Part shown: positions 1-31,831 of the stretch, piece by piece
Numbering within the stretch: position 1 is the stretch's first letter
Layout: each line of letters starts with the position of its first letter
Source of the DNA: a virus
Virus record (IMG/VR): IMGVR_UViG_3300042317_000911
Coordinates: 1-31,831 of that record
Reading direction: 5' to 3' (one strand)
DNA: 31,831 bases
Program-made: the position numbers and the translations under genes
Notes under the pieces: generated by a model
The model's database searches: none
What the model was told of the DNA's origin: nothing
What the model saw: only the letters and a program-made list of their open reading frames with translations

Positions 1-29
1 CCATTAGAAGGGAAGTGTTATTTTCCATT

Positions 30-257
30 ATGAAAGCCACATTTAATTTTGATCTGGATATTCCAGAAGATAAGGTTCAGTATGACATAATGAACCAAGC
101 ACAAAAATCTCAGCGTATGTTGTGGCAATTTAGTCAACAATTACGAGAGTGGGAAAAATATGGTCATCAGTTTAATAGTGCTGATAATGCTGTATATAGT
201 ATAAGAGAAGAATTCTATAAGATGCTCAACAATTACGAAGTAAATATTGATCTATAA
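30..257 (+). CDS. Small hypothetical phage protein (75 aa)
   Basis: The protein starts MKATFNFDLDIPED and then runs through a helical, Gln/Trp-rich stretch (residues about 20-60). From memory this resembles a widespread family of short tailed-phage proteins that open with M-K-x-x-F and carry a WxF/WxL-DxxLR-type helix; no function is established. The reading frame is open from a GTG at 15, but the purine-rich stretch at 8-16 lies on top of that codon, so I prefer the ATG at 30, which also fits the family's start. Its stop overlaps the next start by one base (TAATG), so translational coupling is likely. Confidence 0.7.
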   Translation: MKATFNFDLDIPEDKVQYDIMNQAQKSQRMLWQFSQQLREWEKYGHQFNSADNAVYSIREEFYKMLNNYEVNIDL

Positions 258-988
258 TGTTTAAACTACTTAAAAGAAGTCGAATCAATTACTGGAGTTG
301 TTCAAACTTCGCTAATCTTATTAGAGGCGAAGAAAAACCTTGTGCTTTGCCTTGGGACGAATGGGAAACTTGGCGACAAGAATCAGCAAAGAAACATCCT
401 TATCGTTATTGGTTAGCAGAAAAAGGACTGGATTTTTTGCAAGACATTGTGAATCTTCCAATGGATATTTATCATACTATAGAAGTTTATATTCGCAATA
501 GATTCATTGATAAACTTCATTATCTTCGTACAGGATTAAAGCCTGGAGAGTATTATGATCCTGACTATCGTATTCTTCATGGATTGTTCAATGAGTTGGT
601 TATTTTTGTTGAGAGTGAGCAGGCTCATTTGATGAAAGCATATCCAGAACGAAAATATAAGTTCGTTAAAGGACGATGTAAACAAGCGGGTTTGGATTAT
701 CTAAACTGGGCAGGTCAATTAAAACTGAATGAAGATTATGGTTTCAATCCAGACGATGAAGATTATAATAAGCCAACAGCACAGGCTATAGACTCTCAGA
801 AGATTTTACAACTTTACAATTGGTGGTTGGATAGAGATTATAGGGCTAGTCCATACGATTTGTTTACCAAAGAGAAAGACGGTAAATATTACTATCGTAA
901 AATTGATGAGATGGAACATAAGTATGATGAAGAAGATACTGAAAAACTAATTGAACTAATTAAGATAAGGAGTTCGTTGTGGACTTAG
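257..988 (+). CDS. Hypothetical phage protein, Trp/Tyr-rich (243 aa)
   Basis: A complete ORF that starts on the last base of the preceding stop. The protein is rich in Trp, Tyr and charged residues, has no signal peptide or membrane segment, and contains W-D-E-W-E-T-W near residue 34 and an acidic stretch near 165. It vaguely recalls long phage hypotheticals that begin with a C-S-x-F-A-x-x-I-R-G segment, a memory-based impression. No catalytic motif was recognised. It is the largest gene in this first cluster and overlaps its downstream neighbour by 10 bases. Confidence 0.75.
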   Translation: MFKLLKRSRINYWSCSNFANLIRGEEKPCALPWDEWETWRQESAKKHPYRYWLAEKGLDFLQDIVNLPMDIYHTIEVYIRNRFIDKLHYLRTGLKPGEYYDPDYRILHGLFNELVIFVESEQAHLMKAYPERKYKFVKGRCKQAGLDYLNWAGQLKLNEDYGFNPDDEDYNKPTAQAIDSQKILQLYNWWLDRDYRASPYDLFTKEKDGKYYYRKIDEMEHKYDEEDTEKLIELIKIRSSLWT

Positions 989-1350
989 AACAACATCTGA
1001 TTAATAATGAACGCATTGTGACTAAATGTAAAACTAGCGACATTTACTCTCAAAATCTTTACGCTGCTCTTTGTAACAATCAATTCTTGTATGGAGATAA
1101 AGAATGGACTTGCTCATGGAGAATGAGTGGTGGAATAATTGCTGATATTAGAGATCGTGGAGAATCATATTTAGATTTTTATTGTTCTGGAATTGGTGGT
1201 GAAGAAGGAGATGTTGGAGAAGGTTTTGTTACTGACGAAATTAAACTTGATCTAATGATGATGGGCTGGACAGTAAGAGATCATGATGAATATATGAATG
1301 CAAGTCGTAAACTTTTAAAAGGATTAAATAATGAAGAAGAAAGTTTCTAA
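979..1350 (+). CDS. Hypothetical protein with GTG start (123 aa)
   Basis: The GTG at 979 is preceded by a good Shine-Dalgarno (AAGGAG at 967-972) six bases upstream, which decides the start even though it lies inside the end of the previous gene. The protein has a small Trp/Gly centre and a run of Gly and acidic residues (G-G-E-E-G-D-V-G-E-G) around residue 73, followed by a helical, Met-rich segment. Soluble and of unknown function. It overlaps the next gene by 20 bases. Confidence 0.7.
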   Translation: MDLEQHLINNERIVTKCKTSDIYSQNLYAALCNNQFLYGDKEWTCSWRMSGGIIADIRDRGESYLDFYCSGIGGEEGDVGEGFVTDEIKLDLMMMGWTVRDHDEYMNASRKLLKGLNNEEESF

Positions 1351-1531
1351 AAAGAAAAAACCCGTCAAGCAAAAGATTGATGTTGTAATAGAGTCATTAG
1401 TTCATCTTGAAAAAAGAGTGAAGGAACTAATAGATGGAGTAAAAGATTTGCATACACAAAGGTATTATCATCCATACAACGCCGAACCCAAAAAATATTG
1501 GCCCAACTGGAATCCACCAGAGTATAACTAA
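1331..1531 (+). CDS. Small basic coiled-coil protein (66 aa)
   Basis: The N-terminus is extremely basic (about ten Lys in the first fifteen residues), followed by a heptad-like helix (residues 18-45) and a Pro/Trp/Tyr-rich tail containing P-N-W-N-P-P-E-Y. The basic head suggests nucleic acid or membrane binding, which is inference only. AAAGGA lies upstream of the start and the stop overlaps the next ATG. The tail motif recurs in two other proteins of this window (see findings). Confidence 0.65.
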   Translation: MKKKVSKKKKPVKQKIDVVIESLVHLEKRVKELIDGVKDLHTQRYYHPYNAEPKKYWPNWNPPEYN

Positions 1532-1698
1532 TGACGAGTTTAACAACTGAACAAAAGTTTGCTATCTTTTGGTGTTTCAATAACGCTATGAAATATATGG
1601 AAATTGATGAATATGATTCTGACAAAAATATGGTTGTAAACGGAATCAATATTAATGAAACTATTGCAGAATTACTAAAGGACAGATTATTTGTATGA
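1531..1698 (+). CDS. Small hypothetical protein (55 aa)
   Basis: The ATG overlaps the previous TAA by one base, and the frame runs uninterrupted to TGA at 1696-1698. The product begins MTSLTTEQKFAIFWCFNNAM and is helical and acidic, with no recognised domain. The overlap with both neighbours and the single direction of the array support a real gene. Confidence 0.55.
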   Translation: MTSLTTEQKFAIFWCFNNAMKYMEIDEYDSDKNMVVNGININETIAELLKDRLFV

Positions 1699-1841
1699 GT
1701 ATTGATATTAATAAAAATGAAGCATGGAAGATACTGGATGCTCTAGCATCCTATAAAAAAGACTACGCATTAAGTGGGGCGGTTGTTAAAATAATCGACT
1801 CTGCTATTAAGAAAATGAAGGATTTTGTAAATGAAAATTAA
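1695..1841 (+). CDS. Small hypothetical protein (48 aa)
   Basis: Starts in a 4-base ATGA overlap with the previous stop, a classic sign of translational coupling. The product (MSIDINKNEAWKILDALASY...) is one or two helices with a Lys-rich end. No function was recognised. It overlaps the next gene by 11 bases. Confidence 0.55.
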   Translation: MSIDINKNEAWKILDALASYKKDYALSGAVVKIIDSAIKKMKDFVNEN

Positions 1842-2028
1842 TAACAATACCCATATAACTATGAGCGAGGAAGATGTTAAGGATGCTATTATAAAATATC
1901 TTTATCAAAACCAAGGAGTGAGCGGAATATTCAATGTACAATTTAAGTTAGGTTACGCAACAAATGGACTTGGTACAGAGTGTTCTTTTGATGGAGCAGA
2001 AATAATGGTGGATCTAAATGAAAAATGA
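1831..2028 (+). CDS. Small hypothetical protein (65 aa)
   Basis: Soluble acidic protein with an N-terminal helix (S-E-E-D-V-K-D-A-I) and then beta-like segments ending in E-I-M-V-D-L. It may be a small alpha/beta domain, but I recognise no family. An AAGGAT element about six bases upstream serves as ribosome binding site. It overlaps the next gene by 11 bases. Confidence 0.6.
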   Translation: MKINNNTHITMSEEDVKDAIIKYLYQNQGVSGIFNVQFKLGYATNGLGTECSFDGAEIMVDLNEK

Positions 2029-2248
2029 AACAATCAACTTTATCCTAATCTGTGTAGCATATTTCTCTATAGGATTAATACTGGCAGGGAATTATGTTCA
2101 AGATAAAACATTAAAAATCACACAGGATACTCTGGAAACTCTTATTAAAATTGAAATGGTAACTGAAAAACAGTTTAGTAATTTACAAGATAGAGTAAAG
2201 GAATTAGAAGATGATGGCTCAAGAAGAATCGCCAATATTAGGAAGTAG
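2018..2248 (+). CDS. Small single-pass membrane protein with coiled coil (76 aa)
   Basis: Residues about 6-24 form one hydrophobic segment (F-I-L-I-C-V-A-Y-F-S-I-G-L-I-L-A), followed by a long charged helix with heptad spacing to the C-terminus. This is a common layout for small phage inner-membrane proteins, some of which act in lysis or superinfection control; nothing here fixes a role. It overlaps the next small ORF by 38 bases. Confidence 0.6.
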   Translation: MKNETINFILICVAYFSIGLILAGNYVQDKTLKITQDTLETLIKIEMVTEKQFSNLQDRVKELEDDGSRRIANIRK

Positions 2249-2324
2249 TATAAATGATGGAGTTAATGCTCCTTTTGCTGATTTGTATTTATTAGATTTT
2301 CCGGAGTGGTATGATGTCGAATAA
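2211..2324 (+). CDS. Very small ORF (37 aa)
   Basis: ATG-ATG start at 2211, frame open to TAA at 2322-2324. It fills the gap between two better supported genes and overlaps both. The product is acidic (MMAQEESPILGSSINDG...) with an aromatic C-terminus (L-D-F-P-E-W-Y-D-V-E). GAATTAGAAG upstream is only a weak ribosome binding site. Plausible, because this region otherwise leaves no gaps, but small enough to be chance. Confidence 0.4.
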   Translation: MMAQEESPILGSSINDGVNAPFADLYLLDFPEWYDVE

Positions 2325-2532
2325 AATTTCATTTAAAGATTTTCTACAACTTGCTGACGATACTTATAATCATTACTCTTTTGAGTTAAGATATGGTCAA
2401 ACTATTATGAATACTCTATATAGTGTCTGGCCTGAAAAATACAAAGAATTAGTAGCAAGCAAAGAAGATTGTTTTTATGATGACAGTATGGTTAAGTTAA
2501 CGCTAGATAAGTTAGAAAAAGCATGGACATAG
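2311..2532 (+). CDS. Small hypothetical protein (73 aa)
   Basis: Starts ATG-ATG with GGAG at 2303-2306 upstream. Mostly helical, with aromatic residues (Y-N-H-Y-S-F-E-L-R-Y-G) and a W-P-E-K-Y segment near residue 39. Many phages carry small unnamed proteins of this type. It overlaps the next gene by 10 bases. Confidence 0.6.
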   Translation: MMSNKISFKDFLQLADDTYNHYSFELRYGQTIMNTLYSVWPEKYKELVASKEDCFYDDSMVKLTLDKLEKAWT

Positions 2533-2714
2533 ACGATTATATTAATTCTCTGATAAAGGATAATGAGAACTTAAAAAATACTGTTGAGTCTCTTAAAAAT
2601 GAAATAAGAACTCAACGAAAAGAAATTGCTGTTCTTAGAGAAGAAAGGAGGCTTATTCTAGACAAAGATAAAGGACCGAATGTTATAACATGGAAAGAAA
2701 ATAATAACGATTAA
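2523..2714 (+). CDS. Small coiled-coil protein (63 aa)
   Basis: Almost the whole chain (residues 5-50) is a charged heptad-like helix rich in Leu, Asn, Lys, Glu and Arg, consistent with a short dimeric coiled coil. No other motif. The ATG overlaps the end of the preceding gene. A separate strong ribosome binding site follows it for the next, secreted, gene. Confidence 0.6.
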   Translation: MDIDDYINSLIKDNENLKNTVESLKNEIRTQRKEIAVLREERRLILDKDKGPNVITWKENNND

Positions 2715-2731
2715 TTTCAAGGAGGAAAAAT

Positions 2732-3076
2732 ATGAAAAAGCTTATTTTAGGACTAATGTTTGCAGGATTGATCGCTGGAGTTTGTGAGGCACGACCAAGA
2801 TACTATTCTAATAATGGTAATAAGGTTTATTCTTACACAAATAACTCATCTGGAAATAACTCAACAGCACAAGGTGTTGCGGAAATTATGGCATCAAGAG
2901 GAACTGTGGGTCATTTTGGTGGAAATTCTGGTTATGAAGGATGTGGTAGCGGATTTTCTCAGCAACAAGCATATGGGAATTGCTGTTTCGCTAATAGTGG
3001 CATGACAACAGTAGATGTTGGTTATGCTCAAGGCAAAGATGGAAGATGGTATTGTTGCCGACGATATTCTAGGTAA
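2732..3076 (+). CDS. Secreted Cys-rich small protein (114 aa)
   Basis: There is a clear Sec signal peptide: MKK, a hydrophobic core (L-I-L-G-L-M-F-A-G-L-I-A-G-V), then C-E-A just before R21, a good signal peptidase I site. A Ser/Asn/Tyr-rich linker follows (residues 22-48). The C-terminal domain has a conserved-looking pattern: Q-G-V-A-E-I-M-A, G-H-F-G-G-N, Y-E-G-C-G-S-G, N-C-C-F and R-W-Y-C-C-R-R-Y, with an even number of Cys that could form disulfides. From memory this domain resembles small exported proteins of Planctomycetes and some aquatic phages; the role is unknown. A strong AAGGAGG lies 7 bases before the ATG, suggesting high expression. It is the last gene before the hairpin at 3114. 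Confidence 0.75.
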   Translation: MKKLILGLMFAGLIAGVCEARPRYYSNNGNKVYSYTNNSSGNNSTAQGVAEIMASRGTVGHFGGNSGYEGCGSGFSQQQAYGNCCFANSGMTTVDVGYAQGKDGRWYCCRRYSR

Positions 3077-3113
3077 TTTGTACTATCTAATCTATCAAGA
3101 TTGATTTGACTAA

Positions 3114-3146
3114 GGGGGGCTGCGGAGCATTTTTCCGTAGCCCCCT
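3114..3146 (+). terminator. Strong GC-rich hairpin, terminator-like
   Basis: A stem of 12-13 pairs (G-run at 3115-3119 against C-run at 3141-3145, with one G-U) closes a 7-base loop at 3127-3133. It lies between the stop at 3076 and the promoter starting at 3153. No T-run follows the 3' arm, so it is not a textbook intrinsic terminator on either strand. It may insulate the two transcription units, stop RNA decay, or pause polymerase. Confidence 0.55.
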
Positions 3147-3152
3147 AAAGTC

Positions 3153-3181
3153 TTGACAACGGATTGTCGATATGGTATACT
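3153..3181 (+). promoter_or_regulatory. Sigma70-type promoter
   Basis: TTGACA at 3153-3158, 17-base spacer ending in TGG, TATACT at 3176-3181. It directly precedes the gene at 3206, which has GGAGAT as ribosome binding site. The spacer has TCGAT rather than the CCGAT common to the other promoters, and farther downstream. Confidence 0.8.
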
Positions 3182-3205
3182 AAAGAGAACCATTGGAGAT
3201 AATGT

Positions 3206-3481
3206 ATGAATACTATTGAGGCAATTTGGACGATTCAAAGTAGTTTGGTTGAAAAAGACAACACCATTAAGAATATGGAAGAAAGAAATTCTGCTCTAAC
3301 AAAAGTTGTGGCTGCTGTTAGATCAAATTTGGAACGTGCTATCAAGGGACATATTCCTCTTAATCAAGCAGTATACGACTCTGTTGACCTTTGCAGAGCA
3401 AACTTTAAATACATGGACTACAGTTCGGGTCAGATTAAACAAGACCCGCCACTGACCGAATCGGATAAGATTTTAAAATGA
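3206..3481 (+). CDS. Hypothetical protein, N-terminal coiled coil (91 aa)
   Basis: First gene behind the promoter at 3153, with GGAGA about eight bases before the ATG. The N-terminal 40 residues form a charged helix (V-E-K-D-N-T-I-K-N-M-E-E-R) likely to be a coiled coil; the rest is polar with no recognised motif. It overlaps the next start in an ATGA arrangement. Confidence 0.65.
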   Translation: MNTIEAIWTIQSSLVEKDNTIKNMEERNSALTKVVAAVRSNLERAIKGHIPLNQAVYDSVDLCRANFKYMDYSSGQIKQDPPLTESDKILK

Positions 3482-3681
3482 AGAATAATGACCAATTAAA
3501 ACAATTTATCAGTGAAATAGGATTTGATAGAACACTTCAGTGTTTGATTGAAGTGCTTGATGATTCTATACATAATGAGAATATTATTCCTTTATGGAAA
3601 CTAAAGGTTGTCGAGTATCTGGAGCAGGCTTATGATGGGTACATGAACCCTGACAACGACCCATCATACGAAAATGCTTAA
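3478..3681 (+). CDS. Small hypothetical protein (67 aa)
   Basis: Four-base ATGA overlap with the previous gene. The sequence looks like a small helical bundle (Q-L-K-Q-F-I-S-E-I-G-F, then L-Q-C-L-I-E-V-L-D-D) with a polar acidic tail. No family was recognised. It overlaps the metallopeptidase-like gene by 8 bases. Confidence 0.6.
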   Translation: MKNNDQLKQFISEIGFDRTLQCLIEVLDDSIHNENIIPLWKLKVVEYLEQAYDGYMNPDNDPSYENA

Positions 3682-4282
3682 AATAAAAAGTCAACCATAT
3701 AACAGCGTCTGGATAAGTGCCGATTCTCAAGAAGAATTGGGGCGAACTTTTATTCGTTTCCAAGAATATTATGAAAGTCCCAACCCGGATTTTAGAGGTA
3801 AAATATTCACATTAGGAATGGTACGACAGTGGTATTCTGTTCAATATGGTGCTGATACTTATCATCATGATTGGACAGGATTTAACTTTCCAAGTAGAAT
3901 ATTGCTTCCATTTAAGCAAGGACTATTTGATCCGTTAACTAGTGAAGAAATCGAGTTGTTAAATCTGTTTAAATATCGACATGATAACTTTTACATTATG
4001 GGCGCTCAAAATAACGCTACTTTAAGACATGAATTATCTCATGCTCTTTATGATTCTAATGAAAAATATAGGAACGAGATTGATTCTTACATTAAAAAGA
4101 ATAAAAGAGGACTAGCAAAAACAAGAAAGTATATTCTTGATAAAGGATACGCTGAAGAAGTCATAAATGATGAGTTGCAGGCTTATATTACAGATAATGA
4201 TGATCAAACTATTATAACCAATACTGATCCTAATATTATTTTAGGCATAAATAAAATATACAAGAAATATAGGAAGTCATAA
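3674..4282 (+). CDS. HExxH metallopeptidase-like protein (202 aa)
   Basis: The motif H119-E-L-S-H123 sits in a helix (T-L-R-H-E-L-S-H-A-L-Y) as in zincin metallopeptidases, with the two His and the catalytic Glu present. A downstream N-D-E-L-Q-A-Y (E167) could supply the third zinc ligand, gluzincin-style. The N-terminal 110 residues are rich in aromatics and match nothing I know. There is no signal peptide, so it would act in the cytoplasm or be packaged. Zinc protease activity is inferred from the motif alone; the substrate is unknown, and cleavage of a host or virion protein is possible. It overlaps both neighbours and so belongs to the promoter-3153 operon. Confidence 0.7.
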   Translation: MLKIKSQPYNSVWISADSQEELGRTFIRFQEYYESPNPDFRGKIFTLGMVRQWYSVQYGADTYHHDWTGFNFPSRILLPFKQGLFDPLTSEEIELLNLFKYRHDNFYIMGAQNNATLRHELSHALYDSNEKYRNEIDSYIKKNKRGLAKTRKYILDKGYAEEVINDELQAYITDNDDQTIITNTDPNIILGINKIYKKYRKS

Positions 4283-4467
4283 TGATTGAAGATGAGGACT
4301 TTAGTGATGAAGAAAAAAGTTACCATGAATGGGTAAGTAAGAATCTCTCCTTTATCAGTCAAAATAAACAAAGTGTTAATGTTATGAAAAGATTATATTT
4401 GGAAGGTTTTGCTGCCGGATGGCAATACCGAAAAGAATATGACGCAAGAGAATGGCTACAAAAATGA
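4282..4467 (+). CDS. Small acidic hypothetical protein (61 aa)
   Basis: Overlaps the preceding stop by one base. Very acidic N-terminus (M-I-E-D-E-D-F-S-D-E-E), then a helix ending Y-L-E-G-F-A-A-G-W-Q-Y-R-K-E-Y. The G-F-x-x-G-W/Y helix pattern occurs in several short phage proteins, and in this window also in the gene at 22084 (K-G-Y-E-T-G-K). Function unknown. Confidence 0.6.
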   Translation: MIEDEDFSDEEKSYHEWVSKNLSFISQNKQSVNVMKRLYLEGFAAGWQYRKEYDAREWLQK

Positions 4468-4775
4468 GTCCAAATTATGATCCTGACTGGAATCCAGATG
4501 ACTATGATATGACTCTTAAATATGAGCCAATGGATCAATCTAAAATTTCTTTTATCCTAGCGATGTATCAAAAGGAACCAGTATTAGACTATATCAAACA
4601 GTTATGGAAACTTATTGATTATCAAAAACAAGAAATTTGGAAACAAAGAAAAGAAATTATCTCAGTCAAGCATAAAATAGCATGGAAACATTATGACAAA
4701 GAAATAGACTATGCTGATCCTGTAAATAGAGTCAATACTAATAAACCAAAACGTACAGATGAAATGGGTTGCTAA
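4452..4775 (+). CDS. Hypothetical protein with WNP motif and long helix (107 aa)
   Basis: The N-terminus carries N-Y-D-P-D-W-N-P-D-D-Y-D, followed by a long basic/aromatic helix (residues about 50-80, K-Q-E-I-W-K-Q-R-K-E-I). The first ATG is at 4452; a second in-frame ATG at 4464 (M-S-P-N-Y) is also possible, and neither has a strong Shine-Dalgarno. Not recognised beyond the short shared motif described in findings. Confidence 0.6.
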   Translation: MATKMSPNYDPDWNPDDYDMTLKYEPMDQSKISFILAMYQKEPVLDYIKQLWKLIDYQKQEIWKQRKEIISVKHKIAWKHYDKEIDYADPVNRVNTNKPKRTDEMGC

Positions 4776-5030
4776 ATGTTTAAGATTACAGAAGTAAAAA
4801 GTTGGGCTAAAACTTGGGGTTATTCTATCATTAAAGAGAAAGATGATAGTGTTAATGGTGCTAGTTATTACTGGTGCAAAAACGACGATCCAAATGCTAC
4901 AGGAGTTGCTCTTAGTGTGAGTAAAGTTGCAACCGCTATTTATAATCATATGACTAATGATAAATATGTAGAACATCAAAAACAATATCAAGAGAAAAAA
5001 GATGATACAAAATTCTCAACAGCAGAATAA
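4776..5030 (+). CDS. Small hypothetical protein (84 aa)
   Basis: Starts directly after the previous TAA. The N-terminal 50 residues look like a small alpha/beta domain (K-S-W-A-K-T-W-G-Y-S-I-I-K-E, then Y-Y-W-C-K-N-D-D), followed by a Lys/Gln-rich helix. No family was recognised. Confidence 0.6.
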   Translation: MFKITEVKSWAKTWGYSIIKEKDDSVNGASYYWCKNDDPNATGVALSVSKVATAIYNHMTNDKYVEHQKQYQEKKDDTKFSTAE

Positions 5031-5181
5031 TGATATTGAAAATCAATGTTTAGTACCAGTTGTTGTTACTGCTCCTATAATAAATGGTATAATTGGTGGA
5101 ATATCCAGTGTAATTACTGCTTATTTTTTTAAGCCAGTATGGGAAAAAATAACAAAATTATGGAAAAATAAGGATAAATAA
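5002..5181 (+). CDS. Small membrane protein (59 aa)
   Basis: ORF from ATG 5002 to TAA 5179-5181, overlapping the previous gene by 29 bases and ending exactly one base before thyX. The N-terminus is polar and Gln/Asn-rich; residues 17-43 are hydrophobic with small residues (V-P-V-V-V-T-A-P-I-I-N-G-I-I-G-G); the tail is basic and Trp-containing. This fits a single-pass or hairpin membrane protein, and a holin-like or membrane-active role is possible but unproven. Confidence 0.55.
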   Translation: MIQNSQQQNNDIENQCLVPVVVTAPIINGIIGGISSVITAYFFKPVWEKITKLWKNKDK

Positions 5182-5823
5182 ATGAGTCAAGTAAAATTAG
5201 TTAGTGTTACTCCAGATGCTGAAAAATTAATGGCCTATTGTGCGAGAGTAAGTAATCCGAATAATCAAAACAACGATAACTATGCTAAACTTTTAAAGTA
5301 TTGTATTGATCATAAGCATTTTTCCATATTCGAGCAAAGTTTTATGACTGTGGAAATTAATACAACTAGAGGTCTTGCTGCCCAAATTCTACGACATAGA
5401 TCGTTCACTTTTCAGGAGTTTAGTCAACGATATGCAGATGCGACATTATTGAGTGAAGAAATTCCATTATTTGAACTTCGTCGCCAAGACAATAAGAACA
5501 GACAGAATAGTATTGATGATATTGATCATGAAATAGTAGTTAAGTGGAATACTCAAATAAGAGAACATTTTTCAAAAGCAAAAGCGATATATGATAGCAT
5601 GATTAAAGACGGGGTGGCTAAAGAGTGTGCCAGATTTATACTGCCATTAGCAACTCCAACAAGACTTTATATGAGCGGAACAGTTCGTTCGTGGCTACAT
5701 TATATTGAATTACGTTCTGGTCATGGTACTCAAAAAGAACATATGATTATTGCTAATGAATGTAAGAAAATTTTTGTTGAACAATTTCCTACTATTGGAG
5801 AGGCATTAGGATGGACACTTTGA
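5182..5823 (+). CDS. thyX: Flavin-dependent thymidylate synthase ThyX
   Basis: ThyX methylates dUMP to dTMP using methylene-tetrahydrofolate, NADPH and FAD, supplying thymidine nucleotides for phage DNA synthesis. The signature RHR-x7-S is present as R71-H-R73...S81, followed by Q-R-Y (Q82-Y84). H-K-H-F-S-I-F-E near residue 44 and the C-terminal segment A-R-F-I-L-P-L-A-T-P-T-R followed by R-S-W-L-H-Y matches the family's substrate-binding half. The 213 residues match a normal short ThyX. It starts right after the previous stop and overlaps the next gene by 13 bases. No separate promoter was seen, so it is probably read from the 3153 promoter or beyond. Confidence 0.93.
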   Translation: MSQVKLVSVTPDAEKLMAYCARVSNPNNQNNDNYAKLLKYCIDHKHFSIFEQSFMTVEINTTRGLAAQILRHRSFTFQEFSQRYADATLLSEEIPLFELRRQDNKNRQNSIDDIDHEIVVKWNTQIREHFSKAKAIYDSMIKDGVAKECARFILPLATPTRLYMSGTVRSWLHYIELRSGHGTQKEHMIIANECKKIFVEQFPTIGEALGWTL

Positions 5824-6341
5824 CCATTAATATTACTCCAGAGATTTATCAAGAAGCAGAACAACGTAATCTGTCTTATAAAAACAAATATGGAAATACT
5901 GGCACTCATAGATTAAACAAAGATCGTCAAAGAATGACGGGGTATCTAGCAGAAGCCAGTATTAGATCGTATTTTCCTCAACTAAATTATAGCGATAATG
6001 ATAATGTAGATTTCATAATTGATTCAATAACAATTGATTCAAAAGCACAAGGATGTAATACGAAACCATTAGATAATTATGTTGGAACACTTTATGAAGA
6101 ACAAAAAGCAAGAGATGTAGATTATTATGTTTTTAGTAGAATAAAAAATGATTTTACCATCGCATGGATATGTGGGGCTATTTCAAAAAAAGACTTTTTC
6201 GATCTTTCGACCTTAGTAAAGGCTGGAACGACCAATAATAATTTTACATACGATCAAAGTAGGTATGAGATACAATATAATAAATTAATAGATATCAAGT
6301 CATTTCTTAACCAGATTGGATCATATAATGAAACTGTTTAA
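5811..6341 (+). CDS. PD-(D/E)XK nuclease-like protein (176 aa)
   Basis: The central region has the layout of the PD-(D/E)XK nuclease fold: a helix with Glu (G-Y-L-A-E48-A-S), then V-D67-F-I-I-D-S, and I-D76-S-K78-A-Q as the D/E-x-K element on the next strand. Similar phage proteins of about 170 residues are seen beside thymidylate or repair genes. No DNA-binding domain is visible, so it could be a repair or recombination nuclease or an anti-host nuclease. The fold assignment rests on the spaced acidic residues and Lys, not on a full alignment. It overlaps thyX and the next small gene. Confidence 0.6.
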   Translation: MDTLTINITPEIYQEAEQRNLSYKNKYGNTGTHRLNKDRQRMTGYLAEASIRSYFPQLNYSDNDNVDFIIDSITIDSKAQGCNTKPLDNYVGTLYEEQKARDVDYYVFSRIKNDFTIAWICGAISKKDFFDLSTLVKAGTTNNNFTYDQSRYEIQYNKLIDIKSFLNQIGSYNETV

Positions 6342-6522
6342 TATTACTGCTCAGGTTTATAAGAATAATGATCTTTCAAAACAGAATCTATTAATAAATG
6401 AGGTTCACGATGGCTTGTCCTCTGAAGAAGCATTAAATAATTTTAAGCTTCATTTTCCTTCCATAGAATACTCTTTAGTAAAAATCCTATCTGTTGAACA
6501 AATTTCTAAAGTTTTTGCTTGA
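6328..6522 (+). CDS. Small hypothetical protein (64 aa)
   Basis: An upstream TTG at 6316 keeps the frame open, but the ATG at 6328 is the likelier start. The product MKLFNITAQVYKNNDLSKQ... has a beta-strand start and an E-A-L-N-N-F helix, a layout seen in many short phage proteins. Its end overlaps the -35 of the uvdE promoter. Confidence 0.55.
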   Translation: MKLFNITAQVYKNNDLSKQNLLINEVHDGLSSEEALNNFKLHFPSIEYSLVKILSVEQISKVFA

Positions 6523-6547
6523 CTGTAGCCGATGCTTGTGGTATGCT
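6519..6547 (+). promoter_or_regulatory. Sigma70-type promoter of uvdE
   Basis: TTGACT at 6519-6524, 17-base spacer containing GCCGATG and ending TGG, TATGCT at 6542-6547. It overlaps the last codons of the preceding ORF and lies 20 bases before the uvdE start. Both shared spacer elements of the promoter family are present. Confidence 0.75.
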
Positions 6548-6566
6548 GGTCAAAAACGAGGAAACT

Positions 6567-7478
6567 ATGCGTTACGGATTGTGTTGTATTTCGCTCAAAC
6601 TTAAAGAGCAGGGTATTGGTCATCAGACCATGACTTTTAAACGCTTCAATTCTCTGCCGCGAGAAGAAGCCATAGCAATACTTGGAGATAGGATTCTTAA
6701 TAATCTTATTACTACTCGTAAAACTATTGAGTTTTGCGGACAAAGTGACTATGTTTATCGTGTTAGTAGCGATATTTTTCCTCTCATTACTTATGATGAG
6801 GCTAATGTAAGTTTGGAAGATTTGCCAAACCATGATGAAATTCAAGATGAGTTTGATAATATTGCACAAAGCATTATTGATAGTAATGTAAGAGTTTCTG
6901 CACATCCTTCTGAATTTAACAGTTTGTCTAGTTTGACTCCTAGAGTTGTTGAAAAGACTATTACAGAATTGAATTTCTATAGTAGTTTTTTTGACAGAAT
7001 CGGACTGCCAGCAGATACTAATTCACCAATGAATCTTCATGTTCATAATAATAACGGAACCAGAGAAGAAATCTCTCGTCGTTTTTACGAAAACTTTAAG
7101 CGTCTTGATGAAAATTGTCAGACACGACTTACTATTGAAAATGATGATAAACTTAATTGCTGGAGCGTGAAAGAACTGGTTGATATTTTTCATCCTATTA
7201 CTCGCATCCCAATCTGTTTCGATTATCTGCATCATAAGTGTCATCCTAATAATTTGACAGAGTGTGAGGCTATTAATATGTGCTTTGACACTTGGCAAAC
7301 TCGTCCATTATTTCATTATAGTGAGAGTAGGCTTGGAAATAATCCAAGGGCTCATTCTGATTATTCAGAAAATGCTTTTAATACTTACGGACTAGAATTT
7401 GATGTGGACATGGAACTAAAAGCAAAAGACTTGGCTATAGAAAATCATATAGAAATTACTAAAGGGGTTGCAGTATGA
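6567..7478 (+). CDS. uvdE: UV damage endonuclease (UvdE/UvsE family)
   Basis: UvdE nicks DNA 5' of UV photoproducts and other lesions, starting an alternative excision repair. The 303-residue length and the TIM-barrel motifs fit: N-terminal R-Y-G-L-C, R65-V-S-S-D-I-F-P-L, S-A-H113-P-S-E-F, L-H158-V-H160, T-I-E191-N-D-D and C-F-D219-Y-L-H-H, which supply the metal-binding His, Glu and Asp residues. I chose ATG 6567 because it has a GAGG site five bases upstream and lies just behind the promoter; the longer ORF from a TTG at 6519 would begin inside the -35. Having its own promoter suggests early expression. UvdE homologues occur in a minority of large phages. Confidence 0.9.
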   Translation: MRYGLCCISLKLKEQGIGHQTMTFKRFNSLPREEAIAILGDRILNNLITTRKTIEFCGQSDYVYRVSSDIFPLITYDEANVSLEDLPNHDEIQDEFDNIAQSIIDSNVRVSAHPSEFNSLSSLTPRVVEKTITELNFYSSFFDRIGLPADTNSPMNLHVHNNNGTREEISRRFYENFKRLDENCQTRLTIENDDKLNCWSVKELVDIFHPITRIPICFDYLHHKCHPNNLTECEAINMCFDTWQTRPLFHYSESRLGNNPRAHSDYSENAFNTYGLEFDVDMELKAKDLAIENHIEITKGVAV

Positions 7479-7624
7479 GTCATAATTTAATTTTAATCAC
7501 AGGACTAATTTATATCTGGGTGGCTTTTGAGCAAGGAATCTTGCACAAGAACTATGGTATGCTTATTACATATATTGGCTATGCTTTTGCAAATATCGGC
7601 TTATATATGTTAGCATCAAAATAA
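7475..7624 (+). CDS. Small two-helix membrane protein (49 aa)
   Basis: ATGA overlap with the uvdE stop. Residues 4-20 and 27-47 are hydrophobic (L-I-L-I-T-G-L-I-Y-I-W-V; L-I-T-Y-I-G-Y-A-F-A-N-I-G-L-Y), with a short charged loop between, as in small two-pass membrane proteins. Function unknown. Confidence 0.6.
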   Translation: MSHNLILITGLIYIWVAFEQGILHKNYGMLITYIGYAFANIGLYMLASK

Positions 7625-7634
7625 GGACAAAACA

Positions 7635-7835
7635 ATGAAAGAACCAGTAAGAATAAAACTAACAGACTCCCCAGAAAATAAAAAAGTTAATCTAACTCCT
7701 TTACCTTCATTAGAAGATAAATATTTTGACAGAATGGATGATGATGTTTACATAAAACCATTGGAAATATATGAAGATAATCAACAAAACAATACGCAAA
7801 GCATATCAAAATTGGAATCCGAATCGTCTGATTAG
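7635..7835 (+). CDS. Small hypothetical protein (66 aa)
   Basis: AAGGAC lies seven bases before the ATG. Proline- and acid-rich, low in hydrophobics, probably disordered with a Ser/Glu-rich end. Its last 65 bases overlap the start of the deaminase-like gene in another frame, an unusually long overlap for this window, so one of the two starts or ends might be misplaced. Confidence 0.55.
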   Translation: MKEPVRIKLTDSPENKKVNLTPLPSLEDKYFDRMDDDVYIKPLEIYEDNQQNNTQSISKLESESSD

Positions 7836-8229
7836 ATGCTACCACTATGCTGCCGCATTTGATGGAACCAAACTAATTTGTTTCACCCAAAACAACCCGA
7901 TTAAGACTCATACTGGTGCTTATAGAATCGGTGAAGATTTTAATCTGGAAAAATATAAGGAGTTCCCATATTATCATTCTGAATCTCGTCTTATTTCTAA
8001 ACTTTTGGATAAGTATAATACCATTGATTCTAATTGGTCAATTGTTGTATTGCGTATCAACCGAAAGGGACTTATTTTAGGAAGTAAACCTTGTAAAAAT
8101 TGTGATAAACTTCTTAATGCTGTAGGATTGAATAGTGTCTATTATAGTACCGACGATGGGAATTTTATTGACAGTGTTGGAAATTTGATTGAAGGCAACG
8201 AGTTGACAATGCCGATGGTTATGGTATAA
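7771..8229 (+). CDS. Cytidine deaminase-like zinc enzyme (152 aa)
   Basis: H69-S-E71 followed by P107-C108-K-N-C111 matches the H-x-E ... P-C-x-x-C zinc site of the cytidine/dCMP deaminase superfamily (the first motif is usually H-A-E). The spacing of about 36 residues between motifs and the overall size fit the fold, with I-V-V-L-R-I-N-R-K-G as the strand before motif two. It may act on dCMP, on free bases or on nucleic acid; the long N-terminus (Y-Q-N-W-N-P-N-R-L-I-R-C-Y-H-Y) is not typical of classical dCMP deaminase. With thyX it may form a pyrimidine-supply route. No alternative downstream ATG exists, so the 65-base overlap with the preceding ORF seems real. Confidence 0.72.
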   Translation: MKIINKTIRKAYQNWNPNRLIRCYHYAAAFDGTKLICFTQNNPIKTHTGAYRIGEDFNLEKYKEFPYYHSESRLISKLLDKYNTIDSNWSIVVLRINRKGLILGSKPCKNCDKLLNAVGLNSVYYSTDDGNFIDSVGNLIEGNELTMPMVMV

Positions 8230-8230
8230 T
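8203..8230 (+). promoter_or_regulatory. Sigma70-type promoter
   Basis: TTGACA at 8203-8208, 16-base spacer with GCCGATG and a terminal TGG, perfect TATAAT at 8225-8230. It overlaps the last codons of the deaminase-like gene and drives the zinc-finger gene at 8251. Confidence 0.85.
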
Positions 8231-8250
8231 CCGCTATACGGAGGCTACCT

Positions 8251-8469
8251 ATGAATTGTATTTATTGTCAAGAAAATGTTGGATTTGATCGCTACGAGTT
8301 TCTGGTTGAAACTGGTCGCAAAATGATTTGCAAGGATTGTAGTGTAGAAAATCGTGCTGTGGGATTTATGGATTGGGGACATAAAACTGCACCTAGTCTT
8401 GTTATGGTTCCCGCTAATGCTACACAAACTATTCGTAAACTTGATCGTGCCAACAGGAGAGCAAGATGA
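8251..8469 (+). CDS. Zinc-finger-like small protein (72 aa)
   Basis: C3-x2-C6 near the N-terminus and C27-x2-C30 form a likely four-Cys zinc site. The rest is G-H-K-T-A-P-S-L-V-M-V followed by a basic Arg-rich tail (R-K-L-D-R-A-N-R-R-A-R). CGGAGG lies seven bases before the ATG and the gene is first behind a perfect -10, so expression should be high. It may be a nucleic-acid-binding regulator; small zinc proteins with the G-H-K-T-A-P-S-x-V segment are, from memory, found in phages, without assigned role. Confidence 0.72.
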   Translation: MNCIYCQENVGFDRYEFLVETGRKMICKDCSVENRAVGFMDWGHKTAPSLVMVPANATQTIRKLDRANRRAR

Positions 8470-8678
8470 AAAATAATATGACTTGGTTACAACTGTATAA
8501 CTTTCTTTATGAACGAGCAAACGATATTAATAATCCCGGCAGTTTTCCTTGGCAAGAAAATGTGCAAGTATTTGATTTTGAAACTCTAGAATATTATCCT
8601 ACTGATTTTATTCAAATGCCGGATAATAAAATTTCTTTGAGTATTGATACTTCTAACACAAATATGGAGACTGTTTAA
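8466..8678 (+). CDS. Small hypothetical protein (70 aa)
   Basis: ATGA overlap with the zinc-finger gene. Begins MKNNMTWLQLYNFLYERAND and then V-Q-V-F-D-F-E-T-L-E-Y-Y; the helix-then-strand layout with W-L-Q-L-Y resembles small unnamed phage proteins. The C-terminus is Ser/Thr/Asn-rich. No motif indicates function. Confidence 0.62.
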   Translation: MKNNMTWLQLYNFLYERANDINNPGSFPWQENVQVFDFETLEYYPTDFIQMPDNKISLSIDTSNTNMETV

Positions 8679-8679
8679 A

Positions 8680-8925
8680 ATGGATTTAGAAATTGAAAGC
8701 CTCTTGTTTAAGCAAGTTGAAAAGCCTAAAAATCATCTTATGACTAAGATTATTAATGTCTGGGAGAATCGCTATCGTATTAATGTTTATACTGAAATTT
8801 TTGATGAAACCATTCAACTAACCAAGCGTAAGATTAGTGCTAGTTATTTTTGTCATTATAGTTCCGGTAAACTAGAAATAAAGGATAGTCCAAATGGATC
8901 AGGAATTACAGCAACAACTATTTGA
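8680..8925 (+). CDS. Small hypothetical protein (81 aa)
   Basis: I chose the ATG at 8680, two bases after the previous stop; an upstream TTG-like start at 8644 would overlap the neighbour by 35 bases. GGAG at 8665-8668 is somewhat far from it. The central part reads as beta strands (N-R-Y-R-I-N-V-Y-T-E) with K-I-S-A-S-Y-F-C-H-Y, a compact all-beta domain of unknown role. Confidence 0.6.
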   Translation: MDLEIESLLFKQVEKPKNHLMTKIINVWENRYRINVYTEIFDETIQLTKRKISASYFCHYSSGKLEIKDSPNGSGITATTI

Positions 8926-9307
8926 TAAATATCCAGACTTTTTCAGTAATAAAGATAAAAGTCCTATGGAAAGTTGTATGAGTATGGGTATAGAGTGCGG
9001 AAATGGATGGTATGATCTTATAAATTCAATTTGCCAGATAGTAGAGAGTCTTAATAAGAATATCAAAGATAGAAATAGACTTATTGCTGGTAACAATGAA
9101 ACAATTATTGATTTCAAATTTGATCAGATTAAAGAAAAGTTTGGCGGACTTAGGGCTTATTATTCTGGTGGAAATGATTACATTCGTGGTTTGGTTACTA
9201 TGGCTGAAACGATGAGTTATAAAATTTGTGAAGTTTGTGGGAATAAAGGAAAAGCAAATAAAAGTGGCTGGATTATCACACTTTGCGATGGCTGTAGAAA
9301 ATCTTAA
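8894..9307 (+). CDS. Conserved phage protein with C-terminal zinc site (137 aa)
   Basis: Contains I-K-E-K-F-G-G-L-R-A-Y-Y near residue 80 preceded by G-I-E-C-G-N-G-W-Y-D-L-I, a combination that I recall from a widespread unnamed phage family, and ends with a likely zinc site C-E-V-C-G...C-D-G-C. AAAGGA lies eight bases before the ATG. The first 32 bases overlap the preceding gene. Function unknown; the zinc site suggests binding of nucleic acid or protein. Confidence 0.7.
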   Translation: MDQELQQQLFDKYPDFFSNKDKSPMESCMSMGIECGNGWYDLINSICQIVESLNKNIKDRNRLIAGNNETIIDFKFDQIKEKFGGLRAYYSGGNDYIRGLVTMAETMSYKICEVCGNKGKANKSGWIITLCDGCRKS

Positions 9308-9317
9308 AGAAACCGAC

Positions 9318-9345
9318 TTGACAACGCCGATAATCTTGTTATACT
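9318..9345 (+). promoter_or_regulatory. Sigma70-type promoter
   Basis: TTGACA at 9318-9323, 16-base spacer with GCCGATA, TATACT at 9340-9345. It lies 40 bases before the zinc-ribbon gene at 9386, leaving a leader of about 35 bases. Confidence 0.85.
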
Positions 9346-9385
9346 TGGAGCATAAGGCTTAACAAACGCACCGGAGATAAATAAA

Positions 9386-9793
9386 ATGGGTAAGGGACAA
9401 AAGGCTTGTGAGAATTGTGGTCAAACTACTGGCCCCCGTGCTTATGCGTGTAAGAAGTGTAATACTCCTTTCGTCTTTAAGGCAAAGAGTAAGGAACATA
9501 AAAATACAAGGGCTATCCAGAATGTTAATTGGCGTGAACTGGTAAAGGGAGATAGAATTAAGGTTGGTGGCGGGCCTTATTTTTTTAGCAAGGGGGAGTT
9601 TATCCCTATGGGCTATAGGGGTAAGTTTGTGGTTGAATCAGTAGATAAGAATGGTATTCTTGCTTGGGGCATTGACAAGAACGCTGGATTTGCACATATT
9701 TATATGGCTGGAGATATTCAGAATAAGGAAACTGGTGTTTGGAAAACCAAGCACAAGTTGATCAAATTGAAGCAGAGAGAGCAGGCCGTATGA
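9386..9793 (+). CDS. Zinc-ribbon protein with SH3-like segment (135 aa)
   Basis: C8-x2-C11 and C22-x2-C25 form an N-terminal zinc ribbon (A-C-E-N-C-G...A-C-K-K-C-N). Residues about 48-110 (R-E-L-V-K-G-D-R-I-K-V, then Y-R-G-K-F-V-V) read as beta strands of a small barrel, like SH3 or KOW folds. Ribosome binding site GGAGATA before ATG. A zinc ribbon plus small barrel suggests contact with RNA polymerase, ribosome or nucleic acid; inference only. First gene after a near-consensus promoter and with G/C-ending codons more frequent than in its neighbours, so probably abundant and early. Confidence 0.7.
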   Translation: MGKGQKACENCGQTTGPRAYACKKCNTPFVFKAKSKEHKNTRAIQNVNWRELVKGDRIKVGGGPYFFSKGEFIPMGYRGKFVVESVDKNGILAWGIDKNAGFAHIYMAGDIQNKETGVWKTKHKLIKLKQREQAV

Positions 9794-10068
9794 GTTTAAG
9801 TCCTCAACAAAAAGAAGCACTAGAAAATCTATATTCTCATAGAGATCATATAGAAGATCATCTCAATAAAATTGACACTATTTTAAAGATGTCTTTTCCA
9901 AAAGAATATGCTCTAGCCTATCAGCATTGGTTGCCACAAATAAAAACTGGCCTAAGAGATAATACTAAATGGCTTCCTAGAGGACAATACTCAATGGACT
10001 ATACTCTAAATAGTTTAATTGACCATGTGATTAATGATTTGGATAAAGGTGTAAGTAAGTATATCTAA
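9790..10068 (+). CDS. Hypothetical protein (92 aa)
   Basis: The ATG at 9790 overlaps the previous TGA (ATGA). The frame is open further upstream but only inside the neighbour. The product is helical: S-P-Q-Q-K-E-A-L-E-N-L-Y, then a H-L-N-K-I-D helix and Trp-containing L-P-Q-I-K-T-G-L. No family was recognised. Confidence 0.65.
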   Translation: MSLSPQQKEALENLYSHRDHIEDHLNKIDTILKMSFPKEYALAYQHWLPQIKTGLRDNTKWLPRGQYSMDYTLNSLIDHVINDLDKGVSKYI

Positions 10069-10094
10069 TAAATTACTTTTTGGAGAGTATGAAC

Positions 10095-10499
10095 ATGAGC
10101 GACGTTTATGCGATTACTGATCTTGAAGGATACGCCACAGAAATGCGTGAGGCTGCGGCTAAAAGTCTATCACAGTCTTATGAAGAAAATCTTGATGATT
10201 TTATTAGCATCGGACAAATGATTAATCTTGTAAATAGCGAATGTGTTGGATTCGATAATAAAGATCGTCCGTTACTCAATGAAGATGCAAATGAAACAAT
10301 CTATGAGCGTACTGTAACATGGATTCATAATGTTGGATTGGCAAAACTCGCTGCTAAAGGATTGGTAGAATGTGCTTGGGATGAAAAAAGCAACGAGATG
10401 GTTTTTTGGGCTAATCCAGAAATCACAAAAACAACAAAGAAAAAGAGAAAATCAAATGACCAATCCATCAAACGAAGAAATAAGAAGAAAGATTCGTGA
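10095..10499 (+). CDS. Hypothetical protein with winged-helix-like core and basic tail (134 aa)
   Basis: GGAGAG at 10082-10087 sits seven bases before ATG 10095 and too close to ATG 10089, so I start at 10095. The middle (T-V-T-W-I-H-N-V-G-L-A-K-L-A-A-K-G-L-V-E) reads like a helix-turn-strand of a winged helix, and the C-terminal 25 residues are strongly basic (K-K-K-R-K-S, K-R-R-N-K-K-K). Together these suggest nucleic acid binding, unproven. It overlaps the next gene by 44 bases. Confidence 0.6.
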   Translation: MSDVYAITDLEGYATEMREAAAKSLSQSYEENLDDFISIGQMINLVNSECVGFDNKDRPLLNEDANETIYERTVTWIHNVGLAKLAAKGLVECAWDEKSNEMVFWANPEITKTTKKKRKSNDQSIKRRNKKKDS

Positions 10500-10635
10500 T
10501 CTAGAAGATAAGATTCATGATTGTAAAGCATATATCTCATCTGATTTTTGTGTGAGTTGTAATGAGATGTATGAAAATATTAAAAAGTATGAAGCAGATA
10601 TTAAATCTCTCAAGGAATTATACCACAACGACTAA
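10456..10635 (+). CDS. Small coiled-coil protein with CxxC (59 aa)
   Basis: ATG at 10456 begins M-T-N-P-S-N-E-E-I-R-R-K-I-R-D-L-E, a charged helix, then C-V-S-C (one Cys pair) and a second charged helix: a helix-hairpin-helix shape in which the Cys pair sits at the turn, as in Rad50-like zinc hooks, though here much shorter. GAGAAAATCAA upstream is a weak ribosome binding site. Long overlap with the preceding Lys-rich tail. Confidence 0.5.
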   Translation: MTNPSNEEIRRKIRDLEDKIHDCKAYISSDFCVSCNEMYENIKKYEADIKSLKELYHND

Positions 10636-10652
10636 AAAAATATTCTCAAGAG

Positions 10653-10680
10653 TTGACAAGCCGCTAGTCGATGATATAAT
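10653..10680 (+). promoter_or_regulatory. Sigma70-type promoter of tRNA-Ile
   Basis: TTGACA at 10653-10658, 16-base spacer beginning AGCCGCTAG, perfect TATAAT at 10675-10680. It is the only promoter seen before the tRNA-Ile gene and may also supply the tmRNA region downstream. Confidence 0.85.
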
Positions 10681-10713
10681 GGTGGCAGGACGGTGATTGA
10701 TCTTTAACAATAC

Positions 10714-10789
10714 GGGGCGGAAGGTAAGCCGGTTGCATCCGACACTCTTATAAGGTGTTCATAGGTTGGTTCGACTCCAACTCGCCCTA
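10714..10789 (+). tRNA. tRNA-Ile (anticodon UAU)
   Basis: A 76-nt cloverleaf: 7-bp acceptor stem (10714-10720 with 10782-10788, G-U at both ends), D-arm with GGTT-type loop, anticodon stem ACACT/GGTGT with loop CTTATAA giving anticodon TAT, T-arm GTTGG-TTCGACT-CCAAC, and discriminator A. CCA is not encoded. It would read AUA, a codon abundant in the AT-rich genes of this window. Many bacteria read AUA with a lysidine-modified CAU anticodon instead, so a UAU tRNA is a notable supplement. The D-stem is only three pairs, so the fold should be checked by a tRNA scanner. Confidence 0.85.
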
Positions 10790-10873
10790 TTTTTATTTTA
10801 TAACTTGCTATAAAGAATAAATTATCTATTATTTGAATAGAGTAAAATTCATTATAACAAGCAAGGAAATTTT

Positions 10874-11131
10874 ATGACTCATCGTTCATTATGCTGTATG
10901 CCAATAGTAACTCTTTTATTTGGTCTATTAGTTTTATCGGTTGGTTTCAATTTTATATTCGTTGAAAAAATCAATCAACTACATCATATCGTTAATAGTA
11001 CAACTTCGCCAGTAGATGATGACGAACTGAAGAAATTGATGGAAGAAGTTAAAAGGCTATCAAAGCAAACATATACTTCAGGCACTAAATACGATATTAA
11101 AACTAGAGAACCGATACAAAATGATTTCTGA
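10874..11131 (+). CDS. Single-pass membrane protein with coiled-coil (85 aa)
   Basis: AAGGA eight bases before ATG. Residues 9-30 are hydrophobic (M-P-I-V-T-L-L-F-G-L-L-V-L-S-V-G-F-N-F-I-F), then a polar helix (D-D-E-L-K-K-L-M-E-E-V-K-R-L) with heptad spacing. Likely inner-membrane anchored with a cytoplasmic or periplasmic coil. It starts 84 bases after the tRNA, a stretch in which I see nothing else. Confidence 0.6.
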   Translation: MTHRSLCCMPIVTLLFGLLVLSVGFNFIFVEKINQLHHIVNSTTSPVDDDELKKLMEEVKRLSKQTYTSGTKYDIKTREPIQNDF

Positions 11132-11333
11132 AATTATATACGATAGAGAATGGACATTAAAATATTCTCTATTTAATAGAAAATGTTATTTTAGTGGACA
11201 ATCTTTAAGGTTTCAACCATGTTATGTTGGAAGAAAAAAGATTCGTTCATTATTGTCAAAAAGGTATCAGAATGATGATATTTGGATAAGTAAAGAACAC
11301 TATCTGGATATGATTAAGAATGGAATGGTGTAA
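11121..11333 (+). CDS. Small basic hypothetical protein (70 aa)
   Basis: Overlaps the previous gene by 11 bases. Rich in Arg, Lys, Tyr and Ile, with one pair of Cys (C23 and C34) separated by S-G-Q-S-L-R-F-Q. The Y-F-S-G-Q-S-L and I-W-I-S-K-E-H-Y segments suggest a small zinc-free beta domain; no family was recognised. Confidence 0.6.
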   Translation: MISEIIYDREWTLKYSLFNRKCYFSGQSLRFQPCYVGRKKIRSLLSKRYQNDDIWISKEHYLDMIKNGMV

Positions 11334-11393
11334 CTTATGATAACCTTCCTTCATATTAGTTAAGTAACTAACCCGCCTAAAAGAAAGATTATC

Positions 11394-11570
11394 ATGAAAT
11401 ACAGACTTCTGTTTATATGTCTATTATCAGTTTTATTTGCTTCTTTAACAATGAATGTTATTCATTCAGAATCTTTGGAGGCTGTTAAAGAAGTTAATAA
11501 GATCAATGATATGATACATACAAAAATGGTCAGTAATCTACACGATAGATTGATTGAACTGGAAAACTAA
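11394..11570 (+). CDS. Small membrane or secreted protein directly before tmRNA (58 aa)
   Basis: ATG 11394, hydrophobic N-terminus (L-L-F-I-C-L-L-S-V-L-F-A-S-L-T-M) that could be a signal anchor, then a charged helix (E-A-V-K-E-V-N-K-I-N-D-M). Its TAA at 11568-11570 is immediately followed by the first base of the tmRNA. The Shine-Dalgarno (AAAGAAAG) is weak. An imperfect inverted repeat flanks 11339-11393 upstream. The layout, with one hydrophobic segment plus a short coil, recalls the 85-residue gene upstream. Confidence 0.5.
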   Translation: MKYRLLFICLLSVLFASLTMNVIHSESLEAVKEVNKINDMIHTKMVSNLHDRLIELEN

Positions 11571-11922
11571 GGGGGCGAAAGGTATCGACAGGTAAATAGA
11601 GATATGGATGGCATCGACTGGTTGAATAACAGGCCAGTATAAAAGTTATTCAAAAAATGTTAATTGGCGAAGTAAATCTCGCTCTCGCTGCCTAATTAAT
11701 TAGGTACGAGTGGGGCTATATGGGCCTTATTACCCAATCATATTGACTCAGATAATTCTGATAAGGAAGTCTAACCCGAAAACATAGGCAATGATCGTAA
11801 TCGATCTGATGAAGATAATTCTTCTAGGTTTGTCTAATGTCCAAATTACAATAGACTAACGATGTAGATGTTTATATTGAAATTACTCTGGACGCGATTT
11901 TCAAAGATCGCCGCCTCCACCA
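11571..11922 (+). ncRNA. ssrA: tmRNA (one-piece SsrA RNA), tag ending GEVNLALAA
   Basis: tmRNA rescues ribosomes stalled on broken mRNA and adds a degradation tag. Evidence: a 7-bp acceptor stem GGGGGCG (11571-11577) with CGCCTCC (11912-11918), discriminator A and encoded CCA (11920-11922); a tmRNA-like GGTATCGACAGG D-loop region (11581-11592); a T-arm with TTTCAAAG loop (stem GCGAT/ATCGC, 8-base loop); part of helix 2, GCATCG (11611-11616) with CGATGT (11860-11865); and an ORF reading GEVNLALAA-stop (11666-11695) whose stop lies in a CCTAA/TTAGG hairpin, as for helix 5. The tag start upstream of G is uncertain (in-frame codons read M-L-I). The total of 352 nt is normal. The preceding gene's stop abuts its 5' end, so RNase P must cut it out. 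The 3' CCA is encoded, unlike the two tRNAs. Confidence 0.92.
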
Positions 11923-11932
11923 TATTTTTATC

Positions 11933-11971
11933 GCCTCCATTGCTATTTTTGGTGTATATAGTAATGGAGGT
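11933..11971 (+). promoter_or_regulatory. Hairpin burying the HNH gene's Shine-Dalgarno
   Basis: CCTCCATTGCTAT (11934-11946) pairs with ATAGTAATGGAGG (11958-11970), 13 pairs with one G-U, around an 11-base loop. The 3' arm contains GGAGG (11966-11970), seven bases before the ATG of the HNH gene at 11978. The structure should hide the ribosome binding site, so HNH translation may be kept low or need opening by a ribosome, protein or processing event. It follows directly on the tmRNA 3' end. Confidence 0.65.
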
Positions 11972-11977
11972 AATGCT

Positions 11978-12547
11978 ATGAAAACAATAAGTTTAATGTG
12001 CCATACTTGTGGAAAAACTATTTCCAAACCCAAAAATGAAATAAATAGACAGTTAAAAAATGGGAGAACAGAATTTTATTGTAATTTAAGTTGTTCTGGA
12101 AAAAATAAAAATAATATTGAACATTTAAAAAACTTCAAAGACAATTTCAAAAATATAAGATATATAAAACAGACAGATGAATATTCTAATTTTAGATGGT
12201 ACATGAAAGTTATAAGAAAAAGTTCTAAAAGAAAAAATCAAAAACATAATGTCAATTGTCAATATCTTAAAGATTTATGGGAAAAGCAAAATGGTATATG
12301 TCCATTTACACATAAAAAATTAGATTTAAGGACACATTCAAAAGATAGTCTTAAAAATCCATATTCTGCATCTATAGATAGAATTGATAATACTAAAGGA
12401 TATATAGAGGGAAATATTAGATTTGTCGCTTTAATATACAATTACGCAAGAAATACTTTCTCAGATGATGAGGTAATGGATTTTTGTAAAAACGTGTGGA
12501 ACAGACTTGACAATGGCTTCAATGCCAACGCCTCCACTTTATTATGA
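11978..12547 (+). CDS. HNH homing endonuclease with N-terminal zinc finger (189 aa)
   Basis: Residues 1-45 carry C8-x2-C11 and C35-x3-C39, a zinc finger (C-H-T-C-G-K). The catalytic half has Y-L-K-D-L-W-E-K-Q-N-G-I-C-P-F-T, then S-I-D134-R-I-D137-N-T-K-G-Y-I-E-G-N-I-R and A-L-I-Y-N-Y-A-R-N, the D-R-I-D ... N ... N layout of phage HNH homing nucleases that act as free-standing elements. It sits directly behind the tmRNA with a hidden ribosome binding site. The AT content and the lack of a promoter fit a mobile insertion. Its last codons contain CGCCTCCAC, the same 9 bases as the tmRNA 3' end (see findings). Confidence 0.85.
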   Translation: MKTISLMCHTCGKTISKPKNEINRQLKNGRTEFYCNLSCSGKNKNNIEHLKNFKDNFKNIRYIKQTDEYSNFRWYMKVIRKSSKRKNQKHNVNCQYLKDLWEKQNGICPFTHKKLDLRTHSKDSLKNPYSASIDRIDNTKGYIEGNIRFVALIYNYARNTFSDDEVMDFCKNVWNRLDNGFNANASTLL

Positions 12548-12909
12548 TTAGAAAAATTTGTTCATACTGTGGCAAAAGGAAAAACTGTAAAAGTTTCCCC
12601 AAGCATAGTATGTATAAAGATAATCTGGATAGTAGATGTAGAAGTTGTGTTAAGAAACAAACTAAAGTTCGTGGAAAACTTCACAAAAAAGCCCCTCCTC
12701 GCCCAGAGGTATGTGAGTGCTGTAAAAAAGCCCCATTAAAATGGTGCTTGGATCACGATCATTCTGATGATTCTTTTAGAGGATGGCTCTGTGATAGGTG
12801 TAATACTGGCATAGGTAAACTTGATGACAATTTAAACGGTGTAATTAAGGCTGTAAACTATTTAATTATGGCAAAAAATAGGAAACAGCAAAATGATAAC
12901 AATCCATAG
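12544..12909 (+). CDS. 49: Recombination endonuclease VII (T4 gp49-like)
   Basis: Endonuclease VII cuts Holliday junctions and branched DNA during phage packaging and recombination. The core C57-x2-C60 ... C68-L-D70-H71-D72-H73 ... L-C83-x2-C86-N87 matches the zinc site and the D-H catalytic motif with the nearby Asn of that family. An extra N-terminal Cys set (C6, C9, C32, C35) could hold a second zinc. At 121 residues it is shorter than T4 gp49 (157) and lacks its long dimerisation extension, as do many small phage members. Its start overlaps the end of the HNH gene (ATGA). Confidence 0.85.
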   Translation: MIRKICSYCGKRKNCKSFPKHSMYKDNLDSRCRSCVKKQTKVRGKLHKKAPPRPEVCECCKKAPLKWCLDHDHSDDSFRGWLCDRCNTGIGKLDDNLNGVIKAVNYLIMAKNRKQQNDNNP

Positions 12910-13711
12910 TTTTTTCCCTAATGATATTTCTAGCATCAGGGCTAATACTTTATCAGCAAGTAAACAAGCAGAATTGTCAAATAAATTCTTAAAAAAGCAT
13001 CAATATACTACAATATTATATACTGACGCAGAAAGCATATCTTATTTTAAACATATACCATATGATGATATAAGAATATTAGATTTAAAAGATTATCAAT
13101 TACCAAATACTTTTGACTTTTGGTCTGTTACTAAACTTGTTTCTTGTTTGTCTGTTAATGAGCCATTTTATCATGTAGATTTAGATTTATTTTTAGTAGA
13201 AGATATTATACAACAATATAAAAATGAACCCTTTATAGCTTTGCATTATGAACCATGGATCAAAGATTGTTTTTTTAGTAAGTTGCCTAAAGATAAAATA
13301 GACGAATGGTTTAATATAGATAATGACATTGCTCAATGTTATAATTTTGGTATTTTTGGCGGAATGGATCATACTACCATTAAAAACAGCATAGAACATC
13401 TAATAACGGGTGTTAATACTCATAATAATGAGATAACTGAATTTTTATCAACACTAGAAACAGACGGATATAATTGGAAGACATCAGTGTTTTTAGAGCA
13501 ATATATATTGCCATCAATTATTGCGAAAAAATTGAACGTACAGAATTTACCAGTTTTAGTACCAGAATCCATAACAGCAAAAGGTGAAATCGGAATCAGA
13601 CACAGACTTAAAAAACATAAAATATTACATTTGTGGGGATTAAAGAATACGTTTGAAGAATTTATGGGACTAAATTTATTTTTAGATATGATAAACAAAT
13701 ATTATTTATAA
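12893..13711 (+). CDS. Glycosyltransferase-like protein with DxD (272 aa)
   Basis: D96-L-D98 in F-Y-H-V-D-L-D-L-F is a DxD metal/nucleotide-sugar motif, preceded by F-D-F-W-S-V-T-K81-L as in GT8/GT32-like folds, and later N-F-G-I-F-G-G. The whole chain fits a GT-A fold of the type sometimes labelled DUF6734. Sugar donor and acceptor are unknown. AGGAAA lies upstream and the start overlaps the endonuclease VII gene by 17 bases. It opens the AT-rich glycan cassette: one 60-base line (13021-13080) has 15 G+C, or 25 percent. Confidence 0.72.
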   Translation: MITIHSFFPNDISSIRANTLSASKQAELSNKFLKKHQYTTILYTDAESISYFKHIPYDDIRILDLKDYQLPNTFDFWSVTKLVSCLSVNEPFYHVDLDLFLVEDIIQQYKNEPFIALHYEPWIKDCFFSKLPKDKIDEWFNIDNDIAQCYNFGIFGGMDHTTIKNSIEHLITGVNTHNNEITEFLSTLETDGYNWKTSVFLEQYILPSIIAKKLNVQNLPVLVPESITAKGEIGIRHRLKKHKILHLWGLKNTFEEFMGLNLFLDMINKYYL

Positions 13712-13714
13712 CAT

Positions 13715-14401
13715 ATGAATATTCCAATATTTTGTATTAATCTTGAACGAGCAACAGAAAGAAAATCTTTAATACAGAAAGAATGGATAGATAAACTAAA
13801 TTTAGATATTGTTTTTTGGAAAGGTTATGATAGAAAAAATATAACAAATAATAAATTTATATATCCATATGATAAAAAATTAGCAATAAGTTTTATGGGC
13901 AGACAACTGAGCGAAGGAGAGATAGCATGTGCTACAAGTTTTTGCCTTCTCTATGAGCACTTATTAGAGAATAATTATGAAGAAGTAATTATTATGGAGG
14001 ATGATATAACTCCATTAATAAAAAACAAAGACGAATTATTTAATACAATATCTGAGGGAAAAAAAGAATTTCCTACAGCAGATATGATGCTTTTACACGA
14101 ATATCCACACGCAAATAAGAAAAAAGTCTATAGTATAAAAAAAGAGATATTTTCAATGTGTGATGAAAGTCCATGGGGGAATCAATTATTTTATACAAAA
14201 AAATTAGCAATATTAGAACTTTATTTATTATTAAGAACCATGTCTATGCCAGCAGACCATCCTCAGAGACAACTTTCTAGTCAACAAAGAGTGATTATAG
14301 TAAACAAAGCATTATGTCATCACGAATGGACTGGGCCAAAATCTACAACATATATTGGTAACGAATACAGAAATTCAAATAGAAAATTTATTGATAATTA
14401 A
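13715..14401 (+). CDS. Glycosyltransferase family 25-like protein (228 aa)
   Basis: Family 25 transferases add galactose or other sugars to lipo-oligosaccharide or collagen. Conserved features are visible: I-F-C-I-N-L-E-R-A-T-E-R-K near the start, L65-S-E-G-E-I-A-C-A-T-S at 65-75, and I-I-M-E95-D-D97-I-T-P as the metal site, which match the family's N-L-x-R, E-x-G-C/A and E-D-D motifs. There is no membrane anchor, so it is cytosolic. No Shine-Dalgarno is evident; it starts three bases after the previous stop, consistent with coupling. Confidence 0.85.
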   Translation: MNIPIFCINLERATERKSLIQKEWIDKLNLDIVFWKGYDRKNITNNKFIYPYDKKLAISFMGRQLSEGEIACATSFCLLYEHLLENNYEEVIIMEDDITPLIKNKDELFNTISEGKKEFPTADMMLLHEYPHANKKKVYSIKKEIFSMCDESPWGNQLFYTKKLAILELYLLLRTMSMPADHPQRQLSSQQRVIIVNKALCHHEWTGPKSTTYIGNEYRNSNRKFIDN

Positions 14402-14403
14402 AT

Positions 14404-15249
14404 ATGAATAAAAATATTCTTATCACAGGAGGTGCTGGATTTGTGGGGTCAAATCTTGGAAAAAGATTATATTCTTTAGGATGTTCTGTAGTGTCTATAG
14501 ATAATTATTCTACCGGATCAGAAAATAATCACACAGAAGGCATAGAATATATTAAGAATGACATTATATCAACCATAGATTACCATAGATATGGTAAGTT
14601 TGATGCTATAGTTCATTGTGCAGCAAAGGCCAGGATAAAACAATCTTTTATTGACGATAAAGAATATTTCCATACTAACATTCTTGGGACATATAATATT
14701 ACAAAGTATGCTGCTCAAAATAGTATTCCAATAGTTTATATTGGAACAAGTTCTCATCATAGCGGCAAATTTAGTAATCCATATACTTTTACGAAAGATG
14801 TTGGAGAAGACATAATAAGACTATATCAACAAAATTTTAGTTTATTAGCATCTATTGCTAGATTATATAATGTGTATGGACCGAATGAATTGATGGATGA
14901 TAATGGAACATTAATTGGTAAATGGAAATATAATTATAAAAATAATTTACCTTTTATCATTTATGGTGATGGATCTAAACGCCGTGACTTTACTCATGTT
15001 GATGATGTATGTGATGCAATAATTAAAATTATAATAAATCTCAAATACGGATTTGAATTTGAATTAGGCAGAGGTGAGAATTATAGCGTATCTGAAGTAG
15101 CAGATATGTTTCAATACAATAATATAATATACAAACCAGATTTGGTTGGAGAAGCACCAACTACTCTGGCAGAAAATAATGAAACAAAAACCATTTTAAA
15201 TTGGAATCCAAAAAATAATTTATCAGTATATATAAAAAGCATTAAATAA
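14404..15249 (+). CDS. NAD-dependent sugar epimerase/dehydratase (281 aa)
   Basis: An extended SDR enzyme acting on nucleotide sugars, GalE-like. G9-G-A-G12-F-V-G15 is the NAD-binding glycine motif; S-I-D33-N-Y selects NAD; G-T-S-S-H-H-S is the catalytic Ser strand; and Y127-T-F-T-K131 the YxxxK pair. L-Y-N-V-Y-G-P-N and R-R-D-F-T-H-V-D-D-V are family signatures of the substrate-binding half. It probably makes a sugar donor for the transferases around it, for example UDP-galactose or an amino- or deoxy-sugar; the exact sugar is not readable. It lies two bases behind the previous gene. Confidence 0.9.
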   Translation: MNKNILITGGAGFVGSNLGKRLYSLGCSVVSIDNYSTGSENNHTEGIEYIKNDIISTIDYHRYGKFDAIVHCAAKARIKQSFIDDKEYFHTNILGTYNITKYAAQNSIPIVYIGTSSHHSGKFSNPYTFTKDVGEDIIRLYQQNFSLLASIARLYNVYGPNELMDDNGTLIGKWKYNYKNNLPFIIYGDGSKRRDFTHVDDVCDAIIKIIINLKYGFEFELGRGENYSVSEVADMFQYNNIIYKPDLVGEAPTTLAENNETKTILNWNPKNNLSVYIKSIK

Positions 15250-15252
15250 TTT

Positions 15253-15930
15253 ATGAAACAATTTTGTAATCTAATCTATAATACAAATCCAACTATTTTT
15301 CATGCTCATGGAATACCACAAAAATCCCCTTTGTGGCAAAGAATTAAAGATTTATGTAACAACGATGTTTTTATACCTCATAATCTACAAATAGTCACAT
15401 TTAATAATGGATCATCACACTGCAATAAAGATGTCGGGAGTTTAGAGAACTCAATTCAAAATAGATGCACAGTTATGGGAGCCGATATAAAAAAATGGAA
15501 TAATATTCACAAAATATCACTAATAATAGATTACTTAAAGTCGAATCAGACCGATTATGTTCTCAGTATGGATTCCTCAGATGTTGTTGTTTTTTGTTTG
15601 GACGAAATTATAGAAAAGTTTTTATTGAAAAATTGTGATATTCTGTTTAATGCCGAAATAAATTGTTGGCCTAAAGATTATAGCGATGAAAAAAAATGGT
15701 TTCGTGAACCCTTTTGTTATTTAAATGCTGGAGCGTGTATCGGCAAAAAAGAATCAATGCTTAAATTTTATAGCCAGTGCCTATCTTTTGTAAAGGTCGA
15801 AGATTACTCTGAACAAAAAATTGTTAAACAAAATTTTTATAAATGGTACCCTAAAATTTTAATTGACGATAATTGTAGTATTTTTCAAACACTTAACGGA
15901 ACAACCGAAGACATATTACATATCCCATGA
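15253..15930 (+). CDS. Glycosyltransferase-like protein (225 aa)
   Basis: D-Y-V-L-S-M-D107-S-S-D110-V-V-V-F and Y-L-N-A-G-A-C-I-G-K match the layout of GT-A enzymes, resembling procollagen galactosyl/PLOD-type transferases and, less closely, the next gene, which has D-S-T-D at the same place. It could be a duplicated pair. Donor sugar unknown. No clear Shine-Dalgarno; starts 3 bases after the epimerase stop. Confidence 0.7.
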   Translation: MKQFCNLIYNTNPTIFHAHGIPQKSPLWQRIKDLCNNDVFIPHNLQIVTFNNGSSHCNKDVGSLENSIQNRCTVMGADIKKWNNIHKISLIIDYLKSNQTDYVLSMDSSDVVVFCLDEIIEKFLLKNCDILFNAEINCWPKDYSDEKKWFREPFCYLNAGACIGKKESMLKFYSQCLSFVKVEDYSEQKIVKQNFYKWYPKILIDDNCSIFQTLNGTTEDILHIP

Positions 15931-16655
15931 TAAATACAGTTTTAGCATCATATTTCTGTTCAACGCCTGATCCTTTATCCCTTAATGATTATAGAAAACA
16001 TGTTGTTAGAGATGATCAAAGGATAGATTTTTGGAAAAATGATTATACTCTAATACTTCCACTAATTGATAGTGTTCTAAAAAATGGATCTAATATTGTT
16101 GTATTCCATGATTGTTTTGATAATATTCCGAATATAGATGGTTGTTTATGGGTAAGAATTGAAAACAATGAAAAATATACTCCAACAACATATAGATGGT
16201 TTGTTTATTATGAGTATTTAAAAAAACATAAATTTTCAAATTTATTTATGGTTGATAGTACCGACGTGCTTATGTTAAAAAATTATGATATAAAAAATAA
16301 TACTTTATATTGTGGTAGTGAATATAAAGACAAACTTTTATCTACTTATATGAAAAAAAAATTTAAATATATAACCATATCAGATTTTGATGAAGTATTA
16401 AATCAATATAGAGATCATACTTTACTAAATGCAGGTGTAGTTGGTGGAGACTATAACATATGTATTAGATTATTAGAAAAATTAACACAATATCATTCTC
16501 AAGTTTCAAAAAATATAAAGATATCTTTAGATATGCCAATTTTTAATTATGTATTATTTAAATATTTTAAAGAGAACATTGATTATGGCATTCATATAAA
16601 TACTAGATTTTGGTGTAATGAATACAATAATATTTCTATTTGGAAACACAAGTGA
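15927..16655 (+). CDS. Glycosyltransferase-like protein (242 aa)
   Basis: ATGA overlap with the previous gene. F-M-V-D110-S-T-D113-V-L-M-L and L-L-N-A-G-V-V-G-G resemble those of the neighbour at 15253, suggesting divergent copies. Preceded by T-T-Y-R-W-F-V-Y-Y-E-Y, typical of the helix before the metal site. Cytosolic. Donor unknown. Confidence 0.7.
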   Translation: MINTVLASYFCSTPDPLSLNDYRKHVVRDDQRIDFWKNDYTLILPLIDSVLKNGSNIVVFHDCFDNIPNIDGCLWVRIENNEKYTPTTYRWFVYYEYLKKHKFSNLFMVDSTDVLMLKNYDIKNNTLYCGSEYKDKLLSTYMKKKFKYITISDFDEVLNQYRDHTLLNAGVVGGDYNICIRLLEKLTQYHSQVSKNIKISLDMPIFNYVLFKYFKENIDYGIHINTRFWCNEYNNISIWKHK

Positions 16656-16691
16656 TCTTATTAAAGAAAAAACTAATAGAAAGTTTATTGA

Positions 16692-17405
16692 ATGAAAATA
16701 AATATAGTAGTAACCTGTATAGATCATACAGATAATTATAAATACATAAATATGTTAAAATATTGGATATATAAATATAATAAATCTAATACAGATGCAA
16801 ACTTAATAGTTCTATCTGACACAAAAACTGACTTATCATTTTTAGACAAAAAAATTGATTGTATTAGATACGATCTAGATTATGATAAAGAGTATCAAGA
16901 AATTAAAAAAAAATATATATCATGTAACAATAAATGGTATGACCACAATATGGTAATATCAGATATTTTACGGTTTGGAAAAATGCCAGCAATGTTTCAA
17001 AATTTATTAATTATTGATTTAGACGCTATTGTGGAAAAAACAATAAATATTCCTGATGATATCGTATCAAAACCAATGGCAGGATGTGATCATGGGGAGT
17101 ACAGCAAAAAATTAAATGCTGGATTTACATATATTAATACTAATTTAGGGCCCGAACTTTTAAATAAAGTAATTAATACCAATTTAAATTATCCTTGGCT
17201 TTGTGAGGATCTTATATCTGAGATATGGATCGATAAATATTATCATAAACTACCCCCAGAATATAATTGGTTAGTAGGCTTATATGGATTTAACCCTAAA
17301 GCATATGTTAATCATTATTGGAACCATAGATATCCTAAATTTTTTGCAAAAAAAATGCTAGAATATAAAGTTAATAATTTCATAAAAGGAAGTCAAATTA
17401 TATGA
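16692..17405 (+). CDS. Glycosyltransferase-like protein with DxD (237 aa)
   Basis: L-L-I-I-D109-L-D111-A-I-V and K-L-N-A-G-F-T-Y-I-N show a GT-A fold of the GT8/GT32-like type, with D-I-L-R-F upstream. The metal-binding residues for the sugar nucleotide are D109 and D111. A 36-base gap precedes it and its end overlaps the methyltransferase gene in ATGA fashion. Acceptor unknown. Confidence 0.72.
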   Translation: MKINIVVTCIDHTDNYKYINMLKYWIYKYNKSNTDANLIVLSDTKTDLSFLDKKIDCIRYDLDYDKEYQEIKKKYISCNNKWYDHNMVISDILRFGKMPAMFQNLLIIDLDAIVEKTINIPDDIVSKPMAGCDHGEYSKKLNAGFTYINTNLGPELLNKVINTNLNYPWLCEDLISEIWIDKYYHKLPPEYNWLVGLYGFNPKAYVNHYWNHRYPKFFAKKMLEYKVNNFIKGSQII

Positions 17406-17935
17406 GCCGTCTTGAAGAACTTTTAAAATGTAAAAGAATGGATTACGGCTATCCTGTAGACGGTAATTTATTGCATGGATTATATGATTTGGTTTGTGAT
17501 AATATAACAAAAGACAGCACTATAGTAGAGATAGGTAGTTATTCTGGAATTTCGTCAGAATTATTTGCATTATTCTGTAACAAATTATACTGTGTTGATA
17601 TTTGGGAGGGTTTCTCCGCACCGGCAGAAAAAACATTTGATGAGCTAATTATTAAATACAACAATATTGTAAAAATAAAATTAAATAGTAGCAATGCTGC
17701 AAAAATTTTTCAGAATCATTTTATAGACCTAGTATATATTGATGCGGAACATAGTTATCATGCTACTAAAAATTATATTCTTTCATGGATGCCAAAGATT
17801 AAACCAAATGGAATAATTTCTGGCCATGATTATTATTGGCCAGGAGTAAACCAAGTAGTTAATGAAATATTTTCTAACAAACAGATTAAAATTTATAAAG
17901 ATGACTCTTGGCTTGTAAAACTTAATAGCGATTGA
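17402..17935 (+). CDS. SAM-dependent methyltransferase, Methyltransf_24 type (177 aa)
   Basis: Motif I is V-E43-I-G45-S-Y-S-G49 and the later V-Y-I-D-A-E-H-S-Y with P-N-G-I-I-S-G-H-D-Y is characteristic of the Methyltransf_24 group, whose members often methylate glycans or natural products. Its partner at 24478 has the same arrangement. It ends the first half of the cassette just before the ligase promoter. AAGGAAG lies upstream. Likely O-methylates a sugar made by the preceding enzymes, which is inference. Confidence 0.85.
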   Translation: MSRLEELLKCKRMDYGYPVDGNLLHGLYDLVCDNITKDSTIVEIGSYSGISSELFALFCNKLYCVDIWEGFSAPAEKTFDELIIKYNNIVKIKLNSSNAAKIFQNHFIDLVYIDAEHSYHATKNYILSWMPKIKPNGIISGHDYYWPGVNQVVNEIFSNKQIKIYKDDSWLVKLNSD

Positions 17936-17948
17936 GTCAAGTTTCTGC

Positions 17949-17977
17949 TTGACAACGACGATATTGTATGGTATCGT
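17949..17977 (+). promoter_or_regulatory. Sigma70-type promoter of DNA ligase
   Basis: TTGACA at 17949-17954, 17-base spacer beginning ACGACGATA and ending TGG, TATCGT at 17972-17977. It separates the ligase from the AT-rich cassette in which it is embedded. The -10 is weak, but the extended TGG is present. Confidence 0.7.
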
Positions 17978-18005
17978 AGAAGGACACAACAAGGAGAAAT
18001 TGGGA

Positions 18006-19331
18006 ATGATTCACGATTTTAATTATGTTTGGGGAATGGTTCGTGATCTTAGGGCGACCAGTAGCACTATTGATAAGGTGGGTATTATTGAGGATTATTG
18101 TGCTGGTGGACGATCTGATCCATCTGCTGCTAATTTTACTAAAAAGATTCTACTCTATACTTATCATCCCGCTTGGCAGTATTTTGTTACGAGTGATAAT
18201 CTTAAAAAGAAAAGTTCTCTCAGGGGCAAATCTTACAAGAATTTCTTTGATCTTCTGAATGACCTAAAGAATCGTGTTATAACTGGTCACGATGCTATCG
18301 GAGCAATACATACTTTTATCGATTCTTGTTCTGATAAGTCGAACATAGAAGAACTAGTTTACTGCATTATCGACAAAGATTTAAAAACCCGTGCTGGGGA
18401 TAAGATTATTAATAAGGCTATTCCCGATCATATTCCAGAGTTTAGTGTTGCTCTTGCTGATAAGTATGAGCCTAAACTTGTAGACTGGAAAGACTCTTGG
18501 TTTGTCTCACGCAAACTAGACGGATTGAGATTGATTGCTGTTGTTGATGAGAATGGTAACTCCACTTTCTTTTCACGAACAGGCAAAGTATTTGATACTC
18601 TAGATATTATTTCTGGTGGTATTAAGGCTTTGGGTATTACTAATGTTGTATTTGATGGTGAACTATGTTTGGTAGATGATGATGGTAATGAAGATTTTCA
18701 GGGCATTATGAAAGAGATTAGAAAGAAAGACCATACTATTCCTAATCCATCATATAAGATGTTCGACATGATTAGCCATGACGAGTTTTATAGTAAGAAG
18801 GGAGAGAAGAATAAGACTTATAGCCACAGATACAATAATCTGAGAGAAGTTATGAAAGAAAATACTTGCGTTTGTCTTAGCGTATTAGGTCAAGAAAAAA
18901 TTAAAGATGATGAACATTTTCAAGAATGGGTTAAAAAAGCAGCAGATTATGGCTGGGAAGGAATTATGCTACGAGCAGATGAGCCATATAAAGGTAAGCG
19001 TAGCAAAGATTTGCTAAAAGTTAAGAAATTTTTTGATGACGAATATGAAGTAGTTGATACTGAGATGGGGCCATTTCGTTATGTTAAAGATGGTGCAGAA
19101 CATGAGGAGCCTATGCTTTCTTGCGTTATGATTCAGCATAAGGATCATACAGTTAGGGTTGGTAGTGGATTTAGTATTGAACAGCGTCAAGAATTCTACA
19201 AAAATCCTAAAAAGATTTTGGGTAAACAAATAACTGTACAATATTTTGAAGAGACCAATAACCAAGATGGAGGTATCTCTCTTAGATTCCCTACTTTCAA
19301 AATTCTGCATGGCAAACGCAGAGACACATAA
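18006..19331 (+). CDS. ATP-dependent DNA ligase (441 aa)
   Basis: Ligase seals nicks in phage DNA. K170-L-D-G-L-R is motif I with the adenylated Lys; V-F-D-G-E219-L is motif III; E318-G-I-M-L-R323 is motif IV; and L-K338-V-K340 is motif V. C-terminal residues form an OB-type domain with R-V-G-S-G-F. The N-terminal 160 residues resemble the extra domain of T4 gp30-type ligases. Start ATG 18006 has AAGGAG at 17991-17996 and lies 28 bases after the -10; the open frame from 17949 begins in the -35. Codons are less AT-rich than in the surrounding genes (21 of 60 G+C in 18361-18420). Confidence 0.92.
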   Translation: MIHDFNYVWGMVRDLRATSSTIDKVGIIEDYCAGGRSDPSAANFTKKILLYTYHPAWQYFVTSDNLKKKSSLRGKSYKNFFDLLNDLKNRVITGHDAIGAIHTFIDSCSDKSNIEELVYCIIDKDLKTRAGDKIINKAIPDHIPEFSVALADKYEPKLVDWKDSWFVSRKLDGLRLIAVVDENGNSTFFSRTGKVFDTLDIISGGIKALGITNVVFDGELCLVDDDGNEDFQGIMKEIRKKDHTIPNPSYKMFDMISHDEFYSKKGEKNKTYSHRYNNLREVMKENTCVCLSVLGQEKIKDDEHFQEWVKKAADYGWEGIMLRADEPYKGKRSKDLLKVKKFFDDEYEVVDTEMGPFRYVKDGAEHEEPMLSCVMIQHKDHTVRVGSGFSIEQRQEFYKNPKKILGKQITVQYFEETNNQDGGISLRFPTFKILHGKRRDT

Positions 19332-19348
19332 AATTTTAGGTAAAATGT

Positions 19349-21337
19349 ATGGTATTATCTATAGACAATTTTAATATCAACACACATTACGATGTTAAAG
19401 ATAATCAGATATATAATAATCCAATATTTAAGATCAGTTATTGTATAACTTGTCACAACAGAACATGGCAGTTAAAACAAACTCTTGCTCATAATATTCT
19501 AGGTCTTAAAGACGATGAACAAATTGTTTTAGTTAATTATAGCAGTAACGATGGGCTAGACGAGTTTATAAAAACTAATCATATACAAAATATTGTAAAC
19601 AACAAATTAAAATACATATATGTTTGTGATCAAAATTATTATAATTGCTCAATTGCTAAAAATATTGCTCATTATTTTGCAGATAGCGAATATGTAGTTA
19701 ATTTAGACGGCGATAATTTTATAGATGAATTTAGAGCAACTATTGATTACACTATTGGTAACTTCAAAAATAACTTTATTCTTCATCTAGCCGTTTTGGA
19801 AAAAGATTTTCACGATTCCCATAAACAACTAAAAGGATACGAAGGAAGTTTTGGTAGAATTTGCTGTCATAAAGAAGATTTTATTTCTCTTGGAGGTTAT
19901 AATGAAAGTTTTTTGCCAATAGCGTATCAAGATTCAGACTTGCTATTACGAGCAATAGCAAAAAAAATGAACTATATTAATATACCTATTAAAACCAAGT
20001 GTTTGAAAAATAATAAGAGCATAACCTATAAAACTAAAAACAACCATCAATATTCATGGATCGATTGTAAAAAAATTAACCAATTAATTTCAAATTATAA
20101 TATCTCTAATAATAAACTAATAGCACCAAACATTATAAAAAATTTTAAGTGCTACTTTAATTTGCATAGTACGCCCGAAAGAATTACTTATAATAATACC
20201 AAGGATATAGTATCTGACTGGCAAATAATAGAGCAAACAGAACATACAGAACCATTAGAAATGCAAAATATTATAGAATTTTATAAATACAATGTATTAG
20301 ACCAAGAATTTGATAGTAAATTTTATCAGACAAATTATCCTGAAACGATCAACTACTATCAGCCATTTTGTTTACAAAATAACGTACCTGAACAACAAAG
20401 ATTATTTCATCATTATGTCTTATATGGTAAAAAATCTGGCTATCTCAAAAATTTAAAAGACTTTATTCAACAAAATCTTTCTGTATTAGATATGACCAAA
20501 ATAGATACTGGGGATGTGGATCAAATTTATCCAGTATCCCCCGGTTATGTTGAGCAATATATGATACAAACACAAAATGGTAAGGACATTGCTGCTAAAA
20601 GTAAAATAGGCATAGTTTCCTTGGCGAGAAATTGTTCTAAAAATATTATTAAGTCTATAAAAAATATACAAAAAATAATATGTAAAGATTGGAGAATGAT
20701 AATTTATGAGAATGATTCTATAGATAATACAAAAAATCTTTTACAAAGCGTTGAGGATAATAGAATACATACTATTAGTATAGACGATAATAGCTCCTAT
20801 TTAATAGACAGATCGCAAACTAGAACAAACAATTTGGCAAGATATAGGAATTTCTGCATAGACTGGATTGATAAAAACTATTCAGATTGTGATTATGTTA
20901 TTGTTTTAGATTTGGATGCTGATCTTGGTTTTTCTATAGAAGGAATTTATAATAGTATTAGTTGGTTAAGTTCACTAGACGATGCTGGTGGCATAGGATC
21001 GTACTCGCCTCTTTTGTCTATAGAAAATAGTAAAATTGTATTTGTTCACTATGATTCGTTTGCTGTTAGAATGAATGATTGGGAACCCATAGTCAATAAC
21101 AAAGATATTCATAATCCTTGGTTTAAACACTGGCATCCTGTGGTTGGATCAAATCCTGTGCCTATTTATTCTTGTTTTGGGGGTTTGGCTGTTTATAAAA
21201 CAAAAGCATTTCTTAAAGGAAGATACGACGGTAATTTAGGATCAGAACATATTGCATTTCATAAAAGCCTCAGAGATGAAGGATATAATATGTACTTAAA
21301 TCCTAGTAGCCGATTTTTTCTATATACAAATCAATGA
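19349..21337 (+). CDS. Two-domain glycosyltransferase (662 aa)
   Basis: The N-terminal domain (1-about 240) is a GT2-like fold: S-Y-C-I-T-C-H-N, V-N-L-D120-G-D122 and a later Y-Q-D-S-D-L-L-L-R, as in family 2 transferases. A spacer with aromatic repeats (Y-Q-P-F-C ... L-F-H-H-Y-V-L-Y-G) follows. The C-terminal domain (about 420-662) has G-I-V-S-L-A-R-N, Y-E-N-D-S-I-D-N-T and V-L-D521-L-D523-A-D525, resembling the CAP59-type alpha-1,3-mannosyltransferase group (GT69-like). Two transferases in one chain suggest consecutive sugar additions. It begins 17 bases after the ligase stop and shares the AT-rich composition of the cassette. Confidence 0.75.
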   Translation: MVLSIDNFNINTHYDVKDNQIYNNPIFKISYCITCHNRTWQLKQTLAHNILGLKDDEQIVLVNYSSNDGLDEFIKTNHIQNIVNNKLKYIYVCDQNYYNCSIAKNIAHYFADSEYVVNLDGDNFIDEFRATIDYTIGNFKNNFILHLAVLEKDFHDSHKQLKGYEGSFGRICCHKEDFISLGGYNESFLPIAYQDSDLLLRAIAKKMNYINIPIKTKCLKNNKSITYKTKNNHQYSWIDCKKINQLISNYNISNNKLIAPNIIKNFKCYFNLHSTPERITYNNTKDIVSDWQIIEQTEHTEPLEMQNIIEFYKYNVLDQEFDSKFYQTNYPETINYYQPFCLQNNVPEQQRLFHHYVLYGKKSGYLKNLKDFIQQNLSVLDMTKIDTGDVDQIYPVSPGYVEQYMIQTQNGKDIAAKSKIGIVSLARNCSKNIIKSIKNIQKIICKDWRMIIYENDSIDNTKNLLQSVEDNRIHTISIDDNSSYLIDRSQTRTNNLARYRNFCIDWIDKNYSDCDYVIVLDLDADLGFSIEGIYNSISWLSSLDDAGGIGSYSPLLSIENSKIVFVHYDSFAVRMNDWEPIVNNKDIHNPWFKHWHPVVGSNPVPIYSCFGGLAVYKTKAFLKGRYDGNLGSEHIAFHKSLRDEGYNMYLNPSSRFFLYTNQ

Positions 21338-22071
21338 TAAAAAAATATTTTGTAATATACGGAGAAAGAAACAGTGGAACTAATTATTTAGAAACCGTTC
21401 TGACTGGAAAATCTTATCATTTATCATATACGTCTTCTTGTTTTGAAACTATTGTAATTAATTCATCAATTGCAGAAATTTATAATGATAAATATGGACA
21501 CAAACATTTTTTTGGATTTTATGATAAAATAATTAAGAACACAAGCAGTAATATTGTATTCGTTGGAATAGTTAGAAATCCTTATGATTGGATTATGGCT
21601 TTAAATAAATCCAAACACCATATTCCTCCAGACAATCAAAATATTGAAAGTTTTGTAAAAAATGAGTGGTATTCTATACAACACAACACAAAACACGTTG
21701 ACTATGGTAGAGAATTCATGGATGACAGAGATTTTACAACTGGGCATCTTCTTGATAACTTATATGGTTATTCTAATCTACCAAAACGTTACAAAAATAT
21801 ATTTGATATGAGAAGTAAAAAACTTAGATATTTATTATATACAATGCCAACACTAGTAACTAATTATGAACTAATCAAGTATGAAGATTTTATAATGGAT
21901 CCTACGAGTATACTTACTGAATGGTCTAAAAAATATAATCTTGAATTAAATTCAACATTCATGCCACCAATTAAAAAAGAAGCCTATCCAATACCAGAAG
22001 AAATTAAAAAAAGTATCAATGAGGGAGTAGACTGGGAAATAGACAATAAATTAGGATACTATATTAAGTAG
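21334..22071 (+). CDS. Sulfotransferase-like protein (245 aa)
   Basis: Y-G10-E-R-N-S-G-T16-N-Y-L-E is the PAPS 5'-phosphosulfate loop and V-G-I-V-R81-N-P-Y-D-W the 3'-phosphate-binding strand of sulfotransferases. No membrane anchor is seen. It likely transfers sulfate from PAPS to a glycan or other carbohydrate, in keeping with the transferases before it. No PAPS-synthesis gene is in the window, so the donor would be the host's. Alternatives are a plain P-loop kinase. ATGA overlap with the previous gene. Confidence 0.8.
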   Translation: MIKKYFVIYGERNSGTNYLETVLTGKSYHLSYTSSCFETIVINSSIAEIYNDKYGHKHFFGFYDKIIKNTSSNIVFVGIVRNPYDWIMALNKSKHHIPPDNQNIESFVKNEWYSIQHNTKHVDYGREFMDDRDFTTGHLLDNLYGYSNLPKRYKNIFDMRSKKLRYLLYTMPTLVTNYELIKYEDFIMDPTSILTEWSKKYNLELNSTFMPPIKKEAYPIPEEIKKSINEGVDWEIDNKLGYYIK

Positions 22072-22083
22072 GCGAGAACCTTT

Positions 22084-22281
22084 ATGAGTGACGAAACTAC
22101 AAATTACCAATTCTATACTGACGGATATACTGATGGCTACGCAAATAAAGAATATAATCCATATCGTCTATTAACAAAGGTAACACAAGAAAACGATATA
22201 GATATTATGATAAAAGAATATGCTAAAGGATATGAAACTGGTAAATTTAATGCTGAAATAGATGAAAAAAATTATGAATAA
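22084..22281 (+). CDS. Small acidic protein with repeated YTDGY-like motif (65 aa)
   Basis: Contains Y-T-D-G-Y-T-D-G-Y-A-N-K and later K-G-Y-E-T-G-K, small helical repeats of the G-x-x-x-G type. GGCGAG precedes the ATG. Not recognised; similar short phage proteins of the D-G-Y/Y-x-x-G type are frequent. It overlaps the next gene by 20 bases. Confidence 0.55.
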   Translation: MSDETTNYQFYTDGYTDGYANKEYNPYRLLTKVTQENDIDIMIKEYAKGYETGKFNAEIDEKNYE

Positions 22282-22957
22282 ACAAGAAAAAAAACAACTC
22301 GTTGATTCATATCGCCATTGGTGGCACTCTATAGATTTTGGTGATGGTATAATTTCTCAAGGAGAAAAAAGCACCATTGTTCACGAAAGAGAAAAAACTC
22401 AATGGTTTCCAAGTGATTTTTTTAAAGACAAAAGAGTTTTAGACGTAGGAACATGGGATGGATATTATGCGTTTTACGCAGAACAGGCTGGGGCATCAGA
22501 GGTTATAGCGGTGGATAAATTTGTATGGGAAGGAACTAGGGGCAGATGTAAACTAGGATTTGATATTGCTAAACAAATTTTGAACTCTAAAGTTAAAGAA
22601 CATGTCTTATATATTGAAGATATGACGCCTGAAATATTAGGAACATTTGATTCTATCATATTTACTGGAGTTTTTTATCATCTTCAAAATCCTTATTGTG
22701 CATTAGAAATATTGGATAAGCTATTAAATAATAATGGAAGAATAATTATAGAAACTACAATGCGAAATTTAGAAATTGATAAACCATTGATGGAATTTCA
22801 TCCAAAAAAAACATTAAATAATGATCCAACTAATTTTTGGTCACCTAATACATTATGTTTAAGATTAATGTTTGAAGAAATTGGTAATTATGTTGTTGAG
22901 AAAATACACGAAGGAAAGCGTGGCATTATGATAGTAAAAAAGGGGATCACGATTTAA
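22262..22957 (+). CDS. Methyltransferase of the CmoB/Methyltransf_9 type (231 aa)
   Basis: The CmoB-like start H-W-W-H-S-I-D-F-G-D-G (residues 19-29) is followed by the SAM-binding motif V-L-D61-V-G-T-W-D-G-Y-Y and later F-Y-H-L-Q-N-P, which match the tRNA U34 carboxymethyl-transferase relatives. Related enzymes also methylate other substrates. Here it could modify tRNA or a glycan of the adjoining cassette. Start ATG 22262 lies inside the preceding gene; an in-frame ATG at 22274 is also possible. It is the last gene of the cassette before the promoter at 22990. Confidence 0.8.
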   Translation: MKKIMNKQEKKQLVDSYRHWWHSIDFGDGIISQGEKSTIVHEREKTQWFPSDFFKDKRVLDVGTWDGYYAFYAEQAGASEVIAVDKFVWEGTRGRCKLGFDIAKQILNSKVKEHVLYIEDMTPEILGTFDSIIFTGVFYHLQNPYCALEILDKLLNNNGRIIIETTMRNLEIDKPLMEFHPKKTLNNDPTNFWSPNTLCLRLMFEEIGNYVVEKIHEGKRGIMIVKKGITI

Positions 22958-22989
22958 AAATCCCATCTATCAGATTCAAGTAGTGGCTC

Positions 22990-23018
22990 TTGACAAACCG
23001 ATACCTGTAGTGTAGAAT
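22990..23018 (+). promoter_or_regulatory. Sigma70-type promoter
   Basis: TTGACA at 22990-22995, 17-base spacer with AACCGATA, TAGAAT at 23013-23018. It precedes the HhH glycosylase-like gene by 35 bases. Confidence 0.8.
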
Positions 23019-23053
23019 CGTAGCATCGTGCTATTAAACTTTTGGAGAAAGCC

Positions 23054-23755
23054 ATGATTGTTGAGAACTCTGTTATTCCTGTTCAGAATAATACTTTGGA
23101 TAAGACTAAGGCCGATATTTTCTTTGAGAATTTCCCTAAAGATAAGGTTGTTTCATACAAGGAATACTGGGAGAGTGTTCGTCCTCAGAATGCGGAGGAT
23201 ATTTTTCGTCGCTATCTCTTTGCCTATTGCTCTGTTCATACCACTTGGAAGGGTAATTGCTCAGGATATAATGCTATCAAGAATTTTAACGAGTGGATTG
23301 ACAATAAAGAGACTCTGCTAAATAAACTCCACAAGAGCGGCGTTGGACTTCACAATAATCGCACCAACTATATTTGGGATTTTAGTGAGAAGTTTTGGGC
23401 TAATCCTAAAGACTTTTACTTTACATCTAAGAAGGGTCATGTTAAGAAGCGTGACAGTATTCTGAATAAGATTAGTGGGATTGGTCTTGCTAAGATTAGT
23501 TTTGCTCTTGAAATGATTCATCCTAATGAGGCTAGGGTATTGTGTTTGGATGTTCATATGCTTCGTCTGTATGATATGGAACATTTGAAGTATAATAAGA
23601 GTAAAAATGGATCAACTACCTATAAAAAGGCTGAACGCCATTGGATGGTGAATTGTGGAAAAAATAAAATCCCATCTTATATTGCCAGATGTGCTTATTG
23701 GGATAAGTTGCAGGGTAAAGAAGATTCTCGTTATTGGTCATTTTGTCTTGAATAA
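23054..23755 (+). CDS. HhH DNA glycosylase-like protein (233 aa)
   Basis: A helix-hairpin-helix is seen at 139-152 (K-I-S-G-I-G-L-A-K147-I-S-F) followed by L-C-L-D166-V-H-M, matching the HhH-GPD base-excision glycosylases where that Asp is catalytic. When aligned by eye to Ogg1/EndoIII-type motifs (G-V-G-x-K), the position of the catalytic Lys is A146 with K147 next to it, so beta-lyase activity is uncertain. The sequence outside the HhH is rich in aromatics and basic residues. ATG 23054 has GGAGA eight bases upstream; the frame opens at a TTG at 23042. It faces the GIY-YIG gene and their ends overlap by 18 bases. Confidence 0.75.
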   Translation: MIVENSVIPVQNNTLDKTKADIFFENFPKDKVVSYKEYWESVRPQNAEDIFRRYLFAYCSVHTTWKGNCSGYNAIKNFNEWIDNKETLLNKLHKSGVGLHNNRTNYIWDFSEKFWANPKDFYFTSKKGHVKKRDSILNKISGIGLAKISFALEMIHPNEARVLCLDVHMLRLYDMEHLKYNKSKNGSTTYKKAERHWMVNCGKNKIPSYIARCAYWDKLQGKEDSRYWSFCLE

Positions 23756-24400
23756 ATTATATGGAGAAAGACTCCAACCTTCTGTGGATTTGTATTTTCC
23801 GCTGATTAGACAACAAATACTACTATGTCTCATATTATATTTTTGTCTTAAATCATATGCTCTACCAACAAAAATAGTTCCATTTTTATGATAGAATGTA
23901 TGTATAGTAGGATTAATTAAATGAGTCTGTTCAGGTCTTTCTTTTATTTCATTTCGAATATCTACTAATAAGTATTGAATTAATAACAAACCAAAACCAT
24001 ATTTTTGTTTAGCATATTTGAAAGTAGCAGCAGTATTATTATTGAGCCAATAATTTTTTATATCTTGTTTTTGTTTTTTAGTTACATTTTTTGGTTCTTG
24101 TCCACCAGCATGATATGTAGAATTGTAGTATTGTTTTCGATTCAGTTTCGCCTTATCCAAAAATGATTGCTCAAGACTAATTAAATTATCCTTTGTACAT
24201 TTTGCTTCAATATGGAATACAAAATTATTTTTGCCATATTTATTCCACGCTCTTTGAAGATAAATACAGTGATGAATTCCTTTATTTAAATTTTGCTCGT
24301 GATGTCTCCATCTGCGAATTATATCACAACTAGAGCCGATATAACTTTTTCCATTAATTTTATTTGATATTGAATATATTCCATGAATCTTATTATTCAT
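23738..24400 (-). CDS. GIY-YIG homing endonuclease, minus strand (220 aa)
   Basis: The only gene on the minus strand in this window. G7-I-Y9 and Y20-I-G22 with the following D-I-I-R-R-W-R and L-E77-Q form the GIY-YIG nuclease core, as in T4 Seg enzymes. The C-terminus V-G-R-A-Y-D-L-R-Q-K-Y-N-M-R-H-S-S-I-C-C-L-I-S-G is a NUMOD1-like helix-turn-helix for site binding. Its own AAGGAG lies six bases upstream. It fits a free-standing homing element inserted between the HhH gene and the methyltransferase gene at 24478. Confidence 0.9.
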   Translation of the reverse strand: MNNKIHGIYSISNKINGKSYIGSSCDIIRRWRHHEQNLNKGIHHCIYLQRAWNKYGKNNFVFHIEAKCTKDNLISLEQSFLDKAKLNRKQYYNSTYHAGGQEPKNVTKKQKQDIKNYWLNNNTAATFKYAKQKYGFGLLLIQYLLVDIRNEIKERPEQTHLINPTIHTFYHKNGTIFVGRAYDLRQKYNMRHSSICCLISGKYKSTEGWSLSPYNLFKTK

Positions 24401-24409
24401 ATTGACTCC

Positions 24410-24438
24410 TTGCTAATCGTCTTTGAACATACTATAAT
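24410..24438 (+). promoter_or_regulatory. Probable plus-strand promoter beside the GIY-YIG gene
   Basis: TTGCTA at 24410-24415, exactly 17 bases, TATAAT at 24433-24438. It lies in the divergent gap before the methyltransferase gene at 24478 and lacks the CCGAT signature. A minus-strand promoter for the endonuclease may overlap (TATTAT/TATAGT on that strand), not resolved. Confidence 0.55.
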
Positions 24439-24477
24439 AGGTAGTACACCAAAAGACTATTGGAGTTTTGTTCTAGA

Positions 24478-25023
24478 ATGATAAATTATAAGTCTGTAAG
24501 ATTTTTTCCTAGTTGGCAAACAGAAAACTCTACCCAAGTAGTTGGTCTTCTCAATATGTTAAACTATATTGTATCTATTAATCCTAATATAGAACATTAT
24601 GTAGAAATAGGCTGCTATATTGGAGAATCCACAGCCTTGGTTTTGGGATTTCCTCAGATAAAAAATCTGCATTGTGTAGATGTATGGCCAGATTTAAATG
24701 TTAAAAATCTTTTTGATACTAGAATATCTACATCGGGTAAAAATCATGTTAAAATTCACCACACTTCTTCTAAAAAATTTGCAGAAACAGTCAACTACGA
24801 AATTGACGTTGTTTATATCGATGGAGATCATTCGTATAATTCTGTAAAACAAGACATATCTGTATGGTATCCAAAAATTAAAAAGGGTGGGTTTTTATGC
24901 GGTCATGATTATAATCAGGAATCTTGGCCCGACTGCAAAAGAGCAATAGACGAATTTATAAATAGCAATAATTTTCATTTACAAACTTTCTGTGATTGTA
25001 GTTGGTTAATTCAAAAGGTTTAA
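24478..25023 (+). CDS. SAM-dependent methyltransferase, Methyltransf_24 type (181 aa)
   Basis: Paralogue of the gene at 17402: V-E43-I-G-C-Y-I-G-E-S, V-V-Y-I-D-G-D-H-S-Y and K-G-G-F-L-C-G-H-D-Y, each in the same order and spacing as in its partner. Substrate unknown; glycan O-methylation is plausible. ATG 24478 is favoured, with GGAG twelve bases upstream being loose. It is separated from the AT-rich cassette by the HhH and GIY-YIG genes, which suggests that the homing insertion or a rearrangement split a formerly joined set. Confidence 0.82.
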   Translation: MINYKSVRFFPSWQTENSTQVVGLLNMLNYIVSINPNIEHYVEIGCYIGESTALVLGFPQIKNLHCVDVWPDLNVKNLFDTRISTSGKNHVKIHHTSSKKFAETVNYEIDVVYIDGDHSYNSVKQDISVWYPKIKKGGFLCGHDYNQESWPDCKRAIDEFINSNNFHLQTFCDCSWLIQKV

Positions 25024-25029
25024 GATATT

Positions 25030-25158
25030 ATGAGCGAGAATGGTAAAGGTTCTAAAAAAAGACCGCGATCAGTAAGTCAAGAAACATGGGACAAAAACTA
25101 TGAAAGAATCTTCAGAAAAAGCAAAAATACTAAACATGGTAAAGTTCGAAAAAAATAA
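25030..25158 (+). CDS. Small conserved phage protein, basic (42 aa)
   Basis: The product MSENGKGSKKRPRSVSQETW... matches, from memory, a tiny protein found in many phages with G-K-G-S-x-x-R-P-x-S-V near the start and a W-D-x-x-F/I-F-x-K ending. Very basic, likely unstructured at its start. Role unknown. It overlaps the next gene by 59 bases. Confidence 0.65.
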   Translation: MSENGKGSKKRPRSVSQETWDKNYERIFRKSKNTKHGKVRKK

Positions 25159-25402
25159 AACCACATTCATATTGTGTGATTGTAGGAGTGAGGTTCTGGT
25201 ATTAGAACACGATATTGAATATGAAATAACAGAACTGTCAATATATGAGAATATGTCATCTTATGGTCATAAAATGTCATTTTGGCAGAAATTAAGGTAT
25301 ATTTATCAGGTTTTAATTCATAATCGCCCATACTCTGATCAAATTATTCTTAATAAAGACCAACTAAAAGATTTAGGTATGTTTATTAATGGGTGTATAT
25401 AA
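25100..25402 (+). CDS. Hypothetical protein (100 aa)
   Basis: ATG 25100 lies inside the preceding gene; a later in-frame ATG at 25136 (M-V-K-F-E-K-N) would shorten it by twelve residues. Content: beta-rich N-terminal half (T-T-F-I-L-C-D-C-R-S-E-V-L-V-L-E), then a helix with aromatic residues. The two close Cys (C26, C28) may be accidental. No family was recognised. Confidence 0.6.
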   Translation: MKESSEKAKILNMVKFEKNKTTFILCDCRSEVLVLEHDIEYEITELSIYENMSSYGHKMSFWQKLRYIYQVLIHNRPYSDQIILNKDQLKDLGMFINGCI

Positions 25403-25434
25403 TACTGTCTCTTAATACTATCAAGGAGGCTACT

Positions 25435-25620
25435 ATGATAATGAAAAATTATGTTGCTGATGAACTAGCAAATAAAGTATATCATCTAACTAAGGCTCTT
25501 AATCAGGCAGAGTCGATTATTAAAACTCTTGAAGTAGAGAATGATAATCTTAAAGAAACATTATCATTAATATATGATAGAGAAAATTCAGTAAACAACG
25601 ACTTTTTAGTAGAGGTATAA
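25435..25620 (+). CDS. Small coiled-coil protein (61 aa)
   Basis: AAGGAGG five bases before ATG 25435 is an almost perfect Shine-Dalgarno and decides this start over the GTG at 25393. The chain is one long charged helix (L-A-N-K-V-Y-H-L-T-K-A-L-N-Q-A-E) with heptad spacing, ending in an acidic, Val-rich tail. Function unknown. Confidence 0.65.
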   Translation: MIMKNYVADELANKVYHLTKALNQAESIIKTLEVENDNLKETLSLIYDRENSVNNDFLVEV

Positions 25621-25621
25621 T

Positions 25622-25807
25622 ATGGGTCGCCTAGCCAAAAATAGTCACGACAAAATGATATTCGGAGTTTGTGGAGGATTAGCCAAGGCCACGGGCATAG
25701 ATTCATCACTAATAAGATTAGGATTTGTATTTGGAGCAATTTTTACAGGAAGTATTTTATTTTGGATTTATCTTCTACTTGGAATAGTTCTACCTATTGA
25801 CGAATAA
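25622..25807 (+). CDS. PspC-domain membrane protein (61 aa)
   Basis: I-F-G-V-C-G-G-L-A-K-A-T-G-I-D-S-S-L-I-R followed by a hydrophobic segment (F-V-F-G-A-I-F-T-G-S-I-L-F-W-I-Y) is the PspC domain, which in bacteria belongs to the phage-shock membrane-stress response or toxin/antitoxin-like membrane partners. Here it is a stand-alone single domain with one membrane pass. It starts one base after the previous stop and overlaps the next ATG (TAATG). Phage copies are uncommon, and it may dampen the host's membrane stress response. Confidence 0.85.
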   Translation: MGRLAKNSHDKMIFGVCGGLAKATGIDSSLIRLGFVFGAIFTGSILFWIYLLLGIVLPIDE

Positions 25808-26370
25808 TGATTTATTTTATCTCCGATACCCACTTTGGACACAAGAATATTGTGGGTTATTGCAAAAGACCATTTACTGATACTCACGAAATGAATAAGA
25901 CCATTATTGATAATATCAATAGTGTTGTTAAGCCAAAGGATACTCTTTATTTTCTTGGAGATTTTTGTCATAGGGGTGGTGATCCTAAGAAATATAGAAA
26001 ACAAATAAATTGTGAAGATATTCATGTGATTCTTGGCAACCATGACAATGAGGATAAATTTAGTGAAAAAGATTTTTCTTCTATAGCACTAATGAAAGAA
26101 ATAACCTACTGTAATCAAAAGATAATTCTGTTTCACTATCCTATGAGAGCATGGAACAAAAGTTATCGTAAAAGTTGGATGCTTTATGGTCATGTTCACG
26201 GCAGACTTCACAATGAGGATGAATCACTAGGACGCTTTACGCTTGATGTGGGCGTGGATAATAAAAGGGAAGGTGTTGGGTTTGGCACTCCGTATAGTTT
26301 TAAAGAGATTCAGAAACTATTTGGCGACAGAGAGAAAAAATTCAAGGTCGCCCAGTTGACAAGCCGATAA
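25807..26370 (+). CDS. Calcineurin-like metallophosphoesterase (187 aa)
   Basis: All metal motifs are present in order: S-D7-T-H9, G51-D52-F, G77-N78-H79-D80, H110-Y-P and G128-H129-V-H131-G. The size matches single-domain phosphoesterases like those in many phages, which act on nucleotides, nucleic acid ends or phosphoproteins; the substrate is not readable. Overlap TAATG with PspC. The last codons contain the promoter for the next gene. Confidence 0.9.
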   Translation: MIYFISDTHFGHKNIVGYCKRPFTDTHEMNKTIIDNINSVVKPKDTLYFLGDFCHRGGDPKKYRKQINCEDIHVILGNHDNEDKFSEKDFSSIALMKEITYCNQKIILFHYPMRAWNKSYRKSWMLYGHVHGRLHNEDESLGRFTLDVGVDNKREGVGFGTPYSFKEIQKLFGDREKKFKVAQLTSR

Positions 26371-26383
26371 TGGATGTTAGAAT
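26356..26383 (+). promoter_or_regulatory. Sigma70-type promoter
   Basis: TTGACA at 26356-26361, 16-base spacer with AGCCGATAA, TAGAAT at 26378-26383. It drives the gene at 26459 and, most likely, the structured RNA and tRNA-Leu downstream. Confidence 0.8.
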
Positions 26384-26389
26384 GAAGGA

Positions 26390-26429
26390 GTCAAGCGAGA
26401 GTATCAGTCATGCGACTGACTCGCAAGAC
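26390..26429 (+). promoter_or_regulatory. 5' leader hairpin
   Basis: GTC-AA-GCGAG (26390-26399), AGTA bulge, TCAGTC, loop ATGC, GACTGA, CTCGC-AA-GAC (26414-26429): a 14-pair interrupted stem with a symmetric AA/AA internal loop and one four-base bulge. It lies just after the promoter's start region and 29 bases before the ATG at 26459. It may bind a regulator or slow ribosome entry. Confidence 0.55.
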
Positions 26430-26458
26430 AAGACTTGGAAATGATTTGGAGGTTGATT

Positions 26459-26740
26459 ATGGCTGAAGTTACTACGGTTGATAAGCAGAGTCGTGTTCGT
26501 TGCAGTGACGAGCAGTTCCTTGAGGCGGTTTTCTCCAGCAAGACTTATGCTGAGATTGCCGTTAAGACTGGTCAGAAGGTTGCTAGTACGATGGCTCGTT
26601 ATGCTCGTACAAAGTCCGCTCTGACCAAGAAGGGTATTGAACTGCCCGCTATGGAACGTGCGAAGCCAACCAAGACGGTTGACAACGTAGAGGCTATGGC
26701 AGAGGTTGTTCGTCGCCTCAAGGCTCATGCGAACGGTTGA
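26459..26740 (+). CDS. Small basic helical protein, possible DNA-binding (93 aa)
   Basis: GGAGG five bases before ATG 26459 decides this start over the TTG at 26435. The sequence has two or three helices (D-E-Q-F-L-E-A-V-F, T-Y-A-E-I-A-V-K-T-G-Q-K-V-A-S-T-M-A-R-Y) with the A-E-I-A-x-x-T-G turn of a helix-turn-helix, and ends V-V-R-R-L-K-A-H. It may be an early transcription regulator; unproven. Codons are much richer in G/C than its neighbours. Confidence 0.65.
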   Translation: MAEVTTVDKQSRVRCSDEQFLEAVFSSKTYAEIAVKTGQKVASTMARYARTKSALTKKGIELPAMERAKPTKTVDNVEAMAEVVRRLKAHANG

Positions 26741-26751
26741 TTAAAACCAAA

Positions 26752-26833
26752 AGGTGATCGGCTACAACGGTTTAAATGCTTGAGGCACACAAGTTTTCAA
26801 CCTCAAATCATTGATTGTTGTAGTCGGTCACTT
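26752..26833 (+). ncRNA. Long structured hairpin RNA before tRNA-Leu
   Basis: A perfect 17-pair stem (26752-26768 with 26817-26833, three G-U pairs) encloses a further helix (AATG and TTGAGG pairing with CCTCAA and CATT, one base bulged) and a terminal loop of about 15 bases around 26786-26800. It begins 11 bases after the stop of the 93-residue gene and ends four bases before tRNA-Leu. Not a ribozyme or riboswitch I recognise. It might be a processing signal, an RNA decay barrier, a terminator-like pause, or an independent small RNA. Confidence 0.7.
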
Positions 26834-26837
26834 ATAT

Positions 26838-26912
26838 GGGAGCGTAGTCCAATTGGCAGCAGACAAAGGACTTAAAATCCTTCCAGTGTGGGTTCGACTC
26901 CCACCGCTCCTA
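26838..26912 (+). tRNA. tRNA-Leu (anticodon UAA), short variable arm
   Basis: A 75-nt cloverleaf: acceptor GGGAGCG/CGCTCCT, D-stem GTC/GAC, anticodon stem AAGGA/TCCTT with loop CTTAAAA (anticodon TAA), 5-base variable loop, T-arm GTGGG-TTCGACT-CCCAC, discriminator A, no encoded CCA. It reads UUA, frequent in these AT-rich genes. Bacterial tRNA-Leu normally has a long variable arm, so this short form is atypical; an alternative identity is unlikely, as the anticodon and discriminator fit Leu. Confidence 0.85.
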
Positions 26913-26945
26913 TTTGTAGAATGATAATTATCGAAAGGAAAACCA

Positions 26946-27176
26946 ATGAGCAAAAATGTTCTAGAACTATATAAGATTGGTAGTAAGGTTAAGTTGACAG
27001 GAGAAGGCACTGAATCTATTTATGGAAGTATTATTGGTATTAATATAACTGGAGATAATACAGTTACCTATTCTTGTGGCTGGTGGAATGGTCGCTCATA
27101 CGATGTTCATGATTTTTCACCAAACCAGATCGAAGTTGTATTAGCAGAAAAGTTTAAGATAGGATTCTCCACATGA
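26946..27176 (+). CDS. Small SH3-like hypothetical protein (76 aa)
   Basis: GAAAGGA precedes the ATG. Residues 12-70 are beta-rich: I-G-S-K-V-K-L-T-G, G-S-I-I-G-I-N-I, T-V-T-Y-S-C-G-W-W-N-G-R-S-Y and P-N-Q-I-E-V-V, a small barrel-like layout of the kind seen in several phage proteins. Function unknown. ATGA overlap with the next gene. Confidence 0.65.
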   Translation: MSKNVLELYKIGSKVKLTGEGTESIYGSIIGINITGDNTVTYSCGWWNGRSYDVHDFSPNQIEVVLAEKFKIGFST

Positions 27177-27589
27177 ATGAAAACTCCAATCCACTAGACT
27201 ATTTAATTCAGTGCTGTGAAACAGCAATAAATACTGGGCGTTGGAATTTAACACGATTCACAGTATTAAATGCCAAGAATGAATTAGAAAAGTTACGAGA
27301 AGCCAAAAGAGATTTAGCACAAAATGCTTTCAATGCTAATCAGAATAGTGTTGAAGATAATAATCGTTGGTTAAGTTGTGAAAAAGAATTGGTCGCTCTG
27401 AAGGAAAAAATTAAAACCATTTTTAGTCAACCTGTTGCCTATGGTTTAATTAACGACAGACATGATCTATACAATCTAACTTTGCATTATAATAGGTTTG
27501 ATGACAAGGATGATAAACTAATACCTCTCTATTCAAACAGAGAAGAATTTCTAAAAGGGGATTGGAAAAGTGGTAAGTTATCCAAATAG
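27173..27589 (+). CDS. Hypothetical protein with C-terminal conserved segment (138 aa)
   Basis: The N-terminal half is helical (E-L-E-K-L-R-E-A-K-R-D-L) and likely coiled; the C-terminal half reads P-V-A-Y-G-L-I-N-D-R-H-D-L-Y-N-L-T and I-P-L-Y-S-N-R-E-E, a stretch found in various phage proteins (P-V-A-Y/W-x-x-x-x-x-x-x-L, with P-L-Y). No activity is known. Confidence 0.65.
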   Translation: MNENSNPLDYLIQCCETAINTGRWNLTRFTVLNAKNELEKLREAKRDLAQNAFNANQNSVEDNNRWLSCEKELVALKEKIKTIFSQPVAYGLINDRHDLYNLTLHYNRFDDKDDKLIPLYSNREEFLKGDWKSGKLSK

Positions 27590-27908
27590 GTATTTTAAGG
27601 GATGGTGTTCTAATGAAGGTAATCCACGATCTCATATTCTTCATTATCATATTCTCACTATTCGAGATATTAGTGACTATAATGGCGGACTTATACCAGA
27701 AGAAGTAAATTCTTTAGAAGAATACTTTAATGTTGATGGTATAGGAATTGATGATCCATATTATATGGTTACTGGAACATTCAAGTTTGATTTTGCACGA
27801 ACTCCTATTAAAATTCTGGAAACAAGTGAACTAAAAATAGCCATTGATATTGTTGAACAACTAACAGGGAATATTATCAGAGAAGATGAAGTATACAATT
27901 CACGATGA
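27570..27908 (+). CDS. Hypothetical protein with GTG start (112 aa)
   Basis: GTG at 27570 lies inside the previous gene, with GGGG nine bases before it. Beta/alpha content: Y-F-K-G-W-C-S-N-E-G-N, then acidic loops and a C-terminal helix with L-K-I-A-I-D-I-V-E-Q-L. Not recognised. It overlaps the next gene by 23 bases. Confidence 0.6.
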   Translation: MVSYPNRYFKGWCSNEGNPRSHILHYHILTIRDISDYNGGLIPEEVNSLEEYFNVDGIGIDDPYYMVTGTFKFDFARTPIKILETSELKIAIDIVEQLTGNIIREDEVYNSR

Positions 27909-28416
27909 TGGTTTTGGTTGTTTTGAAGAAGGTGGTTGTGCTGAATTCTATTGGATAAAAGAGGATAAAACTCTTGGATTCAAACAATTTGGCAGCAAAA
28001 AGAGTGCCACAGTTACTTACAACAAACAAAAACTACTAAGTAAATTTGATCTTGCCCCAAAAGTTATTGGCAAAATCACCAAATTAAAATATGAATGGGG
28101 AGATGAAACAAATTGGGGATATGTTACAGAAAGAGCTAAAATTCTCGACGAAAAGGTGATGAAAAAACGATTACGAGATATTCAGAATCTTGTGGAAACT
28201 ATTGAGAACAAAACTCGTCTAAGATTTTGGGATTGTCATTATTGGAATATTGGTTATGTGAAACGAAATAATAAGGCTAAACTGGTCTGTATTGATACTG
28301 GGCCTGAGAGTTTTAATCGTGATGCTGATGCTTGGGGCATGGGAACTCCTGGCCCAAAATGCGGTTATTGTAGTAGGTATCAATGTCGTTGTAGCGATTC
28401 TTATTGGTGTGATTAG
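27886..28416 (+). CDS. Protein kinase-like phage protein (176 aa)
   Basis: The layout follows a minimal kinase: an N-terminal strand with G-F-K33-Q-F, a linker W-G-Y-V-T-E-R-A-K, then F-W-D116-C-H-Y-W-N121-I-G resembling the catalytic loop (D...N) and V-C-I-D137-T-G resembling the D-x-G metal motif. It is too small for a full kinase and lacks a typical glycine loop, so it may be a reduced or inactive kinase-like fold. The C-terminus is Cys-rich (C-G-Y-C...C-R-C...C), perhaps zinc-binding. Match by eye only. It overlaps the preceding gene. Confidence 0.55.
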   Translation: MKYTIHDDGFGCFEEGGCAEFYWIKEDKTLGFKQFGSKKSATVTYNKQKLLSKFDLAPKVIGKITKLKYEWGDETNWGYVTERAKILDEKVMKKRLRDIQNLVETIENKTRLRFWDCHYWNIGYVKRNNKAKLVCIDTGPESFNRDADAWGMGTPGPKCGYCSRYQCRCSDSYWCD

Positions 28417-28449
28417 ATGGTGTATTCTTTAGTATAAGGAGTATTATTT

Positions 28450-28803
28450 ATGTCTAAAGAATTTAACGATATAATCAGAGAAATCAATAAGCAAAATAAA
28501 GAACTACATAGTATAGATAATAGCATATCTAAAGAAGTAGTTAAAGAAATATCTGATCTTAAAAAAAGTGTCAAAAACATAGAAAATAAAATACGATCTA
28601 TGGATGACACTCTGATTAAATTATTTGACATACTCAATACTATAACTGTTTTTATTGAGGACGCTGAATCCATGAATGGAGATGATTTAGACGATGAAGA
28701 AGACTGGACTCCTTATGATGAAAGAAATTTTTCATACAACAATGACGAAGATGATGATGATGAGGAGGAAAGCGAATGGAATATTCATGAGGACGAAAGT
28801 TAA
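28450..28803 (+). CDS. Coiled-coil protein with very acidic tail (117 aa)
   Basis: Residues 1-60 form a helical, heptad-like region (I-I-R-E-I-N-K-Q-N-K-E-L); 75-117 is almost entirely acidic (D-D-E-E-D-W, D-E-D-D-D-D-E-E-E-S-E). The tail could mimic DNA, as phage anti-restriction or anti-repair proteins do; this is inference only. AAGGAG lies about ten bases before the ATG. Confidence 0.6.
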   Translation: MSKEFNDIIREINKQNKELHSIDNSISKEVVKEISDLKKSVKNIENKIRSMDDTLIKLFDILNTITVFIEDAESMNGDDLDDEEDWTPYDERNFSYNNDEDDDDEEESEWNIHEDES

Positions 28804-29045
28804 TGGCTAGTTTGGCATTACTAGTAACACTAATGTTTTTATTTGTGGTGCTACTTGGGCCAGCAACGTGGTTATTAAGTAAATCAAGATTCATTCCAAA
28901 ATTCGTAATATACATAATGGGACTTTTGAGCATTTTAATAGGAATATATTGGTGTTTTTTACCAGTTAATTTACTCAGATTTTTTGGACTCCTTACGGCA
29001 TATTTAGGATGGATGGCGATACAATCTAAAGATAGAGGGGCTTGA
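28803..29045 (+). CDS. Small membrane protein (80 aa)
   Basis: ATG overlaps the preceding TAA. Hydrophobic helices at about 2-22 (A-L-L-V-T-L-M-F-L-F-V-V-L-L-G-P), 33-50 (I-Y-I-M-G-L-L-S-I-L-I-G-I-Y) and 54-72, with a basic loop, suggest a two- or three-pass inner-membrane protein of unknown function. Its final codons carry the rIIA promoter's -35. Confidence 0.65.
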   Translation: MASLALLVTLMFLFVVLLGPATWLLSKSRFIPKFVIYIMGLLSILIGIYWCFLPVNLLRFFGLLTAYLGWMAIQSKDRGA

Positions 29046-29069
29046 CAACCGATAACACTGTGGTATGAT
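29042..29069 (+). promoter_or_regulatory. Sigma70-type promoter of rIIA
   Basis: TTGACA at 29042-29047, 16-base spacer beginning ACCGATA and ending TGG, TATGAT at 29064-29069. The leader then carries two near copies of TCACAGGA(A)C before GGAGA and the ATG at 29115. Confidence 0.8.
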
Positions 29070-29114
29070 TGGACTATCACAGGAACGATTCACAGGACAT
29101 TTGGAGACATAAAG

Positions 29115-31775
29115 ATGAAGTTGGCAGATCGCGTTATTGAGACTCATAGTGCTGGTGTTCGTAGCGAGTCTGGTTTTACAATCGCTCAGACTAGCAAAAT
29201 GTTTAAAATCCTTTCGGACTCTCTTTATTCCGATAAGGTGATGGCAGTTATTCGTGAACTGTCTACTAATGCTTATGATAGTCATATTAGTGCTGGTAAT
29301 AAGAATCCCTTCAAGGTGATCTTGCCAACATCTGCTAATCCTTCTTTTACCGTGCGTGATTATGGCACTGGTCTTAGTCAGGGAGATATGGAGAACCTGT
29401 ATACAACTTACGGTGCTTCTAATAAGAATGATAGCAACGATTTTGTAGGTTGTCTTGGTCTTGGTAGCAAGAGTCCGTTTGCTTATACCAAGAGTTTTAC
29501 CACCAGTTCTTATTTTAATGGAACTAAGTATACTTATATCGCCGCTATTGATGACAGCGGTGTTCCTACTCTGAATCTTTTTAATACTTGTGAAACTGAT
29601 GAGGCTAATGGTCTTGAAATCAGTTTTGCTGTTAAGAACCATGATTTTAGTGAGTTTACCAATAAGGCTATCAGGATTTTCCATTATTTCCGAATGAAAC
29701 CTATTATTGAGGGTGGACTTGGAGATAATCTGCAAGATCATAAGTATAGCAATACTAATATTGTGATCAGCGGTAATGGCTGGAGAGTTTGCAGACTTAA
29801 TAACGATACTCAGTATTATCCTAATAATTATCATCGTATTGATAGTGGTGTTGTTGCTATCATGGGAAATATTGCATATCCTGTTCAGACCGCTCAGATT
29901 ATTGGTCAGGAAAAGGAAGATCAACCAGATCATATTGCCAAGTGGAATAGGGCTTTCCAGAAAGCCGATATTGATTCGTGGAAGAGTTTCGTTACTGAGA
30001 TCATTAACTCTGGTCTTTATCTGGAACTTGATTTTGGTATTGGCGAACTGGAAATGGACGTTTCCCGTGAAGGTTTGCAGTATACTAAGAGCGTTATTAA
30101 AACTCTGCGTCAAAAGACTCAAGAGATTTATCTTGAGATGAAGGATGAATTTAGTAAGAAGATTTCTGCTGCTAAGACCAAGATTGAGGCTATCACAACA
30201 TATTATCAGATGAATGAATTGTCTGGTGGATGGGGTGTTGGTGCATCTTGGACTGACCCTAATGGTAAGAGCCACAATATTAATAGTGGTGCTGACCTTG
30301 AATATAAAATCAAGGCTGGCAAGAACCTGTACGTTTTTAATTACAAGAGCAGCGGGTATCGTTCACGACGCCTTATTTCTCTAACAGACAAAATCCATCA
30401 TGATACTCTTACTGGTAAGGGATATTCTTACTGGAATAGTCAGAAGAAGAATGGGAAAATTGCTTTTTTTGTTTGTGACGTTAAGGGTGAAGAAACTGCC
30501 AAGAAGATTGTGACACGTTATTGTAATCAAAATGATTGTTTTGCTTACATGATTATGGACACAAAGGATCATACTCAAAGCGACAAGGGTTTTGATGATC
30601 TGATTAATGATGTCGGTAGTGAGAATCTGCTCAAGGTTTCTGATTATAAACATCTTACTCAAAGTTCTGGCCCTCGTAAAAGTGGAGTCAGAAATAGTAA
30701 TGGTAGTGTGAGCGATCAAGATATATTCTTTATTCATGGTCAGTCTAAGGATTCTGGTAAACTTAGTGTCGAATATAACGATGCTCTTAGTTTGAAAACT
30801 CTTACAAGTGACGAACTAGACGAATTGAGTGATAGTGATTCTATCATTTATGTTCCTATTCTTCGTTATCAAAGCACACCAGAGTTTCCTAAGATTAATA
30901 ATATTGTATCGCTATTTGATAATGAGAATATCAAGGGACTATTTGGAGATGTGAAGGTTTATGCTATCAAGAGCAATTTTGTAGCAAAAATGACCAGTGA
31001 AGGACACAATCTTGTTGACTTTAATACTTGGTTTAAAAAGATTCTCTCAACAAAGATTAAGAGTTATTTTAACAATACCAATGAGTACAACTCTATTGTT
31101 GAATTCTACAAAAAGGAATTTATCAGTAAGGATGGTGATAACGATAATTATTATTACAATCATGGAACATTGGTTAGTCAGTTCTCTTGTCATATGTTGA
31201 GTATTTTTGGTCTTGAATATAAGAAATATATCAAGAATACTGAACTATCCAATATTATTGATAGTTTTCTTGTAATGGAATTCTTTGCCGATACTATGCA
31301 CAGAGCAACTTTTGATCTGAAACGATTCTCTCAGACTGAATATTTTGACCATATCAACTCTTTGCTCAAGGATCGAGGTATTGATCATCTTGATAGTAAG
31401 GAACTCAAGAAGAAAAATGTACAATATAACACTCTTATAAATATTCAACATCAGATGTTTGACCATTCTGATGATATTGAGGGATATACTAAATTGTTTA
31501 AGTCTGATGCTAAAGCAATCAAGTATAATTTGACCAAAGCGGCAGACTTGAAGAAAATTCTTAAAGTCGAGGTTGACAAGAACCCGATGCTGAAGTATAT
31601 TATGGGAAGCAACCAGATTAATGGCAATCTTAGAGATTTGGACAGCAAGTATAATCCTATCTCTCAATTTGCTGATAATTATTATGGTAAGAGAAATAAT
31701 GCTGTATGGGTTGAGAGTATGGATAGCGACAAGGTTGAATTGTTTAAGATTCAGTTGAGTAGTTTGATCAAGTAA
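29115..31775 (+). CDS. rIIA: rIIA-like protein, GHKL ATPase (886 aa)
   Basis: T4 rIIA is a membrane-associated protein with a GHKL ATPase fold, needed for growth in the presence of the lambda rexAB exclusion system and connected with lysis inhibition. Here the fold is complete: I-R-E48-L-S-T-N52-A-Y-D55 is the N-box, V-R-D82-Y-G84-T-G86 the G1 box and G112-C-L-G115-L-G117-S-K-S-P the G2 box. Length (886) is longer than T4 rIIA (725). A long C-terminal half rich in aromatics follows. GGAGA lies about nine bases before the ATG. It has its own promoter and relatively G/C-rich codons (24 of 60 in 29161-29220). Confidence 0.9.
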   Translation: MKLADRVIETHSAGVRSESGFTIAQTSKMFKILSDSLYSDKVMAVIRELSTNAYDSHISAGNKNPFKVILPTSANPSFTVRDYGTGLSQGDMENLYTTYGASNKNDSNDFVGCLGLGSKSPFAYTKSFTTSSYFNGTKYTYIAAIDDSGVPTLNLFNTCETDEANGLEISFAVKNHDFSEFTNKAIRIFHYFRMKPIIEGGLGDNLQDHKYSNTNIVISGNGWRVCRLNNDTQYYPNNYHRIDSGVVAIMGNIAYPVQTAQIIGQEKEDQPDHIAKWNRAFQKADIDSWKSFVTEIINSGLYLELDFGIGELEMDVSREGLQYTKSVIKTLRQKTQEIYLEMKDEFSKKISAAKTKIEAITTYYQMNELSGGWGVGASWTDPNGKSHNINSGADLEYKIKAGKNLYVFNYKSSGYRSRRLISLTDKIHHDTLTGKGYSYWNSQKKNGKIAFFVCDVKGEETAKKIVTRYCNQNDCFAYMIMDTKDHTQSDKGFDDLINDVGSENLLKVSDYKHLTQSSGPRKSGVRNSNGSVSDQDIFFIHGQSKDSGKLSVEYNDALSLKTLTSDELDELSDSDSIIYVPILRYQSTPEFPKINNIVSLFDNENIKGLFGDVKVYAIKSNFVAKMTSEGHNLVDFNTWFKKILSTKIKSYFNNTNEYNSIVEFYKKEFISKDGDNDNYYYNHGTLVSQFSCHMLSIFGLEYKKYIKNTELSNIIDSFLVMEFFADTMHRATFDLKRFSQTEYFDHINSLLKDRGIDHLDSKELKKKNVQYNTLINIQHQMFDHSDDIEGYTKLFKSDAKAIKYNLTKAADLKKILKVEVDKNPMLKYIMGSNQINGNLRDLDSKYNPISQFADNYYGKRNNAVWVESMDSDKVELFKIQLSSLIK
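31573..31601 (+). promoter_or_regulatory. Possible promoter inside the end of rIIA
   Basis: TTGACA at 31573-31578, 17-base spacer containing CCCGATG, TATATT at 31596-31601. It resembles the other promoters and would read into the gene at 31812, but it lies in coding sequence, so may be partly accidental. Confidence 0.4.
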
Positions 31776-31811
31776 TTCACAAGGTAACTAAAAACAATAG
31801 GAGTTTATATC

Positions 31812-31831
31812 ATGAGTGTTCCGTTTATGTT
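31812..31831 (+). CDS. Start of next gene, partial (possibly rIIB)
   Basis: AGGAG at 31799-31803, nine bases before the ATG; the visible product begins M-S-V-P-F-M. In T4 and many relatives rIIB follows rIIA directly, so this is a likely rIIB by position alone. The window ends after six codons plus two bases, so identity cannot be tested. Confidence 0.4.

Follow-up and report, generated by a model that had tools for sequence, protein, structure and literature searches.

The stretch of DNA analysed here, referred to below as the window, is a 31.8-kb fragment record (31,831 nucleotides) of a virus with an rIIA-like gene. On its + strand, the gene of a 93-aa helix-turn-helix-like protein (26459-26740), a 3'UTR hairpin (26752-26833) and a tRNA-Leu(UAA) gene without intron (26837-26913 according to ARAGORN, 26838-26912 according to Rfam) follow each other. 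The hairpin begins 11 nt past the stop of the upstream ORF at 26740 and ends 3-4 nt before the tRNA, in agreement with the initial annotation, which had placed it between a coding gene and a tRNA. The segment folds as a single hairpin of -36 kcal/mol, compared to -15.3 kcal/mol (sd 3.05) for shuffled sequences, none of which reached its energy (0/200, z -6.8); the suspicion that its strength exceeds chance was thus justified. The outer stem had been described as 17 pairs with three G-U pairs, and these counts are correct for the first 17 pairs, but the stem is actually continuous over 21 pairs (26752-26772/26813-26833), six of which are G-U. It is followed by a second helix (AAUG/CAUU, 26775-26778/26809-26812), an apical helix (UUGAGG/CCUCAA, 26780-26785/26801-26806) and a loop of 15 nt (26786-26800). 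The strand GAGG (26782-26785) resembles a Shine-Dalgarno (SD) sequence and shows little or no variation in alignment A1; it closes the apical helix, where it masks the CCUC of the segment complementary to the ribosome-binding site (RBS) described below. No T-run follows the hairpin in the window, where UUAUAUGGG comes next, and the site is absent from the list of the terminator scan. In Rfam 15, searched at both thresholds, no family reached its gathering score on the hairpin, the top chance match being a microRNA model with 22 of the 68 bits needed, which is in line with the earlier statement that it matches no known tRNA, riboswitch or ribozyme. The hairpin is a conserved RNA family that is absent from Rfam. 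Across the window, Rfam matched only tRNAs and a phage-encoded tmRNA (11571-11922, + strand, RF00023, 84.5 bits). A tmRNA is also carried by the relatives L079 and L080, for which ARAGORN predicted the tags GETQLALAA and GNTQLALAA; the call in L080 comprises 436 nt.

Upstream of the 93-aa gene lies a sigma-70-type promoter (TTGACA-16-TAGAAT, 26356-26383, + strand) with a TG before the -10 element and 11 of 12 matches, and the same promoter was present at about -113 from the ATG in all 28 relatives that were printed. A near-identical consensus sigma-70 promoter is found at 10651-10681, before tRNA-Ile(UAU), with 84% identity over 31 nt to 26354-26384 (+ strand). The 5'UTR contains a small hairpin of its own (UCAGUC-AUGC-GACUGA, 26404-26419, + strand), extended in the window by GCGAG (26395-26399) and CUCGC (26420-26424), which is kept in 41 relatives with the core RUCAGUC-GCGU-GACUGA and double changes at all six pairs. 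The ribosome-binding region, which is the putative antisense target, follows at 26440-26461 (+ strand) and reads AAUGAUUU-G-GAGGUUGA-UUAUG, with the SD sequence at 26448-26452 and the ATG at 26459-26461. The 93-aa protein is 76-100% identical in the relatives. Its AlphaFold model, of moderate confidence (mean pLDDT 76), contains helices at residues 17-26, 30-37, 41-57 and 74-91; a fold search gave only weak winged-helix/helix-turn-helix likenesses with E-values above 0.1, and there was a weak match to Sigma70_r4_2. The GC3 of the gene is 0.49 and lies above the 0.13-0.40 of the other measured ORFs, which points to high expression or a different codon selection. The protein is probably abundant, and the unusual codon usage together with the predicted helix-turn-helix-like fold would fit an abundant regulator that needs a ceiling.

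Scanning IMG/VR with the 93-aa protein yielded 183 stretches, and the alignment query yielded 246. Close inspection covered about 80 records, and with two more scans the collection grew to 102 distinct combinations of gene start and hairpin. The order of 93-aa gene, hairpin (70-90 nt) and tRNA-Leu(UAA) is kept almost without exception, the hairpin starting 10-30 nt past the stop codon, with a tRNA leader that measures 2-6 nt in almost all relatives. Environmental metagenomes contain hundreds of uncultivated phages with this arrangement. Neither second copies nor a free-living version of the hairpin came to light: a motif scan of IMG/VR that did not depend on the protein gave chance matches and further true hairpins, as judged by a covariance model, all of them beside the same 93-aa gene, searches with the covariance model likewise gave only protein-adjacent copies, and the 15 records searched over their whole length contained no second strong copy. 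Four records of a divergent group, group 2, were not scored by the covariance model, yet they hold a recognisable, longer variant of the hairpin. The phage collection contained no match of a cultured phage to the 93-aa protein, and the only match among bacterial genomes was a contig in a Chitinophagia metagenome-assembled genome, which is probably a phage contig. A cyanophage origin was dropped, as none of nine long records carried a Photo_RC gene; a search with T4 Gp23 gave no match but is uninformative, its control having matched nowhere either.

Three G-U pairs had originally been read as a sign of selection on RNA rather than DNA, and this reading gained much weight from the homologous stems. 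Among 32 distinct sequences, G-U pairs outnumbered A-C mismatches by 147 to 13, and the substitution pattern therefore indicates that the hairpin is selected as RNA on the + strand. A DNA element, such as an attC-like or operator hairpin, predicts no such preference and was rejected. The covariation analysis over homologous phages that had been proposed at the outset found abundant compensatory changes, with double changes at 14 of the 21 outer-stem pairs. Stem positions were paired in 93.2% of cells in the true alignment versus 27-52% when the strands were slid, and the covariation score of the stem was 0.427 versus 0.235 for shuffled and at most 0.135 for slid versions. With the exception of the most divergent copies, the covariance model scored 50-92 bits on the + strand, compared to at most 29 bits on the - strand.

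The hairpin had also been described as fused to the tRNA, which did not hold up: it follows one protein gene everywhere, even where another gene splits off the tRNA. Three lineages (L069/L071, L101/L250/L264 and L281) have an oppositely oriented HNH endonuclease gene between the hairpin and the tRNA-Leu (- strand; L250:3386-3829, L281:3388-3819, L069:2273-2704), and in all of them the hairpin stays beside the gene of the 93-aa protein. In these relatives, and only in these, the hairpin is followed by a U-run of 4-7; the tRNA there comes with a promoter-like sequence of its own, TTGACA-17-TAGAAT. L017 and L018 carry the same hairpin before different tRNA-Leu genes, the downstream tRNA switching its type and gaining or losing a group I intron while the hairpin is unchanged. 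The hairpin belongs to the mRNA and not to the tRNA. The simplest reading of the operon is that gene, hairpin and tRNA would be co-transcribed from the promoter at 26356, since the normal arrangement leaves no room for a separate tRNA promoter.

The conserved apical sequence of the hairpin, (C)AUAAUCAACCUC, is complementary to the SD sequence, the spacer and the start codon of its own upstream gene (GAGGUUGAUUAUG, 26449-26461). In the window, the anti-RBS segment (26797-26812, + strand) consists of UCAACCUC (26797-26804), opposite 26449-26456, and AAAUCAUU (26805-26812), opposite 26440-26447, giving a duplex of 16 pairs (8+8) from which G26448 is bulged; the start-proximal pairing is partial in this clade. 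Over the 31.8 kb and both strands, the RBS is the best duplex partner of the apex (-21.0 kcal/mol). The matches reach 13/13 in relatives, and a contiguous complementarity of at least 10 nt (G-U allowed) was found in 80% of the 102 distinct combinations versus 7% with shuffled leaders. Among about 260-1360 windows, the RBS ranked first in 60 of the 102 loci, low ranks falling mostly to group 2; the relatives share descent, and ranks and counts across them are not independent of each other. Spacer and start positions were paired in 85.6% of cases in the true register and in 58% at the next best shift, whereby only these nine positions carry independent weight, the SD and the CCUC each being otherwise constrained. 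In four long records (G005, G006, G008 and G018), the exact 13-mer GAGGTTGATTATG occurs nowhere but at the RBS and, in reverse, in the hairpin.

Some changes on the two sides compensate each other. Two lineages, which share 73% identity between their proteins, combine GAGGUUUAUUAUG with AUAAUAAACCUC, and the spacer positions of the RBS-loop pairing contain 34 G-U versus 4 A-C cells. The RBS-loop covariation score of 34 distinct pairs was reached by one of 500 shuffles; as real double changes are few, we take this covariation as support for the pairing and not as proof. The divergent hairpins of L355, L326 and L331 remain complementary to the same leader, but in a different register (CAACCUCCAA), and in group 2, UAACCAAUC or UAACUAAUN is found with GAUUGGUUA in 16 of 17 rows (UAAC[C/U]AAU[C/N]), upstream of the SD. 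The pairing between apex and leader is poor in L231/L034 and L349. Plain cofolding did not favour the pairing of apex and RBS, but it is uninformative on this point because it cannot represent a loop-linear, i.e. pseudoknotted, contact, and the interaction was instead assessed by duplex energy plus opening cost. After opening of both partners, the net pairing energy was -2 to -11 kcal/mol in 10 of the 11 cases tested, compared to +1.3 kcal/mol in L318 of group 2. The minimum-energy fold of the full transcript leaves the hairpin closed. As another partner for the loop, the end of its own ORF (GGUUGA) was considered and dropped, as GGCUGA variants are uncompensated.

On these grounds we rather favour the reading that the element is a 3'UTR antisense hairpin which would regulate the translation of its own mRNA by pairing, as in icaR. 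Structure, strand, linkage to the gene, complementarity and some compensation can be read from the sequences, whereas translational repression, formation of the 3' end by RNase P, possible cleavage by RNase III and action in cis or in trans are what we infer from them. The promoter at 26356 would drive a transcript of gene, hairpin and tRNA, and a cut by RNase P at the 5' end of the tRNA would leave an RNA, either the mRNA or a shorter 3' piece, whose end lies 2-6 nt past the hairpin, in the window presumably with the leader AUAU (26834-26837, + strand). The very stable hairpin at this end would shield the mRNA from 3' exonucleases. The loop (AUAAUCAA) would nucleate on the start region, the CCUC being freed from its GAGG mask, and the resulting duplex would block initiation by covering the RBS, either of the same molecule (in cis) or of another copy (in trans). 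The duplex might in addition be a site for RNase III. The expected outcome is a negative feedback on the helix-turn-helix protein.

Several other readings of the hairpin deserve to be weighed against this one. It could serve only as a processing element for the mRNA 3' end and the tRNA, with RNase P (or RNase III) cutting beside a stable stem that guards the mRNA and keeps the fold of the tRNA clean, the loop complementarity being incidental. The very stable stem and the short leader kept in nearly all relatives agree with such a role, and where an HNH gene intervenes, the T-run after the hairpin and the tRNA's own promoter-like sequence indicate that formation of the 3' end matters. As a second role it is compatible with antisense pairing; as the sole function we consider it rather unlikely, because it leaves the invariant apex, the 10-13 nt of complementarity to the RBS and the compensated changes unexplained. 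The U-runs of 4-7 in the lineages where the HNH gene replaces the tRNA as next gene could also point to an intrinsic terminator of the 93-aa gene, the tRNA being reached by read-through. There is, however, no T-run in the window or in the usual arrangement, and the 3-4 nt between stem and tRNA offer no space for a separate tRNA promoter, which makes a terminator very improbable. The initial annotation had listed a terminator without T-run, which the terminator scan did not recover, alongside a small RNA, a candidate that stays in line with our interpretation.

The conservation of the loop could alternatively reflect a protein site, the helix-turn-helix protein regulating its own synthesis by binding to the RNA of the apex and perhaps to that of the leader. 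Protein and hairpin are strictly linked, and the protein and the loop are highly conserved while the stem sequence drifts. On the other hand, in L329 and L220 the loop and the RBS have changed together, the loops of group 2 and of the L355 type differ strongly despite a protein identity of about 90% with the remaining members, and no RNA-binding domain was recognised in the 93-aa protein; we regard this possibility as improbable. Since the sequences at the RBS and in the hairpin are inverted copies and the protein looks DNA-binding in its predicted fold, they might also be two operator sites between which the protein loops 350 bp of DNA. This we consider highly improbable, given the excess of G-U over A-C in both the stem and the RBS-loop spacer and a covarying stem of 21 bp for which a DNA operator has no need.

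For the favoured antisense reading, there are several known systems for comparison. Pairing of a 3'UTR with the RBS of the same mRNA is known as a form of autoregulation in a few bacterial mRNAs; to our knowledge, as far as a limited search of the open-access literature goes, no such conserved family is known in phages. The classical antisense hairpins RNA I of ColE1 and CopA of R1 act through kissing loops and are transcribed from the strand opposite their target. The phage element resembles them as a stem-loop whose loop would nucleate pairing with a leader, but it lies downstream on the same strand, and its complementarity extends over only about 8-17 nt. The closest experimental precedent is icaR of Staphylococcus aureus, followed by OppZ and CarZ. 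The icaR mRNA, which encodes a DNA-binding repressor, has a long 3'UTR with a 7-nt motif (UCCCCUG) that binds its own SD; this pairing stops 30S loading and makes a substrate for RNase III (PMC3868564). In both cases a 3'UTR segment is complementary, in cis or in trans, to the SD region of its own mRNA, and the helix-turn-helix-like fold predicted for the phage protein resembles the icaR product in pointing to a DNA-binding regulator. The phage segment differs in covering as many as 13 nt, the start codon among them, in being carried at the tip of a compact, covarying hairpin that lies about 15 nt past the stop and abuts a tRNA, and in belonging to a phage and not to a bacterium. OppZ and CarZ of Vibrio cholerae are autoregulatory sRNAs derived from 3'UTRs and released by RNase E (PMC7398697). 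There, too, the 3' end of an operon yields an RNA that pairs with its own transcript and inhibits translation in a negative feedback, as proposed for the phage; unlike these separate sRNAs, however, the phage RNA would owe its 3' end to RNase P cleavage at the tRNA, without a U-run terminator.

More speculatively, anti-RBS hairpins whose 3' end is generated by RNase P at the adjacent tRNA might act in trans and form a class of phage regulatory RNAs. Because the RBS of the 93-aa gene hardly varies among many relatives, the RNA of a resident phage could then silence the same gene in a co-infecting relative, an RNA-based superinfection control that we regard as a rather long shot. The stem covariation, the complementarity of RBS and loop with its compensated changes and the fixed order of mRNA, hairpin and tRNA in many phages were all obtained from sequence alone, and they suggest that phage tRNA genes may serve to form the 3' end of the mRNA preceding them. 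The tRNA-Leu(UAA) gene itself carries a group I intron in the anticodon loop in 40 distinct relatives (for example L003, L018, L030 and L065, the latter at L065:5416-5604, + strand) and is intronless in 52, including the window; close phage relatives with an identical hairpin differ in intron and tRNA type.
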